From assembly GCF_019966515.1 (NCBI RefSeq), contig NZ_JAIMIB010000008.1, forward strand, positions 1 to 64,000: DNA of 64,000 bases, in the 5' to 3' direction. The translations under genes and the position numbers were made by a program. Position 1 is the first letter of the stretch; the number at the start of each line of letters is the position of its first letter. Source of the stretch: Roseovarius aestuarii (GTDB lineage Bacteria; Pseudomonadota; Alphaproteobacteria; Rhodobacterales; Rhodobacteraceae). Shown one piece after another: positions 1 through 64,000 of the stretch. Under the pieces are notes generated by a model. That model was not told the origin of the DNA, searched no databases, and saw only the letters and a list, made by a program, of their open reading frames with translations.

Positions 1-1373
1 CCACAGGTGAGCAATTGCCCGAAAAAATCATCCACACCGAAGGCGAATCCAACACCTCCGACGCGCGTAAGGCTTGGCTGAAAAAATCGATTGGCCCGCA
101 GTCTGCGCCGCTTCTGGAACGTGATGCGGATGCCTTTCTGCACCAGAGCCTGTCCAGCCCCTGTGTCAGCACCATCGCCAGGGCCGAAGACATCTGGATC
201 GAGGATATGGATGGCCGCCGCTACATGGATTTTCACGGCAATTCGGTGCATCACATCGGCTACGGTCACCCAAGGCTGGTGGCGGCGATCAAACAACAAC
301 TTGATGATCTGCCCTTCGCCCCGCGCCGCTTCACCAACGATCCGGCGGTCGAGCTGGCCGAAAAACTGGCAGAGATCGCGCCCGGTGATCTGGGCAAGAC
401 ACTATTTACCACCGGCGGCTCGGATGCCAATGAGGTCGCCCTGAAAATCGCCCGCGCCGCCACGGGACGGTTCAAGACCGTCAGCTTCTGGGATGCGTTT
501 CACGGTGCCGGGCTGGGTGCGGCCAGCGTCGGCGGTGAGGCAACTTTCCGCAGCCATATCGCCGGGCCGCTGATGCCGGGCACCGAACATGTGGCCCCAT
601 TCGCCTGCTACCGCTGCCCTTACAATCACGCGGGCCCCGATGTCTGCGGTCTGGCCTGCGCGCAGATGGTTGATTACGTGCTGGAGCGCGAAGGCGATGT
701 GGCCGCCGTCATTGCCGAACCGATGCGCGCCGTGCCCTACGTGCCGCCGCCCGGGTTCTGGAAGGCCGTGCGCGAGGCGTGTAACCGTAGTGGCGCGCTC
801 CTGATCCTTGATGAAATCCCAACGGGGCTGGGCAAGACCGGCCGGATGTTCGCCTTTGAACATGACGAGATCATTCCCGATATCGTGACGCTCGGCAAAG
901 CTCTCGGCGGGGGTATCCTGCCGATCGCCGCCTGTATCGCCCGGCGCGATCTCGATGTTTGCGGTGATTTTGCCATCGGTCACTACACGCACGAGAAAAA
1001 CCCGGTAACCGCCCGCGCCGCATTGACCACGATTGAGATCATTGAGGATGAAGGACTGGTTCAGCGCTCGGATGAGTTGGGGCGCTTTGCGATGGAGTAT
1101 ATGCGCGATCAGCTCACGGATGTTCCGGTTGTCGGTGATATCCGGGGCAGGGGCCTGATGTTCGGGGTCGAGATCGTCGAGGACCGCGCCGACAAGACGC
1201 CGGGCAATGCTCGCGCCGAGCGGATTTACTATCGCTGTCTCGACGGGGGCGTCAGTTTTAAGATTTCTCAGGGTTGCGTGCTGACCCTTTCACCGCCGCT
1301 GACGATTTCCAGGGAGGATCTGGAGGCGGCATTGCAAGTCGTTGTCGGAGCGATCCGGGCAGAGGCGGGATGA
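1..1373 (+). CDS. Class III aminotransferase-fold PLP enzyme, PbfA-like (5' partial)
   Basis: PLP-dependent fold-type I enzyme of the class III aminotransferase family. The cofactor aspartate lies in DEIPTGLGKTGRMF and the Schiff-base lysine in LGKALGGG; the HYTHEK segment also fits the family. The reading frame is open to the left edge with no in-frame ATG or GTG before the conserved part begins. A TTG at 15 is possible, but I think the true start lies upstream of the window. The N-terminal half, with the DFHGNSVHHIGYGHPR stretch and a cysteine-rich CYRCPYNH segment, reminds me of PbfA, the (R)-1-hydroxy-2-aminoethylphosphonate ammonia-lyase of phosphonate catabolism. No phnW, phnX or phnY is visible in the window, so a transaminase on another amino compound is equally possible. 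It is followed after 4 nt by a hydroxyacid dehydrogenase, probably cotranscribed. Confidence 0.75.
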   Translation, partial: TGEQLPEKIIHTEGESNTSDARKAWLKKSIGPQSAPLLERDADAFLHQSLSSPCVSTIARAEDIWIEDMDGRRYMDFHGNSVHHIGYGHPRLVAAIKQQLDDLPFAPRRFTNDPAVELAEKLAEIAPGDLGKTLFTTGGSDANEVALKIARAATGRFKTVSFWDAFHGAGLGAASVGGEATFRSHIAGPLMPGTEHVAPFACYRCPYNHAGPDVCGLACAQMVDYVLEREGDVAAVIAEPMRAVPYVPPPGFWKAVREACNRSGALLILDEIPTGLGKTGRMFAFEHDEIIPDIVTLGKALGGGILPIAACIARRDLDVCGDFAIGHYTHEKNPVTARAALTTIEIIEDEGLVQRSDELGRFAMEYMRDQLTDVPVVGDIRGRGLMFGVEIVEDRADKTPGNARAERIYYRCLDGGVSFKISQGCVLTLSPPLTISREDLEAALQVVVGAIRAEAG

Positions 1374-1377
1374 CGCA

Positions 1378-2388
1378 ATGAAGATCGTCCGGACAGACAG
1401 TGAGCTGCAGGTGCCCCTAGTCGATGCCACGCTGCGCGATCAGGGGCACGAGTTGATCCTTTTGCCTGATGGCGTAAGCGAGGCTGATCTGATTGCTGCC
1501 GTGGCTGACGCCGATCTCATCCTGATGTGCTATAGGCCGATCACCGCCGCCGTCATCACTGCTGCGGCAAATCTCAAAGGCATCGTGAAATACGGTGTCG
1601 GCATTGATGCCATTGACATACCGGCGGCCATTGCGCGTGGCATCCCGGTCGTCAATATCCCCGAATATGCCGAGGAAACCGTCGCCGAGGGTGCCTTTGC
1701 CCTGATGATCGCGCTGGCGAAAAAACTACAACCGCTGGGCCGCGCGATGCAGCGTGACGGCTGGGCGTGGCCCGAACAGCACTGGCTGGGTTCGGACATT
1801 GCCGGCAAGACCTTGGGTATTGTTGGGCTGGGCAAGATCGGCAAAAGCATGGCACGCATGGCCGGGGCGGGGTTTCGCGCCAAGGTCATCGCCTTCAGCC
1901 CCGGCATGTCGGCAGGGGATATGGAAGCGGTTGGCGTTGAAAAGCGTGACGATCTGCACCAGCTTCTGACGGAAAGCGATTTCGTCTCGCTGCATTGCGT
2001 GCTGAATGACAACACCCGCGGGATCATCGGTGCGGACGAACTCAGGGCGATGAAGCTGGGCGCCTATCTGATCAACACCTCGCGCGGCGCGCTGGTGGAT
2101 CAGGACGCGCTGCTCAGGGCGCTGGACGAAGGGTGGATCGCCGGGGCGGGCCTTGATGTTTTTGCCAACGAGCCGCTCCGCCGCCGGGGCCACCAGCTCA
2201 GCCCGCTTTTCGACCATGAGCAGGTGATCCTGTCACCGCATCTGACTTTCTACACCCATGACGCCATGCACCGGCTTGAAGCGGAAACGCTGGAGCGTTG
2301 CCACGAAGCGCTTGCGGGTCAACCGGTACGGGTGACATCGCAGGACCCCAGGTTGCGCGCCCAGACCGCCGGTGTGGTTTTTGACTGA
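1378..2388 (+). CDS. D-isomer-specific 2-hydroxyacid dehydrogenase
   Basis: NAD(P)-dependent dehydrogenase of about 336 residues, related to phosphoglycerate and other D-2-hydroxyacid dehydrogenases. The nucleotide-binding GLGKIGKSMAR motif sits mid-protein. The catalytic triad is visible as Arg in NTSRGALVDQ, Glu in VFANEPL and His in LSPHLTFYTHD. The frame extends upstream to 1342, but the ATG at 1378, 4 nt after the aminotransferase stop, gives the normal N-terminus. The substrate cannot be read from sequence. Its place between an aminotransferase-fold enzyme and an exporter suggests it acts on a 2-oxo or 2-hydroxy acid of the same pathway. Confidence 0.85.
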   Translation: MKIVRTDSELQVPLVDATLRDQGHELILLPDGVSEADLIAAVADADLILMCYRPITAAVITAAANLKGIVKYGVGIDAIDIPAAIARGIPVVNIPEYAEETVAEGAFALMIALAKKLQPLGRAMQRDGWAWPEQHWLGSDIAGKTLGIVGLGKIGKSMARMAGAGFRAKVIAFSPGMSAGDMEAVGVEKRDDLHQLLTESDFVSLHCVLNDNTRGIIGADELRAMKLGAYLINTSRGALVDQDALLRALDEGWIAGAGLDVFANEPLRRRGHQLSPLFDHEQVILSPHLTFYTHDAMHRLEAETLERCHEALAGQPVRVTSQDPRLRAQTAGVVFD

Positions 2389-2421
2389 CCGCCACGCCGC
2401 CGCCGGGTCATCAGGGCCAGC

Positions 2422-3258
2422 ATGAGCATCGCCATCACCCTCCTGGTCCTGTTCGCGGCTTTTCTGCACGCGCTCTGGAATGCGGTTGTCAAAGGCGCGG
2501 GCGACAAGACCATGATGCTGGGGCTGATTGCGCTTGGCCATGTGATCCCCGGGCTGGTCATCGTCGCATTTGCGCCATCCCCGGGATGGTCTGTCTGGCC
2601 GTATGTGCTGGCGTCGACAGTCATCCACTGGGCCTATTATTACCTGCTGAACGTTGCCTACCGGTTTGGTGATCTCAGCGTGATTTATCCCATCGCCCGT
2701 GGGCTTGCTCCTGTTCTGGTGGCAGTCGGTGCGCAGTTCTGGATTGGCGAGACTTTGCCCGGCATCGCCTGGGCCGGGGTGCTAAGCGTCTCGGCCGGGA
2801 TCATGGTGCTGACGCGTGGCGCGTTTAGCGGCGCATTGCCGATGACCGGCCTGATGGCAGCGATGGGCACGGCGGTGATGATCGCCGCCTATTCGCTGGT
2901 CGACGGGGTCGGCATCCGCCTGTCGGGCAACGCACTTGGCTACATCGGCTGGCTTTTCGCGGCCGAGATCCTGGTGGCCGCCTATATATTTTATGGTCGG
3001 ATGGACCGCCTGCGCGCCATGTCCGCCAAAGCCCTGTGGCTGGGTCTTGCGGGCGGGGTGATTTCAGGCACGGCCTACGGGCTGGTGCTTTATGCCAAGA
3101 CGCTGGCGCCGCTTGGCGTGGTCAGCGCGTTACGCGAAACATCCGTCATCTTTGCCGCGATGATCGGCGTCTTGTGGTTTGGCGAAGGGCCCAAGGGTAA
3201 CCGGCTCGTGGCGTCGGTCATCGTCGCGGCGGGCATCATCCTGATTGGCCTTGCCTGA
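2422..3258 (+). CDS. EamA/DMT-family transporter
   Basis: Inner-membrane protein of 278 residues made almost wholly of hydrophobic segments, about ten helices in two EamA repeats. The first repeat begins at the N-terminus (LLVLFAAFLHALWNAVVKG) and the second near residue 140. Members of this drug/metabolite superfamily export amino acids, metabolites or drugs; the substrate is not evident here. It begins 33 nt after the dehydrogenase and is probably the last gene of a three-gene unit. Its stop lies 2 nt from the stop of the convergent proW-like gene. Confidence 0.85.
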   Translation: MSIAITLLVLFAAFLHALWNAVVKGAGDKTMMLGLIALGHVIPGLVIVAFAPSPGWSVWPYVLASTVIHWAYYYLLNVAYRFGDLSVIYPIARGLAPVLVAVGAQFWIGETLPGIAWAGVLSVSAGIMVLTRGAFSGALPMTGLMAAMGTAVMIAAYSLVDGVGIRLSGNALGYIGWLFAAEILVAAYIFYGRMDRLRAMSAKALWLGLAGGVISGTAYGLVLYAKTLAPLGVVSALRETSVIFAAMIGVLWFGEGPKGNRLVASVIVAAGIILIGLA

Positions 3259-3260
3259 GG

Positions 3261-4745
3261 TTATTCGCGTTTGCCCTGCACCACCCGGTCCAGGATCATC
3301 GCGCAGAAGAGGATGGCGAACCCGGCCAGAATACCTTGGCCCACGGATGCGTATTGCAGCGCTTCCAGCACGTCCTCACCCAGCCCCTTGGCCCCGATCA
3401 GCGAGGCGACCACGACCATGGCGAGCGACAGCATGATCGTCTGGTTCACACCGGCTAGAATGGACGGCGCGGCCAGCGGCAGATCGACCTTGGTCAGCAG
3501 GTACCACTTAGAGGCGCCATAGGCGATGGCGGCCTCGCGGATGCTTTCGGGCACGCCACGCAAACCCAGTACCGTCAACCGCACGACAGGGGTGCCCCCG
3601 AAGATCATCGTTGTCACGACCGCCGCCGGTTTGCCGGTGCCGAAAAACGCGATCACCGGGATCATGAAAACAAAGGCGGGCATGGTCTGCATGAAATCCA
3701 TGATCGGGCGGATGAAGGCATAAAGCCGGGGCCGCCGTGCGCAGAACATGCCTATAGGAATGCCCAGGGCGATTGAAATACAGGCTGCCGTGCCCAGCAA
3801 CGCCAGCGTTGTCATCGCTTTTTCCCAGAAACCGAGGAAACCCATATAGGCCAAGAACCCTGCCGCCGCGAAGGCTGCTCCGGTGCCTGCCGACAGCCAG
3901 GTCAGCAGGATGATCATCGCCGCGATCACCGGCCAAGGGGTGTCAACAAACAGAACCTCAAGCGCATCCAGAACGGTGCGAATGCCGAAAGTGATGATGT
4001 CAAAGAGCCATTGCCCGGTGGCGATGATAAAATCGAAAAACGCCTCGACCCAGTCGATCGCGGTCAGGCGGATGGCGGGGTCGGTCGGAAAGTCCGTCAG
4101 CCAGGCGACCGCGCCGGGAAAGGCGAAATGCACGACGCTGACGGCAAAAACCACTAGCACGAACACCACGCTCACCCCGGTGCGCATCGGCTCCAGCCCT
4201 GACTTGATGCTGCGATCCGACAGCCAGTCGGAATAGCGCCGTTCCAGCACCGGGTTGGCCATCACGCCTTCGGCGATCTTGACCAGTATCAGGAAGGCAA
4301 CGCCAAAAAGCGCGACCCAGATCGCCGTGGCATCGGCCCTCTCCGCTTCGGCCCGGATGCCGTCGATGGCGCCCTCAAGCGAGTCGATATTGCGTTGGAA
4401 CGCCGCCCCGTCATCGCCCTTGTCGATGGCTGCCTGCAATTGTTCATAGCGCAGGGCCAGCGTGCCTTCGATCTGCTTGATCCGCTCGCGCACCTCGGCG
4501 CCCAGATCGCCGAACAATCCCCGGCCGATCTGGATAAAGGCGAAGGTTTCCAGAATGACGAAGGGCAGGCCCCAGTTCCACAGGCCCCGCATCCCGTACC
4601 AGATCGGCCCCAGCAGGGCGGCGATCAGGTTGAACGTCCAGGCAAACCCGGCCTTGGCTCCGATTGTCTGGAATTGCCTGCTGTAATAACCCGGATTGGT
4701 GGCGACGAATTGGGCAAGCAGCTCTTCTTTGGTTTCATCGGCCAT
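3261..4745 (-). CDS. proW: Betaine/choline-type ABC transporter permease (ProW family)
   Basis: Permease of a binding-protein-dependent importer for quaternary amines. At 494 residues it is longer than ordinary ProW. A hydrophobic N-terminal part of about 250 residues contains several helices and a charged coiled stretch around residues 85-135. The C-terminal half is the standard transport domain, with the coupling loop near EAAIAYGASKWYLLTKVDLPLA. Long N-terminal extensions occur in some ProW proteins. It starts 2 nt after proV and ends the leftward unit. The substrate (betaine, choline, carnitine or another amine) is undetermined. Confidence 0.88.
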   Translation of the reverse strand: MADETKEELLAQFVATNPGYYSRQFQTIGAKAGFAWTFNLIAALLGPIWYGMRGLWNWGLPFVILETFAFIQIGRGLFGDLGAEVRERIKQIEGTLALRYEQLQAAIDKGDDGAAFQRNIDSLEGAIDGIRAEAERADATAIWVALFGVAFLILVKIAEGVMANPVLERRYSDWLSDRSIKSGLEPMRTGVSVVFVLVVFAVSVVHFAFPGAVAWLTDFPTDPAIRLTAIDWVEAFFDFIIATGQWLFDIITFGIRTVLDALEVLFVDTPWPVIAAMIILLTWLSAGTGAAFAAAGFLAYMGFLGFWEKAMTTLALLGTAACISIALGIPIGMFCARRPRLYAFIRPIMDFMQTMPAFVFMIPVIAFFGTGKPAAVVTTMIFGGTPVVRLTVLGLRGVPESIREAAIAYGASKWYLLTKVDLPLAAPSILAGVNQTIMLSLAMVVVASLIGAKGLGEDVLEALQYASVGQGILAGFAILFCAMILDRVVQGKRE

Positions 4746-4747
4746 GA

Positions 4748-5806
4748 TTACGAGGTCTCCGTTCCTTCGATCACCGTGCGCAACAGATCGGCGCGGGTGA
4801 TGGCGCCAATGCGGTTGCCGCTGGCGTCGATGATGGCGGCGGGTTGTTCGGTGCCGATGGCGGCGGTGATCAACTCGCCCAGATGGGCGTTTTCGTCAAA
4901 TTCCTGGGCGGTTTCCGCAAGGCTGCCATTGGCGCTTTCAAACTCGGCCAGCGGCTGCATCACCGCATGGGCACGCACCACCTTGAGGCGCGAGATACCG
5001 GCGACGAAATCGGCCACATAGTCATCCGCCGGGTGCATCACGATATCCTCGGGCGTGCCGATCTGCACCACGCGGCCATCGCGCATAATCGCGATCCGGT
5101 CGCCGATGCGCACGGCCTCGTCCAGATCGTGGGTGATGAACACAGTTGTTTTGTTCATGTTGGCAGCAAGCTTCATGAATTCATTCTGCAACTGCCGCCG
5201 GATCAGCGGATCGAGCGCGCTGAAAGGCTCATCCATCAGCAGGATTTCAGGGTCCGCCGCCAGGGCGCGGGCAAGGCCGACGCGCTGCTGCATCCCGCCT
5301 GACAATTCATGGGCAAACTTGTTGCCCCAGGCGGACAGATCCACCATGTCGATGGCTTTTTCAGCAGCATCCATGCGCTGGTTCTTGTTGATACCCCGGA
5401 TTTCCAGCGGCATTGCCACGTTATCCAGCACCGACCGGTGTGGCATCAGCGCGAAATTCTGAAACACCATCGAGATGTGTTCGTTGCGATACTGACGCAG
5501 CGCATCGGGTGCCATCGCCATGATATCCTCGCCATTGACGACGATCTTTCCAGCCGTCGGCTCCAGCAACCGGTTGATGTGTCGGACCAGTGTCGACTTG
5601 CCCGACCCTGAAAGCCCCATGATGCAGAAGATCTCACCGGGGCGGATGTCCATCGTCGCATCGGCGACGCCGACAACGCAGTTGAACCGGTCCAGAACTT
5701 CCTTTTTCGAAATGTCACTGGCGCGGATCTCGGCCAGTGCCTCCTCGGCACGGTTGCCGAAAATCTTCCAGACACCGGCAAGTTCGATTGCTACATCCTG
5801 CGGCAC
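4748..5806 (-). CDS. proV: Betaine/choline-type ABC transporter ATPase (ProV family)
   Basis: ATP-binding subunit of about 352 residues. Walker A is GLSGSGKST, the signature LSGGMQQRVGLARAL and Walker B ILLMDEPFSALD, followed by the switch His in FITHDLDEA. The start is a GTG at 5806, preceded 6 nt upstream by a GGGGA ribosome-binding site; the open frame continues upstream into non-conserved sequence. The C-terminus (about residues 265-352) is a short regulatory tail containing at most one CBS-like segment, shorter than the paired CBS of E. coli ProV. It lies between proX and proW. Confidence 0.9.
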   Translation of the reverse strand: MPQDVAIELAGVWKIFGNRAEEALAEIRASDISKKEVLDRFNCVVGVADATMDIRPGEIFCIMGLSGSGKSTLVRHINRLLEPTAGKIVVNGEDIMAMAPDALRQYRNEHISMVFQNFALMPHRSVLDNVAMPLEIRGINKNQRMDAAEKAIDMVDLSAWGNKFAHELSGGMQQRVGLARALAADPEILLMDEPFSALDPLIRRQLQNEFMKLAANMNKTTVFITHDLDEAVRIGDRIAIMRDGRVVQIGTPEDIVMHPADDYVADFVAGISRLKVVRAHAVMQPLAEFESANGSLAETAQEFDENAHLGELITAAIGTEQPAAIIDASGNRIGAITRADLLRTVIEGTETS

Positions 5807-5826
5807 ATCACGTCCCCTGTTCTGTG

Positions 5827-5854
5827 ATGGGCCGCGCGAAAAGGCGCGGCCCAT
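5827..5854 (-). promoter_or_regulatory. Intercistronic hairpin between proX and proV
   Basis: Perfect 11-bp inverted repeat (ATGGGCCGCGC / GCGCGGCCCAT) with a 6-nt loop. It sits downstream of proX and upstream of proV in the direction of transcription. No U-tract follows it on the minus strand, so it looks more like an mRNA-stabilising or attenuating element that keeps proX expression above proVW than a full terminator. Confidence 0.6.
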
Positions 5855-5867
5855 TGGTTTTGTTGGA

Positions 5868-6824
5868 TCAGAGGCCCAACCAACCGTCCACGCGGTCGGA
5901 ATTGGCTGCAACCCATTCCTTGGCGACATCCGCCGGGTCTTTGCCGCCTTCGATCTGGAAGGCGAAATCCGAAACCGTTTCGCCATCGAGCTGGATATTT
6001 GCCAGCAGATCGGCAATCGCAGGCGAGCGGTCGATCAGTGATTTGGAATAGGCAATTTGCACCTTCTTCAGCGCATCCTCGGTCATGACCGAAGACTTTT
6101 CAAACCAGTCCGGATCGTCCGAGGGCTGGATGGCGATGTATTTTTCCGGGTCGAATGCGGGTTCTTCCAGACGCACGATGTCATACTGGAACCAGATCGC
6201 ATGCGGGCTGTAGCAGTAGAAGGCATAGCCCATGTCTTTCTTGATGCTGTCACCCACGGTTGCGGTCATCACCGCCTGATCCGCGCGGATTGGCTCCATG
6301 AAGGGCATTAAACCGTAGTCGCGCACCTTGATCTCGTTCACGTTGGCCGATGCCCAGCCGGGGGCGCCAATCCAGATCTCACCCTTGCCATTGCCGTCGC
6401 TGTCCATCTTCTCGGCCACTTCCGGGCGGGCCAGATCGAAGATGGAGGTCACGTTATTGGCCTCGGAAAACGCTTTGCTGACGCAAAAGCTCTGCTTGCC
6501 CTCATAGGGCTTGTCCGACAGCACAACGGTGCCTGCCTCATCGACGTATTTCTTGGTAAAGCTCTCCTGATTGGGCAGCCAGACATCGGGGTGCACGTCA
6601 ATGTCACCCTTGCCCTGATCCATTGCCTGGAAGATCGAAGCATTGTTGCCGGGCACCAGATTGGCCTCGCCGCCGATGCGCGTCTCGACCACTTCGGCGA
6701 TCAAATGCGCAATCGCTTGTGCCCCTGTCCAGGCCGGCGCGCCGATATTCACGCTTTCAGCGTGGCTGAGAGAGGCGGTCGCCATAAAGCCCGCAAGGGC
6801 TGTTCCCATGAGTTTCAGTTTCAT
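5868..6824 (-). CDS. proX: Quaternary-amine ABC transporter periplasmic binding protein (ProX/OpuAC family)
   Basis: Exported solute-binding protein of 318 residues. The start is the ATG at 6824, with a GAGGAG box about 8 nt upstream, which gives a clean signal peptide (MKLKLMGTALAGFMATASL, cleaved near SHA-ES). Aromatic residues suited to caging a trimethylammonium group appear in GAPAWTGAQA, HPDVWLPN, GAPGWASAN and SPHAIWFQYD. The first and third are typical of the OpuAC fold. It is the first transporter gene after an alpha/beta hydrolase 69 nt upstream and is separated from proV by a strong hairpin. The exact ligand is unknown. Confidence 0.88.
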   Translation of the reverse strand: MKLKLMGTALAGFMATASLSHAESVNIGAPAWTGAQAIAHLIAEVVETRIGGEANLVPGNNASIFQAMDQGKGDIDVHPDVWLPNQESFTKKYVDEAGTVVLSDKPYEGKQSFCVSKAFSEANNVTSIFDLARPEVAEKMDSDGNGKGEIWIGAPGWASANVNEIKVRDYGLMPFMEPIRADQAVMTATVGDSIKKDMGYAFYCYSPHAIWFQYDIVRLEEPAFDPEKYIAIQPSDDPDWFEKSSVMTEDALKKVQIAYSKSLIDRSPAIADLLANIQLDGETVSDFAFQIEGGKDPADVAKEWVAANSDRVDGWLGL

Positions 6825-6893
6825 TCTTCTTCTCCTCTGTTGTTCCATTCCGTTGATCGGAGTTGGTTCTCTTTATGATTGCATCTAATCGCG

Positions 6894-7697
6894 TTACGAT
6901 AAGGCGTTGTCAGTCTCTTCCGTCAGAAAGTCGTGAACTATCGTATTAAATAGCTCCGGGTTTTCCATATGCGCATTATGTCCACAGCCTGGCATCACCG
7001 CCAGATTGCTGTTGGCGATGCCCTTCCACAGCGCTTCGGGTTGTTGCCAGCCGTAAGAGCGATCCTTGTCACCCCAAACGATCAATGTGGGTTGGGCGAT
7101 ACCGGCCAGCGCTGCGCGCCCGTCCCAGTTTTCCATCGCCGTCAGACCCGCCATCGCCGATGCGGTCGAAACGCTTTCGCCAAGAGCTACGCAGGCGTCA
7201 TAGTCGCGGGCCGTCTCGCCTGCGGTAAACCATGTGGCGGCAATGCGCCGAGCAGTGGGTTTCACGCCTTCCTGGCTCAGGCGTTCGCGTGATTGGTCAA
7301 TCGTCTCGAAACGGTTGGGCAGCGCGCCCAATGGGCCGGTGCCATAGCAAATAAGCAGTGTCACCCGGTCCGGCGCGACCGCGGCCATCTGCTGAACAAT
7401 CATACCGCCCATCGAATGTCCAAGAAGATGAAACCGGTATACGCCCAGATCGTCGAGCAATGCCAGAACCTGCCGCGCATAATCCTCGATCGAAGCTTCG
7501 GCCAGCGCGGCGTGGCTGTCCCCGTAACCCGGCAATTCAGGCGCGATCACGTCGAAATCAGCGCTGAGTGCCTCCAACTGCCGCCGCCACATCGCTGCGC
7601 CACCCAGATAGCCATGCACCAGAACCAAAGGATACCCGCGGCCCTGACGCAGATAGGCCGGTTTTGACAGCTCGACTGTTGATGCAGCGTCCGACAT
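6894..7697 (-). CDS. Alpha/beta-fold hydrolase
   Basis: Protein of 267 residues with the alpha/beta hydrolase layout: oxyanion segment LVHGYLGG, nucleophile elbow GHSMGG, acidic residue in LIVWGDKDRSYGW and catalytic His in GCGHNAHMENP. The family includes esterases, C-C bond hydrolases and lactonases; the substrate is not predictable. It lies upstream of proX on the same strand, 69 nt away, and divergent from a LysR gene, so it may be the first gene of the transporter unit. The ribosome-binding site (GGGAGG) is rather distant from the chosen ATG, about 15 nt. Confidence 0.82.
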   Translation of the reverse strand: MSDAASTVELSKPAYLRQGRGYPLVLVHGYLGGAAMWRRQLEALSADFDVIAPELPGYGDSHAALAEASIEDYARQVLALLDDLGVYRFHLLGHSMGGMIVQQMAAVAPDRVTLLICYGTGPLGALPNRFETIDQSRERLSQEGVKPTARRIAATWFTAGETARDYDACVALGESVSTASAMAGLTAMENWDGRAALAGIAQPTLIVWGDKDRSYGWQQPEALWKGIANSNLAVMPGCGHNAHMENPELFNTIVHDFLTEETDNALS

Positions 7698-7769
7698 GCG
7701 TTTCTGGCATTCCCTCCCACGGGCGGCACATCCTTTGCCGCGCTTCGGAAGTGTAGAACAGTTCGTTTT

Positions 7770-7792
7770 GAAATCGCCAATTCAAAGATTTC
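7770..7792. promoter_or_regulatory. Candidate LysR operator dyad
   Basis: Perfect inverted repeat GAAATC-N11-GATTTC in the 155-bp gap between the divergent hydrolase and LysR genes. Size and placement suit a LysR-type regulator binding site controlling both directions. The assignment rests on symmetry and position only. Confidence 0.4.
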
Positions 7793-7852
7793 ATGAAACT
7801 ATTCTGAATTTGCATAGTTTGTGGTAATTATTCTCACCTGACGGAGAAAACG

Positions 7853-8737
7853 ATGGATCTGAACTGGCTGCGCGATTTCGAATGCCTGGGCCGTACGCTG
7901 AATTTCACGCGCGCGGCAGAAGAGCGGAACATCACCCAATCCGCCTTCAGCCGCCGGATCAAGGCGTTGGAAAGCTGGGTTGGTTTGCCGCTGGTGGACC
8001 GCGCGACATACCCGGTGCGTCTGTCCGAGGCTGGAACGCAATTCCTGCCCGTGGCCAAATCCGCCATCACGGACCTTTCAGAAAGCCGCCAGTTGATCCG
8101 CGATCAGGACAGGGGCGATCGTCAACAGGTCAGGTTCTCGGTTCTGCACACGATTTCAGTGCATTACCTTGCCAACCGCATCGATGCGCTGGAACGTGAA
8201 ATCCCGCAACTCCGCACGCGCGTGATCTCGGACTCGCTTTCAGCCTGCTGCCAGCTTCTGCTCGATGGCGCGGTCGAATTCCTGCTTTGTTACCGCCATG
8301 CCGATATCGCCCCGCAGATCGACGAGGCCGAATTTGCCCGCAAGGACATCATGACCGACCGGCTGATCCCGGTGGCCGAACGGCAGGCGGCGGAACGAAA
8401 CCAATGGGCGCTGCCGGGACAGGAGGTGCGGGACATCCCCTATCTGGCCTATGAACGCAGCACGTTTCTGGGGATTGTCACCGAACATCTGATCGGCAAC
8501 CGGCAGCTTCATCTGGACATGATCTATGTGGACGGGCTGGTCGAGGCGATCAAACGCCGCCTGCTGGCCGGCAGCGGTGTCGCCTGGCTGCCCGAAACCG
8601 CGATCCGCCAAGAGCTTGAGACAGGCAGTGTCGTTGCGGTTGGTGGATCGGAATGGGAAACGCCAATGGCGCTCTCCGTCTACGCGGCCCCCGACCAGCT
8701 TGATACGATCGCAAAAGAAGTCTGGGCGCGGTTTTGA
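7853..8737 (+). CDS. LysR-family transcriptional regulator
   Basis: Regulator of 294 residues with an N-terminal winged helix-turn-helix (residues 1-60; NFTRAAEERNITQSAFSRRIKALE) and a C-terminal periplasmic-binding-protein-like effector domain. A GGAG ribosome-binding site lies 6 nt before the ATG. It is divergent from the hydrolase/proXVW unit, and a 6-11-6 dyad lies between them, so it is likely to control that unit. The inducer is unknown, perhaps the transported amine or a breakdown product. Confidence 0.88.
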   Translation: MDLNWLRDFECLGRTLNFTRAAEERNITQSAFSRRIKALESWVGLPLVDRATYPVRLSEAGTQFLPVAKSAITDLSESRQLIRDQDRGDRQQVRFSVLHTISVHYLANRIDALEREIPQLRTRVISDSLSACCQLLLDGAVEFLLCYRHADIAPQIDEAEFARKDIMTDRLIPVAERQAAERNQWALPGQEVRDIPYLAYERSTFLGIVTEHLIGNRQLHLDMIYVDGLVEAIKRRLLAGSGVAWLPETAIRQELETGSVVAVGGSEWETPMALSVYAAPDQLDTIAKEVWARF

Positions 8738-8852
8738 TTGCCATTCTTTACTGATCGCCGCTGAGCTTTCAAGATTTTGAAATCGAAGCGAAAAATATGC
8801 ACCGATTTGGTGTGAAAACCGCGCTTTCGTCGCAATCTTTCCGCGAAAATCG

Positions 8853-8879
8853 CTTAAACTCAGGCGAAAAACCCATATA
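8853..8879 (+). promoter_or_regulatory. Possible heat-shock (RpoH)-type promoter
   Basis: CTTAAA followed after 13 nt by CCCATATA, resembling the RpoH pattern CTTGAA-N13-CCCCATNT, about 40 nt upstream of the coiled-coil gene. The fourth base of the -35 element deviates from consensus, so this is tentative. Confidence 0.35.
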
Positions 8880-8919
8880 TAGGGGTCACATAAACCGATA
8901 TTACCACGAGGGGAGTAAC

Positions 8920-9996
8920 ATGGCCGATCTTGATGCACAGGTGCGGGAATCTCAGGCACAGGTAAGCGAGGCACAAAGCAAAATCGCCGAACTGACCAGC
9001 AAAATTGAAACCGCGCGGGCCAAGATTAAGGGTGGTGAAGATGCCATACTGGATATCGAGAACGCCTCGCTTGAGGATGTTCATGCCCATACCGAGGTGA
9101 TGAACGCCAATATCGCCGAGCTGATCATGGGGCTGGATGATATCACCGCCGCGTTCTCCAAGGATTTCGACGAGATGCGCAGCAAGACCGGCTGGGAGAG
9201 CTTTGTCGGCATCTTCAGCAGCGCCAAATCCGACAGTATGCGGCAGGATCGGGTGCGTGAGGCCACGATCGACGACAAGCTGCAGGATCTGATCTCGAAA
9301 TCCGACGTGATCGTCAAGCTGCTTGAAGGTCAGCTTGCCATGCTGGAAGAGCAGAAGGTCAAGGTTGAAGAGAACCTGACCGAAACGCTGGACGAACGCG
9401 AGTTCACCGTTGGCGAGTTGGAAACCCTGCGCAGCGACATTCAGGCGATGGACCCGCAGATCATCACGCTGGAAAACAAGATCGCCAACGAGACCGACGC
9501 CGCCGCGCGGACCAAGCTGGAAACCGAACTGGCAGACCTGAACACCAGATATAACGCGATGGTGCAGGACGAGCAGGTCAAGCTGGCCAAATCCCAGACG
9601 CTGGAGCGCTATATCGAGAAGGGCAAGACCTGGATCGACAGCCTGCAGAATCAGGCGGCGACGCAGATGGTGTTGATCAACAAGCTGCAGACCGACACCA
9701 AGCAGCGTGTGGTGCTTTATGATGCCCTGACCAAATCGCTGAAAACCGCGCAGCAGCAGGACGTGGCCCACCGGATCAACGAGATCGGGGTCGAGACCGA
9801 TCAGGAGGCGCAGACCGCCATGGCCGGCATCGGGGCTGCCACCAACAAGAAGATGGCCGACATGCTGGAAGCGCATGAGGATCACATGGTCTTCGCCCGC
9901 GACGTCCTCGAAGCCAAGGCCAAGGCCGACGAACGCTTCGCCCGCCGCTTTGCGCAGATCATCGAGAAGCACGACAAGAACCTTTATGGGGCCTGA
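8920..9996 (+). CDS. Long coiled-coil protein of unknown function
   Basis: Hydrophilic protein of 358 residues with no signal peptide or membrane segment. Heptad-rich, charged coiled coil covers roughly residues 1-45, 115-245 and 260-350. A less helical insert around residues 80-110 contains WESFVGIF. The ATG at 8920 follows a strong GAGGGGAG site; an in-frame upstream start at 8797 has no such site. It is the first gene of a compact rightward cluster with a AAA+ ATPase, and the next gene overlaps its stop (TGATG). Its build is loosely reminiscent of TelA- or PspA-type membrane-associated coiled coils, but I cannot assign it to either family. Confidence 0.8.
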   Translation: MADLDAQVRESQAQVSEAQSKIAELTSKIETARAKIKGGEDAILDIENASLEDVHAHTEVMNANIAELIMGLDDITAAFSKDFDEMRSKTGWESFVGIFSSAKSDSMRQDRVREATIDDKLQDLISKSDVIVKLLEGQLAMLEEQKVKVEENLTETLDEREFTVGELETLRSDIQAMDPQIITLENKIANETDAAARTKLETELADLNTRYNAMVQDEQVKLAKSQTLERYIEKGKTWIDSLQNQAATQMVLINKLQTDTKQRVVLYDALTKSLKTAQQQDVAHRINEIGVETDQEAQTAMAGIGAATNKKMADMLEAHEDHMVFARDVLEAKAKADERFARRFAQIIEKHDKNLYGA

Positions 9997-10256
9997 TGCA
10001 GCGACGCTTGCTCAAGAAGCTTTTGGGAGCAGCCACAGCTCTTTGTCTGATATGCGCTCTGCTATCTTCCAAGATGGACTGGCACTGGTCCGTTGTCGCG
10101 GGGCTGTGGGGGCTGGGTCTGGCGGGCCTGATCTGGGCTTCATGGGATAAGGTGATGCCACAGACGCGCGATGAAACAGCCCGTGCGGCACAGCCAGGGC
10201 TCTACGAAGGCAACCAGTATGATGGCAGTGGCGGAGGGGACAGCAGTGGCAGCTGA
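9996..10256 (+). CDS. Small membrane protein with Gly/Ser-rich tail
   Basis: 86-residue protein with a basic N-terminus (MQRRLLKK) and two closely spaced hydrophobic helices (about residues 9-25 and 30-49). A polar tail ends in a Gly/Ser/Asp low-complexity stretch. The ATG overlaps the previous stop by 1 nt (TGATG), so translation is probably coupled. The next gene starts inside its 3' end. Function is unknown; it could anchor the neighbouring coiled-coil or ATPase proteins at the membrane. Confidence 0.7.
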   Translation: MQRRLLKKLLGAATALCLICALLSSKMDWHWSVVAGLWGLGLAGLIWASWDKVMPQTRDETARAAQPGLYEGNQYDGSGGGDSSGS

Positions 10257-11376
10257 ACATGTCGATCTGCAAAAGGATCACGCCGGTCTGACCGACCTCT
10301 TCGCCAGCCGGCGCTATTTCCGGAAGTTCGAGGGGATTACCGGCCACCTGACCCGTGTCGCAGCGGTCATGCATGCCTCGGGCGAGCTAAGTAAGGACGA
10401 GGTGGAAATTCTCACCACCTATGTGCAGGGGCTCAGTTATACGTTCCGCGCGCTCAGCATGAAATACCTGCTCACCGGGCGGGATGCCGGGCATGCAACC
10501 ACGACGCTGACCATGGATACGCTTGAAAGCGGGTTTCCTGTCTTCAACGAATTGCTGGTCATGGCTAATGACGCACAACAGGCCGACAGGCATCTTTCCA
10601 CCATGCCCGGCCCCGACGCTCTTAAAAAACAGATGGTCGAGCAGATAATCAGCGCGCGTGAAATCCCCACCCGTCTGCAATTCGCGCTGTCGCAACGGCT
10701 CTATTATCAGGAGCTGCAGCGCGGCCATCTCTTCTGGGCACAGAATGATCCGCAAATCCTCTGGCTCGAGGGGCTGGACGAGCGCCGCCGCTATCTGGTG
10801 CACTGGGCGGTCTATGACAGCCAGGTCAACCTGCCCACGGTCTATCTGATGGAGGTCGAGGACGACGGTCGCACGCCGCTCGCCCGTGATCAGCGCCGCT
10901 GGCCCGAATGCCAGGCCCATCTGATGGGGCAGGCGCTTGGTGGGCTGAAGCTTCTGACCATCGCCAGGGGCTTTGACGAGGCGTTTGACGACCTCCACCC
11001 CAAACGCTTGCGCCGTCTGCATCTGGGCCCGATGTACAGCCATGCCTACACCCGCCAGACGGGCCCCATGCGCGACGTCCTGGCCGATGCCCGCGCGCCC
11101 GAGGGGCAGGATTGGGCGCTTGCCTGGACCGACGAGGTGCTGGAAAGCGAGCGGGTGAAGGAAGAACGCTCCGGCTGGTTCGGGACTGTTGAACGCGAGG
11201 TTTTTGCGCTTGATCCTTTTTCGGGTCGCGGTGCTGATACCGGCGCGACCCGCACCGAGCGCGCCGTCATTCTGCCCGAACGCCCCTATCAGGTATTGGC
11301 AGAGCGCAACCCGCCCGGCTTTACCAGCGTGACGAAATACGTGGTTAACCCCAGCGGGCGGGTGCTTAGATATTAG
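10246..11376 (+). CDS. Conserved-looking hypothetical protein in the AAA+ cluster
   Basis: Soluble protein of about 376 residues that I do not recognise. The N-terminal half is helical and rich in hydrophobic heptads, including a YVQGLSYTFRALSMKYLL segment. The C-terminal half is mixed, with WLEGLDERRRYLVHWAVYD and a conserved-looking HLGPMYSHAYTRQTG. No catalytic motif is evident. I chose the GTG at 10246, 7 nt after GGAGGGG; ATGs at 10219 and 10222 would add eight or nine residues. It overlaps the end of the small membrane protein by 11 nt. The AAA+ ATPase begins 66 nt downstream. Confidence 0.75.
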   Translation: MAAEHVDLQKDHAGLTDLFASRRYFRKFEGITGHLTRVAAVMHASGELSKDEVEILTTYVQGLSYTFRALSMKYLLTGRDAGHATTTLTMDTLESGFPVFNELLVMANDAQQADRHLSTMPGPDALKKQMVEQIISAREIPTRLQFALSQRLYYQELQRGHLFWAQNDPQILWLEGLDERRRYLVHWAVYDSQVNLPTVYLMEVEDDGRTPLARDQRRWPECQAHLMGQALGGLKLLTIARGFDEAFDDLHPKRLRRLHLGPMYSHAYTRQTGPMRDVLADARAPEGQDWALAWTDEVLESERVKEERSGWFGTVEREVFALDPFSGRGADTGATRTERAVILPERPYQVLAERNPPGFTSVTKYVVNPSGRVLRY

Positions 11377-11442
11377 ATGACGCATACCGGGCTACGCCTT
11401 CGGCAAGAGTATTTGAAGCAAGATGAAACAAGGGTCTGAGCG

Positions 11443-13377
11443 ATGAGTTTGACGGCTGACACGATGGAACTGCGTGAGGAGGATATCGCCAAGCATTACG
11501 ATGCGGCGGTGGCGATGCTGGATGGATTCGACCATACCCCGCGGATCGCCAAGCCCGAGCATGACGCCCCGAAAGAGCGCTCAAGTGGCATCGGCACCCG
11601 CCGCCGCTTCCGCACCACCACGCCGGGGCTTGTCACCCGCTCCACCGCGCGGCCCGAGGGGGTGCACCTGATCGACCGCATCAGTGCGGCGGACGGTGAT
11701 GACCCGCTGACCTCTCCGCCGCAGGCCACGGTAATGCACAACCTGCGCCGCGCGCTCGCCATCGCGCTGGCCGTGGGTGAAAACTATGCGGACGCGACCG
11801 GGCTTGCCGATCTCAGGCGCAGCAACCTGGCCGGATCTCTGCCCGCCGACCGCAAGACCGAATTCTCGGAACTGATGGGAGCCGAGGCGCTGGCCGTAGC
11901 GCATGTCTTTGCCAATGCCACCGCCTTCCTGCTTGGCCCACATGGCTCGGAAGTCAGTGTCGAGGTGGGCGAGGTCGAAGAGGTGCTGACCGACAATGCG
12001 CAACTGGCCCTGCACGGTGCGCTGTGGGAAATGGATCAGGATATTGCCCGGCACGCGTCGGACGATGTGCGCCTTGTGGCGACGGTGACCGCCTTTGCCG
12101 AGCAACTGATGGAAAAGATCACCCTGCGTGCCCAGAACGCCGCGCATCTGGAGCCGTTCACCAATGCCAGTTGGCGCATTGAGGCCGATGACCTGACGAT
12201 CCGTGGCTTCGACGCCAGCGCCAAGGGCAAATCCTCGACCCTGACGATGACGTTCAAACAGCCGCATGAGGTGGTCGGCAACCATATCGCCAAATACCAG
12301 GCGATGAAGCTGGCCAAGATGCTGATGGCCTATGATTTCGACCGCCGCCTCAACCCTTTCGCCGAACTCGGCGGCTTCATCTTTACCTTCATGGGCGATG
12401 GCAAACCCGGCACCGGCAAGACGACGCTGATCCAGATGATGGCGGGGCTGATTCAGGGCTATTGCCAGAACGCGGGCTACCCCTTCCGTTACCAGAATCT
12501 GAGCACGGAAAGCATCGACAGCTATCAGGGTAAATCCGCCCAGAACGCCAAGGCCTTCATCAACAACGTGCTTGACCCGGGGGTGATCGGCTTCGGCACT
12601 ATCGACGATATCGACCAGCTGGCGGGCAAGCGCGGCGACCGTCAGTCCTCCGCCGGGCAGCTGGAAATCACCGCGGTGCTGATGGAAAGCTTCGCGGGCG
12701 CTAACACCGTCGTGCGCGGCAACTGCACTTTTGGGATGTTCTCGAACTACCCCGAGAATGTCGACGATGCCCTGCGCCAGCGCGCTGGCGCGCGGTTCCT
12801 CGTCGATGGCCCGATCACCCGCGATGACTATATCGACATCCTCTACCTGCTGATGGGTAAGAACCACGATATCCCGCTGGGCGAGCACGAGGTTTACGCC
12901 GCGCAGGAGATCAAGAAGGCCGTCGCCGCGTCTTTTGAGTCGCATTCGAGACCCCACGAAGACGGCCTCTTGCGGGTTTACGAGGAGGTCGACAGGAAAA
13001 TCGGCAAGCTCGATACCATCGCCAAGCTGGGCACCTATCTGAAAGGCATTCAGGAGGCCGATGCGCGTTTCACCGGCCGCGCCATCAAGAACATCACCGA
13101 CGCGGTAAAAGTCCGCGCGATGGATTTCGAGCTGCCGGATGAATGGATGGAAAAGCCCGAGTTGTTCCTGTTCAAACCCTACGATGAGAAAAAGGCGATG
13201 ATCGAAGACCTTCGCCAGCCGATCACGGTCGAGATGGTGATCCAGGAAATCAACCGCTACGCCGATTCAGAATTCCGCTATGCGGACAAATCCGACGAGG
13301 TGGCGATTGAGACTGCGGTGCGCGAGATGGGCCGGATGGAAGAGGCGAAGCGGCGGTATCTGGAGGGGAAGGATTAA
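11443..13377 (+). CDS. AAA+ ATPase of unknown function
   Basis: 644-residue protein. The first 230 residues or so form a non-catalytic helical region. The AAA+ module follows, with Walker A GKPGTGKTT (about residues 320-328), Walker B in GFGTIDDIDQL (about 383-393), a sensor-like SNYPENVDDALRQR with a probable arginine finger (about 434-447), and a helical lid. Such proteins remodel protein complexes or act as motor chaperones. With a coiled-coil protein, membrane proteins and an exported thioredoxin-fold protein as neighbours, it is probably the energy source of the cluster. The start has an AAGG site 9 nt upstream. Family placement beyond AAA+ is not possible from reading alone. Confidence 0.85.
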   Translation: MSLTADTMELREEDIAKHYDAAVAMLDGFDHTPRIAKPEHDAPKERSSGIGTRRRFRTTTPGLVTRSTARPEGVHLIDRISAADGDDPLTSPPQATVMHNLRRALAIALAVGENYADATGLADLRRSNLAGSLPADRKTEFSELMGAEALAVAHVFANATAFLLGPHGSEVSVEVGEVEEVLTDNAQLALHGALWEMDQDIARHASDDVRLVATVTAFAEQLMEKITLRAQNAAHLEPFTNASWRIEADDLTIRGFDASAKGKSSTLTMTFKQPHEVVGNHIAKYQAMKLAKMLMAYDFDRRLNPFAELGGFIFTFMGDGKPGTGKTTLIQMMAGLIQGYCQNAGYPFRYQNLSTESIDSYQGKSAQNAKAFINNVLDPGVIGFGTIDDIDQLAGKRGDRQSSAGQLEITAVLMESFAGANTVVRGNCTFGMFSNYPENVDDALRQRAGARFLVDGPITRDDYIDILYLLMGKNHDIPLGEHEVYAAQEIKKAVAASFESHSRPHEDGLLRVYEEVDRKIGKLDTIAKLGTYLKGIQEADARFTGRAIKNITDAVKVRAMDFELPDEWMEKPELFLFKPYDEKKAMIEDLRQPITVEMVIQEINRYADSEFRYADKSDEVAIETAVREMGRMEEAKRRYLEGKD

Positions 13378-13476
13378 TGAGTACCCTCGAATGTGGGACA
13401 CTTTCGGGTTGGGGATGTCGTGCATTTCCGACCGAATGTAAGATACCCGGCAGCGATAATTGGAAAGTAGGTTACA

Positions 13477-13824
13477 ATGGGCGGTGGTGATGCGCTTAGT
13501 GTGACCTTGGTGTATTTCCTGGGGATACTACCAATACTCATAACCTGGTCTGCAGGCGTTAGACTTGGCAGCAAGTTTGCAACCGGCGAGCATGTGTTGG
13601 TTGCTATGTTATTTCTCTTGGGATTATTGGTTGTGGTATTGTTCCTCACACTCCCAATCAGCACCGCATCTATTATTGCCTTGAGCAAAGATAGCAAATG
13701 GTCCGATGAAGAATCGCGTGCCGAATTCGTAGAGAACGGCTTTTTTGTTCTGGGAGCGTTGTTTGTATTTATTGCAATGGCTTCGGTAGCTGTTGGCTAT
13801 CTACGCGCGAGGAAGCAGTTGTGA
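13477..13824 (+). CDS. Small three-helix membrane protein, atypical composition
   Basis: 115-residue hydrophobic protein with three likely transmembrane helices (about residues 6-25, 37-60 and 86-108) and a charged segment (SKDSKWSDEESRAEF) between the second and third. The coding sequence is visibly more AT-rich than its neighbours and uses codons such as TTA, ATA and GTA that are rare around it. That suggests recent acquisition into the operon. It follows a 99-nt gap after the ATPase, and its stop overlaps the GTG start of the thioredoxin-fold gene. Function unknown. Confidence 0.6.
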   Translation: MGGGDALSVTLVYFLGILPILITWSAGVRLGSKFATGEHVLVAMLFLLGLLVVVLFLTLPISTASIIALSKDSKWSDEESRAEFVENGFFVLGALFVFIAMASVAVGYLRARKQL

Positions 13825-14513
13825 AGCGCTTTAGAGAATCTGATGTGAAGCCTCAAAACCCAATGAGTGTTGCGTTGCCAAGATTGGTGACGGTAACTCT
13901 CATGTTGACGGCATCTGTGGTTGTCGCCGCCGAGCCCCTCACAACCATTCCCCAAACCCCCATCCACGGCTGCCGGGGGGGGAAGGCTAAGCTCTATGAT
14001 GAGTGTCACGCACAGGCGCCGATCTTCGACAAGGCCCTGCGCACCGCGCGGGAGCAGGGGAAGGTCCTTCTGGTCTCCTATGGGGCTGAGTGGTGCATCT
14101 GGTGTCATGTGTTTGACGCATACGTAAAGGGTGAACACAGCCGTTTCATCCATCCCTATTCCGACGAGGAAGACAAGGAACGCTACAACGCCACCATCCA
14201 TGAGCGCGCCGAAAGCGACCCCTCTGGCCCCGCTGCCGATCTGGCCGCGTTCGTGGCCCAAAACTTCGTACTGGTGCATATCGACAGCCGCTATGCGACA
14301 GATGGCTGGGACGTGCTCGACGCTGCCGGGGCCACCGATGGCTACGGCAACTGGCTCCCCTATATCTTCACCACCGATGCCGAGGGGCAATTCGCCGCCG
14401 CGCTGGTCTCTGAGCGCGTCGAGATCCGCCGCGACACCGATGACTGGTTCCGCGGCTATGACCGCGATAGGCTGACGGCTGAGCTATCCCGCATGAAAGA
14501 GGCTGCGCAATGA
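13821..14513 (+). CDS. Exported thioredoxin-fold protein with CxxC motif
   Basis: 230-residue protein with an N-terminal signal peptide (hydrophobic LVTVTLMLTASVVVAA, cleavage near A-EP) and a thioredoxin-like domain. Its redox motif is WCIWC at residues 91-95, followed by His, as in the DsbD-C/DUF255-type thioredoxin-like group. Later aromatic segments (YGNWLPYIF) fit the cis-proline region. It probably acts in the periplasm on disulfides of envelope proteins. The start is taken as GTG 13821, 5 nt after AGGAAG and overlapping the previous stop. ATG 13863 is an alternative that also keeps the signal peptide. The next gene overlaps by 4 nt (ATGA). Confidence 0.78.
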   Translation: MKRFRESDVKPQNPMSVALPRLVTVTLMLTASVVVAAEPLTTIPQTPIHGCRGGKAKLYDECHAQAPIFDKALRTAREQGKVLLVSYGAEWCIWCHVFDAYVKGEHSRFIHPYSDEEDKERYNATIHERAESDPSGPAADLAAFVAQNFVLVHIDSRYATDGWDVLDAAGATDGYGNWLPYIFTTDAEGQFAAALVSERVEIRRDTDDWFRGYDRDRLTAELSRMKEAAQ

Positions 14514-15835
14514 GACGCCTGATCAAATCCGGCCTTATGTTTGGCAATCTGGTGCATGTGGCCTCGCCCGCACTGGTGGAGCGCTATAACCGGGCGCTGA
14601 AACATCTGACGGGAAAAACGACGTCGCTCAGCGATTTTTATGTCGATATTTCAGGCTATTCGCCGGAAGTCGGCCATGAATTGGACGATCCGCTCTACCT
14701 CAATCATGCGGGCGTCAACCGGCAGTTTATCCTGCTGACGACCGAGCAGAAGCGGGCGCCGCTTCTGGACATGAAATTCTCGACCTCTCGCGGCATCCTG
14801 CGGCAGTTCATTGAGGAAAACGAACCTGCGCTTTTTGCCCTGACCGCGCGCGATGCGGTGGCGGGGGAGCTGGTGAATTCGGTTTATGACATGTCGACGC
14901 CCGCGCGGCTTTTTGACATCCGCCGGGTGCGCGTAGAGGCCGACACCGTGGGCGGGGCGCTGAAACAGGCGGATGCGCTGGACGAGAAGGTCAGCCGTTT
15001 CATGAACGAGGAAGACGCCTGGTTTGACGATGTGCTGATTGCCGAGATGATCGGGTTGGCGGGCGAGACCGGGGATGTGGTGCGCAACCCGATTGATTTG
15101 CGCGAAATGAGTTTTGACCAGCGCAATTTCTGGACCGCGCATTTTGGCGGCACCTATCTGTTTCAGGATGTCGACCATCCGGCCCTGATCTCGGGCGCCG
15201 ATCGTGACCACTTTGACGACCTGCCGATCCGATATGCTTTCGATTTGCGTCAGCGCAACCAGATCGCCAAGTTTCTGGAGCTGAACGGGCTGGCCGAGCC
15301 CATTGCCAAGGCGCGGGGTATCGATGCGGGGGCGATCCTGCGGCAGAAAATGGATTTCATTCTGGTCGACGCGCTGGCCGGGCAGGGCGTCGCGCTGAGC
15401 GGCCGGTCGCGTGTCGACATGCGCCGTCTGGCACGGCAGCACGCCCGGCATCTGCCTGAGGAGTTCCACGTTCTGGCCGCGCTGGTCAACTGGGCCGAAA
15501 ACGGTGGACCCTGGCCGCGTGTCGCCTCGGACAGTCCGGCTTATTTCTATACGCTGAGGGCGGCCGATCACCCGGATGCGGACCTTGTGAACATGCTGCT
15601 GAGCGAGCTGAGCCCAAAAGATATCCGGCAGCTCTTTATCTGCCACAAACCGCTGTTTTATGACCGATACGCCACGTGGAGCGCGGAAAAGAAGGATTTT
15701 GTGGTCGAATTTCTGGTGAATGAGTACCAGATAGATAAGGTGGGCACCCGCAGGGCGCTGTTTGGCTTTGAGCCTCCGATGCAGGAGGATGACTTGATCA
15801 CCCGCGTCGGCCCCTGGGGCGCGGTAAGGAGGTAA
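14510..15835 (+). CDS. Uncharacterised 441-residue protein in the AAA+ cluster
   Basis: Soluble, mixed alpha/beta protein that I cannot place in a named family. No signal peptide, membrane helix or nucleotide-binding loop is apparent. Notable segments are an early FGNLVHVASPALVERYNRAL, a central FWTAHFGGTYLFQDVDHPA and a C-terminal LFICHKPLFYDRYATW. It starts with ATG overlapping the preceding stop (ATGA), which implies translational coupling with the exported thioredoxin-fold protein, and ends 3 nt before the next small membrane gene. Confidence 0.78.
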   Translation: MRRLIKSGLMFGNLVHVASPALVERYNRALKHLTGKTTSLSDFYVDISGYSPEVGHELDDPLYLNHAGVNRQFILLTTEQKRAPLLDMKFSTSRGILRQFIEENEPALFALTARDAVAGELVNSVYDMSTPARLFDIRRVRVEADTVGGALKQADALDEKVSRFMNEEDAWFDDVLIAEMIGLAGETGDVVRNPIDLREMSFDQRNFWTAHFGGTYLFQDVDHPALISGADRDHFDDLPIRYAFDLRQRNQIAKFLELNGLAEPIAKARGIDAGAILRQKMDFILVDALAGQGVALSGRSRVDMRRLARQHARHLPEEFHVLAALVNWAENGGPWPRVASDSPAYFYTLRAADHPDADLVNMLLSELSPKDIRQLFICHKPLFYDRYATWSAEKKDFVVEFLVNEYQIDKVGTRRALFGFEPPMQEDDLITRVGPWGAVRR

Positions 15836-15838
15836 GAT

Positions 15839-16105
15839 ATGCTGGCGTTCGGACGTTTGATGTTCTTCGGCTTCATCGCCTTGAGCGTGGTCTATATCTG
15901 CCTGTCGTTCTATTCTCGCTCGGTGCGCCGCAGCAAGCTGAAGACCTGGTGGGAGGAAGAGGGCAGACCGGGCGATCTTGATGATTACGTGGAAAAGGGT
16001 CTGGCGGAATATGACGGCTCGCTCCGGCGCAAGCTGATCCTGGGGGTTTATATCATCCCGATCTGTCTGATCGCGCTGATCATCTACTTGACGAATTTTT
16101 ACTGA
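15839..16105 (+). CDS. Small membrane protein
   Basis: 88-residue protein with an N-terminal helix (residues 3-24, GRLMFFGFIALSVVYICLSF), a charged soluble loop (WWEEEGRPGDLDDYVEKG) and a C-terminal helix (residues 66-86). Both ends are probably in the membrane, with the loop in the cytoplasm. A strong AGGAGG site lies 7 nt before the ATG, and the gene follows its neighbour by only 3 nt. No function recognised. Confidence 0.72.
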   Translation: MLAFGRLMFFGFIALSVVYICLSFYSRSVRRSKLKTWWEEEGRPGDLDDYVEKGLAEYDGSLRRKLILGVYIIPICLIALIIYLTNFY

Positions 16106-16114
16106 GGGATTGCA

Positions 16115-16762
16115 ATGAGATACCTCAAATGGGCGTTCTGGACGATCTTCTGGGTCCTGGTTGCGGTGGTTTTCCACTATACGCTGCCGCAGACCGATAT
16201 CGCGCGGGTAACCGATACCTACGAAAAGCGCATTGATTTTGGCGAGAACTCGATCTTCTGGGCCAGTCCGGATGTGGGCGCGGATCAGCAAACAATCAAT
16301 CGCGATGTGTTCTTCATCCAGACCAGACGCGCCAATGGCCGGGTCATGGTCTATCGCAACGAAGATACGGGCTGGAGCTGGCCGCCCTACTTCAAGTTCG
16401 ATACCTCAAATCTTCAGGCCGAGGCGGCTGATCTGAAATCGGCCTCCGAAGCACCGAAATGGGTGGCGATCAAGCATTACGGCTGGCGTAACGAATTCCT
16501 GTCCATCTTTCCCAATGCGGTGGGCGTGCGCGCCGTGTCGGGGCCGGATGTCAGCACCGGCATTCCGTGGCTGAATATTGTGATTATCGCCTTGTTTCTC
16601 GCCCTCTGCTTTTTCATCTGGCGGATGTGGCACCGATTTCGCGCGGCGCGTCTGGATCCGGTGATGGATGGCATTCAGCAGGGCGTGGAATCGGCGGGCG
16701 ACAGCCTGTCAGACCGGCGGTCCCGGGTCAGAAAGTGGCTGGACACATGGCGTGCGAAGTAA
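16115..16762 (+). CDS. DUF1523 family membrane protein
   Basis: 215-residue protein matching what I know of DUF1523. It has an N-terminal helix (residues 5-25), a periplasmic-type domain with FGENSIFWASPDVG, NRDVFFIQT and MVYRNEDTGWSWPPYFKF, then HYGWRNEFLSIFPNA, a second helix (about 150-170) and a basic cytoplasmic tail. The family is conserved in alphaproteobacteria but has no known role. It starts 9 nt after the previous gene, so it belongs to the same transcription unit. Confidence 0.85.
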   Translation: MRYLKWAFWTIFWVLVAVVFHYTLPQTDIARVTDTYEKRIDFGENSIFWASPDVGADQQTINRDVFFIQTRRANGRVMVYRNEDTGWSWPPYFKFDTSNLQAEAADLKSASEAPKWVAIKHYGWRNEFLSIFPNAVGVRAVSGPDVSTGIPWLNIVIIALFLALCFFIWRMWHRFRAARLDPVMDGIQQGVESAGDSLSDRRSRVRKWLDTWRAK

Positions 16763-16810
16763 AGATCGGGTCAGACAGCCCTGTCGTTTTGGAACATGGA
16801 AGAAGCCTGC

Positions 16811-17371
16811 ATGACAAAACTTGAAACAGCCCTTGCCGCAATTGACGAGGCCAATGCCAAAGACCCAAACGTGGTCGAGGGCACACCCGATGCGGCCCTT
16901 TACGGGCAGCGGATGAGCCGCGAGCTGGAGCGGCTTTTCCCGCAGGCAAGCGACGCGCTGAAAATCGCATCACGAGGTCAGCATATCGAGCGCTGGGTGC
17001 TGAAAAGGGTGGATTATCCCGAGGGCCGCGAAGGGTATCTGACATGGCGGCGTGATCTGGCAGAGCATCATGCGAAACGTGTCGGGACGATCATGCAGGA
17101 TGCCGGGTATGATGCCGGACAGATCGAGGCCGCTGGCCGGATGCTGCGCAAGGAAGGGATCAAGCGTGATGCAGAGGTTCAGGCGCTTGAGGATGTGATC
17201 TGCTTCACCTTTCTGAAATGGTACTTCGAACCCTTCGCCGTAAAGCACTCGCCGGAAAAAGTATTACGGATCGTGCAGAAAACCGCGCGTAAGATGTCGG
17301 CAGAAGGGCGCGCGCGGGTGTTGAAGGAATTCGATCTGCCCAGCGAGTTTGCACAGGCATTCGGGACATGA
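16811..17371 (+). CDS. DUF4202 family protein
   Basis: 186-residue soluble protein matching DUF4202. It has an N-terminal IDEANAKDPN, histidine motifs in SRGQHIERW and DLAEHHAKR, and the diagnostic RDAEVQALEDVICFTFL. The histidine/aspartate pattern resembles HD-type helical proteins, but no activity is established. The ATG at 16811 has a GGAAGAAG site 5 nt upstream; an in-frame ATG at 16796 would add five residues. It lies 48 nt after the DUF1523 gene and is followed by a CbiX-like chelatase gene, so it may belong to either unit. Confidence 0.85.
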   Translation: MTKLETALAAIDEANAKDPNVVEGTPDAALYGQRMSRELERLFPQASDALKIASRGQHIERWVLKRVDYPEGREGYLTWRRDLAEHHAKRVGTIMQDAGYDAGQIEAAGRMLRKEGIKRDAEVQALEDVICFTFLKWYFEPFAVKHSPEKVLRIVQKTARKMSAEGRARVLKEFDLPSEFAQAFGT

Positions 17372-17553
17372 GAGATATTGTCGATGGTTTCGGCTGCGCT
17401 ATGTCTTCCGACAAAGCCATCGCATAGCGCGCGGGACCACCTTCTGTCGGTCTCAGGCGATCTGGCGATCATGATAGAATACCAAAGTGACATCAACTCT
17501 AACCTGTCGATGTAACGTTCATAGCAAGGCCAGCTTTCGGAAGGTGCAACACC

Positions 17554-18264
17554 ATCAAACGTTCTGCAATCATCGTCAGCCACGGTCAGCCGTCAGACCC
17601 GCTCCCGGCAGAGGCTGATCTTGCCGCTCTCGCGCAGAAGGTGGCCGACTCCCTGTCGGAGTGCGAAGTCTTGAGCGCTACGCTGGCCCATCCCGGCGCG
17701 TTGGAGCGGGCCCTGACGGATGCTACCGGCGCACCCCTGATCTATCCGCTGTTCATGACCGATGGCTGGTTTGTCCGCTCGGCCCTGCCAAAACGTCTGG
17801 GCGACGCCCCGGTGCACATGCTGTCACCGCTTGGAGTTGAGCCTGGCCTGCCCAGGCTTGTGGCAGAGACGCTGAACGCCGCGTTGACGGAACGGGGCTG
17901 GGATCCGGCCATGTCAACGCTTCTGGTTGCCTCGCACGGTTCGGGGCGCAGCGAAAAATCGAAACAGGCCACCGAGGCGTTTGTTCAAAGCCTTGGCTCA
18001 TTGATCGGTTTCGCCGGGATACCCACCGGTTATGTCGAACAAGACCCGTTCTTCGCAGGCAGTGCTGCGGGTTGCCCGGATCAAACCCTGTGTCTGCCGT
18101 TCTTCGCGGCCTATGGTGGTCATGTCAAAGAAGACATCACCGAGGCGCTGCATGAGGTTGATTTCAAGGGGGTGTTGCTTGACCCAATCGGCACGTTTCC
18201 CATGATCCCGTCCTTCATCGCGGCGAGCCTTAGCAAAGCGTGGCAATCTCTGGCGCCGGCGTGA
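17554..18264 (+). CDS. CbiX/SirB-like chelatase-family protein, probable ATC start
   Basis: About 236 residues of the CbiX/sirohydrochlorin ferrochelatase family, which inserts Co or Fe into tetrapyrrole precursors. The family N-terminus (IIVSHGQPSDP with the active-site His) is encoded from 17554, and a second metal-ligand region is LVASHGSGRSEKS. No ATG, GTG or TTG lies in frame between the upstream stop at 17500 and GTG 17641. That GTG would remove the conserved HG motif. An ATC at 17554 sits 9 nt after GGAAGG and is the best candidate start. Either initiation is non-canonical or the start codon is mutated. An automated caller may begin at 17641. Confidence 0.7.
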   Translation: MKRSAIIVSHGQPSDPLPAEADLAALAQKVADSLSECEVLSATLAHPGALERALTDATGAPLIYPLFMTDGWFVRSALPKRLGDAPVHMLSPLGVEPGLPRLVAETLNAALTERGWDPAMSTLLVASHGSGRSEKSKQATEAFVQSLGSLIGFAGIPTGYVEQDPFFAGSAAGCPDQTLCLPFFAAYGGHVKEDITEALHEVDFKGVLLDPIGTFPMIPSFIAASLSKAWQSLAPA

Positions 18265-18837
18265 TGCCGACTGGCATGTGCCGACGCTACCTCGTTTAGC
18301 TTGCCCTTCAGGTCAGGTCTGATGATGCGTGGGCCCGACTCATTCAAAAAACGCGCGGGCTATGGTGCGTCGCGCGTGTCGTCGCCTTTGTTAATACAGT
18401 CAGGATTGCTCACCATCGTCTTTCGGGGCCGCCTTCTGCTTTGAAAATACGGCCCTTCTTGCTTCGCGGCCTTCTTCACTTCCGTGAAAATGAAAATATC
18501 GACCCCTCCACCGCATTGCAGCCAGTCGTCGTCCACGCCTTGTCCTGCGTCGCTCTGACGGGCAGGCGGCGTGCCATGAGGGTCATCGTCCGAAGATTGC
18601 CCAGTTCCTGCGACATTCACCATGTCAGTCACCTCGATATCTGTTGTGTCCGGGCCTGCCTGTTGTCGCTCTGGTTTCCGGCGACCTTGCTGCGTCTGTG
18701 GCTTGAAACGCTTCGCCGAGATAGAAACACATATTGATGAAGCAACGTTTAAGCGTAATCGGCAGGCAGGCTATGTGAGCGTGATTGACAGCCAAACGGA
18801 CATTTGTTTCCATACCTGGCCAGGTGACAAAAATAAG
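18265..18837. other. 573-bp gap before the FAD oxidoreductase
   Basis: No confident gene, RNA or repeat. It holds one doubtful leftward reading frame (listed separately). An open frame running into the oxidoreductase has its upstream part (18622-18837) poor in family-like sequence and is probably leader DNA containing the promoter. Confidence 0.4.
18360..18632 (-). CDS. Doubtful small hypothetical protein
   Basis: Leftward frame of 90 codons beginning with GTG 18632; ATG 18623 is an alternative, with GAGG just upstream. The product is polar with Asp runs, one short hydrophobic IFIFTEV stretch and a basic C-terminus. Nothing is recognisable. It fills an otherwise empty gap, and only length and a weak ribosome-binding site support it. 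Confidence 0.25.
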   Translation of the reverse strand: MTDMVNVAGTGQSSDDDPHGTPPARQSDAGQGVDDDWLQCGGGVDIFIFTEVKKAAKQEGPYFQSRRRPRKTMVSNPDCINKGDDTRDAP

Positions 18838-20067
18838 GTGGGGGCGATAAAACCGGTGTTTGCCAACGTGCCTGCCAGAAGCTCTTATGACGTTGTCATC
18901 GTTGGCGGTGCGATCATGGGCGCCGCCACGGCATGGTTCCTGGCTGACAATCCGGATTTTCAGGGCCGAGTGTTGGTGGTCGAGCGTGATCCGAGCTACG
19001 AAAACACGTCGACCATGACGACCACATCCTGCATGCGCCAGCAGTTTTCGACCGGTCTGAATGTGCGCATCTCCCAATTCGCGGCGGATTTCGTGAAGAA
19101 CCTGCGCAGGCATTTGCACGGCGCCGAATACGTACCGGATCTCTCGATCCGCTCCTTCGGATACATGTATCTGGCCGATACCGAAGAATTCGCCGAAACG
19201 CTGCGCGCCAGCCACGCGGTCCAGCAGCAGGCAGGGGCGGCTACGCGATTGATGACCCCACCGGAGATTGCGCAGGAGTATCCCTTCTATGCGCTGGACG
19301 ATATTGTGCTGGGGTCGATCAATACGGTAGACGAAGGGTTTTTTGATGCTACGGCGGTTTTTGATGCCCTGCGCCGCGCGTCACGGGATCGTGGTGTTGA
19401 ATACGTGTCCAACGAGGTCGTGGCGATGAGCTGTAACCCCACCGGCGCAAAGGTCGAAAGCGTCACTCTGAAAAGCGGCGAGATCATCGCCTGCGGTCAG
19501 GTCGTGAACGCCTCGGGGCCACGGGCGGATCGCACCGCGCGCATGGCCGGGATTGAGCTGCCGGTCGAGCCGCGCAAGCGATATTCTTGGATATTCAAAG
19601 CTGAGAAACCGTTGGAAGTGGATTTGCCGCTGACTATCGATCCAAGTGGGCTGCATGTGCGCGAAAACGGGGGTGGTACCTACCAGGTGGGCGCACATTT
19701 CGGTCCTGATCCGCGGGTCGACTATGACGATTTCACGCTCGACCATAGCCTGTGGGAGTCCGAGGCCTGGCCGATCATAGCCACCCGTATCCCACAATTC
19801 GAGGCTATACGGCTGCAAAGCACCTGGGCCGGGCATTATGCGATGAATACGTTTGACCACAATGCCATCATGGGACCGCATGACCTTGTTGAAAACTTCA
19901 TCTTCCTGAACGGCTTTTCCGGTCACGGGTTGCAGCAGGCCCCGGCCATGGGGCGCGGCACCGCCGAATGGCTGACCTATGGCGAATACCGTGCGCTGGA
20001 CCTTTCGGCGTTCAACTATGCACGTATTCCCGCCGGCAATCCGATCATGGAAAAAGCTGTGATCTAG
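18838..20067 (+). CDS. FAD-dependent oxidoreductase (DAO/GlpO-like)
   Basis: Flavoprotein of about 410 residues in the D-amino acid oxidase superfamily, which includes sarcosine and dimethylglycine oxidases. The dinucleotide-binding motif is YDVVIVGGAIMGAATAWFL. The VVNASGPRADRTARMAGI motif and the C-terminal FIFLNGFSGHGLQQAPAMGR loop, which contacts the flavin, are typical. It would oxidise an amino or N-methyl compound with release of electrons or peroxide; the substrate is unknown. The start is uncertain: the frame is open from 18622, and GTGs at 18838, 18856 and 18868 all precede the conserved part. It appears to be a single-gene unit. Confidence 0.82.
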   Translation: MGAIKPVFANVPARSSYDVVIVGGAIMGAATAWFLADNPDFQGRVLVVERDPSYENTSTMTTTSCMRQQFSTGLNVRISQFAADFVKNLRRHLHGAEYVPDLSIRSFGYMYLADTEEFAETLRASHAVQQQAGAATRLMTPPEIAQEYPFYALDDIVLGSINTVDEGFFDATAVFDALRRASRDRGVEYVSNEVVAMSCNPTGAKVESVTLKSGEIIACGQVVNASGPRADRTARMAGIELPVEPRKRYSWIFKAEKPLEVDLPLTIDPSGLHVRENGGGTYQVGAHFGPDPRVDYDDFTLDHSLWESEAWPIIATRIPQFEAIRLQSTWAGHYAMNTFDHNAIMGPHDLVENFIFLNGFSGHGLQQAPAMGRGTAEWLTYGEYRALDLSAFNYARIPAGNPIMEKAVI

Positions 20068-20106
20068 GTGGGCCTAGAGCGCGGGCGCGCTGCAATTCGT
20101 GCCGCG

Positions 20107-20580
20107 TTAGCTGTTTTTCTGAAGAAATACCTCGAATGCGCGCAAGGTGTCACCGCTTACATGGTGTTCGATCCCCTCAGCGTCGCGCTGGGCAACCTCT
20201 TCCTCGATGCCGAGGGCCATCAGAAACGACACAACCGTGCGATGCCGCTCGCGGCAGGCACGGGCGAGGTTCTCACCTTCCTCTGTCAGGAAGATCGAGC
20301 GATATCGTTCACGTTTCACCAGGCCATCACGGGTCAGTCGTGACAGGTTCTTTGTCACCGTCGGAGGTTTGACGCCCAGCCTTTCGGCCATGTCGACGGG
20401 TCGCGCTTCGCCGGTGGCCTCGATCAGCTCGGCGATCAACTCGACGTAATCCTCGGCCATTTCGTTTTCATGGGCCGCGCGCACACGGGCGAACCCGTCC
20501 GCCTGCGCGTCGGCGGTGCGATCGTCGCTTGCGGTGTCGGATGGGGCAAGATCAGGTGAATCAGATGCATTTTCGCTCAT
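20107..20580 (-). CDS. mntR: Manganese-responsive regulator MntR (DtxR family)
   Basis: 157-residue DtxR-family repressor of the MntR type. After a polar Asp/Ala-rich leader of about 30 residues it has the winged helix-turn-helix (PVDMAERLGVKPPTVTKNLSRL). The dimerisation/metal domain carries likely ligands in EDYVELI, CRERHR and DAEGIEHHVS, matching the MntR pattern. No SH3-like third domain is present, as expected for MntR. It is divergent from a diheme peroxidase/ABC operon, with a perfect palindrome in the 93-bp gap. In proteobacteria MntR represses Mn importers when Mn(II) is plentiful. Confidence 0.88.
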   Translation of the reverse strand: MSENASDSPDLAPSDTASDDRTADAQADGFARVRAAHENEMAEDYVELIAELIEATGEARPVDMAERLGVKPPTVTKNLSRLTRDGLVKRERYRSIFLTEEGENLARACRERHRTVVSFLMALGIEEEVAQRDAEGIEHHVSGDTLRAFEVFLQKNS

Positions 20581-20639
20581 ATTCGTACCCTATTAACTTT
20601 TTATACCGATTGACAACTGATTACCTGATGCTAGATATA

Positions 20640-20653
20640 TTAGCCAGGGCTAA
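20640..20653. promoter_or_regulatory. Candidate MntR operator palindrome
   Basis: Perfect 6-2-6 palindrome TTAGCC-AG-GGCTAA, 20 nt upstream of the diheme protein start and 60 nt upstream of mntR. It overlaps the expected promoter region of the downstream operon. Assignment is by symmetry and neighbourhood. Confidence 0.5.
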
Positions 20654-20673
20654 CTTTACAAGAGGCGACTCAC

Positions 20674-22560
20674 ATGAAGAGGCTGCGGCAATTGCAGATC
20701 ATCCTGTCTTTCGGGTTTGCACTGGTTCTGCTTGCGGGGCAGGCGGCTCATGCGACCGCCGCGAAAGAAGCCCCGTGGCTGCCCGAGGCCGCCGCTTACC
20801 GTCTGACACTTTTTCTGGGCAACCTTGCCCCGGTCCCTTGGGAGGCGCTGCAAGACGCGTGGGAAAACCCCTATCGCGGCTCGCAATTCCCGAAAGGGGC
20901 ATTGGCGCGGCTTGAAGACGGCAGCGCCGTGGATACCAGCGCCCTTGAACAAGCGATTGCCACTGAAGATCGCGCCGCCGTTTATGCCGCCGCCACCCGC
21001 CTGATCGCCGCGCGCATCAACGAAGAGCTTGACCGCGCCCTTGCCGCCGAAACATCGGCGGGCGCGCAGGCCGCCGTGGCCGAGGCGCAGGAGCTTTACC
21101 GCGCCTTCGGCGATCACCTCAAAGCCGCCGACCCCGGGGCCGCGCGTGAAATCGGCCGCGCCTGGCTGGAACTGACCAGCGCCACGGGCTCCGCCGGTGT
21201 GCTGGGGGCCGGAACGCAGGACGCTGACCGCGACGCGATGACAGCCGCCCGCGCGGTGATTTCCGACTACCTGACCGCCAATTACCTGCCCGACAGCTTT
21301 GTCCCGCGCGCAAAGCTGACCGCCATTCCCGAAACCGTCCACCTGAGCGGCGCGGACGTCGCCCTGCGGCCCACGCTGCCGCCCGGCAGCGACATCTTCG
21401 ATCAGGATCCGCTGCCGCGCCTTGTGCTGAAATTCGAGGAACAGGGCATCGACGAAAAAGACCTGCCGCTGATTGCCTATGGCGACATGCTGTTCGACAG
21501 CGCGCAGATCTTCGGCAGCCCGGCCAGTGACCTCGGCATCGCCTGTTCGACCTGTCACAACCGTTCGGACATCAACAACCGCCTCTTTATCCCCGGTGCC
21601 AGCCACCAGCCCGGCGCCATCGACGTGGACGGCGCGTTTTTCAACCCGATCTTCAACGACCGCCGCGATGATGCGATTGATACGCCCTCGCTGCGGGGCC
21701 TGCGTTTCACCGGGCCCTACGGGCGCGATGGCCGCTTCGGCAGCCTGCATGATTTCACCCGCAACGTGATCGTCAACGAATTCGGCGGGGCCGAACCCAC
21801 GCCCTTCATGCTCGACGCACTTGTGGCCTATATGCAGGAGTTCGATTTCTTGCCCAATTCGATGCTGACCGCACAGGGTGAACTGACCGACAAGGCCCCC
21901 GAGGCCGCCTTTCGCGGCGAAGAGATTTTCAACCGCCCCTTCGCCCAGATGGATGGCAAATCCTGCGCCTCCTGCCACATCCCCTCGGCCAATTTCCTGG
22001 ATCGCAAGGCGCATGACATCGGCTCGGCCGCTCCTGCCTATGACGGTGCCCGCACCGGTGCCTTCGACACGCCGACGCTGCTTTCCATCGCCTATAACGC
22101 GCCCTATTTCCATGACGGCTCCCTGCCGACACTGGCCTCGGTTGTCGACTGGTTCGACAGCACCAAGGGCCTTGGCCTGACCGATGCGGAACGCGCCGAT
22201 CTGACCGCCTATCTGGAAACCGTGGGCGCGGGCGATGACCCTTTCGAGGCATTTGACGAGCGTAACACCCCGTTCCGCCTGGCCTTTGACGAGCTTACGA
22301 CCTTTGCCTCCACCCTCGACACGCTGCTGCCCGCGCGCGACAGCCATCACATCCTGATCTTGACGGATACGGTGGCCGCCGATCTGGCGGCGGATGCCAG
22401 CACCATGTCGAACCTCGCCGAACGCCCCGGCATCTACCGTATGGCCGAGCTTCTGGATCAGGTGGGTGAGGCGGTGCGCGCCGAGGACTGGCAGGCCGCA
22501 AACACCCACTGGGCTGACTTCAAGGCCACCGCCACCGAGATCGACGAAAGGGTCTACTGA
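20674..22560 (+). CDS. Diheme cytochrome c peroxidase/MauG-like protein with N-terminal extension
   Basis: Exported 628-residue protein with an N-terminal signal peptide (hydrophobic IILSFGFALVLLAG, then AHA). Two haem-attachment motifs are present, CSTCH at residues 291-295 and CASCH at 431-435, spaced as in bacterial cytochrome c peroxidases and MauG-type enzymes. The N-terminal 250 residues or so are an Ala/Glu-rich helical domain not found in ordinary CcpA (about 330 residues), and a helical tail of about 90 residues follows. It probably reduces peroxide or oxidises a substrate in the periplasm. It is the first gene of a four-gene operon under a probable MntR operator; the binding-protein gene overlaps its stop (TGATG). 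Confidence 0.85.
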   Translation: MKRLRQLQIILSFGFALVLLAGQAAHATAAKEAPWLPEAAAYRLTLFLGNLAPVPWEALQDAWENPYRGSQFPKGALARLEDGSAVDTSALEQAIATEDRAAVYAAATRLIAARINEELDRALAAETSAGAQAAVAEAQELYRAFGDHLKAADPGAAREIGRAWLELTSATGSAGVLGAGTQDADRDAMTAARAVISDYLTANYLPDSFVPRAKLTAIPETVHLSGADVALRPTLPPGSDIFDQDPLPRLVLKFEEQGIDEKDLPLIAYGDMLFDSAQIFGSPASDLGIACSTCHNRSDINNRLFIPGASHQPGAIDVDGAFFNPIFNDRRDDAIDTPSLRGLRFTGPYGRDGRFGSLHDFTRNVIVNEFGGAEPTPFMLDALVAYMQEFDFLPNSMLTAQGELTDKAPEAAFRGEEIFNRPFAQMDGKSCASCHIPSANFLDRKAHDIGSAAPAYDGARTGAFDTPTLLSIAYNAPYFHDGSLPTLASVVDWFDSTKGLGLTDAERADLTAYLETVGAGDDPFEAFDERNTPFRLAFDELTTFASTLDTLLPARDSHHILILTDTVAADLAADASTMSNLAERPGIYRMAELLDQVGEAVRAEDWQAANTHWADFKATATEIDERVY

Positions 22561-23426
22561 TGAAAATCCGCCGCCGCGATTTCCTGAGCCTTGTCGCCGC
22601 CTGTGCGCTGGCCAGCACGCCCGCCCTCGCGCAGGACCAGTCACTGAAACTGGCCTTCATCCCGCAGGAAAACCCCGACAAGCTGCTGGGCGATATCGAG
22701 GTCATCACCGCTTGGCTTTCGGGTGAAATTGGCGTTCCGGTCGAAGGTTTCGTGACCTTCGATCACGCCGCCGCGGTCGAGGCGCTGCGCAATGGCGATG
22801 CCGATATCTCGTTCATGGGTGGGTTGCCTTTCGTGCTGGCCGAAAAGGAAATCGGCGCCGTGCCGCTTTTGTCCGAGGTTTATCGCGGCGCCCCCACCTA
22901 TACGGGTCGCGTTTTCGTGCGCAAGGACAGCGGCATCGAAACGCTGGCGGACCTCAAGGATCGCGATATCGCCTTCGCCGATCCGATTTCGGAATCCGGT
23001 TACATGTTTCCGCTGGCCGAGTTTGAAAAGGCCGGACTGATCACCGGGCCGGATGCGGCCGAGGATTTCTTTGGCCGGGTCTTCTTTGCCGGCGGTTATC
23101 AACAGGCGATGCAAGCAATGGCCGCCGGTCTGGTCGATGCGGCGGGCGCCAGCCAGTATGCCGACCTGCTGCTCACCCCCGAACAGCAGGCCGAGATCAC
23201 CTGGATCGCCGAAAGCCCGGCCATTCCCAGCCACGTGGTGATCGCGCGGCCCGGCCTTGATGCCGGCCTGTCCGAACGCTTCACTGCCGCGATGCTGAAG
23301 CTGAACCAGCCCAAACATCAGGCCAAGCTGGCCTATCTCTACGGCCCCGATGGTTATGTCCGCGCCGACAGCGCCGCCTATGACGGCGTGCGCGCGATGG
23401 CGCACAGCTTTGGACTGGCCAATTGA
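22560..23426 (+). CDS. PhnD-family ABC transporter substrate-binding protein
   Basis: 288-residue exported binding protein. The signal peptide (basic RRRDF, hydrophobic LSLVAACALASTPALA) resembles a Tat-type leader. The core fits the phosphate/phosphite/phosphonate-binding PhnD group: IPQENPDKLLGD near the N-terminus, then VEALRNGDADISFMGGLPFV. No phosphonate-breakdown genes are nearby, and the operon carries an MntR-type regulator, so the ligand need not be a phosphonate. The start overlaps the upstream stop (TGATG), and the ATPase gene overlaps its 3' end. Confidence 0.85.
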   Translation: MKIRRRDFLSLVAACALASTPALAQDQSLKLAFIPQENPDKLLGDIEVITAWLSGEIGVPVEGFVTFDHAAAVEALRNGDADISFMGGLPFVLAEKEIGAVPLLSEVYRGAPTYTGRVFVRKDSGIETLADLKDRDIAFADPISESGYMFPLAEFEKAGLITGPDAAEDFFGRVFFAGGYQQAMQAMAAGLVDAAGASQYADLLLTPEQQAEITWIAESPAIPSHVVIARPGLDAGLSERFTAAMLKLNQPKHQAKLAYLYGPDGYVRADSAAYDGVRAMAHSFGLAN

Positions 23427-24226
23427 CCACCGCCATCGACATCGCCGACCTGACCCTGCACCACCCGGGTGCCGAAGGCGGCAGCCCGGCGCTGTCGGGG
23501 ATCACACTGACCGTGCAACCGGGCGAATCCGTGGCGCTTCTGGGGGCGTCGGGCGCGGGCAAGACAACGCTTCTGGCGCTCTGCGACGGGCGCCTGCGTG
23601 GTTGGCGCGGGCAGGTCAGCGTGCTGGATCATCCCCTGTCCCCAGACAAGCCTCCAGCCCTGTCTGCCCGCGTCGATACCGGTTTTATCTTTCAGGAATT
23701 CGCCCTGGTGGAACGCAGCACGGTCGAGCGCAACGTGCTCAATGGCCGTCTGGGCCGGATGCCGGGTCTTGCCGCGTTTTTCGGCCACCATTCCGCTGCC
23801 GATCGCGCCGTTGCCTATAAGGCGATGAGCGAGGCCGGCATCGCCGATCTGGCCCATCGCCGCGTTGACAGCCTTAGTGGTGGCCAGCGCCAGCGCGTCG
23901 CCATCGCCCGCTGTCTGGCACAGGAACCAAAACTGATTCTTGCCGATGAACCGGTCAGCAATCTCGACCCGGCCCGTGCCGACGATATTCTTGGCTTGAT
24001 TACCGGGGCCGCGCGCGCCCGGGGCGTTACCGCCATTTTCAGCTCGCACCAGCCCGATCTGGCGATGCGCTATGCCGATCGCGTGATCGGTCTGCGCGAT
24101 GGTAAATTGCAATTTGACCGTACCGCTGCCGAGGTGTCGCCGCAGGATATCGCCCGCATCTATCATGAGGCAGGTTCCGACGCGCCGCTGCCGCCGCAGA
24201 AACCCGGCCTGAGGGTTGTCACCTGA
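23423..24226 (+). CDS. PhnC-type ABC transporter ATPase
   Basis: 267-residue ATP-binding subunit with Walker A GASGAGKTT, Q-loop FIFQEFALVE, signature LSGGQRQRVAIARCL and Walker B LILADEPVSNLDP, then switch His in SSHQPDL. It starts with a TTG overlapping the end of the binding-protein gene by 4 nt, consistent with coupled translation, and overlaps the permease start by 1 nt. Closest in layout to PhnC ATPases of phosphonate-type importers. Confidence 0.88.
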   Translation: MTTAIDIADLTLHHPGAEGGSPALSGITLTVQPGESVALLGASGAGKTTLLALCDGRLRGWRGQVSVLDHPLSPDKPPALSARVDTGFIFQEFALVERSTVERNVLNGRLGRMPGLAAFFGHHSAADRAVAYKAMSEAGIADLAHRRVDSLSGGQRQRVAIARCLAQEPKLILADEPVSNLDPARADDILGLITGAARARGVTAIFSSHQPDLAMRYADRVIGLRDGKLQFDRTAAEVSPQDIARIYHEAGSDAPLPPQKPGLRVVT

Positions 24227-24984
24227 TGCGCCCGCGCGAGGCTAGCGGTTTCACCCTGACGCTCCTTATTGCAGGCGCGGTCCTCTGGGCGTTCGTCTCG
24301 ACCGAGGTCGATTTGGCGCGTCTTTTCAGTTCTGGCCCACGCATCGCTGAGTTTCTTGGCCGGATGTGGCCGCCATCGCCCGAGATCATGTCCGAGATAC
24401 TTAAAGGCTCTGCCGAGACCCTGCGCATCGCCATCCTTGGTACGCTGGGCGCGGTGCTGATCTCGGTGCCGCTCGGTATTCTCGCCTCCGAGACCATGAC
24501 GCCGGGGTTCATTCACCGCCCCGTCCGCACCGTGCTGGCGCTGATCCGTGCCATTCCGCTGATCCTCGTGGCGATGCTGATGGTGGGTGCCGTGGGGCTG
24601 GGTCCGTTGCCGGGCATCATCGCCGTGGCCTTCCACGCCACCGGCATGCTGGCGAAATTTTACGCCGAGGCGATCGACGGCGTCGCCCGCGCGCCCATCG
24701 ACGCTCTGGAAAGCGCCGGGGCCAACCCTCTCTTGCGCCTACGCTACGCCATCTGGCCGCAAATGGCCCCGGTGGTAGCGCGCGACACGATCTTCCGGTT
24801 CGAACTGAACCTGCGCGAATCCCTCGTTCTGGGCGTCGTCGGTGCGGGCGGCATCGGCTTTTACATCCAGACCTACGTGCGCAGCTTCCAATACGACAAG
24901 GCCGCCAGCGTTACCCTTGCCGTCATCCTGATGGTGGTGGTGATCGAAGGTTTCAACGTCGCATTGAGACGACGGTTTTCGTGA
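24226..24984 (+). CDS. PhnE-type ABC transporter permease
   Basis: 252-residue inner-membrane permease with about six helices. The EAA-type coupling loop is visible as DALESAGANPLLRLRYAIWPQ, followed by RFELNLRESLVLGVVGAGGIGF, typical of PhnE. The start overlaps the ATPase stop (TGATG). It completes a binding protein/ATPase/permease importer with the two preceding genes; the substrate is discussed in the findings. Confidence 0.87.
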   Translation: MRPREASGFTLTLLIAGAVLWAFVSTEVDLARLFSSGPRIAEFLGRMWPPSPEIMSEILKGSAETLRIAILGTLGAVLISVPLGILASETMTPGFIHRPVRTVLALIRAIPLILVAMLMVGAVGLGPLPGIIAVAFHATGMLAKFYAEAIDGVARAPIDALESAGANPLLRLRYAIWPQMAPVVARDTIFRFELNLRESLVLGVVGAGGIGFYIQTYVRSFQYDKAASVTLAVILMVVVIEGFNVALRRRFS

Positions 24985-25304
24985 CACTGAACCGATGCGG
25001 GCAGGTCAGTCAGGGATCGAATGTACAAACCGATTTGGCCTGAAGCGGACCTTGCGCCTTTGAAACACTGAGCCGCGCGATTGCCAGACCGCGGGGTGGC
25101 GAGCAGGCCTTTGTGGAACGCGCTTTACCCCAGCCAAGTCAATGAGAGCTAAGAACGTTGCGCAAGCTCTCCTGATCGCCAGCCCTTGCGGGCGGTCTGG
25201 CGATCGCGCGGCGGCCCTGCGGGCCTTGATTCCGCGCGGAGACTAAGATTGAACGGCAGCTTCAGGCCAACAGACGCATGTGTTAAATCCTAAGCCCAAC
25301 CACT
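24985..25304. other. Structured convergent gap with two hairpins
   Basis: 320 bp between convergent genes and without a credible reading frame. It carries two adjacent inverted repeats: GAGAGCT/AGCTCTC (25144-25150 with 25165-25171) and GATCGCCAG/CTGGCGATC (25174-25182 with 25197-25205). Neither is followed by a T-run, so they are not classical terminators, though they may end transcription from either side. Confidence 0.45.
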
Positions 25305-27386
25305 TTAAATGCGCATCAACACATCCACCGCAAGCACGTCGTCTTCGTAGACAAAAAGTGGGTTGATTTCGATCTCGGCGATCTCTTCCGCTTGTGCCAC
25401 GGCGAAATCGGCCAGCGCCGCAAGGCGATCCGCCAGCGCGGCCATATCCACGACGCGCCCGCCGCGAAAACCCTGCATCAGGCGGGCGACGCGCAGCCGC
25501 CTCAGTGCGGCTTCGATCTCGGATGCGCTGGCGGGCAAAAGCAGGGTGTCCGCATCCCCCACCAGTTCCACCAGCACGCCGCCGCTGCCCAGCGTCATCG
25601 CCAGTCCAAATTGCGCATCCTGCCGGATGCCCACCACCAGTTCGGCGATGGGCGGTGGGGCCATCGCCTCTACCAGAAATTTGTCGCGCACGGCCTGTGG
25701 GTCATAGATCGTGACATCGGCGCACATCTTCTCGGATGCGCGCGCCAGCGCCTCGGGCGCTTCAATGCCGATTGCCACGGCCCCGGCCTCGGTCTTATGG
25801 GCAAGCTTGTCGCTCATCATTTTAAGGGCGACCGGATAGCCCACCGCCTGCGCCGCCGCGGTCAGCCCGTCGCCTGATACCACGCGGCCCTCGGGCACGC
25901 GCACCACATCCGCCAGCCGGGCCTTGCCTTCGGCCTCGGCCACGAAAGCACTGTTGCGGGGGTGCACCGTCATCAGCGGGGCAGGAGGGGTTGAAGTGAT
26001 CCGCGCCCGCGCGCTGTGCCACCAGGCGGCATGGCCGACAGCGTTTAATGCCTCGTGGATGCCCTGCATCGGCGCCACGCCTTCGGCGATGAAGGCCTCT
26101 CGCACCGATGCGCCGATATTTTCAGGGATGGTGGTGCAGATCGCCGCCGGAAGGCCTGCCTCGCGCGCCGCCTTGGCAAAGGCCATCCCGTCGTTGAGGT
26201 AAAGCTGCTCGGTCTCGTCCAGCCCCGGCGCGGGATAATCCTGCACCAACAGCGCGGCCTGCGCCGGAACACCTGCCAATGCTGCCTCAAAGACCGGTCC
26301 GGTTCGCTCGGCCTGGCCCCAGATCGGCGTGGTGTAATCCAGCGGGTTCGACACCGTGGCGATGGGCGGTAAAAGTTCCGTGAGTGTTGCGCGGGTTTCC
26401 GAATCCGGCGTGGGAAACTCCAACCCGATCTTCTCGGCATGATCCGCGAGCATCGTCGCGCCCCCGCCTGAGCAGGTAAAGCCCATCACGTCATGCCCGT
26501 CGGGCACCCCCGCGACGCAGATGAATTTAAGCGTTTCCAGCAGTTGCGACGGATTGGTCACGCTGATCACGCCGATCCGATCGAAGAGCGCCTGATAAAG
26601 TTCGTTCGCGCCGGAAAGAGACCCAGTATGGCTCAGTGTCAGTGCGCCACCGATGGCCGACGACCCGGTTTTCAGGGCCACGATCGGTTTACCTGCATGC
26701 AGTGCCTTCAATGCGGCGCGCTCGAAAGCTGGCACATCCGCCAGCCCTTCGATATGAAGGCCGATGGCGCGCACCTCGGGCTTTTCGCACAGCAGGTCAA
26801 TAAATTCAGACAGACCCAGATCTGCCTGGTTGCCGACCGAGATCATATGCGTCAGCGGCAGAGACCGCTGGCTCATGGTGATGTCCGAGGAAAACATTCC
26901 CGATTGCGTCAGGATAGCCGCGCCATAACCAGGGCAAGAGCCGCCATGCGCAAACGGCCAGAGTGCCGAGCGATCGAGATAATTGATCACGCCGTAGCAA
27001 TTGGGTCCCACCATCACCATATCGCCCAGTGCGCTACGCAGATCATCTTCTAACGCGCGACCATCGTCATGCGCCTCGCCGAACCCGGCGGAATAACAGA
27101 CGATCCCGCCCGCGCCTATCGCCGACAAGTCGCGAATGGTGTCAGGCACCCGCGCTGCGGGGATCGCCAGAAAGACCGCATCAGGGGCCTCGGGCAAATC
27201 GACTATACTGGCGACACAGGGCAGGCCCGCCAACTGCTCGCGTTTCGGGTTTACCACCCACATGTCGCCGTCGAATCCGGCCCGCCGCGCCTCGCCGATT
27301 GCCACCGCGGCGTCAGCCCCGCCAATGAACGCAATGTGGCGCGGGTTCAGCAAGCGTTCGAAATTTGCGCGCTTGGCCGGGGTCAT
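25305..27386 (-). CDS. ADP-forming acyl-CoA synthetase (acetate-CoA ligase family)
   Basis: 693-residue fusion of the alpha and beta parts of the NDP-forming acyl-CoA synthetase family. It has a CoA-binding Rossmann domain at the N-terminus (RHIAFIGG), two ligase-CoA domains with the likely phosphohistidine in LTLSHTGSLSGANE, and a C-terminal ATP-grasp part (GYPVALKMMSDKLAHKTEAG to EIEINPLFVYEDD). It activates an organic acid with CoA and ATP. It is the last gene of a leftward operon and starts 5 nt after the acyl-CoA dehydrogenase. In this setting the substrate may be gamma-butyrobetaine or a related carnitine-pathway acid, an inference from neighbours only. Confidence 0.87.
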   Translation of the reverse strand: MTPAKRANFERLLNPRHIAFIGGADAAVAIGEARRAGFDGDMWVVNPKREQLAGLPCVASIVDLPEAPDAVFLAIPAARVPDTIRDLSAIGAGGIVCYSAGFGEAHDDGRALEDDLRSALGDMVMVGPNCYGVINYLDRSALWPFAHGGSCPGYGAAILTQSGMFSSDITMSQRSLPLTHMISVGNQADLGLSEFIDLLCEKPEVRAIGLHIEGLADVPAFERAALKALHAGKPIVALKTGSSAIGGALTLSHTGSLSGANELYQALFDRIGVISVTNPSQLLETLKFICVAGVPDGHDVMGFTCSGGGATMLADHAEKIGLEFPTPDSETRATLTELLPPIATVSNPLDYTTPIWGQAERTGPVFEAALAGVPAQAALLVQDYPAPGLDETEQLYLNDGMAFAKAAREAGLPAAICTTIPENIGASVREAFIAEGVAPMQGIHEALNAVGHAAWWHSARARITSTPPAPLMTVHPRNSAFVAEAEGKARLADVVRVPEGRVVSGDGLTAAAQAVGYPVALKMMSDKLAHKTEAGAVAIGIEAPEALARASEKMCADVTIYDPQAVRDKFLVEAMAPPPIAELVVGIRQDAQFGLAMTLGSGGVLVELVGDADTLLLPASASEIEAALRRLRVARLMQGFRGGRVVDMAALADRLAALADFAVAQAEEIAEIEINPLFVYEDDVLAVDVLMRI

Positions 27387-27391
27387 GGCGT

Positions 27392-28552
27392 TCAGGCCCC
27401 CAGAGGCCGCAATATGGATCGGGTGATGATATGACGCTGGATCTCGCTGGTGCCGTCCCAGATCCGCTCGATCCGGCTGTCCCGCCAGAGCCGTTGGATC
27501 GGCAGCTCCTCCATCAACCCCATGCCGCCGAAAATCTGCACGGTGTCATCCGCCACCTTGTTCAGCATCTCCGAGCAGTAGACTTTGACCATCGCTGCAT
27601 CTTCATCCTGCATCACGCCCGCATCGGCGCGCCGCACCGCGTCCGCCACCAGCAGGTCCGCCGTGCGCAGCCCGATGGTCATGTCGGCCAGCAGGAACCC
27701 GGTGGCCTGAAAGGCACCAATCGGCTTGCCGAATTGCTTGCGGTTCGCGGCCCAGTCGGTGGCCAGTTCCAGCATCCGCTCGGCCTTGCCGCAGCAGGTG
27801 GCGCCGACCCAGATCCGGCCCATGCCCAGCCATTGCCCGGCCAGATCGAACCCCTTGCCCTCGTCTCCCAGAACCTGCCCCGGCCCCAGCCGTACATCCT
27901 CGAAAATCAGCTCATAGGTCTTGTAGCCGCGGTTTGACACACACTTGTTGCCCTCGCGAAAGGTCACGCCCGGCATGTCGCGGTCGACCAGGAACGCCGT
28001 CACCCGCTTGCGCGGGCCACGTTTGGTCTCATCTATGCCAGTCGCGGCAAACACAATCGCGAAATCCGCCATCGTGGGAGCCGAGATGAAATGTTTCATC
28101 CCGTTCAATACCCAGTCGTCGCCCTCGCGTTTCGCATTGCATTTCATCCCCATCGCATCCGATCCGGCCTCGGGCTCGGTCAGGGCAAAAAGCTCGCGTT
28201 TCTCGCCTGTGACGCAGGGTTTCAGGTAGGTCTCGATCTGATCCCCCTGACAGGCCAGCAGCAATTCGGTAGGCCGGGCGATCCAGGAGTGCAGCGCATG
28301 GCTGGTGCGGCCAAACTCGCGCTCGATCACCGACATCTGGGTGTGATTCAATCCGCCACCACCGATGCTCTCAGGCAGGTTCGCCGCATACAGACCTAGT
28401 TCTTTGCCTTTGGCCTCGATCTCACGGCCGATTTCCTCGGGGACCTCGCCCAGCCGGTCGACCTCCTCTTCATGCGGAATGACCGCATCGTTGAAAAATC
28501 CGCGCACCGTGTCGCGCAGCATTTCGTCTTCGTGAGAGAGAATAAGGCTCAC
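27392..28552 (-). CDS. Acyl-CoA dehydrogenase
   Basis: 386-residue FAD enzyme of the acyl-CoA dehydrogenase family. It shows the FALTEPEAGSDAMGM motif, a helical C-terminal domain with RKQFGKPIGAFQATGF and IFGGMGLMEELPIQRLWRD, and the final RIERIWDGTSEIQRHIITR segment. It introduces a double bond into an acyl-CoA. The GTG start at 28552 has AGGAG 7 nt upstream. It lies between a BKACE gene (gap 15 nt) and an acyl-CoA synthetase. It could oxidise gamma-butyrobetainyl-CoA to crotonobetainyl-CoA, but ordinary short-chain substrates are possible. Confidence 0.88.
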   Translation of the reverse strand: MSLILSHEDEMLRDTVRGFFNDAVIPHEEEVDRLGEVPEEIGREIEAKGKELGLYAANLPESIGGGGLNHTQMSVIEREFGRTSHALHSWIARPTELLLACQGDQIETYLKPCVTGEKRELFALTEPEAGSDAMGMKCNAKREGDDWVLNGMKHFISAPTMADFAIVFAATGIDETKRGPRKRVTAFLVDRDMPGVTFREGNKCVSNRGYKTYELIFEDVRLGPGQVLGDEGKGFDLAGQWLGMGRIWVGATCCGKAERMLELATDWAANRKQFGKPIGAFQATGFLLADMTIGLRTADLLVADAVRRADAGVMQDEDAAMVKVYCSEMLNKVADDTVQIFGGMGLMEELPIQRLWRDSRIERIWDGTSEIQRHIITRSILRPLGA

Positions 28553-28567
28553 CGGTCGTCTCCTGTT

Positions 28568-29458
28568 CTAGCTGTCAGCGCCGCGCAGGTTCAGCTTGTT
28601 GCGGGCCTCCTGCGGGGTCACGGCGCGACCGCCCATGCGTTCGATGATCTCGATAACCCGTTCAACCAACTGCCCGTTGGTTGCCAGCACGCCGCGATCC
28701 AGGAAAATGTTATCCTCGAGACCCACGCGCACATTGCCGCCCATCGCCACTGCGGCCGCCGCCATCGGCATCTGCATCCGGCTGATACCGAAGCTGGCCC
28801 AGCTTGCTCCCGCAGGCAGTTGTGCCTTCATCGCTGCCATCGTCTCCACCGTCTGATCGGCGCCCCACGGAATGCCCAGGCAGATCTGAAACATCGGTGG
28901 ATCGGCGATCAGCCCTTCCTCGACCATTGCCTTGGCAAAACGGATATGGCCCAGCTCGAATACTTCCAGCTCGGGCTTCACGCCCCATTCCTTGACCAGT
29001 TCGGCCATGCGCCGCAGTGTCGGTGGGGTCGAGATATAGATGTTGTCGCCATCGCCGAAATTCAGCGTCCCGCAATCAAGCGAGCAGATTTCGGGCAGAC
29101 ACTCCTTGATATGAACAAGCCGCTCTTCCGCGCCGATCATATCGGTGCCAGGTCCGGGCAGGGCGGGGTTTTCGGCAGAAGGCACCCAATCGCCGCCCAT
29201 GCCCGCCGTAAGGTTGATCACCACGTCGGTGCCACTGTCGCGCACCCGGTCCACCGCTTCTTTGAACAGCACCGGATCGCGAGAGCCCTGACCGGTCTCG
29301 GGATCGCGCACATGCAGATGCGCAATCGCCGCGCCCGCCTTGGCGGCCTCGATCGCTGCGTCTGCCACCTCCTTGGGGGTCACGGGCACATGTTTGCTCC
29401 GCCCCGTCGTATCGCCTGCCCCGGTCACAGCGCAGGTCACCACCACATCGAAATTCAT
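28568..29458 (-). CDS. BKACE-family beta-keto acid cleavage enzyme, probably dehydrocarnitine-type
   Basis: 296-residue Zn-dependent enzyme of the BKACE family (formerly DUF849), which condenses acetyl-CoA with a beta-keto acid to give acetoacetate and a new acyl-CoA. Metal ligands are seen in [12 protein letters not shown], and conserved segments in [12 protein letters not shown] and [10 protein letters not shown]. One subgroup cleaves 3-dehydrocarnitine to betainyl-CoA. The GlxA/CdhR-type regulator divergently encoded here supports that substrate. The ATG at 29458 follows GGGAGG by 7 nt; the GTG 6 nt upstream is too close to this site. Confidence 0.85.
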
Positions 29459-29512
29459 CTGCACACCTCCCTTATTTAGGCGCAGTGTGCGAAAACAGGT
29501 GCAAAAAAGTGT

Positions 29513-29553
29513 CGATAATTCGCCATCATACTGTTAGCTGTGGCGAATAATCG
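29513..29553. promoter_or_regulatory. Candidate operator: 13-bp near-perfect dyad
   Basis: CGATAATTCGCCA and TGGCGAATAATCG form a 13-bp inverted repeat with a single mismatch and a 15-nt spacer, in the gap between the BKACE gene and the GlxA-type regulator gene. Such spaced dyads suit AraC-family activators that bind two half sites. Confidence 0.55.
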
Positions 29554-29588
29554 TATTTCAGAACCAGTGACCGGAACCGACCCTGCCT

Positions 29589-30644
29589 ATGACGGATGCA
29601 AGCTTAATCCCTGCCCGAATCGTCTGCGTCCTGCTACCGCGGTTCAACATGATGAGCCTGCTCAGCCTGCTGGAGCCGCTGCGTATTGCCAACTACCTCT
29701 CGACCGATCCGCTTTACACGCATACCTACGCCTCGGCCGAAGGTGGCGGCGTGCCCGCCAGCAACGGCATGAGCGTTGAGACCGATGTCTTGCCCGAAAA
29801 ACTTGGCCGTGATGATCTGGTGCTGGTGCTTGGCAGTTGGGGTGCCGAGCATTATGCAAACCCGAAACTGACCGGCTGGCTCAGGCGGCAGGAACGGGCC
29901 GGTCTGCGGCTTTGTGCGGTCGAGATGGCCAGCTATGTTTTTGCCCGCGCGGGCCTGCTGGGCGGGCGCCGCGCCACGACGCACTGGGCTTACCTGCCGG
30001 GTTTTCAGGAACTTTTCCCCGATGTTCTGGCGGCCGAGCAACTTTATACAATCGATGGCCGCATCCTGACCTGTGCAGGATCCACCGCCGGGCTGGACCT
30101 GATGCAGCACCTTATCCGGCAGGATCACGGCGATGCGCTTGTGGCCGAGATTGCCGACAATATCGTCCACCACCCGATCCGACCCGAGGCGGCGCCGCAG
30201 CGGCAGGCCCACGGGATGGGGCTTGAGCGCCTGCCGTCCTCTGTACGCGCTGCCGTGGACCTGATGGATGCTAACATCCCCGAGCCGCTAACCGTGCCGG
30301 AGATCGCCCGGCAGGTCGGTATTTCGCAGCGCCAGTTGGAACGCCAGTTTCACCGCGCGATGGGCTGCAGCGTCGTGCAGTTTGGGCTGATCCTCAGGCT
30401 GCAACACGCTCGCGTGCTGCTGATTTCAACTGGTCTGGGGGTAAGAGAAATCGCCGCCGCCTCGGGCTTTAACTCGCTGTCGCATTTCGCATATGCGTTC
30501 CGCAACTGCTTTGGCCGTCGTCCCAGTGAGTACCGTCAGGCCTGGCCGGATCAGAATGATACGCCCAGCTGGCCCGGCACACTGTCGAAATATCTCGAAA
30601 CACTGCAGCTTAACCAGCGGATGCGCGGCAAGACGTCGGAATGA
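29589..30644 (+). CDS. GlxA/CdhR-type AraC-family transcriptional regulator
   Basis: 351-residue regulator with an N-terminal DJ-1/PfpI-like amidotransferase-fold domain (about residues 8-190; contains GSWGAEHY and AGSTAGLDLM, without a normal catalytic Cys elbow). The C-terminal AraC DNA-binding domain (about 215-315) has two helix-turn-helices (LTVPEIARQVGISQRQLERQF and GVREIAAASGFNSLSHFAYAF). This architecture is that of GbdR, CdhR and related activators of betaine and carnitine catabolism. It is divergent from the BKACE operon with a 13-bp dyad between. The ATG at 29589 has only a weak ribosome-binding site. Confidence 0.85.
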   Translation: MTDASLIPARIVCVLLPRFNMMSLLSLLEPLRIANYLSTDPLYTHTYASAEGGGVPASNGMSVETDVLPEKLGRDDLVLVLGSWGAEHYANPKLTGWLRRQERAGLRLCAVEMASYVFARAGLLGGRRATTHWAYLPGFQELFPDVLAAEQLYTIDGRILTCAGSTAGLDLMQHLIRQDHGDALVAEIADNIVHHPIRPEAAPQRQAHGMGLERLPSSVRAAVDLMDANIPEPLTVPEIARQVGISQRQLERQFHRAMGCSVVQFGLILRLQHARVLLISTGLGVREIAAASGFNSLSHFAYAFRNCFGRRPSEYRQAWPDQNDTPSWPGTLSKYLETLQLNQRMRGKTSE

Positions 30645-30804
30645 TAGGCCCGGCACTGAGGGGATGCCCTTCGAACGTCAACGCTGTGTCCCGTGTATCG
30701 GTATGAAGGGCGGGTCCAGCCAGCGCATAGATTGCGCGCACTGACAACCGGACCCGAGGGTGTGGCCTGATCACAGAGGTATTCTGCGCTTTCTGGCATG
30801 TTGC

Positions 30805-30833
30805 TTGACACCCGGGACGTTGCTGCTCATGTA
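30805..30833 (+). promoter_or_regulatory. Possible promoter of lepB-rnc
   Basis: A perfect TTGACA -35 box followed after 17 nt by CATGTA, a poor -10 match, 32 nt before the lepB start. Confidence 0.35.
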
Positions 30834-30864
30834 GCGCCTCAGACCTCAAACCCGGAGATGCCCC

Positions 30865-31701
30865 ATGGCCTCGGATGCCAAAGAGAAGAATTCCATCGTC
30901 GAGACGATCAAGACGGTGGTCTACGCCCTGCTGATCGCTGGCATCTTCCGCACGATTTTCTTTCAGCCTTTCTGGATTCCGTCCGGGTCGATGAAAGATA
31001 CGCTGCTGATTGGCGATTTCCTCTTTGTCAACAAGATGGCCTATGGCTATTCCTATGCGTCGTGTCCGTCGATCCGTATTCAGCGGTTGGGGATCAATGT
31101 AGACGCGGCCGATATCTGTGGTTTTCTCGACGGTGATAACAGCAGGATATTGGGGTCCGAGCCTGAGCGCGGCGATATTATCGTCTTTCGCCATCCGGTG
31201 ACCGGCGCGGATTTCATCAAACGGCTGATCGGCCTGCCGGGCGACGAGATCCAGATGAAAAACAGTGTACTGCATATCAATGGCGAGGCAGTTAAACTGG
31301 AAGATGGCGGCGTGTTCGAAGAGAAATTCGAAGCTCAGGGGCCGCTGCGTAACACGCCGCGTTGTGAAAACGGCGTGGTGGGTGAAGGCGCGATGTGCAA
31401 AAAATCCCGTCAGATCGAGACCCTGCCGAACGGCGAATCCCATTCGATCCTGAACATCACCTCGCAGAGATCGGACAATACCGGCATATTCCGGGTGCCG
31501 GCAGGGCATTACTTCTTCATGGGTGACAATCGCGACAACTCGACCGACTCGCGTTTCGCGCAGCAGGTGGCGGGCGTCGGTTTCGTGCCTTACGAAAACC
31601 TGATTGGTCGCGCTGGCCGGGTGGTCTTTTCCTCCGCCGGCAGCCGGATGTTCTATTTTTGGACCTGGCGCGGGGACCGTTTCTTCAAGAGGCTGGATTG
31701 A
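30865..31701 (+). CDS. lepB: Signal peptidase I
   Basis: 278-residue membrane serine protease that removes signal peptides from exported proteins. One N-terminal helix (about residues 12-32) precedes the catalytic Ser42 in [10 protein letters not shown] and general base Lys119 in [12 protein letters not shown]; the box with [11 protein letters not shown] closes the active site. The start has GGAG 8 nt upstream. The stop overlaps the rnc start, a gene pair common in alphaproteobacteria. Confidence 0.95.
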
Positions 31702-32381
31702 AGCTTTCCGCCGAGCTGAAGGCGCTTGAGGCGCGGCTGGGGCATGAATTTTCCGACCCCGGGCTGCTGGTGCGCGCGGTCACCCATTCCTCGATGTCCT
31801 CGGCCACGCGCGACGATAATCAACGGCTGGAGTTTCTGGGCGACCGGGTGCTTGGCCTGGTGATGGCGCAGGCGGTGCTTGACCATGACAGGGCGGCCAC
31901 CGAAGGCCAGTTGGCACCGCGTTTCAACGCACTGGTGCGCAAGGAGACCTGCGCTGATGTGGCCCGGCAGGTCGATATCGGCGCGGTACTGAAACTGGGC
32001 CGGTCCGAGATGGTCTCGGGCGGGCGCCGCAAACAGGCGCTCCTGGGGGATGCGATGGAGGCGGTGATCGCTGCGGTCTACCTCGATGCCGGTTTCGACG
32101 CAGCAAAGGCTATGATCCTGCGGCTCTGGGGCGAGCGCGTGCGCCGGGTCGAGGCCGATGCCCGCGACGCCAAAACCGCGCTGCAGGAATGGGCGCAGGC
32201 GCGCGGCCTGCAGCCACCGCGCTACGTCGAAGTTGCCCGCAGCGGCCCGGACCACGCCCCGCAATTCACCATTGAGGCGCAGCTCGACGGACAGACCCCG
32301 ACACAAGCCACCGCCGGATCAAAACGCCAGGCCGAACAAGCGGTTGCCAAGGCATTACTGGCACGGATCGAGAACGGCTGA
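31698..32381 (+). CDS. rnc: Ribonuclease III
   Basis: 227-residue double-stranded RNA endonuclease for rRNA and mRNA processing. The nuclease signature [12 protein letters not shown] is near residue 40, the second acidic site is [14 protein letters not shown], and the C-terminal double-stranded-RNA-binding domain (about 150-225) ends in [15 protein letters not shown]. The TTG at 31698 overlaps the lepB stop and follows AGAGG by 6 nt, giving the normal family length. era, which often follows rnc in relatives, is not present here. Confidence 0.95.
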
Positions 32382-32487
32382 CCTCGGGCAAGGTCAGCTT
32401 TGAGCCCAAAGTATCGAATGCTGCAAAACGCGTGAACGTCAGCTTTTCTGCGTGCAAAGGTCTCGAACGATCAACTACAGTAATACA

Positions 32488-32937
32488 ATGCTATGGAAGG
32501 ATGTATGCCAGATATTTGAAGCCGATGGTTCGCTTCGTGACGTTATTGTCCATGAGACATCTGTTTCGGACTGGGACCGGCTGCTCAGCCTTTCATTGTC
32601 GCTTGGCAACGTTTTCTATGAGCGCGACGGCGAGAACGCCGTACTCCCAGCGTCAGCCGCTCGGATGCTAGGTGATCCAGAACATTCGCACTGTATGAAG
32701 GTTGATCTTGGTGGACCCGTCGCAAACGCCCACTTTTATACCTCAGAGGAAATCGAACTGGACCTCGACCCAAGCGAGATAGCGTCTCAGGCGGCGCTCA
32801 ATAAGGTTCTGGGTTTCTGCAGTAAGCTTAGCTTGGCACTAGAACGCGACATGGCAATCACAGAAGAAAGCAGTCCTGAAGAAGCCTTGCTAGTTTACTC
32901 GTTCCAAAAACGAAGCTGGCAGATCGCAACTCACTAG
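32488..32937 (+). CDS. Hypothetical protein, accessory
   Basis: 149-residue soluble acidic protein with no recognised domain. It begins MLWKDVCQIFEADGS and ends YSFQKRSWQIATH. It looks like a single compact domain with a central IELDLDPSEI segment; the size and style recall immunity or other accessory proteins, but nothing diagnostic is present. The coding sequence is less GC-rich than lepB-rnc and lies where era would be expected. The ATG at 32488 lacks a good ribosome-binding site, and an in-frame TTG/CTG further upstream is possible. Confidence 0.55.
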   Translation: MLWKDVCQIFEADGSLRDVIVHETSVSDWDRLLSLSLSLGNVFYERDGENAVLPASAARMLGDPEHSHCMKVDLGGPVANAHFYTSEEIELDLDPSEIASQAALNKVLGFCSKLSLALERDMAITEESSPEEALLVYSFQKRSWQIATH

Positions 32938-33087
32938 TTGCAGCAAGAATGCCGACCTTGGCCCTCGCACGATCAATGACCGCTCTGTCCCGCACACCGG
33001 ACGAGATTATTCAAGCCGCCTAAATACACGTTGCCCTCCAGACTAATCACCTGTTTTCCGGACAAGGCGGAGGCAATCAACCCGGCC

Positions 33088-33957
33088 CTAAAACCACTGC
33101 CCCGGCTCCATCAGCCCGAGGTCCAGTAACTGACGGGAATGCCACTCGAACGGCGTGGAATTGTGCCATTTGAATGTCTCGATGTCGAAGGTGGAACCGG
33201 GATTGCGCTTCAGCGCCTTGGCGGTGCGGAACGAGACGATCGCCGCCGTCAGATTGTGATGCCAGGGGCAGGCATAGGTGTTGTACTCCTCGTCGTTGAA
33301 ACGATGGTTCGCGTCCAGCATCAGCTCCGGCTTGGCGCGGAAGAGTGCGATCCGGTCGATGTTTCGCTTCGGCGCGGGGACATGTTCCTCGTAGCGCCAG
33401 CGCAGCCCGCCGAAGAAATCCAGTTGCCGTTCCTTCGGGTGGTTGTGATTGTCCGGATCATTGCGTGCCAGTGCGTAATAGCCCGACTTGTCCATATGCG
33501 CGTCCTCCAGCGAGACCGCGTTCTTGTGCTGATAAAGATCACCAGCGTAGAGATCGATCACGTAGGTCAGCATCGCGCCGCGGCGTTCCTCGCCGTGAAA
33601 GGTCAGCATCTCGCCCACCGTGCGGGTTTCGCAGAACGGGAAGAACAGGTATTCGGCGTTGAAACAATAGTAGAGCCAGGTCCCCGGCGCCTTGGCGATC
33701 ACCGCGTTCACCGCTTTGGTGAAATCATCTCCCGCCACGATATCGAAGTTGATCCGGTGCACCCGGCGCGCGACATCATTCGGTAAGGCAAATGCCGGTG
33801 GCATCAGCGCCAGTATCTCGCGAAATCCGGCATCGATGTGGTGACGCAGCGTGGTGTCGATCTCGACCTCGTCCTCAATGAAGATCATCGCCACCGGCCC
33901 CTTGGCCAGAAGCGCACCCGCTTTGCTCAGAAACTGATCAAGGCTGGAAAACTGCAT
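33088..33957 (-). CDS. Hypothetical protein, possibly glycosyltransferase family 2-like
   Basis: 289-residue protein. The ATG at 33957 follows GGGGA and gives an N-terminus starting MQFSSLDQF; the frame remains open upstream to 34011. The central part, NAEYLFFPFCETR followed by VGEMLTFHGEERRGAML and IDLYAGDLY, recalls the GT2-like proteins that carry a DxDE(F/Y) donor-sugar site, although the first acidic residue here is Asn-Ala-Glu. Later HNHPKERQLDFFGGLRWR and CPWHHNL add many His and aromatic residues. Confident function is not possible. It is convergent with the upstream hypothetical gene and divergent from miaB. Confidence 0.7.
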   Translation of the reverse strand: MQFSSLDQFLSKAGALLAKGPVAMIFIEDEVEIDTTLRHHIDAGFREILALMPPAFALPNDVARRVHRINFDIVAGDDFTKAVNAVIAKAPGTWLYYCFNAEYLFFPFCETRTVGEMLTFHGEERRGAMLTYVIDLYAGDLYQHKNAVSLEDAHMDKSGYYALARNDPDNHNHPKERQLDFFGGLRWRYEEHVPAPKRNIDRIALFRAKPELMLDANHRFNDEEYNTYACPWHHNLTAAIVSFRTAKALKRNPGSTFDIETFKWHNSTPFEWHSRQLLDLGLMEPGQWF

Positions 33958-34066
33958 CGGTATCCCCGGTTCTTTTGCGCCCAGAATCATGGAAATCGTC
34001 ACGCATTGCAAGTGACCCTTGAGTTGATGTAGTCAGGCCCCCTGAAACGCCAGGGGACTGCGACGG

Positions 34067-35401
34067 ATGGCCGAGCCAAAGAAACTGTTCATCAAGACCT
34101 ACGGATGCCAGATGAACGTCTATGACAGCGAACGCATGGCCGAGGCCATGGGTGGGGCAGGCTATGTCGAAACGCAGACGCCTGATGACGCTGACATGAT
34201 CCTGCTCAACACCTGCCACATACGCGAAAAAGCTGCAGAAAAAGTTTATTCCGAGCTGGGCCGGTTCCGTGAGTTGAAAGATGCGAAACCCGATCTCAAG
34301 ATCGGTGTCGCGGGCTGCGTCGCCCAGGCCGAGGGCGAAGAGATCATGCGCCGCCAGCCGTTGGTCGATCTGGTGGTCGGTCCGCAAAGCTATCACCGCC
34401 TGCCGCAGATGGAGGCAAAGGTGCGCGACGGCGCCAAGGCGCTCGACACCGATTTTCCGCTGGACGACAAGTTCGACACGCTGCGCAAACGCGCCAAGGC
34501 GAAACGCGGGCCAACGGCGTTCCTGACTGTACAGGAAGGCTGCGACAAGTTCTGCGCCTTCTGCGTTGTGCCCTATACGCGCGGGGCCGAGGTCAGCCGC
34601 CCGGCGGACCGGATCATCGAAGAGGCGCGCGAACTGGTGGATCGCGGCGTGCGTGAGATTACCCTGCTGGGCCAAAACGTGAATGCCTATCACGGCGCCG
34701 GACCGGATGGGGATATGACCCTGGCCGGGCTCATCTGGGAGCTAGACAAAATCGACGGGCTGGCGCGCATCCGCTTCACCACCAGCCACCCCAACGACAT
34801 GGCCGATGATCTGATCGAGGCCCATGGCACCTGTGCCAAGCTGATGCCCTACCTGCATCTGCCGGTGCAGTCGGGCAGTGATAAGATCCTGAAACGGATG
34901 AACCGCAGTCACACGGCGGAAAGCTACTTGCGCCTGATCGAACGTATCCGCGAAGCGCGTCCCGATATCCTGATGTCAGGGGATTTCATCGTCGGCTTCC
35001 CGGAAGAGACGGAAGAGGATTTCCAGGCCACAATGGATCTGATCGAAGAGGTGAATTACGGCTATGCTTATTCGTTCAAGTACTCGACCCGCCCCGGAAC
35101 CCCGGCGGCCGAGCGTCCGCAGGTGGACGAGGAGGTGAAATCCGACCGGCTGCAACGCCTGCAGGCCCTGATCACCCGCCAGCAGCGCGCCGCGCAAGAG
35201 GCGATGGTGGGCCGCAGCGTCAACGTGCTTTTTGAAAAGCCCGGTCGGTTGCCGGGCCAGATGGTGGGAAAGTCCGACTATCTGCACGCCGTGCATGTGA
35301 CCGATGCCTCCATTCAGCCGGGCGATATCCTTCCCGTGAAGATCATCGACAGCGGTACGAATTCGCTCTCGGGCGAGGTGCTGCGGCGGGCAGCGGAGTA
35401 A
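34067..35401 (+). CDS. miaB: tRNA-2-methylthio-N6-isopentenyladenosine methylthiotransferase MiaB
   Basis: 444-residue radical SAM enzyme that methylthiolates A37 of tRNA. The N-terminal UPF0004 domain has its three cluster cysteines in [23 protein letters not shown] and [11 protein letters not shown]. The radical SAM motif is [15 protein letters not shown], and a C-terminal TRAM domain (about residues 375-440) follows. All six Fe-S cysteines are present. It is the first gene of the usual miaB-phoH-ybeY-corC-lnt run, here separated from phoH by an OmpA-family gene and a lipoprotein gene. Confidence 0.95.
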
Positions 35402-35444
35402 CCGGCCAGCCGCCGCGCCCGCGGATTGCCTGTGCTCTGTCACG

Positions 35445-35638
35445 ATGGCCTGTCCGATCAAGGATGCCTGGGTCGAGGCCGGCTGTAGCGACGAAGAAAT
35501 CTGTACCCTACCGCATTGTGCTTCGCCTATCATTGCGCCGCTCTGGAAACCGCCGGTTTCGACTACAGTGTCGAGCTTTGGGCGCCAGGCAAAGATGGCT
35601 GCTACCTGACCAGGATCACCGAAAAATCCGAACCCTAA
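35445..35638 (+). pseudogene. Small frameshifted gene remnant
   Basis: From ATG 35445 the frame reads MACPIKDAWVEAGCSDEE and continues to about 35507. From about 35508 a different frame reads ALCFAYHCAALETAGFDYS and ends at a TAA (35636-35638). Joining the two by a single-base change near 35505-35510 gives a Cys-rich protein of about 64 residues. Both halves look protein-like and share Cys/Glu content, so I read this as one gene broken by an indel. The family is not recognised. Confidence 0.4.
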
Positions 35639-35946
35639 GCTCTGTGCGGGCGCGCGGATTTATTGGCTTAGCTAACGTCGTGGCCTGTCCCGAACCGTCG
35701 CCTGCAAGCATCGCGCAAACGGCGACACGCCACGTTGACCTTCAACCCTGGAATGTACAATTCGTGATCAATTCCCCGTTTTCTTGTGGATTGTTGCGCG
35801 TGAATACACAATATCTGGATATTTTTCTTCCCATATGCCCAATACTTGTTAGACTTTTCCGAATTATGAGTTGGGGGCTCATGCTGTGCGGGGGCACGGC
35901 ATTTGACCCTTCGTGTTGAAGTATGTGATAAAAACGGGGGGCTGTG
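35639..35946. other. 308-bp AT-richer gap before the OmpA-family gene
   Basis: No credible gene seen. The sequence becomes noticeably AT-richer from about 35750 and should contain the promoter of the OmpA-family gene, but no clear -35/-10 pair stands out. Confidence 0.4.
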
Positions 35947-36522
35947 ATGGGTGTCAGGTCACGAACAGCGCACGGATGGCTGAAAGGTCTGGCAATTGCC
36001 GCCATCAGCATAGCGTTGAACGCAAGCGCCGGCTGGGCGCAAAGCAGCGGAAATTCTGCCAAGGGTGAACGATATATTCCAACCATCTGGGTTGACCCGG
36101 ATGGCTGTGAACACTGGGTGATGGATGACGGGTTCGAAGGGTTCATGACGCCGCATGTCACCCGCGACGGCAAACCTGTCTGCCGCCGAGGTAACCTCTG
36201 CGGGGTGGTCAGTTCGGACCAGCTGTTCGCCACCGACAGCGCCCGGATCAGCGCCGCGGGCAAGGCGCGGCTGCGGCAATTCTTCCGGCAGACCAGCGCG
36301 CGCGGCTTCGTGATCACCGGCCATACCGACAGCCGGGCCTCAGACGCCTATAACATGAACCTGTCGCTGCGCCGCGCCAACGCGGTGGCGCGCATCGCCA
36401 AGGCATCGGGCGCGCGCATCAACGGTATTCGTGGCTATGGTGAGCGGCAGCCCAAGGCGTCCAACGCGTCGGCGGCGGGTATGGCCCAGAACCGCCGCGT
36501 CGAAATCATGTGTATCCGGTAG
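35947..36522 (+). CDS. OmpA-family peptidoglycan-binding protein
   Basis: 191-residue exported protein with a signal peptide (GLAIAAISIALNASAGWA, then Q). An N-terminal module of about 45 residues contains WVDPDGCEHWVMDDGFEG and RDGKPVCRRG. The C-terminal OmpA/MotB-like domain (about residues 90-190) has the peptidoglycan-contact pattern ITGHTDSRASDAYNMNLSLR and NRRVEI. It probably links envelope components to the cell wall. The ATG at 35947 follows a GGGGGG run by 5 nt. The next gene, 11 nt downstream, carries the same N-terminal module in a lipoprotein. Confidence 0.85.
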   Translation: MGVRSRTAHGWLKGLAIAAISIALNASAGWAQSSGNSAKGERYIPTIWVDPDGCEHWVMDDGFEGFMTPHVTRDGKPVCRRGNLCGVVSSDQLFATDSARISAAGKARLRQFFRQTSARGFVITGHTDSRASDAYNMNLSLRRANAVARIAKASGARINGIRGYGERQPKASNASAAGMAQNRRVEIMCIR

Positions 36523-36532
36523 GGGGCAGGCT

Positions 36533-36847
36533 ATGACAATTACAAAAGTGATATTGTGCCTTTCCGCGATCGGAATGCTAAGCGCCTGCGGTGAAGGCGG
36601 CGGCGGCCAGGTAGGTCAGGACAAATCCATCGACTACGGCTTCAAGAAAAAGCACCTCAGCCAATTGCAGGCGGGCGTCTGGGTCGATCCTAATGGCTGC
36701 GATCACTGGATCATCGACGACGGGATCGAGGGATATCTTTCGCAACGCCTGGACCGCAACGGTAAACCGGTCTGCTCAGGCATTGCGCCGCCGACCCATG
36801 TCACCGGCCCGTTCCAGGGCCGTCAGACGGTGGGCGACACTTTCTGA
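36533..36847 (+). CDS. Small lipoprotein sharing a module with the upstream OmpA-family protein
   Basis: 104-residue predicted lipoprotein with lipobox LSAC at residues 16-19, followed by a Gly-rich linker. The rest is mostly one module, WVDPNGCDHWIIDDGIEG then LDRNGKPVC, nearly the same as in the preceding OmpA-family protein. The two cysteines of the module could form a disulfide. The start at 36533 follows AGGGGG, 11 nt after the upstream stop, so the pair is an operon. A strong terminator follows. The role is unknown, presumably in the outer membrane. Confidence 0.78.
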   Translation: MTITKVILCLSAIGMLSACGEGGGGQVGQDKSIDYGFKKKHLSQLQAGVWVDPNGCDHWIIDDGIEGYLSQRLDRNGKPVCSGIAPPTHVTGPFQGRQTVGDTF

Positions 36848-36871
36848 ACAGGGCGTACAGGTCGAAATCAG

Positions 36872-36901
36872 CCGCGGGCCCGCCGGGTCCGCGGTTTTTT
36901 C
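36872..36901 (+). terminator. Rho-independent terminator after the lipoprotein gene
   Basis: Stem of about 10 bp (CCGCGGGCCC with GGGTCCGCGG, one G-U pair) and a 3-nt loop, immediately followed by six T residues. Confidence 0.85.
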
Positions 36902-36998
36902 GTTAACATCCATCAACAAATGCCCACTTGCCCTTGCGCCTGCGGGCGCAACTTGGCACGGTTTGAGAAAAATGAATCCTTTTAGCGCGGAGATTTGA

Positions 36999-38006
36999 TT
37001 GATCAGCAGCGAGTTGCCTCAAGCCCTGGACCCGGCCCTGCAGCATGAAGAGGTCGTGGAATTCCCCGATAACCGCCTGCTGATCGACCTTTGCGGCGAA
37101 TTCGACCGAAACCTGGCTGATATCGAACAGAAGCTAAACGTGCAGATCATGCGCCGGGGCAATCAACTGGTTGCCGTGGGCGAAGAGGTGCCGGCGAAAG
37201 AGGCCATTTCTGTGCTTCAGGCGCTCTACCAACGGCTGGAAACCGGCAAAGAGGTCGAACCGGGTGACATTGACCGCGAATTGCGCATGGGTGGCTCGGA
37301 CAAGGGCACCGGCAGTCGCGCGGGCGACCAGCTTGAAATGTTCAAGGGCGGCGCGGTCGAGATCAAGACCCGCAAGAAACTGGTTGAGCCACGTACCGAG
37401 GCGCAAAAAGCCTATGTACGGGCATTGTTTTCCAAGGAACTGGCCTTCGGCATCGGCCCGGCGGGCACCGGCAAGACCTATCTGGCCGTCGCCGCGGGCG
37501 TGTCGATGTTTATCGAGGGTCATGTCGACCGGATCATCCTGTCCCGTCCGGCGGTCGAGGCGGGCGAGAAGCTGGGCTATCTGCCCGGCGACATGAAGGA
37601 CAAGGTCGATCCTTACATGCAGCCGCTTTACGACGCGCTGAACGATTTCCTGCCCGGCAAGCAACTCGCCAAACTGATCGAGGAAAAGCGCATCGAAATC
37701 GCACCGCTGGCCTTCATGCGTGGGCGGACGCTAGCCAACGCCTTCGTGGTGCTCGACGAGGCGCAAAACGCCACTTCGATGCAGATGAAGATGTTCCTGA
37801 CCCGCCTGGGCGAGGGTTCGCGCATGGTCATCACCGGCGACCGCTCCCAGATCGACCTGCCACGCGGCGTCACGTCGGGCCTGCATGATGCTGAGCGCCT
37901 CCTGAAAACCATCAAGGACATCAGTTTCAGCTATTTCACCTCGAAGGATGTCGTGCGCCATCCGCTTGTCGCCGCCATCATCGAGGCGTATGAGGCCGAT
38001 ACCTGA
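36999..38006 (+). CDS. ybeZ: PhoH-like ATPase (YbeZ family)
   Basis: 335-residue PhoH-family protein, a P-loop NTPase linked to RNA metabolism and regularly encoded next to ybeY. An N-terminal KH-like region (about residues 20-90) precedes Walker [12 protein letters not shown] and Walker [12 protein letters not shown], then [13 protein letters not shown]. The start is a TTG at 36999, 7 nt after GGAG; no in-frame ATG gives the full N-terminus. ybeY begins 17 nt downstream. Confidence 0.92.
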
Positions 38007-38023
38007 ACCGCGAACGGCCCCGC

Positions 38024-38512
38024 ATGCTGACCGAAACCATGATCGAAGATGACCGTTGGAAAACGGCTAATCTGGCCGCGCTGTCCGAGCGCGCCGCCAC
38101 GGCTACGCTCGCTCATCTGGGGCTGGACCCGGCCCAGTGGGAGGTCAGCGTACTCGGCTGCGACGACGCACGGATCGCCACGCTCAACGAAGATTTTCGT
38201 GACAAGCCCCAGCCCACTAATGTGCTTAGCTGGCCCAGTGAGGATCGCGCGCCCGAAGCACCCGGTGCCACGCCGAAAGCGCCCGAACCGGGCCCTGATC
38301 CGGAGCTTGGTGACATCGCCATCGCCTTTGACACCTGCACGCGCGAGGCCAGCGAGGCCGGAAAACCGCTCAGCGACCATATAACTCACTTAATCGTTCA
38401 TGCGGTGTTACATCTTTTGGGCTATGACCATATCCGTGACGAAGATGCCACCGTGATGCAGACAATCGAGGTCGAGGTACTTGGCAAACTGGGTCTTGCT
38501 GACCCATATTAG
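38024..38512 (+). CDS. ybeY: Endoribonuclease YbeY
   Basis: 162-residue metal-dependent endoribonuclease involved in 16S rRNA 3' maturation and ribosome quality control. The Zn site is HAVLHLLGYDHIRDED, with all three histidines intact. The preceding PTNVLSWPSE segment is also conserved, and a Pro-rich insertion (about residues 75-95) separates the two. Part of the phoH-ybeY-corC-lnt operon. Confidence 0.93.
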   Translation: MLTETMIEDDRWKTANLAALSERAATATLAHLGLDPAQWEVSVLGCDDARIATLNEDFRDKPQPTNVLSWPSEDRAPEAPGATPKAPEPGPDPELGDIAIAFDTCTREASEAGKPLSDHITHLIVHAVLHLLGYDHIRDEDATVMQTIEVEVLGKLGLADPY

Positions 38513-38554
38513 GCGACGTGGGGCGTTTTAGCACTGCAATTTTGGAAAGAGAGA

Positions 38555-39442
38555 ATGGGCGACACGATAGACGGATCCTCTAACGCAGCGCATCGCGCGC
38601 AGGCGTCAAGCCAGGATGATGAGGAACAGGGCGGATTTTTACGCCGCATATTCGGGGCGTTCAGTCCCGGCGAAGATCAGACGGATGATGATGAACAGTT
38701 GACCGGCCCCAAGGCCGAGGGTCAGCCGGGTATCGGCAACCTGCGCCGTATGGCGGTCGAGGATGCGGCGATTCCCAAGGCCGATATCGTGTCTGTGCCG
38801 TCCACCATCGGCAAGGAAGAACTGGTGCAGGTTTTCCGCGACAGCGGGTTGACCCGTTTGCCGGTCTACAAGGGCACGCTGGATACGCCTATCGGCATGG
38901 TCCACCTCAAGGATCTGGCGCTCAAACACGGCTTTAACGGTGCGGGCGGGCGATTCTCGCTCAAACGCATGCTGCGTCCGCTGCTCTTTGTGCCGCCCTC
39001 GATGCCAATAGGCGTGCTTTTGCAGAAAATGCAGAGCGAGCGGCGCCACATGGCGCTGGTGATCGACGAATATGGCGGTGTCGACGGGCTGATCACGATC
39101 GAGGACCTGATCGAACAGGTCGTGGGCGAGATCGAGGATGAACATGACATTGCCGAGGACGGGTATTGGACACAGGAAACCTCGGGCGATTACCTGGCGG
39201 TGGCCAAGACACCGCTGAAAGAGTTCGAGGATGAGATTGGCCTGTCGCTGACTGAGGCGGACGAGGTTGATGAAGAAGAGATCGACACGCTGGGCGGTCT
39301 GGTTTTCATGCTGCTCGGTCGCGTCCCGGTACGCGGCGAAGTGGTCGAACATCCCACCGGCGTGATGATTGAGGTTGTCGATGCCGATCCCCGCCGCATC
39401 AAACGACTGAAGGTTTGCCTGCCCGGCCACAAGAATGACTGA
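38555..39442 (+). CDS. CorC/HlyC-family CBS-domain protein
   Basis: 295-residue soluble protein with a tandem CBS pair (about residues 65-190; ends in DEYGGVDGLITIEDLIEQVVGEIEDEHD). A C-terminal CorC/HlyC transporter-associated domain (about 205-290) has EEIDTLGGLVFMLLGRVP. Family members are linked to Mg/Co efflux or to membrane integrity. The DUF21 membrane domain found in larger relatives is absent, as in CorC. It overlaps the lnt start by 8 nt. Confidence 0.9.
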   Translation: MGDTIDGSSNAAHRAQASSQDDEEQGGFLRRIFGAFSPGEDQTDDDEQLTGPKAEGQPGIGNLRRMAVEDAAIPKADIVSVPSTIGKEELVQVFRDSGLTRLPVYKGTLDTPIGMVHLKDLALKHGFNGAGGRFSLKRMLRPLLFVPPSMPIGVLLQKMQSERRHMALVIDEYGGVDGLITIEDLIEQVVGEIEDEHDIAEDGYWTQETSGDYLAVAKTPLKEFEDEIGLSLTEADEVDEEEIDTLGGLVFMLLGRVPVRGEVVEHPTGVMIEVVDADPRRIKRLKVCLPGHKND

Positions 39443-40955
39443 CATGGCGCAGCCCGGATTTGCCAGCCGCGTGAACGGGTTGCGCGGGGTCTATCGGATT
39501 TCGATCTGGCTGGGTCTGGGGGCGCTGGCGGCGCTGGGGCAGGCGCCCTGGGGGCTCTGGCCGCTGACGATCGCTGCGCTGGCCCTGATCATCGCGCTGT
39601 TCAGGCAGGCTCCGGACATGCGTCGCGCCTTGCTGATGGGCTGGGTCGCCGGGACTGGTTATTTCATGCTGGCACTCAGCTGGATTGTCGAGCCGTTCCT
39701 GGTTGATGTCGCCCGCCACGGCTGGATGGCGCCCTTCGCGTTGATCGGGCTTTCCGCGTATCTCGCATTCTACTGGGCGGCGGGTTTTGCCGTAGCCCGT
39801 GCGCTTGGCGGCGGCAGTGTTGCGCTGATCGTTGCCTTCACCGTAGGCGAATCGCTGCGCGGTTATCTCTTTACCGGCTTTCCCTGGGCGCAGATCGGCC
39901 ATGTCTGGATCGACACGCCGATGCTGCAATGGGCCGCCTTTGCCGGGCCGCTCGGCCTGATCGCGGTAACATGGGCAGCAGCCACCGCGCTCTGGCATCT
40001 GGTGGCGCGCCGTCAGGTTATTGGCGGCGGCGTACTGGCAGGCATCGCTGCGCTTTACCTGACCGGCGCCCTGATCGCGCCTGCCACCGCAACCGCGACC
40101 GACGCGCCCAAGGTGCGTCTTGTCCAGCCCAACGCGCCGCAGCACGAAAAATGGGATCCGGCGATGATCCCGATCTTTTTCGACCGCCAGCTGGAATTTT
40201 CCGCCGCTGGCGACACCCGTCCCGATCTGATCGTCTGGCCGGAAACATCCATCCCGGTGCTGTTGAACAATGCTGAACCGGCGCTTGAGGCGATCTCGGA
40301 TGCCGCAGGCGAGGTGCCTGTGGTGGCCGGGTTGCAGCGGCTTGACGGATCACAGATCTACAACTCACTGGTGGCATTGGGTGCGGATGGTACGGTGACA
40401 TCGCTTTACGACAAACATCACCTCGTGCCCTTCGGCGAATTCGTCCCCTTCGGCAATTTCATGGCTCGTTTCGGTATTGCCGGGATTGCCGCGCAGGATG
40501 GTCACGGTTTCAGCGCCGGTCCGCGTGGGCGGGTGATCGAGCTGGGGGACATCGGCAAGGCGCTTCCTCTGATCTGCTACGAAAGCGTTTTTGCCCGTGA
40601 TCTGCGCGCGGCGCCGGAACGCGCGGATTTCATCCTGCTCATTACCAATGATGCCTGGTTCGGCAAGATATCTGGCCCGTATCAGCATCTCGCACAGGCG
40701 CGGCTGCGCAGCGTCGAACAGGGGCTGCCGATGATCCGGGCCGCCAATACCGGCATCTCGGCGATGATCGACCCGGCGGGCCGGATCACGCATAGCCTGC
40801 CTTTGGGACAGGCCGGATGGATCGACGCGCCGTTGCCACTGCCGCGTCCGCCAACGCTATATGCGCGGATCGGGGACCTGCCGGTGCTGGCAGTGCTTTT
40901 GCTGATCCTGGGAGGCACGGTCCTGCGGAACCGTGCACAGCGACCCCCGCGTTAG
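39435..40955 (+). CDS. lnt: Apolipoprotein N-acyltransferase
   Basis: 506-residue inner-membrane enzyme that adds the third acyl chain to lipoproteins. About six N-terminal helices (to about residue 215) are followed by the nitrilase-like domain. Its catalytic Glu is in IVWPETSIP, Lys in YDKHHLVPFGEF and Cys in LICYESVF, with a final helix near the C-terminus. The start overlaps the CorC-like gene; an ATG at 39444 is also possible. Last gene of the phoH operon. Confidence 0.94.
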   Translation: MTDMAQPGFASRVNGLRGVYRISIWLGLGALAALGQAPWGLWPLTIAALALIIALFRQAPDMRRALLMGWVAGTGYFMLALSWIVEPFLVDVARHGWMAPFALIGLSAYLAFYWAAGFAVARALGGGSVALIVAFTVGESLRGYLFTGFPWAQIGHVWIDTPMLQWAAFAGPLGLIAVTWAAATALWHLVARRQVIGGGVLAGIAALYLTGALIAPATATATDAPKVRLVQPNAPQHEKWDPAMIPIFFDRQLEFSAAGDTRPDLIVWPETSIPVLLNNAEPALEAISDAAGEVPVVAGLQRLDGSQIYNSLVALGADGTVTSLYDKHHLVPFGEFVPFGNFMARFGIAGIAAQDGHGFSAGPRGRVIELGDIGKALPLICYESVFARDLRAAPERADFILLITNDAWFGKISGPYQHLAQARLRSVEQGLPMIRAANTGISAMIDPAGRITHSLPLGQAGWIDAPLPLPRPPTLYARIGDLPVLAVLLLILGGTVLRNRAQRPPR

Positions 40956-41330
40956 ATGGTGTCATGCTGTATCAACTAGCCCGGAAGCCGCAGTTCAGGT
41001 TTCGCGCCGCGCGAAAACAAGGCCGCCGCGCGTCGCGGGTCTGTCCGTAAGGACCGGCGATTTGGAGGATAAAGCGCCCACCAGTGCAATTGGGCAGCCA
41101 TCCCGCAGTTGGGCGATCTGCGGCTTCATTTCAATGTCTGCTCGCCGTCGACACCAACCGCGACCTTTCCATCTAACTCTCGTATGATCCCGGCATGGTT
41201 TCCCGAAACAGGGTAATCCCGCTGTGGCGCAAAGATTGGTGCCTAATTGCGAACAATTTCATCGCGGTTACCGCCAGGACGCTTTAACGATTGACGTGAC
41301 AGCGACCCGGCCTTAACCAGTTCCGAACCC
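40956..41330. other. Gap between lnt and the metK riboswitch
   Basis: 375 bp with no convincing reading frame. The first 90 bases are very GC-rich (GCCGCCGCGCG repeats) and may end lnt transcription. The last 90 contain a TTGACG at 41291 that could be the -35 of metK, but no good -10 follows. Confidence 0.4.
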
Positions 41331-41374
41331 CGTCACAACGGCTTCCTGGCGTGACGGTTAACTTTAATGGAGCG
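41331..41374 (+). ncRNA. SAM/SAH riboswitch upstream of metK
   Basis: CGTCAC (41331-41336) pairs with GTGACG (41351-41356) around the conserved loop AACGGCTTCCTGGC. The following AATGGAGCG contains the metK ribosome-binding GGAG and can pair back with the GGCTTCC loop as a pseudoknot. This matches the Rhodobacterales SAM/SAH riboswitch as I know it, both in sequence and in position. Binding of S-adenosylmethionine would sequester the GGAG and lower metK translation. Confidence 0.92.
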
Positions 41375-41379
41375 TTTTC

Positions 41380-42546
41380 ATGTCCCGCAATAACTATGTT
41401 TTTACCTCGGAGTCCGTATCGGAGGGTCACCCCGATAAGGTGTGCGACCGCATTTCGGATGCCATTTTGGATGCCTTTATCGCCGAAGAACCCGAAGCCC
41501 GGGTCGCGTGCGAAACTTTTGCCACCAGTTCAATGGTCGTCATCGGCGGCGAAGTTGGACTTTCAGATCAGGAGCGCCTCAAAAGCTTCATGGGCAGCAT
41601 CGGCCAGATCGCCCGCGACTGCATCAAGGATATCGGTTACGAGCAGGACAAGTTTCACTGGAACACCTGCCATGTGCTGAACTTCCTGCACGAACAATCG
41701 GCGCATATCGCGCAAGGCGTCGACAAGGACGGGGCCGGCGACCAGGGCATCATGTTCGGGTATGCCACGACTGAGACCGACGCGCTGATGCCTGCGCCGA
41801 TTCAGTACAGCCACGCGATCCTGCGCCGGCTGGCCGAGGCGCGCAAATCCGGCGCCGAGCCGACACTGCGCCCTGATGCCAAAAGCCAACTCTCGCTGCG
41901 CTATGTCGATGGCAAACCGGTCGAGGTGACCTCTGTCGTGCTGTCGACGCAGCATGCCGACGAGAGCCAGAAAAGCGATGATATCCGCGCCATTGTCGAG
42001 CCCTATATCCGCGAAGTCCTGCCCGCGGGCTGGCTCAACGATAAGACCGAATGGTGGGTCAACCCCACCGGCACTTTCGTGATCGGCGGCCCCGATGGCG
42101 ATGCCGGCCTGACCGGGCGCAAGATCATTGTCGATACCTATGGTGGTGCCGCGCCTCATGGTGGTGGCGCGTTTTCTGGCAAGGATCCGACCAAGGTCGA
42201 CCGTTCGGCAGCCTATGCGGCACGCTATCTGGCCAAGAACGTCGTAGCTGCGGGCATGGCCGAACGCTGCACCATCCAGCTTAGCTATGCGATCGGTGTG
42301 TCCAAACCGCTGTCAATCTATGCCGATACCCACGGCACCGGCGAGGCTGATCCCGCCGAGATCGAAAAGGCCATCGGTCAATGTATGGATCTCAGCCCGC
42401 GCGGCATTCGCGAGCACTTGCAGCTGAACCGGCCGATCTATCAGCGGACCGCGGCTTATGGCCATTTCGGGCGCGAGCCCGAGGCCGATGGCGGCTTTAG
42501 CTGGGAAAAGACCGATCTGGTCGACGCGCTGAAAAAGGCGGTCTGA
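41380..42546 (+). CDS. metK: S-adenosylmethionine synthetase
   Basis: 388-residue enzyme making S-adenosylmethionine from methionine and ATP. Conserved segments include [20 protein letters not shown] at the N-terminus, [32 protein letters not shown] and the [19 protein letters not shown] loop. The ATG is 7 nt after the GGAG inside the SAM/SAH riboswitch, so its translation is feedback-controlled. A strong terminator follows the gene. Confidence 0.97.
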
Positions 42547-42578
42547 CCGGTTCGCTAAAAGATCAGAAACCTATCGGG

Positions 42579-42607
42579 AAACGGCGTAGTACTTCTACGC
42601 CGTTTTT
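42579..42607 (+). terminator. Rho-independent terminator after metK
   Basis: 11-bp perfect stem AAACGGCGTAG / CTACGCCGTTT with a 5-nt loop, running into a TTTTT tract. Confidence 0.85.
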
Positions 42608-42678
42608 CGTTGGCGGCGGGCGTGCGGTCGGATTTACGTGAACCCTGTAGGGCATTTTTCGAGGCAGGGTCGATCTGC

Positions 42679-42719
42679 GTACGTTTTATGCGTACATCCT
42701 GTACGTTCCGTACGTTTTT
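42679..42719. repeat. Cluster of four GTAC-containing short repeats
   Basis: GTAC occurs at 42679, 42692, 42701 and 42710, each in a CGTACRTT-like context. The last two form a small hairpin (GTACG-TTC-CGTAC) followed by GTTTTT. It lies between the metK terminator and the end of the convergent phosphatase gene, and may be a backup terminator or a protein-binding array. Confidence 0.4.
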
Positions 42720-43216
42720 CAGCTCGGCATCAGCTCTCTTGGGATGACGAAATCCAGTACTTTGCCAGTACCGGGTTTCAGGTCGTTCCACGCCTCTACC
42801 GAAAAGTCCACAACCAGGGTGGCACAGGTTGGATAGTCGCCAAATCTGGGGTGTTCGGGCGGCGACGTCACCAGATCATGTGCGAACCACGCGATGCCGG
42901 GATTGTGCCCCAGCATCAGTACGCATTGACCGGTGGCCTGATTCAATATGCTCATCATCTGGCCCGACCCGGCATGGTAAAGCGTGTCCAGAAAGCTCCG
43001 CTCAGCGTCCAGACCCAGTCTTTCGCAGGTTTCTCTTGTGCGGGTTGAGGATGACGTAAGTATCTGATCAGGAATATAATTATTCTCCCTCAGCCAATTC
43101 CCCAAGGCCTCTGCCGAGCGTTGTCCGCGCCCGTTCAAGGGGCGTATCTTGTCCTCCTGCGCCGGGTTGGCCCAGCTTGATTTCGCATGTCGCATCAGGA
43201 TCAATCGCCGCGTCAT
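42719..43216 (-). CDS. SixA-type histidine phosphatase
   Basis: 165-residue member of the histidine phosphatase (phosphoglycerate mutase-like) family. The catalytic RHG-type motif is LILMRHAKSSW near the N-terminus, and the second catalytic His is in LMLGHNPGIAWF. The closest known type is SixA, which dephosphorylates phosphohistidine on signalling proteins. The ATG at 43216 has GGAGG 6 nt upstream and overlaps the stop of the 4Fe-4S protein gene (ATGA). Confidence 0.87.
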   Translation of the reverse strand: MTRRLILMRHAKSSWANPAQEDKIRPLNGRGQRSAEALGNWLRENNYIPDQILTSSSTRTRETCERLGLDAERSFLDTLYHAGSGQMMSILNQATGQCVLMLGHNPGIAWFAHDLVTSPPEHPRFGDYPTCATLVVDFSVEAWNDLKPGTGKVLDFVIPRELMPS

Positions 43217-43854
43217 CTGAACGCCTCCATGTGAAAGGCCGACTGTGCTTCGGTCCGTTGAAAGCCTTGTCCGACCGGACAGGCCCGACGCGCTGCGCAA
43301 CCTTTTGCCATACAATCATTTTCTGGCCGGTCCAGATCAGCCTTGCAGGCCGGGACATCATAAAACTCCGGCTGTAGCGCCCCGACCGGACAGGCGGTAC
43401 GGCAGGGCTGAGCTTCACAGGATAAACAGGGGTTTGGAGCGGTTTCGGGCAATTCCAGCCATTCAGACAAGCCCAATGCGCCACGATACGACGTCCAGAG
43501 CCCGGCCACGTCATGCACCAGCATTCCCACCGGCGACACATGTGCCCGGCCGCTTTGCCTGGCCCAGCTGATGAACGGCTGATGGGGTGGTCCGCCGAAG
43601 GGAAAAAGCGCCTTTGCGGTCAATTTGTTAGCAAGGTCACCGATTACTCGCGCTGACCATCGATCTATCGGATCGGGCTGCCCGTCCTGATATTCGGGCG
43701 AGGTGGTGAAATACGCCCAGAAACCCGGCTCATCTGGACCTAGCAGTACCAGTGTCTGTACATCCTCCGGCACGTCCTCGGGGGCCGGATGAAGCACGCC
43801 ATAGATGGCAAGCTGGTGCTTTTCAGCAGCTATTCCAATCTCCTGAAAGTTCAT
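43213..43854 (-). CDS. 4Fe-4S ferredoxin-domain protein
   Basis: 213-residue protein. The first 130 residues or so are uncharacterised, with VQTLVLLGPDEPGFWAYF and FPFGGPPHQPFISWA. The C-terminal part carries a cysteine-rich cluster region, CLSCEAQPCRTACPVGAL, and a second set in CMAKGCAARRACPVG, suitable for one or two [4Fe-4S] centres, as in QueG-like and other ferredoxin proteins. The start at 43854 overlaps the stop of the desaturase-family gene by 4 nt (ATGA) and lacks its own ribosome-binding site, so it depends on coupled translation. Confidence 0.82.
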   Translation of the reverse strand: MNFQEIGIAAEKHQLAIYGVLHPAPEDVPEDVQTLVLLGPDEPGFWAYFTTSPEYQDGQPDPIDRWSARVIGDLANKLTAKALFPFGGPPHQPFISWARQSGRAHVSPVGMLVHDVAGLWTSYRGALGLSEWLELPETAPNPCLSCEAQPCRTACPVGALQPEFYDVPACKADLDRPENDCMAKGCAARRACPVGQGFQRTEAQSAFHMEAFR

Positions 43855-44642
43855 TTGCGAAACGGCAGCATCAATGACCACCCCAGTTTTGAAGGTTTTT
43901 CATCTTGCCATTGCAGCCCGGTCGTCATCTCGTCATGCCCCTGTTCCGGTTGCGCGATGTAGGTGCCGAACATCCGGTCCCAGATCGAAAGTGCAAAGCC
44001 GTAATTGCTGTCATGTTCATGCCTGTGCACCGAGTGATGCACCCGGTGCATATCGGGCGTCACCAGTGTCTGTCTTATGATCGTATCCAGCGCCTTCGGT
44101 AATCTGATATTCGCGTGATTGAACATCGCTGTTCCGTTCAGCATGATCTCGAACGCGATGATACCTATAGCGGGTGGGCCCAAGAGGTAGACAAGCCCGA
44201 TTTTCAGCAGCATTGAGAGGGCGATTTCCACCGGGTGGAATCGGATGGCAGTTGTTACATCTATGTCCCTGTCGGCGTGATGCACGCGGTGAAAACGCCA
44301 TAAAACCGGTATCTTATGGGTGATAAGGTGTTGCGCCCATATGGCTAGATCAAAGATCAGCAGGGTCAGCATAATGGCAAGCCACATTGGCAGTTGAAGC
44401 GCATTCATCGCGCCCCAACCCTGCGCCTCAGCATGCAGTGCGGCACCGACGGCCAGCAACGGCAGAGCAAAGGCCAACAGTCGCAGGGTGAGCATATCGA
44501 GAATCACGATGGCCCAGTTCGTCACCCACCTGGTGCCGCGTGGCTGGCGACGTTGACGGCGGGGAAGCGCCGCCTCGATGAGCGCCAGAAGCGTGAACAG
44601 CCCCGCGAAAATGCCAAGGCGAATAAGGCTTTCGTTTTCCAT
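43851..44642 (-). CDS. Sterol desaturase/fatty acid hydroxylase family protein
   Basis: 263-residue membrane protein with four or so helices and the di-iron histidine motifs: HLITHKIPVLWRFHRVHH, RFHPVE and, near the C-terminus, HRVHHSVHRHEHDSNYG. The family hydroxylates or desaturates lipids and hopanoid- or carotenoid-like compounds. It is the first gene of a three-gene unit with a 4Fe-4S protein, which could supply electrons, and a SixA-type phosphatase; all junctions are ATGA overlaps. Confidence 0.88.
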   Translation of the reverse strand: MENESLIRLGIFAGLFTLLALIEAALPRRQRRQPRGTRWVTNWAIVILDMLTLRLLAFALPLLAVGAALHAEAQGWGAMNALQLPMWLAIMLTLLIFDLAIWAQHLITHKIPVLWRFHRVHHADRDIDVTTAIRFHPVEIALSMLLKIGLVYLLGPPAIGIIAFEIMLNGTAMFNHANIRLPKALDTIIRQTLVTPDMHRVHHSVHRHEHDSNYGFALSIWDRMFGTYIAQPEQGHDEMTTGLQWQDEKPSKLGWSLMLPFRK

Positions 44643-44678
44643 GCGGGGAAACCTAAGGCAAATCGCCTTTCGTGCAAG

Positions 44679-45542
44679 CTAGTTCGCGCGGATCAGTGAG
44701 CCGGCACCGTGTTCGGTATAAAGCTCCAGCAACGTGGCATTAGGCGCGCGCCCGTCAAGGATAACGACCGCCCGTACGCCACCGTCGATGGCCGTCAGGG
44801 CGGTTTCTGTTTTGGGGATCATGCCGCCCGCGATGGTGCCGTCGGCTGTCATCTGGCGAATCTGACCCGCGGTCAGTTCGGTCACAACCGCACCGGTGGC
44901 ATCGCGCACGCCATCGACATCCGTCAGCAACAGCAGCCGGTCGGCGGTCAGCGCGGCAGCAATGGCTCCGGCCGCGGTGTCGCCGTTGATATTGAAGGTT
45001 TCACCATTTCGCCCGGCGCCCAGCGGGGCAATTACCGGTATGGCATCATCGGCAAAGAGGGTGTGCAGGATATCTGGCTTGATGTCAGTGGGGTCGCCGA
45101 CCAGTCCAAGCGCGGGGTCCGCGGGATCGCAGGTGATAAGGCTAGCGTCCTTGCCCGACAGCCCCACCGCTTTGCCGCCTTGCCGGTTGATCGCCTGCAC
45201 GATGCGCTTGTTGACCCGGCCCGAGAGCACCATCTCGACCACTTCCATCGTGGCCTCATCTGTTACCCGCTTGCCATTCACAAAGTCGGATTTGATTTGG
45301 AGTTTTTCCAGCATCTCGTTGATCATCGGGCCGCCGCCATGCACGATGACGGGGTTCACTCCGACCTGCTGCATCAGCACGACATCACGGGCGAAAGTTT
45401 CCATCGCCTCATCACTGCCCATCGCATGGCCGCCGAACTTGATTACCACGATGGCGCCGTCATAGCGCTGCAGATAGGGTAGCGCCTCGCTGAGGGTTCG
45501 GGCAGTGGCAATCCAGTCGCGGTTCATATCACGTTTCTTCAT
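44679..45542 (-). CDS. argB: Acetylglutamate kinase
   Basis: 287-residue amino acid kinase that phosphorylates N-acetylglutamate in arginine synthesis. Conserved segments are [11 protein letters not shown] near the N-terminus, [28 protein letters not shown] and a C-terminal [11 protein letters not shown]. The ATG at 45542 has GAGGA 5 nt upstream; the frame remains open further upstream. Last gene of the yidC-MOSC-engB-argB order common in Rhodobacteraceae. Confidence 0.95.
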
Positions 45543-45614
45543 CTGGTTCCTCGTTCTCCGCGTTATCCCCGGATGAGCGAGAACGCGCAATACTTTACCT
45601 GACCCCCTCCCTGG

Positions 45615-45634
45615 CCCTCCCCAAGGGGGGAGGG
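45615..45634. terminator. G/C-run hairpin between engB and argB
   Basis: CCCTCCCC and GGGGAGGG form a perfect 8-bp stem with a 4-nt loop, between engB and argB. No T-run follows on the minus strand, so attenuation or mRNA stabilisation is as likely as termination. Confidence 0.4.
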
Positions 45635-45659
45635 AAGCCATGTGTCCGGCCTACCCCTT

Positions 45660-46310
45660 TTACTTCAGCGTGGCGATCGTGGCGCGCAACGTGGCGATGC
45701 CGTCACCTTTTTCGCTGGAGGTCAGGATGAGTTCGGGAAAGGCTGCAGGATGTGGGCTGAGCTTTGAACGTACCTGGTCGAGCACGTTGTCGATCTGCGT
45801 TGATTTCACCTTGTCGATTTTGGTCAGGACGCATTGGAATGTCACGGCCGCGCTGTCGAGCAGGGTCATGATTTCATCGTCCACTGGTTTGATCCCATGG
45901 CGGGCATCCACCAGCACGAAGGCACGGCGTAGCGTCTGGCGCCCGGCCAGATAGGATTTCAGCAGTTTCTGCCATTTCTCGACGATCGGCAATGGTGCAT
46001 TGGCATAGCCATAGCCGGGCAGGTCAACCAGATAGTGGCTGTCACCTAGCGTGAAATAGTTGATTTCCTGGGTTCGCCCAGGGGTGTTCGAGGCCCGAGC
46101 CAGACCTTTGCGGCCTGTCAGCGCATTGATAAGCGTGGATTTTCCTACATTGGAGCGTCCGGCGAAGCAGACCTCGGTGCGGTCGGCCGGTGGCAGACCG
46201 GACATCGCGACTACGCCCTTGAGAAAGTCGGTTTGCCCGGCAAACAGCTTGCGGCCTTTTTCGGTGGTCGGCCCGTCAGGCTCGTCGGCTACCGGGAAGG
46301 AGAGCTGCAT
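45660..46310 (-). CDS. engB: Ribosome biogenesis GTP-binding protein YsxC/EngB
   Basis: 216-residue GTPase needed for large-subunit assembly. G1 is GRSNVGKSTLINALTG, G2/G3 region TPGRTQEINYF and VDLPGYGYA, and G4 is LTKIDKV. The ATG overlaps the MOSC gene stop by 1 nt (TGATG), so the two are cotranslated. Confidence 0.95.
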   Translation of the reverse strand: MQLSFPVADEPDGPTTEKGRKLFAGQTDFLKGVVAMSGLPPADRTEVCFAGRSNVGKSTLINALTGRKGLARASNTPGRTQEINYFTLGDSHYLVDLPGYGYANAPLPIVEKWQKLLKSYLAGRQTLRRAFVLVDARHGIKPVDDEIMTLLDSAAVTFQCVLTKIDKVKSTQIDNVLDQVRSKLSPHPAAFPELILTSSEKGDGIATLRATIATLK

Positions 46311-47053
46311 CAGCGTACCTCAACCCCGTCGCCGACGCTGATCTGGCCACCCTTGGAAACCACCGCGTAAATGCCGAAATTCTGGTGGTTCAAATGGTTA
46401 CTGAGCGCTGCCAGCGTATCTGCATCCCGGACGCCGGTTTCAGGGTTTGCCGTTGTTGCCAGGCACCGGACGATTGGCTCTTTCACCTCAAGTTCAACCT
46501 CTCCTATGCGCATCGTTTTGTCGATCCAGTTGAACTCTTCCCACGGGGCAAAGCCATCGAAATGGATATTGCAGCGCCAGCGGAGCGGCGAGAGCGACTG
46601 ATCCATCTTTGCAGTCAAATCATCATTTGAGGCGAGATTGATCAGGCTGATCGACGGGAAATCGGTGTCGGTCATACCGCGGCCTGGCACACGATGGATA
46701 CGTGCTGATTGCGCGCGGTTGGAGGGCATCAGCGGGCGTACCCAATCGAGGAACCTGGCTTCATCCCTGTCGGGATCTATCACCAAGTCTGGCCGTTCGG
46801 GATGAGTCAGGCAAATCGTGCCGTCAGCTTCATTGCTGCGGGCGCTGATCGCCATCAGCGATGGCACCTTGGAGCCGCGGGAATAGTTGGCGCAGGGGGC
46901 CCATTTGGTGCCATCGGATTTCGCCATCTCGTGGGCTATGGCCCAGCGGCGATCCCATGGCATGGTCTGCCCTTCGCTGAGTTCGACGGAAGTTAGCGAC
47001 TCGCGCCCATGCCCCTTGATCGGATGACGCCAGAGCGCGCGGACCTCAGCCAT
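46310..47053 (-). CDS. MOSC-domain protein
   Basis: 247-residue protein with an N-terminal MOSC-N-type beta barrel (VRALWRHPIKGHGRESL) and a MOSC domain (about residues 110-245). MOSC proteins are sulfur-carrier or molybdenum-cofactor-linked enzymes; the bacterial stand-alone type may transfer sulfur or detoxify N-hydroxylated compounds. The cysteine in VRCLATTANPETG fits the family's conserved Cys. It overlaps yidC by 1 nt (TAATG) and engB by 1 nt. Confidence 0.88.
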   Translation of the reverse strand: MAEVRALWRHPIKGHGRESLTSVELSEGQTMPWDRRWAIAHEMAKSDGTKWAPCANYSRGSKVPSLMAISARSNEADGTICLTHPERPDLVIDPDRDEARFLDWVRPLMPSNRAQSARIHRVPGRGMTDTDFPSISLINLASNDDLTAKMDQSLSPLRWRCNIHFDGFAPWEEFNWIDKTMRIGEVELEVKEPIVRCLATTANPETGVRDADTLAALSNHLNHQNFGIYAVVSKGGQISVGDGVEVR

Positions 47054-48855
47054 TACTTGTCATCCGATTTGGGCTTGCGTTTGAAGCTGGAAAGAATGTT
47101 GCCGAAGACGTCGGGTTTGTAACCCTGGCTGCGCATGATCAGATATTGCTGGGAGAAGGTGATCATGTTGTTGGCGATCCAGTAGACCACCAGACCGCTG
47201 GCAAAGCTGCCCAGCATGAACATGAAGACCCAGGGCATCCAGGCAAAGATCATCTGCTGGGTCGGATCGGTGGGGGCCGGGTTCAGCTTTTGCTGCAGCC
47301 ACATCGAGATGCCGAGAATCAGCGGCAGGATGCCAATGAAGATCAGCGCCAGGATCGAGCCCGGTTCCGGTCCGGCCCAGGGGAAGATGCCCCAGAGGTT
47401 GTAGATCGTCGAGGGATCAGGCGCCGAGAGGTCCTTGATCCAGCCGATCCAGGGCGCATGGCGCAGCTCAAGTGTGACGAAGATCACTTTATAGAGTGAG
47501 AAAAAGATAGGGATCTGTAGCAGGATTGGCAGGCAGCCCGAAGCCGGGTTGACCTTCTCTTTCTTGTAAAGCGCCATCATTTCTTTTTGCAGTGCCTGCC
47601 GGTCATCACCTGCGCGTTCCTTGATCTTCTCCATCTCGGGCTGCAGCTCTTTCATCTTCGCCATTGAGACGTAGGATTTGAAAGCCAGTGGCAGCAGAGC
47701 GGCCTTGATGATCAGGGTCAGCGCAATGATCGACCAGCCCATGTTGCCGATCAGGGCATTGAGATTGTGGAGCAGCCAGAAAATCGGCTTGGTGAGGAAA
47801 AAGAACCAGCCCCAGTCGATTGAATCCAGGAACCCTTCCACGCCTTCTTCGTTCTGGTAAGTGCGGATTGTTTCCCATTCCTTGGCACCCGCAAAAAGAC
47901 GCGTGTGAGCGGACACGCTTTGGCCTGGTGCCACGGTCTGTGTGCCAAGTGCTGCGTCTGCCTGATAAATGCCGCTGCGGCTATTCTGGTAGGTGCTGAA
48001 CCGAGCGCCGGAGTTGGCGTCGGGGATCAGCGTGGTCATCCAGTAGTGGTCGGTAAACCCGGTCCAGCCGGTTTCGGTGACGTTTTCAGTTGTTCGCGCA
48101 TTTGCTGGCTCGAAATCGTCATAATCCGTTTCCGCCAGTTCGCCATCGACCATGCGGATACCACCTTCGTGCAGGATGAAGAAATTCTTCAGGTCTGCGG
48201 GTTCGCCGTGGCGCACGAGAATGCCGTAGGGCGCCAGCGAGGAGCTGTTCTCGCCGTTATTCTCAACCGTTTGCGTGATACCGAACATGAAATCCGTATC
48301 AACGCTGATTTGGCGGCGAAAGCTGAGGCCAGCGCCGTTATCCCAGATCAGTGTCACCGGCGTGTCAGGCGTCAGCGTGTCACCGGTTTCGACCGTCCAG
48401 ATGGTATTGGCATTTGGCACTTGGTCGGGTGTCAGCCCTGCACCGGGCGCCCAGCCGAAGAGCGCATAATAGGGGGCGTCGCTGCCGACAGGTTGCAACA
48501 GTTCGACAATGTCAGAACCAGGTTTCAGCGTTTGGCGATAATTTTTCAGCGACAGCTGATCAATTCGGCCACCCTGCAGTGATAACGAGCCTTCGAGGCT
48601 GGGCGTATCAATGGACAGGCGGGGCGCATCGGCCACTTCTGTTTCACCGTTATCCGCCGCTACAGTTGATGCCGTGCCACCCGTCGTGCTGGCGGTTGGT
48701 GTCGTCACCGCCTCGGTTGATTCTGCTGTTTCGGACGTTGCGGGCGCGTTCGGGTCGACGGTTTGTTCGGGCGGTGGGAATAGCACGAACCACGTCATGA
48801 TCACGAGAAAACTAAGCGCAGTCGCTAGGATTAGGTTCTTGTTCTGGTCGTCCAT
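47053..48855 (-). CDS. yidC: Membrane protein insertase YidC
   Basis: 600-residue insertase for inner-membrane proteins. An N-terminal anchor helix (about residues 8-26), a Thr/Ala-rich linker and a large periplasmic beta domain are followed by the conserved five-helix core from about residue 360. The core has the coiled cytoplasmic hairpin (MKELQPEMEKIKERAGDD) and NPASGCLPILLQIPIFFSLYK, and the protein ends in a basic tail. No yidD or rnpA precedes it here; a c-di-GMP gene does. Confidence 0.96.
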   Translation of the reverse strand: MDDQNKNLILATALSFLVIMTWFVLFPPPEQTVDPNAPATSETAESTEAVTTPTASTTGGTASTVAADNGETEVADAPRLSIDTPSLEGSLSLQGGRIDQLSLKNYRQTLKPGSDIVELLQPVGSDAPYYALFGWAPGAGLTPDQVPNANTIWTVETGDTLTPDTPVTLIWDNGAGLSFRRQISVDTDFMFGITQTVENNGENSSSLAPYGILVRHGEPADLKNFFILHEGGIRMVDGELAETDYDDFEPANARTTENVTETGWTGFTDHYWMTTLIPDANSGARFSTYQNSRSGIYQADAALGTQTVAPGQSVSAHTRLFAGAKEWETIRTYQNEEGVEGFLDSIDWGWFFFLTKPIFWLLHNLNALIGNMGWSIIALTLIIKAALLPLAFKSYVSMAKMKELQPEMEKIKERAGDDRQALQKEMMALYKKEKVNPASGCLPILLQIPIFFSLYKVIFVTLELRHAPWIGWIKDLSAPDPSTIYNLWGIFPWAGPEPGSILALIFIGILPLILGISMWLQQKLNPAPTDPTQQMIFAWMPWVFMFMLGSFASGLVVYWIANNMITFSQQYLIMRSQGYKPDVFGNILSSFKRKPKSDDK

Positions 48856-49008
48856 GCACCGATGGCCATCTGTCTGTTGCGGTCTTGGGGGTTCAACAGA
48901 GTGCAGCGCGAAAGGTCAAGGGTGTTTCGGAGATTCGGGCCATCCCAGGTGGGTTTCATGAGGCTGAGACGGTGCGGTGTGGCCCGTGGTCAGCGGAAGT
49001 GGAGTGCC

Positions 49009-50553
49009 TCAGCCCGTTCTATACCTGATCTCGGGAGGGTCCGAAAGTCTGGCAATATGTCCCTTCGTCCATTCTTGTACGCTTTCGACCGGCATGGGTC
49101 GTCCGATTCCGAATCCCTGCACATGGCGGCAGCCCAATTGTGCCAGCATGGTATGTTCGCCAGCGGTTTCGACACCTTCCGCGAGTGTATCAAGCTCAAG
49201 CCGTTCGGCCATAAGCAGGATAGCCGACACCATGCGTTGCTGTTCCGGGTCTTGATCAACTTTCATCACGAACGAACGATCTATTTTCAAACGCTGGATA
49301 TCGAAGCGGCGGATTGACGAAATGGATGCATGCCCGGTGCCGAAATCGTCAAGATCTACATGGCAGCCCAGTTCCGACAGGCCGCTGATATTACGGGCGA
49401 TCATATCTTCGGGCGATGTGGCGACCACGGTTTCAAGGATCTCAATCGCCAGACGGTCCGCCGTCAGTTCGTGTTTATCAAGCTCCCATTCGATTTTTTG
49501 CAGGAGGCGCGGATCTCGCAGCTCGTCCGGAGAAAAATTCACGCCAACCTGCGGTATATCCAGACCAAGCGCGTCCCACGACGACAGCGCTTTCAACGCG
49601 CCGGTCAGCATCAATTCGCCCAATCTTTGCATCTGCCCCGCGCTTTGCAGCTTATCAAGGAATTCACCAGGTGCCATGACACCACGTTCGGGATGGTCCC
49701 ACCGGGCAAGAGCCTCAAAGCCGGTCACGCGTCCGGTATCGGTGGAAATCTGTGGTTGAAACCAAGGCAAGATCTGACCGGCCTCCAGGGCTTGTTCGAT
49801 ATCGGACGGAACCTTGTGCGAGGCAGCTTTCAAGTCGCGCATGTCCGGCGAATAGGCGCGTATGGACGATGGTCCGCTGCGCCAGGCGACCGTCAGCGCC
49901 AGATCAGCGGCTTCGGCCATCTTCGTGCCGCTATTATCGTTAAAATTCGCATCTAGGCAAAACCCGATAGATGCGGAGACGTAAATGGTTGTTCCGCCCA
50001 GTTTGATCGGACTTTCAGCCGCGGATTGCAGGCGAGTGGCGACCTGGAGCGCGATATCAAGGTTCAGATGTCCAACCGGTGCGATCACAACGCCGAATTT
50101 TCGGTCATCAAGCTGCGTCAGGCAATCGCGCTTTCGGATCGCGGCGTTCAGGCGTTCAGCAAGCTCCGCGACCACGTCTTGCGCGGCCGAAATGCCGTAA
50201 CGGTCGGCAATCGCTTCGAAATCATCCAGGCCTACAACCAGGCAGGCCGTTTTCTTGGATCTCTTCCGCGCGCGCCGCAACGCCCTGCCAAGATCGATAT
50301 GAAATGCCGCCGGTTTGGGGTTACTGTGGCGATTATCTCCGAACTCTCGATTTTCGCCAAACGGTCTAAATACCGCGTAAAGGCCCATAATCGCGGGGAA
50401 ACCGATGGCCGTTACAATCAGCGCCATCTCACCCCCAAGCCAATATCCGAGTAGTACGGCGGTAGGCAGAAATGCCAATACCTGAGGGCCGTTGAGGATT
50501 GCTCTCAGGCTGGACCTGCTTGCAGAGATTACACGATTTAAAAGACGGTACAT
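49009..50553 (-). CDS. EAL phosphodiesterase with degenerate GGDEF domain
   Basis: 514-residue signalling protein. Two N-terminal helices (about residues 22-62) anchor it in the membrane. A GGDEF domain follows (about 85-240) in which the motif has become LDDRKF, so cyclase activity is unlikely. The EAL domain (about 255-500) keeps EALARW, NFSPDELRD, DDFGTGHASIS, KIDRSFV and GVETAGEHTML, so it should hydrolyse cyclic di-GMP. The altered GGDEF may still bind GTP and regulate the EAL domain, as in some composite proteins. Confidence 0.9.
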   Translation of the reverse strand: MYRLLNRVISASRSSLRAILNGPQVLAFLPTAVLLGYWLGGEMALIVTAIGFPAIMGLYAVFRPFGENREFGDNRHSNPKPAAFHIDLGRALRRARKRSKKTACLVVGLDDFEAIADRYGISAAQDVVAELAERLNAAIRKRDCLTQLDDRKFGVVIAPVGHLNLDIALQVATRLQSAAESPIKLGGTTIYVSASIGFCLDANFNDNSGTKMAEAADLALTVAWRSGPSSIRAYSPDMRDLKAASHKVPSDIEQALEAGQILPWFQPQISTDTGRVTGFEALARWDHPERGVMAPGEFLDKLQSAGQMQRLGELMLTGALKALSSWDALGLDIPQVGVNFSPDELRDPRLLQKIEWELDKHELTADRLAIEILETVVATSPEDMIARNISGLSELGCHVDLDDFGTGHASISSIRRFDIQRLKIDRSFVMKVDQDPEQQRMVSAILLMAERLELDTLAEGVETAGEHTMLAQLGCRHVQGFGIGRPMPVESVQEWTKGHIARLSDPPEIRYRTG

Positions 50554-50610
50554 TGACTTTGGATTCCCGTGATTGCCGGTGAAAGCTAATCTTCGGACCT
50601 CAAAACCATC

Positions 50611-51480
50611 TTAACGCAACTTGGGCGGCGCCTCATCATTTGCGTCGAATTTTACCGAATCCCTTGCAAGTCCGGCGAAGTCAAACAACTTCGGATCCAG
50701 CAGATGCGACGGACGCGCGTTCATCAGCGCCCGGAACATGACCTGCCGACGACCGGGGCTGTTGGCCTCCCAGCCATCGAGAATTTGCTTGACCTGCTGG
50801 CGTTGAAGACCGTCCTGTGATCCGCAGAGATCGCAGGGGATGATCGGATAGTTCATCGCGTTGGCGAATTTCTCGCAATCCGCCTCGGCGACATGCGCCA
50901 ACGGGCGGTAGACGAAAAGATCGCCCTCTTCATTCACCAGCTTCGGCGGCATGGTAGCGAGCCGTCCGCCGTGAAAGAGGTTCATGAAGAAGGTCTCAAG
51001 GATATCGTCGCGATGATGGCCCAGCACGACGGCCGAACAGCCTTCTTCGCGGGCGATCCGATAGAGATTGCCGCGCCTGAGCCGCGAGCAGAGCGCGCAA
51101 TAGGTGCGACCGGCGGGCACTTTGTCGACCACGACGGAATAGGTGTCCTGATATTCGATCCGGTGCGGTACCTGCATGCGCTGCAGGAACTTCGGAAGTA
51201 CGGTCGCGGGAAACCCCGGTTGGCCCTGATCCAGATTGCAGGCCACGATATCGACGGGCAGCAAACCGCGCCATTTCAGCTCGTGCAGCACCGCCAGCAG
51301 CGTGTAACTGTCCTTGCCGCCCGAGAGGCAGACAAGCCAGCGCGCATCCCGTTCAACCATGCCGTATTGCTCGATCGCCTCGCGCGTCTGGCGCACGATG
51401 CGTTTGCGCAGCTTCTTGAATTCGGTGCTCGAAGGTGCGCCGGCAAAAAGTGGATGGATATCGTCTGTATCGTCAAGCAT
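50611..51480 (-). CDS. ttcA: tRNA 2-thiocytidine synthetase TtcA
   Basis: 289-residue PP-loop ATPase that thiolates cytidine 32 of tRNA. The PP-loop is [10 protein letters not shown]. The Fe-S cysteines are in [10 protein letters not shown] and in the CDLCGSQ segment, and the adenylation region includes [11 protein letters not shown]. Length and motifs are complete. It lies between the EAL gene and meaB, all leftward. Confidence 0.93.
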
Positions 51481-51524
51481 GGGCTGGCTTTAGGCGCTTT
51501 CCCCGCACCCGGCAAGGGGGAGGC

Positions 51525-52499
51525 TCACCCCTTGATCTGTTGCAGCATTTCCTGCGCGGCCAGCGAGGGCACGATTTCGCCGTCGGCCACCTTGACGGCA
51601 ATCTCCTGCATGGCGGCTTTGGCTTCTGGCGTTTCCAGTCGGGCCAGCAGGCCCCGCCGCACCTCCTGCTCGAACCAGTAGCGCGCCTGTTCTGCCCGCC
51701 GCCCGGCGAAATGGCCGTTTTCGCGTCGCCAGGCGGTCAATGCTGTCATCTCCTCCCAGGCCTTGTCGAGCCCGTGTTCTTCGACTGCCGAGACCATCAG
51801 CGCCTTTGGGAAACCTTCTGGGTCTTGCGGTCGCTTCCGTAGCAATCTCAGCGCACCAGCATAGTCGGAACAGGTGCGCGTCGCGGCTGGTTTCAGATCG
51901 CCATCCGCCTTGTTGATCAGGATCAGATCGGCCATCTCCATGATGCCGCGCTTGACGCCTTGTAATTCGTCCCCGCCAGCCGGGGCCAGGAGCAGGATGA
52001 ATAGGTCCGACATTTCGGCCACGACCGTTTCGGACTGTCCGACGCCCACGGTTTCGATCAGCACCGCGTCAAACGCGGCGGCTTCGCATACGGCCACCGC
52101 CTCGCGTGTGCGCCGCGCGACGCCGCCCAGATGGGTCTGGCTGGGCGACGGGCGGATAAAAGCGTTCGGATCGCGGCTAAGCCGCTCCATCCGGGTCTTG
52201 TCACCCAGAATAGACCCGCCGGAGCGGGCCGAGCTGGGATCGACCGCCAGAACGGCCACGCGCAGCCCCTGGCCCGTTAGCATCATGCCGAAACTTTCGA
52301 TGAAGGTCGATTTGCCCACACCCGGCGTGCCCGACAAGCCGATGCGCACCGCCTGATGATCATCGCGACGCAGCGCCTCCATCAACGCGGCGGCCTGCGC
52401 GCGATGCTCGGGCTTGGTGCTTTCGATCAGCGTGATTGCCCGCGCCAGCGCCCGGCGGTCCTGTTTAACGATCTTTTCGGCAAGGTCGGGGATGTTCAT
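51525..52499 (-). CDS. meaB: Methylmalonyl-CoA mutase-associated GTPase MeaB (ArgK family)
   Basis: 324-residue G3E-type GTPase that protects and reloads adenosylcobalamin-dependent methylmalonyl-CoA mutase. Walker A is GTPGVGKSTFIE, the switch region VAVLAVDPSSARSGGS, Walker B FDAVLIETVGVGQSE and the base-recognition motif LILINKADGD. The mutase itself is not in the window. It is divergent from hrpB. Confidence 0.92.
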   Translation of the reverse strand: MNIPDLAEKIVKQDRRALARAITLIESTKPEHRAQAAALMEALRRDDHQAVRIGLSGTPGVGKSTFIESFGMMLTGQGLRVAVLAVDPSSARSGGSILGDKTRMERLSRDPNAFIRPSPSQTHLGGVARRTREAVAVCEAAAFDAVLIETVGVGQSETVVAEMSDLFILLLAPAGGDELQGVKRGIMEMADLILINKADGDLKPAATRTCSDYAGALRLLRKRPQDPEGFPKALMVSAVEEHGLDKAWEEMTALTAWRRENGHFAGRRAEQARYWFEQEVRRGLLARLETPEAKAAMQEIAVKVADGEIVPSLAAQEMLQQIKG

Positions 52500-52617
52500 G
52501 GGGAGGCTGCACTTCCGATCAGTCTGGTTTGTGGGCCTTCATGCCTTGGCCGGGGCCGTATTGTCCAGAGCATCGGAGCGGTGGAAACCCGCGGCGACAT
52601 GTTCGATAAGACAGGGT

Positions 52618-55071
52618 ATGAAAACCGATTTGCCCATTCACGACGCGCTGGACTCGCTGATCGCGGCGTTGCGGACGCAGGGACGCGCTGTTCTTCAGGC
52701 GCCGCCCGGCGCGGGCAAAACGACCGTGGTGCCGCTGGCGATGCTTGAGGCCGGGTTGGGCAAGAAACGTATCCTGATGCTGGAGCCCCGCCGGCTGGCG
52801 GCCCGCGCGGCGGCAGAGCGGATGGCCGAGACGTTGGGCGAGCCTGTGGGCCGGACTGTGGGTTACCGGGTACGTGGCCAATCTAAAGTGTCCTCCGCGA
52901 CGCGGATCGAGGTTGTGACCGAGGGCATTCTGACCCGGATGATCCAGTCTGACCCCGAACTTGCCAGCATCGGGGCGGTGATCTTTGACGAATTTCACGA
53001 ACGATCACTCAATGCCGATCTGGGACTGGCGCTGTGTCTGGAAATCGCAGGCGCGTTGCGCGATGACCTTATCCTCCTGGTGATGTCTGCCACGCTAGAT
53101 GCAGAGCCGGTCGCAGCGCTGATGGGCGATGCGCCGATGATCACTTCGGAAGGGCGTAGTTTTCCGGTCGAAACCCGCTGGCTCGAACGTCCCCTGCCCA
53201 AGCAGCAGCGATTTGAGCAGGCCGCGTGCGATCTGGTCGCCAGCGCGGTTGCCGAAACGAAAGGCGGCGTTCTGGTTTTCCTGCCGGGCGAGGGCGAAAT
53301 CCGCCGGGTCGAAAGCCTCTTGAAATCCCGCCTGCAGGAGGATTGCCATATCAGCCCGTTATTCGGGGCGATGGATTTCGCGGCCCAGCGTGCGGCGATT
53401 GCCCCCTGTGAGGCCGGTCGCAAGATCGTGCTGGCGACATCTATCGCCGAAACCTCGCTGACCATTCAGGATATTCGCGTGGTTGTGGACGGCGGACGGG
53501 CCCGGCGAGCGCGCTTTGATCCTGCCAGCGGCATGTCGCGGCTGGTGACCGAACCGGTGACACGTGCCGAGGCAACGCAGCGCGCGGGCCGGGCAGGACG
53601 CGTGGCTGAAGGTGTATGCTATCGTCTCTGGACCCGCGGTGAAGAGGGTGCGTTGCAAGCCTATCCACCCGCCGAGATCGAGGTTGCAGACCTGTGCGGT
53701 CTGGCGTTGGAGCTGGCGTTATGGGGAGCGTCGCCCGAGGCACTGCCGTTTCTGACAGCGCCCAATCCGGGCGGGTATGTGGAGGCACAGGCGCTGCTTA
53801 GCATGCTGGGCGCGCTGGATGCCGAGAACCGGATCACCGATCATGGCCGCGCGCTGGCCGACCTGCCACTGCACCCGCGTCTGGCGCATATGCTTACGGT
53901 CGCGGGGTCAAAGGCGGCGCCTCTGGCGGCGCTGTTGGCGGATCGAGACCCGCTTTCGCGTGGCGCGCCGGTGGACCTTTCGCTGCGTCTTGCCGCGATC
54001 CGGGATTTTCGTGCCTATTCTGATCGGTATCCCTTTCAGGCCAACCGACCGGCAGCTGAACGTATCAAGCAGGAGGCGAAACGCCTGCAGGATAGGGCAA
54101 AATTCACGGATACTGCGCTGAGTGACGCTGAAATGGCCGCGCTTGCCTATCCTGATCGTGTCGGCTTGCGTCGGAAGGGGGACGTGCCGCGCTATGTCCT
54201 TTCGGGTGGGAAAGGCGCTGTGCTGCCTGATGGTGACGACCTGTCCGCCACGCGGTTGATCGTTGTGACCGATCTGGATGGTGACCTGCGCGAGGCGCGC
54301 ATCCGGCAGGCTATCGCCATATCCGAGGCCGAGCTGCGCGGTCTTTTTGCGGATCAGATCGCTTGGCACGAGGTTTGCGCATGGTCCAAACGCGACCGTC
54401 GGGTCACGACACGGCGGCACGAACGGTTCGGCGCGCTGGTGCTGGATGACCGGCAGTGGAAGGATGCGCCGGGGGATGCGATTGCCAGCGCGATGCTGGA
54501 CGGGGTGCGTGAACTTGGTCTGAACTGGTCCGAGGCGGCCCGCCGTTTCGCCGCGCGTGTAGAACTGGTGCGCGATGCCGGGCAGGGTCTGCCGGACATG
54601 TCCGATATGGCGCTGATGGAATGCCTGGACGACTGGTTGCTACCCTTTCTCGATGGCGTCACCACCGCGCAGGACTGGAAGAAATTCGACATGCTCGATG
54701 CCCTGCGGGGCCGGTTGACATGGGAGCAGATGCAGGCACTGGATGCGGCGGCACCGGCGCATTTTATCACGCCATTGGGGCGTAAGATTCCAATAGATTA
54801 CAGCGGAGAGGCGCCCGGGATCAGCCTGCGCCTGCAGGAGATGTTCGGGCAAACCACCCATCCGCGCGTGGGTCGCACGCCGCTGCGTGTGACACTTCTG
54901 TCGCCCGCCGGGCGTCCTTTGCAAACCACGATGGATATTCCCGGTTTCTGGTCCTCGTCCTATGCCGATGTGCGCAAGGACATGCGCGGGCGCTACCCAA
55001 AGCATCCGTGGCCCGAAGATCCGACCCGGGCCGATCCGACCTTGCGGGCGAAACGGCGCGGCGGTTCCTGA
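52618..55071 (+). CDS. hrpB: ATP-dependent helicase HrpB
   Basis: 817-residue DExH helicase of the HrpB family. Motif I is APPGAGKTTVVPLA, motif II DEFHERSLNADL, motif III MSATLDAEPV and motif VI in TQRAGRAGRVAEG. A C-terminal HrpB-specific region ends near residue 815. The ATG at 52618 opens the family N-terminus; the frame is open further upstream to 52414, overlapping meaB. The RNA or DNA role of bacterial HrpB is poorly defined. Confidence 0.93.
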   Translation: MKTDLPIHDALDSLIAALRTQGRAVLQAPPGAGKTTVVPLAMLEAGLGKKRILMLEPRRLAARAAAERMAETLGEPVGRTVGYRVRGQSKVSSATRIEVVTEGILTRMIQSDPELASIGAVIFDEFHERSLNADLGLALCLEIAGALRDDLILLVMSATLDAEPVAALMGDAPMITSEGRSFPVETRWLERPLPKQQRFEQAACDLVASAVAETKGGVLVFLPGEGEIRRVESLLKSRLQEDCHISPLFGAMDFAAQRAAIAPCEAGRKIVLATSIAETSLTIQDIRVVVDGGRARRARFDPASGMSRLVTEPVTRAEATQRAGRAGRVAEGVCYRLWTRGEEGALQAYPPAEIEVADLCGLALELALWGASPEALPFLTAPNPGGYVEAQALLSMLGALDAENRITDHGRALADLPLHPRLAHMLTVAGSKAAPLAALLADRDPLSRGAPVDLSLRLAAIRDFRAYSDRYPFQANRPAAERIKQEAKRLQDRAKFTDTALSDAEMAALAYPDRVGLRRKGDVPRYVLSGGKGAVLPDGDDLSATRLIVVTDLDGDLREARIRQAIAISEAELRGLFADQIAWHEVCAWSKRDRRVTTRRHERFGALVLDDRQWKDAPGDAIASAMLDGVRELGLNWSEAARRFAARVELVRDAGQGLPDMSDMALMECLDDWLLPFLDGVTTAQDWKKFDMLDALRGRLTWEQMQALDAAAPAHFITPLGRKIPIDYSGEAPGISLRLQEMFGQTTHPRVGRTPLRVTLLSPAGRPLQTTMDIPGFWSSSYADVRKDMRGRYPKHPWPEDPTRADPTLRAKRRGGS

Positions 55072-55144
55072 TTTGTGTTTTTTCAGATTCATGTTATAAC
55101 CGACTGATAATAATAAATTAACCTGAGCAGGTACGAGAAGAGAC

Positions 55145-55603
55145 ATGACCAATGCGATGAAGAAAGCCTGGACCGGGCTGGTCCAACCGCTGTTGCAGCG
55201 CCCCCGGCAATTTCAGGTAGCGGCGCTTTGCTATCGCGAGGTTGAGGGCCGCACCGAGGTGTTGTTGATCACCAGCCGTGACACCGGTCGCTGGATCCTG
55301 CCCAAGGGTTGGCCGATGGACGGGATGGATGCGCCCGATGCCGCGCTCAAGGAAGCCTGGGAAGAGGCGGGTGTGAAAACCGGTGATCTGGATAAAGACC
55401 CGATCGGCGCGTTCGACTATGAAAAACGGCTGGATGATGGCTACGAATCGCCGGTTCACGCTCAGGTCTACAAGGTCAAAGTTGTCGAAATGACCGACGA
55501 GTTTCCCGAAGCGGATGAACGTAGTCTCAGCTGGTTTACCCCTGATGAAGCTGCAAATAAGGTGAAAGAGCCGGGATTGCAGGAAATTCTGCGGCAAATT
55601 TGA
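55145..55603 (+). CDS. Nudix hydrolase
   Basis: 152-residue protein with the Nudix region PKGWPMDGMDAPDAA-LKEAWEEAGV. The usual RE of the Nudix box is KE and an early Glu is Asp, a variation I associate with diphosphoinositol-phosphate-type relatives. It hydrolyses a nucleoside diphosphate derivative or polyphosphate; the substrate is unknown. The region upstream is AT-rich and probably contains its promoter. A PiT phosphate transporter gene lies 81 nt downstream. Confidence 0.85.
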   Translation: MTNAMKKAWTGLVQPLLQRPRQFQVAALCYREVEGRTEVLLITSRDTGRWILPKGWPMDGMDAPDAALKEAWEEAGVKTGDLDKDPIGAFDYEKRLDDGYESPVHAQVYKVKVVEMTDEFPEADERSLSWFTPDEAANKVKEPGLQEILRQI

Positions 55604-55684
55604 CGAGCAGTGGGGATTCTTGAACTGCCCTGTTGAACTGAATCACTTTCCCGATTAGCGGTTTGCCAACGCTATCGCCGGGGG

Positions 55685-57172
55685 ATGACAGTGGCCGACA
55701 GACCAAGCAGCAAACAGTGGCAGACACTGGACAAGGATCTTGGGCGTATTTCCCAGGTTGAATATGCCACTGCCTATGTCTCTCGTCCGCTGGTTGGACC
55801 GGGGATCGCCCTTATTTTCATGGTCCTGGCTGGTCTGGCGGCGGGGATTTTCTTCGGCCAGTTTCCGTCGAATTTTGTTGTGGTCGCGGCGGCCGTGGTC
55901 GGGGCCTACATGGCCCTCAACATTGGCGCCAATGACGTTGCCAACAATATGGGCCCGGCGGTGGGAGCAAACGCGCTGTCGATGGGCGGGGCGATTGCCA
56001 TCGCGGCGATTTTCGAAAGTGCAGGCGCGTTGCTGGCGGGGGGCGATGTGGTCTCGACCATCTCCAAGGGCATCATCGATCCCTCGGGCATGGCGGAGAC
56101 GCGGGTGTTCATCTGGGCGATGATGGCGGCGCTTTTCTCGGCGGCGCTGTGGGTCAATTTGGCCACGAAAGTGGGTGCGCCGGTGTCGACTACCCATTCT
56201 GTGGTGGGCGGCGTCATGGGCGCGGGCATCGCCGCTGCCGGCTTTGCCGCCGTCAACTGGCCGACAATGGGCAAGATCGCGGCCAGCTGGGTCATTTCGC
56301 CAGTGCTGGGCGGCGCGATTGCGGCGGCCTTTCTGGCGCTGATCAAAAGCCGGATCATCTACCAGGAGGACAAGATCGCCGCCGCGCGCAAATGGGTACC
56401 CATCCTGGTAGGTATCATGGCCGCCGCCTTTGCTGCCTATCTGGCGCTGAAAGGCTTGAAACGGATCATCAAGATTGACATCGGCACGGCGCTGCTTATT
56501 GGCCTGGTGATCGGCATGCTCACCTATTTCATCACCCGCCCGATGATCCGCCGCCAATCCGAGGGGATGGAGAACCGCAACAAATCACTGAAAGTGCTTT
56601 TTGGCCTGCCACTGGTTTTTTCCGCCGCCCTTCTGTCCTTTGCGCACGGGGCCAATGACGTGGCCAACGCGGTCGGGCCACTGGCGGCGATCGTGCATGC
56701 CACCGATGCGGGCAACTTTGCCGACAAGGTGGCCATCCCCAGCTGGGTCATGGTGATCGGCGCCTTCGGAATCTCGTTCGGGCTGTTTCTTTTTGGCCCC
56801 AAGCTGATCCGAATGGTCGGAAACCAGATCACCAAGCTCAATCCGATGCGGGCCTATTGTGTGGCTTTGTCGGCGGCCATTACGGTGATCGTGGCAAGCT
56901 GGCTGGGCCTGCCGGTCAGCTCGACCCATATCGCCGTGGGCGGAGTGTTTGGTGTCGGATTTTTCCGCGAATGGCATATGGAGCGTCGCCGCCGCAACGC
57001 CAATATCGCCCGGCCAGCAAAGCTGACCATCGCCCCGGAGGAGCGCCGCCGCCGCAAGCTGGTACGTCGCAGTCATTTCATGACCATCGTTGCGGCCTGG
57101 GTCGTCACCGTGCCTGCCGCAGCGCTCATGTCGGCAGTGATCTTTTTCTTCCTGAACGCAGTCACGGGCTGA
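55685..57172 (+). CDS. PiT-family inorganic phosphate transporter
   Basis: 495-residue membrane protein with ten or more helices. The duplicated PiT signature appears twice: GANDVANNMGPAVG around residue 80 and GANDVANAVGPLAA around residue 325. A cytoplasmic basic loop (about 210-240) and a basic C-terminal section with a last helix follow. It takes up phosphate, usually with a metal, coupled to the proton gradient. The N-terminus is about 40 residues longer than in simple Pit proteins. Confidence 0.92.
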   Translation: MTVADRPSSKQWQTLDKDLGRISQVEYATAYVSRPLVGPGIALIFMVLAGLAAGIFFGQFPSNFVVVAAAVVGAYMALNIGANDVANNMGPAVGANALSMGGAIAIAAIFESAGALLAGGDVVSTISKGIIDPSGMAETRVFIWAMMAALFSAALWVNLATKVGAPVSTTHSVVGGVMGAGIAAAGFAAVNWPTMGKIAASWVISPVLGGAIAAAFLALIKSRIIYQEDKIAAARKWVPILVGIMAAAFAAYLALKGLKRIIKIDIGTALLIGLVIGMLTYFITRPMIRRQSEGMENRNKSLKVLFGLPLVFSAALLSFAHGANDVANAVGPLAAIVHATDAGNFADKVAIPSWVMVIGAFGISFGLFLFGPKLIRMVGNQITKLNPMRAYCVALSAAITVIVASWLGLPVSSTHIAVGGVFGVGFFREWHMERRRRNANIARPAKLTIAPEERRRRKLVRRSHFMTIVAAWVVTVPAAALMSAVIFFFLNAVTG

Positions 57173-57176
57173 ACCC

Positions 57177-57203
57177 GATCCGCGCGTGGGCGGGTCGCGG
57201 ATC
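57177..57203. terminator. Hairpin between convergent genes
   Basis: Perfect 8-bp inverted repeat GATCCGCG / CGCGGATC with an 11-nt loop in the 30-bp convergent gap. There is no clear T-tract on either side; it probably serves both directions. Confidence 0.4.
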
Positions 57204-58195
57204 TAACTCCGTCGCTGCCTCCGTTCCTTGAGCCGTTCATGGGCCTCGGGCGTACCGTCGTGGAACGAGCCGAACCATTTGTCCCAGGGCATTTCAAGGT
57301 TGCCGTAATTGACCTCGAAATAGCGGTGATGCATCTGGTGGTGAAAGGTGCCCAATGCAAGCTGTTTACGGTCCCGTACAAGAAGGTTCTCAAAGCCGGT
57401 ATGCGAGGTTGCCGCCGTCAGCGACTGGTGCTGCATATGAAACAGGATATGCAGCGGGTGCGCGGGCACGAGGAAGTGGATGAGGATCGAACTGAAGAAG
57501 ATCAGGTGCTCGACGGGATGCATCGACAGGCCCGACCACGGCCCGACATTGACATTGCGATGATGCAGCGCATGGGCCAGCCGGTAGAGCGGCCCCCAAT
57601 GCAGCGCCCGGTGCACCCAGTAGAAGTGGAAGGATATCCACACCGGCGTCAGCAGGAAGATAGCGATGAACCAGACCGGATGCGCGGCAAAGTCCAGCAC
57701 TGGTGCCCATCCATTGCCGATCGCCCATAACAGCAACACTTCGTAGGCCGTCCAGAAACCCACGCCGCTGGTCAAGGACCAGAACATATTGTCGCGCACC
57801 TGCCCACCAAAGCTGAACTGTCTGCCTTTGAGCATCAGGTCACGCTTGTCATATTTCAGGCGCATCCCCTGGCCCTTGCGCTTGTAGAAGAACCAATGCA
57901 GCCCACCGGCCACCATGAGCATCAGCACCATGTTGCGCAGCCAGATACCGATGATCCAACCGGGTGAGAGCGTCGCTGCGGTCTCAAGCGAGGGCGAAAG
58001 CCAGGTCCAGCAGATCAGCGCAATGCCAAGAATGACCACGTTCTCTGCAATGCCCAGCCAGCGCGTGGCGACCCAACTCACCATCCGTTTCGGGTCTGGG
58101 GGCCAGCTGAAAAACGGCGATGCTTTGATCGGCACCTGCGGCACATGATGCCAGCCGGGCAGGGTTGGGACGGTCGGTTCTGGGCTGTCTTGCAT
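57203..58195 (-). CDS. Sterol desaturase/fatty acid hydroxylase family protein (second)
   Basis: 330-residue membrane protein with about four helices and the His-rich di-iron motifs: HFYWVHRALHW, HALHHRNVN and a C-terminal HHQMHHRYFEVNYG. It is longer and differently spaced from the desaturase-family protein at 43851-44642. The ATG at 58195 follows GGAG by 8 nt. A LysR regulator is divergent, 103 nt away, and may control it. The lipid substrate is unknown. Confidence 0.88.
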   Translation of the reverse strand: MQDSPEPTVPTLPGWHHVPQVPIKASPFFSWPPDPKRMVSWVATRWLGIAENVVILGIALICWTWLSPSLETAATLSPGWIIGIWLRNMVLMLMVAGGLHWFFYKRKGQGMRLKYDKRDLMLKGRQFSFGGQVRDNMFWSLTSGVGFWTAYEVLLLWAIGNGWAPVLDFAAHPVWFIAIFLLTPVWISFHFYWVHRALHWGPLYRLAHALHHRNVNVGPWSGLSMHPVEHLIFFSSILIHFLVPAHPLHILFHMQHQSLTAATSHTGFENLLVRDRKQLALGTFHHQMHHRYFEVNYGNLEMPWDKWFGSFHDGTPEAHERLKERRQRRS

Positions 58196-58298
58196 GGCGG
58201 CGCTCCGGTTGCTGGTGCGCATACTATGTCACGCTGAAATTAATTGGAAAAATAGAATTAAAAACGATAGTAAATCTAAAAATCAGAGGAATAGATGC

Positions 58299-59231
58299 AT
58301 GGTACAAGATTTGCGCCTGTCCTTGCGTGCAATCCGGGCCTACGTTGCGGTTGTTGATCACGGCACGATCACGGGCGCGGCGAAAGAAATGAATGTCGCC
58401 GCATCGGCTGTTGCTGCCGGGGTGGATCAGGTCGAGGCCGAGTTTGGCGCTGACCTGCTGATCCGGACGCGGGCTCGTGGCATCGCCGCCACGGCCGAGG
58501 GGCGCGATATTGCCGCGCGGTTTCGTGCGTTGCTTGAAGACTATGCCGATGTGATGGATCATGGGCGGGCGCTGGCCCAATCGCTGAGTGGCGTGTTACG
58601 CATAGGCTACTATGCCCCGGTTGCCCCGGCGTTTCTACCGGGGGTGCTACACCCGATATTGCGGGACAATCCGGCACTCAGGCTGGCGCTGCACGAGCAC
58701 GATAACGATACTGTGCAGGACGGACTGCTGAGCGGGCAGTTGGATCTGATTCTCTTTGCCGGGCAGGATCTGCGCAGCGGCATTGAAACCAGAGTGCTGC
58801 TTGATCTGCCACCTTATGTTTTGGCACCAGCCGGGCACCCGCTGGACGGTGCCACGCCTCTCTCTTTATCGGATGTCGCGCAATATCCCATCATCCAGCT
58901 GGATCGCCCGCTGGCACGGCCCTATCAGGAACGATTGTTTCGGCAGCAAGGATTGAAACCTGACATCGTGGCCCGGGTTGACAGCACCGAAATGGTGCGC
59001 AGCCTGGTGGGGGTCGGCGCCGGGATTTCCATACTGGCGATGCGGCCCCTGATCGATATTAGCTATGGTGGAGACAAGATCCGCGCGCTGCCACTGGACC
59101 CGGCGCTGCCTAAGCTCCAGCTGTTTGCGGGTCATGTAAAAGGCCGTCCGCGCAAGCCGGTGCAGGTCGTGCTGGAAGCGCTGGTCGATTTTGCCGCGAC
59201 CCCAGAAGCCCGGCGGCTGATTTGCAATTGA
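58299..59231 (+). CDS. LysR-family transcriptional regulator
   Basis: 310-residue regulator with an N-terminal winged helix-turn-helix (residues 5-65; GTITGAAKEMNVAASAVAAGVDQVE) and a substrate-binding-like C-terminal domain. The frame is open further upstream, but the ATG at 58299 follows GAGGA by 8 nt and matches the usual LysR start. Upstream DNA (about 58230-58290) is AT-rich. It is divergent from the desaturase-family gene and 84 nt before a cysteine synthase-family gene, so it may control either. Confidence 0.87.
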   Translation: MVQDLRLSLRAIRAYVAVVDHGTITGAAKEMNVAASAVAAGVDQVEAEFGADLLIRTRARGIAATAEGRDIAARFRALLEDYADVMDHGRALAQSLSGVLRIGYYAPVAPAFLPGVLHPILRDNPALRLALHEHDNDTVQDGLLSGQLDLILFAGQDLRSGIETRVLLDLPPYVLAPAGHPLDGATPLSLSDVAQYPIIQLDRPLARPYQERLFRQQGLKPDIVARVDSTEMVRSLVGVGAGISILAMRPLIDISYGGDKIRALPLDPALPKLQLFAGHVKGRPRKPVQVVLEALVDFAATPEARRLICN

Positions 59232-59315
59232 AAGGATTGATACACGCAAGTTGCTGGCCGCGTTCGTTTTGATCCGCTAGCGTCAAGAAATTGCAACCAA
59301 ACGGGGGTTTTTAGA

Positions 59316-60392
59316 ATGGCAGAGAATGAAATTCGCCGCACTGAAGGGCGCGGCAGGCTTTTTGATAGCGTTCTGGACACAATCGGCGATACGCCGGTCA
59401 TTCGGGTCAACAATCTGGCACCTGAGGGGGTGCGGATGTATGTGAAGGCCGAGGCGTTCAACCCGGCCGCATCGGTCAAGGACCGGTTGGCGGTCAACAT
59501 CATCGAGGCGGCCGAGCGGAGCGGCGCCCTGAAACCCGGTCAGACCGTGGTCGAGGCCACGAGCGGTAATACCGGGATCGGACTGGCGATGGTCTGCGCG
59601 CAAAAGGGTTATCCGCTGGTGGTGACCATGGCCGACAGTTTCTCGATCGAGCGTCGGCGCCTGATGCGCATTCTGGGCGCCAAGGTGGTGCTGACACCGC
59701 GCGCCGAAAAGGGTCTTGGGATGTACAAAAAGGCGGTTGAACTGTCCGAGGCGCATGGCTGGTTCCTGGCGCATCAGTTTGAAACCGAGGCCAATGCCGA
59801 TATTCACGAGGTCACGACCGCGCGTGAAATCATGGCGGATTTCGACGGTGAGCGACTGGATTATCTGGTGACCGGCTACGGCACAGGCGGCACCGTTACC
59901 GGCATCGGTCGGGTGCTGCGCAAGGAACGGCCCGACACCAAGATCATCCTGACCGAACCTGCCAATGCGGCGATCGTCAGCAGCGGCCATGCTCAGGAGC
60001 GGCTTCCTGACGGAGCGCCCGCAGTCAGTCATCCGGAGTTCGAACCGCACCCGATACAGGGCTGGACCCCTGATTTCATTCCGCTGGTGCTGCAGGAGGC
60101 GATAGATGGCGGGCTTTACGATGATCTGATCCCGGTGCCGGGGCCCGAAGGCATCAAATGGGCCCGCGAACTGGCGAGCAAAGAGGGGATTTTTACCGGC
60201 ATTTCCGGCGGGTCGACCTTCGCCGTCGCCATGGGAGTGGCGGAAAAGGCGGCGCCCGGCTCGGTTATTCTGGCGATGTTGCCTGATACCGGCGAGCGTT
60301 ACATGACGACGCCACTTTTCGAGGGTATCCCCGAGGATATGTCAGATGAAGAGGCTGAAATCTCGCGCTCTACTCCTGGATTTCAGATGTAA
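59316..60392 (+). CDS. Cysteine synthase-family PLP enzyme
   Basis: 358-residue fold-type II PLP enzyme. The Schiff-base Lys is in AASVKDRLA, the substrate loop is EATSGNTGIGLAM, and the phosphate-binding GTGGT is in VTGYGTGGTVTGIG. It has no CBS domain, unlike bifunctional cystathionine beta-synthases. It is longer than CysK of E. coli (323 residues), with an N-terminal extension of about 10 residues and a C-terminal tail ending in STPGFQM. Its main role is likely cysteine formation from O-acetylserine. Confidence 0.9.
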   Translation: MAENEIRRTEGRGRLFDSVLDTIGDTPVIRVNNLAPEGVRMYVKAEAFNPAASVKDRLAVNIIEAAERSGALKPGQTVVEATSGNTGIGLAMVCAQKGYPLVVTMADSFSIERRRLMRILGAKVVLTPRAEKGLGMYKKAVELSEAHGWFLAHQFETEANADIHEVTTAREIMADFDGERLDYLVTGYGTGGTVTGIGRVLRKERPDTKIILTEPANAAIVSSGHAQERLPDGAPAVSHPEFEPHPIQGWTPDFIPLVLQEAIDGGLYDDLIPVPGPEGIKWARELASKEGIFTGISGGSTFAVAMGVAEKAAPGSVILAMLPDTGERYMTTPLFEGIPEDMSDEEAEISRSTPGFQM

Positions 60393-60398
60393 GATATC

Positions 60399-60433
60399 CG
60401 GCGCAGTTGTTCCCAAAATGAGCGGCTGCGCCG
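60399..60433. terminator. Possible hairpin in the convergent gap after the cysteine synthase gene
   Basis: CGGCGCAG and CTGCGCCG form a perfect 8-bp stem with a 19-nt loop. A second small hairpin with TTTT (60443-60464) overlaps the end of the HD-GYP gene. Both are weak. Confidence 0.3.
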
Positions 60434-60455
60434 CGCTTGATGGTTGATTTGGTGA

Positions 60456-61820
60456 TCAACTTTTGGCGATGGCATCCTGAAGGGCGGCATAGCAGTCAAT
60501 GTCGATGGCGCAACCGACCATATCATCCATAATGCTAAGGGCCTTTTCCAGCGGCATTGCCGGACGATAGGGACGATCGGCGGTGAGCGCGTCGAAGATA
60601 TCGGCAACCGTCAGGATACGCATGTCACGCGTCAGATCTTCGGCAGACATCCCGTCGGGATAACCCTTGCCATCAAGTCGTTCATGGTGGGCCGCGGCGG
60701 TGACGGCCATGTCCTGAAACACCGATACACGGCTCAGGATTTCCTTGCTCATGACGGGATGCAGCTTGATCAGATCGAACTCGGTATCCGTCAGGCTGCC
60801 GGGCTTGTCGAGAATGGTGTTCGAGATGCCCAGCTTGCCGATATCATGCAGTAGCGCCGCCCGCGCCATCCAGCGGCGCCGTTCGGTTGAATATCCCATC
60901 TCGGCGCAGATCGAATCGGTGTATTGGGCCACTCGTTCGGAATGTCCGTGGGTGAACGGGCTTTTCGCGTCGATCACCTGCGCGAAGGCAGACGCGATCT
61001 CGTCAAGGTAATCCTCATCCACGACGCGGCCGGTATGCGCGGGTTCGCTGGCAAAAACGAGCGCCTCAAGCTCTGGATCGTTGAACTCTGCTTCAAAATC
61101 AGGACGAAGAAGCAGCTCTATGAAGACAGGGACCAGATCAGGATCGAACCAGTGTCCTGACCGGGTTTTAAGTTCGGCGATGGCCGCATCCACGCCCAGC
61201 TCGGCCATGAAGACATCAACGACCTGCGCCAGAAGTGCGATCCGGGAATAAAGCGGGATCTCCACGCCACGCAGACCAGCCGGACGCCCGCCACCATCCC
61301 AATGTTCATCAAGCCCGGCGATGGCCTCGGCCACATCCTCGGAAAACCGCATCATACGGGCAATCTCGGCCCCGCGGTCACAACGGACCTGCATCACCTC
61401 GCCGACGATATCGTCGGAATTCTTCAACACATTGGACACCGCCCTGAGACGCTGTACCAGCCCGGATTGCGACGCCGTATGGTTGAGCAGAAACTCCAGC
61501 CCCTGCCGGGCAGAGCTGTCGACCAGTTTGAAATCCCTTTTGAACCTTATGTCATCAGTCAGATAGAGTGCGCAAATCCGAGCGGCGTTCGAGCTACATC
61601 CCAGATCCTTGAGTAGCAGGGTGAAATAGAGATCGGAAAGCTGGGTTGGTGTCAGATCAAGTACCTGGGCTACCTGCATGCCGAGCCAGCAGCACCGCAC
61701 GCAATGCCCGTTGGGCTGGCCCTCGGTCAGATCCAGCGCATGGCTGAGCGCCCCGAGGATTTCGCCGAGGCGGACCACAGTGGTGGCAGATGCAATGCTG
61801 AACTGGTGATGAGATTGCAT
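60456..61820 (-). CDS. HD-GYP domain phosphodiesterase
   Basis: 454-residue cytosolic protein. The C-terminal HD-GYP domain (about residues 270-440) has LLHDIGKLGISNTILDKPG, then HPVMSKEIL, HHERLDGKGYPDGM and ILTVADIFDALTADRPYR, so the GYP signature and metal ligands are complete for cyclic di-GMP hydrolysis. The N-terminal half is a second, degenerate HD-like helical domain with HCVRCCWLGMQVAQVLD. It lies 81 nt downstream of a sensor kinase gene on the same strand. Confidence 0.92.
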   Translation of the reverse strand: MQSHHQFSIASATTVVRLGEILGALSHALDLTEGQPNGHCVRCCWLGMQVAQVLDLTPTQLSDLYFTLLLKDLGCSSNAARICALYLTDDIRFKRDFKLVDSSARQGLEFLLNHTASQSGLVQRLRAVSNVLKNSDDIVGEVMQVRCDRGAEIARMMRFSEDVAEAIAGLDEHWDGGGRPAGLRGVEIPLYSRIALLAQVVDVFMAELGVDAAIAELKTRSGHWFDPDLVPVFIELLLRPDFEAEFNDPELEALVFASEPAHTGRVVDEDYLDEIASAFAQVIDAKSPFTHGHSERVAQYTDSICAEMGYSTERRRWMARAALLHDIGKLGISNTILDKPGSLTDTEFDLIKLHPVMSKEILSRVSVFQDMAVTAAAHHERLDGKGYPDGMSAEDLTRDMRILTVADIFDALTADRPYRPAMPLEKALSIMDDMVGCAIDIDCYAALQDAIAKS

Positions 61821-61901
61821 GGGCGGAGACTGAACCGGAATTGAAACTGATAACTGTCCGCCAAACTAATCCATACGGGCTAAATTTCGGTTACCCGGGG
61901 T

Positions 61902-63869
61902 TCAAGCGGCAGCTTCGTCCACCGCTTCACCTGGTAGCCAGACCGTAAAGACGGCGCCGCCCTCCGGCCTGTTGGCGACCGAGATCAGACCGTTGGCGTT
62001 CTGGATAAGCGTCTGACTGACCGAAAGGCCCAATCCCGTGCCCTCGCCCAGCTTGGTGGTAAAAAACGGATCGAACACGGTTTTCAGCTTTTCCTCGGCA
62101 ATGCCAGGCCCGGTGTCCGCTATGACGAGCTGAGCGCCCGACAGCCCGTCGCGCGCGGTGGTTGAGATACCAATTTCCAGAGCGCCGCTGCCCTGCATCG
62201 CCTGAACCGCGTTGACGATGAGGTTGATGATCACCTGCTGTAACTCACCAGGATTAATCCGCACCGGCGGAGCTTCGGCTCGGCTGATCGATACCTCGAC
62301 ATCGCCCTTGGTGATCACGTGATCCACCAGCACCAGACAATCGTCCAGCACTCCGGCGATATCGACGCTTTCCTCAAACGTGCCAAATTCCGTAGGGCGG
62401 GCAAATTGTAGCAGCTTGCCGACAATGGCATTGATCCTGCCCACCTGCTGATCAATCAGCGCCAGTTCTGTCATTACCGGCTGTGCCCCGTCGCCTAACG
62501 TCTGGCGGATCACATCGACATTACCCTGGATGACCGCGACCGGGTTGTTGATCTCGTGTGCGACCCCGGCGGTGATTTCCCCGATCGAGGCCAGCTTTTC
62601 GCTCATCACCAGTTGCTGATAGGTGGCTTCGAGTTTTTCATTGGCCTCACGCAACTCTGCGGTGCGTTCATTGACACGTACATTCAGTTCATCCGCCCAG
62701 TCGCGCAGCTTGCGGTCGCGCTCCTGTACCTGATCCAGAAGCGTATCGAGGTGCGCCGCAACGGTGCCGATCTCATCCTTTGATGCCACGGGTCCGATGC
62801 GGGCCCCCAACTCGCCGGTTTCGACCTTTTCCATGGTTTTGGTCATGCGTTCCAGCGGCGAAAATATCCCTCCTGCCAGTCGCAGAAAAAGCGGGACCGT
62901 CAATGCCAGGATCAAGGCAAAGGCGGCAAATATCAGGATATAGGCGCTGCGTTTGGCGGCGGTGAACGGGGCCTCCAGAAAACCCACATAGAGCATTCCC
63001 ACCCGATCCCCGAAGCTGTCGATCAACGGCAGATAACCCGAGATATACCATTCATTGACCACGAAAGCGCTATCGAGCCAGGTCAGCCCCTCGTCCAGCA
63101 CCTTGCCGCGCACTGCGGCCGATACACGGGTACCCAATGCGCGTGAGCCCTCGAACAGCCGGACATTGGTCGACACCCGCACATCTTCAAGAAACAGCGT
63201 CGCCGTGCCCAGCCGGTCACCTTCTGCGCCGTCGGAATGGTAGACCAGCGCGTTGATGGTATCGATGAAATCAAGATTGCGGTTGAGAAGAACACCGCCC
63301 ACCAGCACGCCTAACCGCCCCGGAACACGCACATCCGTGGCGGTGTGCACCACCATGCCTCGGTCCTCAACTGTGCGGTCGGTGGGCACTGCGGCTTCGG
63401 TTTCGATCAGGGGCAGGCGTGCCTTTTTGGCTAGGTCCGGCGCAAGTGCGGCCAGATCTTCGCCTGAGAAGATGTCGATTTCACTGCCGCTTTTGCCCCC
63501 TGCTGCAGCCCTGATGACCGGCCAGGTGGCTGCGACCTCCCGCGCCTTTCCAAGCGGCAGGTAATAGAGGAAGTCCAGCTGTAAAATCTCGCGCTGTTTT
63601 TCAAGATACGCGGTAAACCCCTCATTGGGCAGCGCGGCCGCCGATTGGAAATCAACGGATCTGGCCAGGCTTTCCACATCACCGCCGGTGGTCACGAGGA
63701 TCTGCTGCATGTATTGCTCGGCGATGCGCAGATCGCTTGCCACGTTGGCGATCAACACGTCGTCATAGTTTGCCGACCAGCGGCTGATTGCAAGCACAAG
63801 CAAGAGCGGCATCAACACCACAAGGGGCAGCAGCGCCAATATAAGTAATCTGAGGCGAACGGAATTCAT
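61902..63869 (-). CDS. Sensor histidine kinase (Cache/HAMP type)
   Basis: 655-residue membrane kinase. An N-terminal helix (about residues 7-28), a periplasmic sensor of about 270 residues with Cache-like character, and a second helix (about 305-325) lead to a HAMP linker and a coiled coil (LREANEKLEATYQQLV). The HisKA phosphoacceptor is in GEITAGVAHEINNPVAV. The ATP-binding part has VIINLIVNAVQAM, VIADTGPGI and GTGLGLSVSQTLI. No response regulator gene lies nearby. It precedes the HD-GYP gene and may act in the same pathway. Confidence 0.92.
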   Translation of the reverse strand: MNSVRLRLLILALLPLVVLMPLLLVLAISRWSANYDDVLIANVASDLRIAEQYMQQILVTTGGDVESLARSVDFQSAAALPNEGFTAYLEKQREILQLDFLYYLPLGKAREVAATWPVIRAAAGGKSGSEIDIFSGEDLAALAPDLAKKARLPLIETEAAVPTDRTVEDRGMVVHTATDVRVPGRLGVLVGGVLLNRNLDFIDTINALVYHSDGAEGDRLGTATLFLEDVRVSTNVRLFEGSRALGTRVSAAVRGKVLDEGLTWLDSAFVVNEWYISGYLPLIDSFGDRVGMLYVGFLEAPFTAAKRSAYILIFAAFALILALTVPLFLRLAGGIFSPLERMTKTMEKVETGELGARIGPVASKDEIGTVAAHLDTLLDQVQERDRKLRDWADELNVRVNERTAELREANEKLEATYQQLVMSEKLASIGEITAGVAHEINNPVAVIQGNVDVIRQTLGDGAQPVMTELALIDQQVGRINAIVGKLLQFARPTEFGTFEESVDIAGVLDDCLVLVDHVITKGDVEVSISRAEAPPVRINPGELQQVIINLIVNAVQAMQGSGALEIGISTTARDGLSGAQLVIADTGPGIAEEKLKTVFDPFFTTKLGEGTGLGLSVSQTLIQNANGLISVANRPEGGAVFTVWLPGEAVDEAAA

Positions 63870-64000
63870 CGGGCAGGGGACTCGACTGTCATTGCCCCAA
63901 GCTTATCGCCAAGCCGCGCGCCGGGCAAATCACATGCGCAGGTGTCGTGTCAGCCGGGGTGATGCAGCTGCGTATCGCCAACGACAAACTGATGTCGTTG

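Follow-up and report, generated by a model that had tools for sequence, protein, structure and literature searches.

Four genes on one strand, encoding a coiled-coil protein (cc), a protein of about 384 residues (p401), an AAA+ ATPase and a DUF6638 protein, form a conserved unit that is followed on its 3' side by a membrane module. We analysed a stretch of 64,000 nucleotides from Roseovarius aestuarii (NZ_JAIMIB010000008.1), referred to below as the window, in which this unit is only part of a run of ten ORFs between 8920 and 17371, all of them rightward in the ORF list. The compact cluster with overlapping stops and starts described in a first-pass annotation is indeed present, and both TGATG (9994-9998) and ATGA (14510-14513) were read in the window sequence. 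The features of the locus are as follows:

8850..8885, + strand: promoter-like stretch, CTTAAACTC from 8853 and CCCATATAT from 8872, 40-67 bases 5' of cc
8920..9996, + strand: cc, coiled-coil protein of 358 aa, core gene 1
9996..10256, + strand: small membrane protein, passenger in the cc/p401 slot
10222..11376, + strand: p401, about 384 aa, core gene 2; start inferred by comparison with relatives, the ORF (401 codons) opening at 10171
11443..13377, + strand: AAA+ ATPase, 644 aa, core gene 3
13477..13824, + strand: small membrane protein, passenger in the ATPase/DUF6638 slot
13821..14513, + strand: Thioredoxin_7 protein with a signal-like N-terminus and WCIWC, passenger; true start probably at 13863
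14510..15835, + strand: DUF6638 protein (PF20343), 441 residues, core gene 4
15839..16105, + strand: tm3, membrane protein of 88 aa, membrane module of the Rhodobacterales version
16115..16762, + strand: DUF1523 membrane protein, membrane module
16796..17371, + strand: DUF4202 protein, neighbour only

Order and strand of the core were kept in all 40 fetched loci and in all 73 loci showing the four genes, among 80 named loci examined. Since this arrangement is maintained across Alphaproteobacteria and in Vibrio, the gene set is more than a chance assembly. The gene-neighbourhood comparison proposed earlier thus came out for linkage, and the suggestion that ATPase and coiled coil are constant neighbours, with membrane proteins after them, holds in both sets of loci. 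Among 80 genomes of the order that lack the ATPase or show just a trace of it, profile searches detected neither DUF6638 (0/80; the protein does match in other genomes) nor cc (0/80, with a profile lacking a positive control). At two empty sites the flanks and tm3-DUF1523 are retained and the core is absent, and at one long locus (L110) DUF6638 is absent within 7 kb. The core is patchy within the order (about 112 of 196 genomes), and few genomes beyond the family have the ATPase, with one of 237 other genomes of the class positive at E <= 1e-10. The core also sits on megaplasmids of Vibrio, and one genome from a different class has it. At least 575 ATPase relatives are encoded, as confirmed in one genome collection, and the core occurs in many bacteria of marine and soil origin, the genera carrying it including Sinorhizobium, Ruegeria and Sulfitobacter. 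Trees of the core proteins mostly track the orders, and the flanking genes belong to ordinary metabolism among the Pfam families listed.

The membrane module consists of tm3-DUF1523 in Rhodobacterales and of DUF2333 in Rhizobiales. Of the 73 complete loci, 50 have DUF1523 and 23 have DUF2333, with no locus having both or neither, meaning that the two substitute for each other at the end of the core. In 39 of 40 loci a tm3 gene separates DUF6638 from DUF1523, and tm3 was also found at seven of ten DUF1523 loci fetched from genomes without the core. As DUF1523 (235.8 bits for the window protein) is present in 73 of 80 core-less genomes, tm3-DUF1523 may adjoin the core without being its partner. 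In a simple hydropathy test the module proteins contained membrane-spanning stretches, whereas all four core proteins had none in the window, in S. meliloti and in Vibrio. The papers naming DUF1523 or DUF2333 in our literature search concern other topics, as judged by their titles.

Upstream regions of 125 loci yielded an ungapped motif far above shuffled sequences, located at a similar distance 5' of cc in both clades. Of 90 core-carrying genomes, 32 have the exact dyad GATGTAA-N7-TNACAT ahead of cc and the other 58 have no such site at cc; the dyad occurs somewhere in 21 of 80 core-less genomes, and its exact form has no match in the genome of the window. The dyad is also shared with DUF2852 genes, and the accessible text of one study describes a DUF2852 protein as reduced in a Brucella envelope mutant (PMC6377625). 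Control by RpoH (sigma-32), initially suggested by a -10-like CCATAT, was rejected. RpoH-dependent promoters carry TTG in the -35 element according to the accessible part of PMC3441632, and such a conserved TTG is missing here, the -35 position reading CTTAAA in the window, GATGTAAAT in the Rhodobacterales consensus and TTTCAATC in that of Rhizobiales. By eye only, the direct repeat TGA-N8-TGA given for the CenR regulon in the available portion of PMC9275681 looks unlike the consensus GATGTAA...TNACAT dyad, and the PpsR-type sites tabulated in the accessible section of PMC4344238 differ from it in spacing.

The ATPase matches Pfam AAA (PF00004) over residues 320-453 with 47 bits against a cut-off of 21.2. 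In its Walker A motif GxPGTGKT, residues G320, P322, G323, T324, G325, K326 and T327 are invariant in 21 sequences, and the motif is likewise invariant in 10 sequences including Vibrio. Walker B D388-D389 is invariant in both sets, the second acidic residue being Asp and not Glu; with DD instead of DE, robust ATP hydrolysis is not certain. Y361-Q362-G363 is invariant in the 21 sequences, and this YQG, kept from Rhodobacterales to Vibrio, aligns by profile with the pore-loop 1 YxG of i-AAA and VCP-like ATPases. The best sequence match in the PDB is an i-AAA ATPase domain. Walker A and the aromatic-x-Gly position are thus common to the protein and to unfoldase-type AAA proteins (FtsH/i-AAA, VCP-like, proteasomal RPT), as are, by eye, a sensor-1-like region and the Arg-rich stretch ALRQRAGAR. 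Unlike these proteins, the ATPase has its own N-terminal region of about 290 residues, DD for DE in Walker B, no fused protease, and cc, p401 and DUF6638 as constant company. Based on gene order and locus numbering, our guess is that SMc02733 is the S. meliloti copy of the ATPase. According to the accessible part of the report, SMc02733 was found in a ChvI DNA-binding screen (PMC3687685).

The coiled-coil protein shares 70-80% identity with its counterparts in 20 distant relatives within the order, 44% with that of S. meliloti and 38% with that of Vibrio. With mean column identities of 82% for cc, 68% for the ATPase and 62% for p401 and DUF6638, cc and the ATPase are the slowest-evolving parts of the core. 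Pfam scans of cc, both for the window protein and for 21 members, returned weak coiled-coil matches only. For p401, relatives of which occupy the same place in other loci, no Pfam family matched at E <= 1. Its predicted structure (pLDDT 89.7) gave no PDB hit at E <= 0.001 with Foldseek. In VIA-align, residues of about 185-348 aligned at Z 3.7-4.8 (all below 5) with members of several families of T-fold enzymes, a group that includes urate oxidase, dihydroneopterin aldolase, PTPS, GTP cyclohydrolase I and QueF. The order of strands and helices in the model, b-b-a-a-b-b, fits the T-fold. We infer a helical N-terminal part and a T-fold-like C-terminal part, with Z values too low for kinship; compared with T-fold enzymes, p401 would have an extra N-terminal helical half, and an active site was not identified. 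The 441-residue protein that had been left unplaced can now be assigned to DUF6638 (PF20343, 752.9 bits, E 1.4e-226), a family without assigned role whose whole profile it covers. Its model (pLDDT 85.4) likewise found nothing in the PDB at E <= 0.001 with Foldseek and a single row at Z 2.1 with VIA-align, and our literature search found no paper naming DUF6638. A missing structural match for p401 and DUF6638 is no proof of a new fold.

We tentatively propose, and regard as quite possible, that the operon specifies a protein-remodelling machine of the cytosol, made up of the AAA+ ATPase and three partners dedicated to it. The ATPase would assemble into a ring and either thread cc assemblies or take them apart, with p401 and DUF6638 as adaptor or scaffold, while the membrane module would, under stress, link this machine to the inner membrane. 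The slot genes would be passengers using the operon promoter and not working parts. This proposal is based on the maintenance of the core as a unit, including the lack of cc and DUF6638 where the ATPase is missing, on the Walker motifs and the invariant aromatic-x-Gly at the pore-loop position, and on the division between a core without and a module with membrane spans, in which DUF1523 and DUF2333 interchange. The upstream motif kept in both clades, the slow evolution of cc and the ATPase and the two empty sites point in the same direction. Linkage and conservation make cc a candidate substrate of the ATPase. Arguing against the proposal are DD in Walker B, the rarity of the ATPase beyond the family, the L110 locus without DUF6638, the occurrence of tm3-DUF1523 independently of the core, and the lack of the exact dyad in the genome of the window and at cc in most core-carrying genomes. 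The envelope-maintenance or stress machine suggested previously is weakened by the lack of membrane spans in the core, and weakly favoured by the terminal membrane module and the dyad common with DUF2852 genes.

Not all genes of the run belong to this unit. None of 130 other operon loci contains the Thioredoxin_7 protein (31.7 bits against a cut-off of 27) or either of the two small membrane proteins, and DUF4202 (220.7 bits) lies near the operon in one of them (L055). Pfam confirmed the AAA+, thioredoxin-fold, DUF1523 and possible DUF4202 assignments. The initially proposed membership stands for cc, the ATPase, the 441-residue protein and DUF1523; the thioredoxin, DUF4202 and both small membrane proteins are passengers and not conserved members. 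Interior junctions of the operon take up foreign genes, and the one between ATPase and DUF6638 is a slot of variable content. While at least 75 of 97 slot proteins lack a Pfam family, the matches comprise DUF559 nucleases (7/97), Phd/YefM antitoxins (3), PIN (2), PIN_10 (1), DUF2971 (2) and ParE, Fic and putative AbiC (1 each). The slot proteins match 22 PADLOC models and 97 flanking proteins match 4, and no toxin-antitoxin family is among the 25 listed of the 55 Pfam families of the flanks. The nameable cargo (nucleases, toxin-antitoxin and candidate-defence families) therefore differs from the flanks.

This cargo resembles conflict genes, which counts against the remodelling machine and suits a somewhat unlikely alternative, namely an anti-phage or plasmid-related conflict system whose core senses or unfolds invader proteins and whose slot holds exchangeable effector or addiction genes. 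The patchy occurrence of the core in the order, and its presence on megaplasmids of Vibrio and in one genome from a different class, are consistent with such a system. Type I restriction-modification and BREX are defence loci with embedded accessory genes, and they likewise combine a conserved core with changing cargo at fixed interior junctions; unlike them, the operon core contains no restriction, methylation or BREX gene and has ordinary flanks. Against a conflict system argue the majority of slot proteins without a family, core trees that mostly follow the orders, metabolic flanks in the part listed, and a conservation of cc that we judge unusually high for a defence protein. Moreover, the IMG/VR scan of viral contigs gave 54 pattern matches, none of them a relative. 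Comparison with PADLOC-DB 2.0.0 gave weak coiled-coil or generic AAA scores only (ATPase: TRIP13 E 1.9e-4, IetA E 0.013, C3a230 E 0.072; cc: LmuB E 3e-4, REase_II E 0.012; p401 and DUF6638: none at E <= 1). A more specific version, an undescribed modular conflict system in which a slow-evolving AAA+ core acts as sensor or unfoldase together with three dedicated proteins (two of which gave no fold relative in our searches) and a fixed slot inside the operon accommodates interchangeable effectors of toxin-antitoxin, nuclease and membrane type, in many species with an operator common with DUF2852 genes, seems to us rather unlikely.

It is very unlikely that the operon is a remote offshoot of the TelA/Ter stress network, with cc as a diverged TelA-like coiled coil and the ATPase as its dedicated remodeller. 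TelA (PF05816) is likewise a coiled-coil protein and resembles cc in length; both have a WExxxG motif, around which their profiles align best over a short stretch, and the genome of the window has a genuine TelA elsewhere. However, HHalign with a length-filtered cc alignment (78 sequences, over-long ORFs removed) gave a probability of 3%, HMMER at best E 0.099 in either direction, and Pfam no TelA match for the window protein at E <= 1 or for 21 members at E <= 0.01. Coiled coils reach such scores by chance, and with reversed-sequence controls neither profile-profile nor HMM searches were significant. No paper joining TelA with DUF1523 was found.

An envelope redox machine, with a cytosolic ATPase and coiled coil and the thioredoxin as the periplasmic arm postulated at first, is compatible with the ATGA overlap of the thioredoxin gene with DUF6638, the signal-like N-terminus and WCIWC, but is highly implausible, being refuted as a conserved arrangement by the absence of the thioredoxin from the 130 other loci and by its relatives in 2 of 197 other family genomes, both away from core genes.

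Taken as a remodelling machine or otherwise, the four uncharacterised genes are a defined and widespread unit, and the interior slot of the operon is a natural case in which to ask why some operons turn into landing sites for foreign genes.

The cluster at 8920-17371 holds ten ORFs, all rightward in the ORF listing of the window, and the stop/start overlaps claimed in the first-pass annotation are indeed present in the sequence. Its main features are:

8920-9996, + strand, cc, the coiled-coil protein; no Pfam family above cut-off
start probably 10222, + strand, p401, a protein of about 384 residues; no Pfam family above cut-off
11443-13377, + strand, AAA ATPase (Pfam)
13821-14513, + strand, Thioredoxin_7 (Pfam)
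14510-15835, + strand, DUF6638 protein (Pfam)
16115-16762, + strand, DUF1523 protein (Pfam)
16796-17371, + strand, DUF4202 protein (Pfam)

The small membrane ORFs of the window likewise matched no Pfam family above cut-off, and an NCBIfam scan of the cluster returned nothing further above its cut-offs. To the left, 4748-8737 carries transporter genes (by eye, an ABC ATPase and a binding protein), a gene resembling alpha/beta hydrolases (again by eye) and one for a LysR-like regulator; among 130 loci, the hydrolase-like and LysR-like neighbours are common only to the window and one other (L055). The window also carries a SAM/SAH riboswitch at 41327-41374 (58.4 bits).

Comparison across genomes shows a conserved four-gene AAA+ system (cc, p401, ATPase, DUF6638; the core) with a variable cargo slot. 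Forty loci were picked for diversity, and in all of them whichever of these genes the fetched sequence included share a strand and run cc, p401, ATPase, DUF6638, tm3 (an 88-residue membrane protein), DUF1523. Two rows are incomplete: in L058 the fetched sequence showed no cc, and in L054 no tm3 was picked up. When one genome collection was scanned, at least 575 ATPase relatives were confirmed and 80 named loci obtained (by title from Rhodobacterales, Hyphomicrobiales, Hellea/Robiginitomaculum and Aestuariispira); across the loci compared, some genomes occur twice (L054 = L117, L059 = L108). The four core genes are complete in 73 of these 80, with order and single strand kept in 73/73. Six of the seven incomplete loci are cut by contig ends, and the seventh (L110, Roseovarius sp. 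ZX-A-9) has cc-p401-ATPase with DUF6638 absent within 7 kb, being the sole long named locus that misses a core gene.

Within the order of the window (Rhodobacterales, judging by relatives with names), the ATPase was detected in 115 of 196 genomes; since two of these are weak partial matches (G039, G066) and one consists of fragments only (G123), about 112 genomes have a whole ATPase gene, which in G137 is split across two contigs. The core is sparse beyond the family, with the ATPase in 1/237 other genomes of the class (E <= 1e-10) and DUF6638 in 18/249 genomes of the phylum, ten of the 18 belonging to the family of the window. All four genes are grouped in S. meliloti and in both Vibrio megaplasmids inspected (of four), where protein comparison identified the neighbours as relatives of all four core proteins, and they occur together in 4/7 genomes of one genus that belongs to a different family of the class, as well as in the single genome of another class. 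On the Vibrio megaplasmids (about 0.9 Mb; L097/L098), a plasmid-borne mfd gene (transcription-repair coupling factor) follows the core. Trees of the ATPase and DUF6638, read by topology alone, mostly follow the orders; their members were chosen by hand (32 loci out of the 80 named ones, the window, S. meliloti, Vibrio and the other-class genome). The copies in Roseibium and the other-class genome look like transfers.

The core-less set comprised 80 genomes of the order without the ATPase or with a trace only (G039 and G066 included, three negatives omitted). DUF6638 was found in 0/80 of them by a search that does find core-carrying genomes, and cc in 0/80 by a search without a positive control for cc. 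DUF1523 is present in 73/80 core-less and in 27/27 core-carrying genomes, in 23 of the latter as a single copy. Empty and occupied sites were compared in two same-genus pairs: the distance from the flank to tm3-DUF1523 is about 250 bases in G120, which lacks the core, versus about 6.3 kb in G091, and between G070 and G002 tm3-DUF1523 and both flanks are common, with about 2.7 kb of unmatched DNA in G070 at the place of the core in G002. The core thus behaves as an all-or-nothing unit, to which tm3-DUF1523 is either a partner or a neighbour able to exist independently. In Rhizobiales, DUF2333 replaces DUF1523 (DUF1523 in 50/73, DUF2333 in 23/73, both in none).

Regions upstream of cc, collected from 125 loci, carry a strong motif, with an information content of 17.3 bits in 92 Rhodobacterales-type sequences (about 7 in three shuffled runs) and of 24.9 bits in 29 Rhizobiales-type sequences (about 9 when shuffled). 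Within it, the dyad ATGTAA...TnACAT occurs in 36/92 distinct sequences versus 0.04 expected from simple shuffles; the window has CTTAAACTC...CCCATATAT in its place. The exact form GATGTAA-N7-TNACAT lies upstream of the core in 6/10 genomes chosen after the motif was known and in 26/80 further genomes, and is present somewhere in 21/80 core-less genomes; its reversed control had 0 matches in all 170 genomes searched. Among 70 dyad loci fetched, in which a region may count twice through its two strands or a second site, 22 are upstream of cc, 28 adjoin one gene cluster (DUF2852 then an RDD gene in the two checked) and nine touch a start codon (nitroreductase in the one checked); by eye, one site lies ahead of a tm3-like ORF and DUF1523, in a genome without the core, and another ahead of an RpoH-like gene. 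The DUF2852-side dyad (L221, L224 and 26 more loci) is seen in many Rhodobacterales, genomes without the core included, and perhaps marks a previously undescribed regulon. An RpoH promoter was considered and set aside, as the motif is without the -35 TTG reported for RpoH promoters (PMC3441632); by eye, it also looks unlike the CenR direct repeat (PMC9275681).

Extra genes enter the operon at particular junctions. In the named loci, ATPase-DUF6638 exceeds 250 bp in 42/51 Rhodobacterales-type and 12/24 Rhizobiales-type loci, cc-p401 in 19/55 and 2/23, and p401-ATPase in 7/55 and 3/23; DUF6638-tm3 (0/48), tm3-DUF1523 (0/48) and DUF6638-DUF2333 (0/24) never do. The corresponding counts in the 40 diverse loci are 30/40, 14/39, 7/40 and, for DUF6638-tm3 and tm3-DUF1523, 0/39 each. 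Of 111 ORFs in slots above 250 bp, 98 run in the direction of the operon, 54 of these with a membrane-like stretch, and 62/111 are singletons in their own cluster. The main rival reading, a conflict system with exchangeable cargo, draws on the content of these slots; we consider it unlikely overall. The 97 slot proteins scanned (94 of the 98 co-directed, with at least 75 residues, and three from the window) included seven DUF559 nucleases, three Phd/YefM antitoxins, two PIN, one PIN_10, two DUF2971 and one each of putative AbiC, ParE and Fic, and matched 22 PADLOC models, the largest with seven members, versus four for 97 flank proteins; at most 22/97 slot proteins match any Pfam family (sum of rows). 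Thymidine kinase, desaturases, flagellar and metabolic families were among the 25 of 55 flank families listed. Because both sets were picked by length, some of their ORFs do not represent genes. As cargo, the window itself carries a small membrane protein adjoining cc, and a second one and the thioredoxin adjoining DUF6638. A search of 130 loci, of which some are short, matched none of the three, and the periplasmic redox arm proposed earlier for the thioredoxin is therefore rejected as a conserved arrangement. At L058 (G170), an impB/mucB/samB-family polymerase gene and a gene of the DNA polymerase III alpha type lie within an ImuB/DnaE2-like cassette at the p401/ATPase junction. In S. meliloti (L099), the ATPase/DUF6638 slot is occupied by an ISRm16 transposase and a gene with an endonuclease domain.

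No membrane-like stretch is present in any core protein from the window, S. meliloti or Vibrio; among the named loci one was seen in cc 1/78, p401 2/79, ATPase 11/79 and DUF6638 0/75, versus tm3 48/48, DUF1523 50/51 and DUF2333 24/24 in the membrane module. The mean column identity of cc is 82% (21 sequences). For p401, a Pfam family was found in none of 63 members, scattered weak matches apart, and neither sequence comparison nor Foldseek (E <= 0.001) found a solved relative; in its confident model (pLDDT 89.7), residues 185-348 align repeatedly to T-fold enzymes and the N-terminal half to PhoU- or BAR-like helices, all at Z < 5, a predicted likeness that may serve as a hint only. DUF6638 (model pLDDT 85.4) gave no significant match to a solved structure. 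The ATPase keeps Walker A, Walker B as DD, and YQG at the pore-loop position invariant, and its pore-loop region aligns to i-AAA and VCP-like ATPases. Our leading, tentative reading of the four-gene AAA+ system is a protein-remodelling machine.
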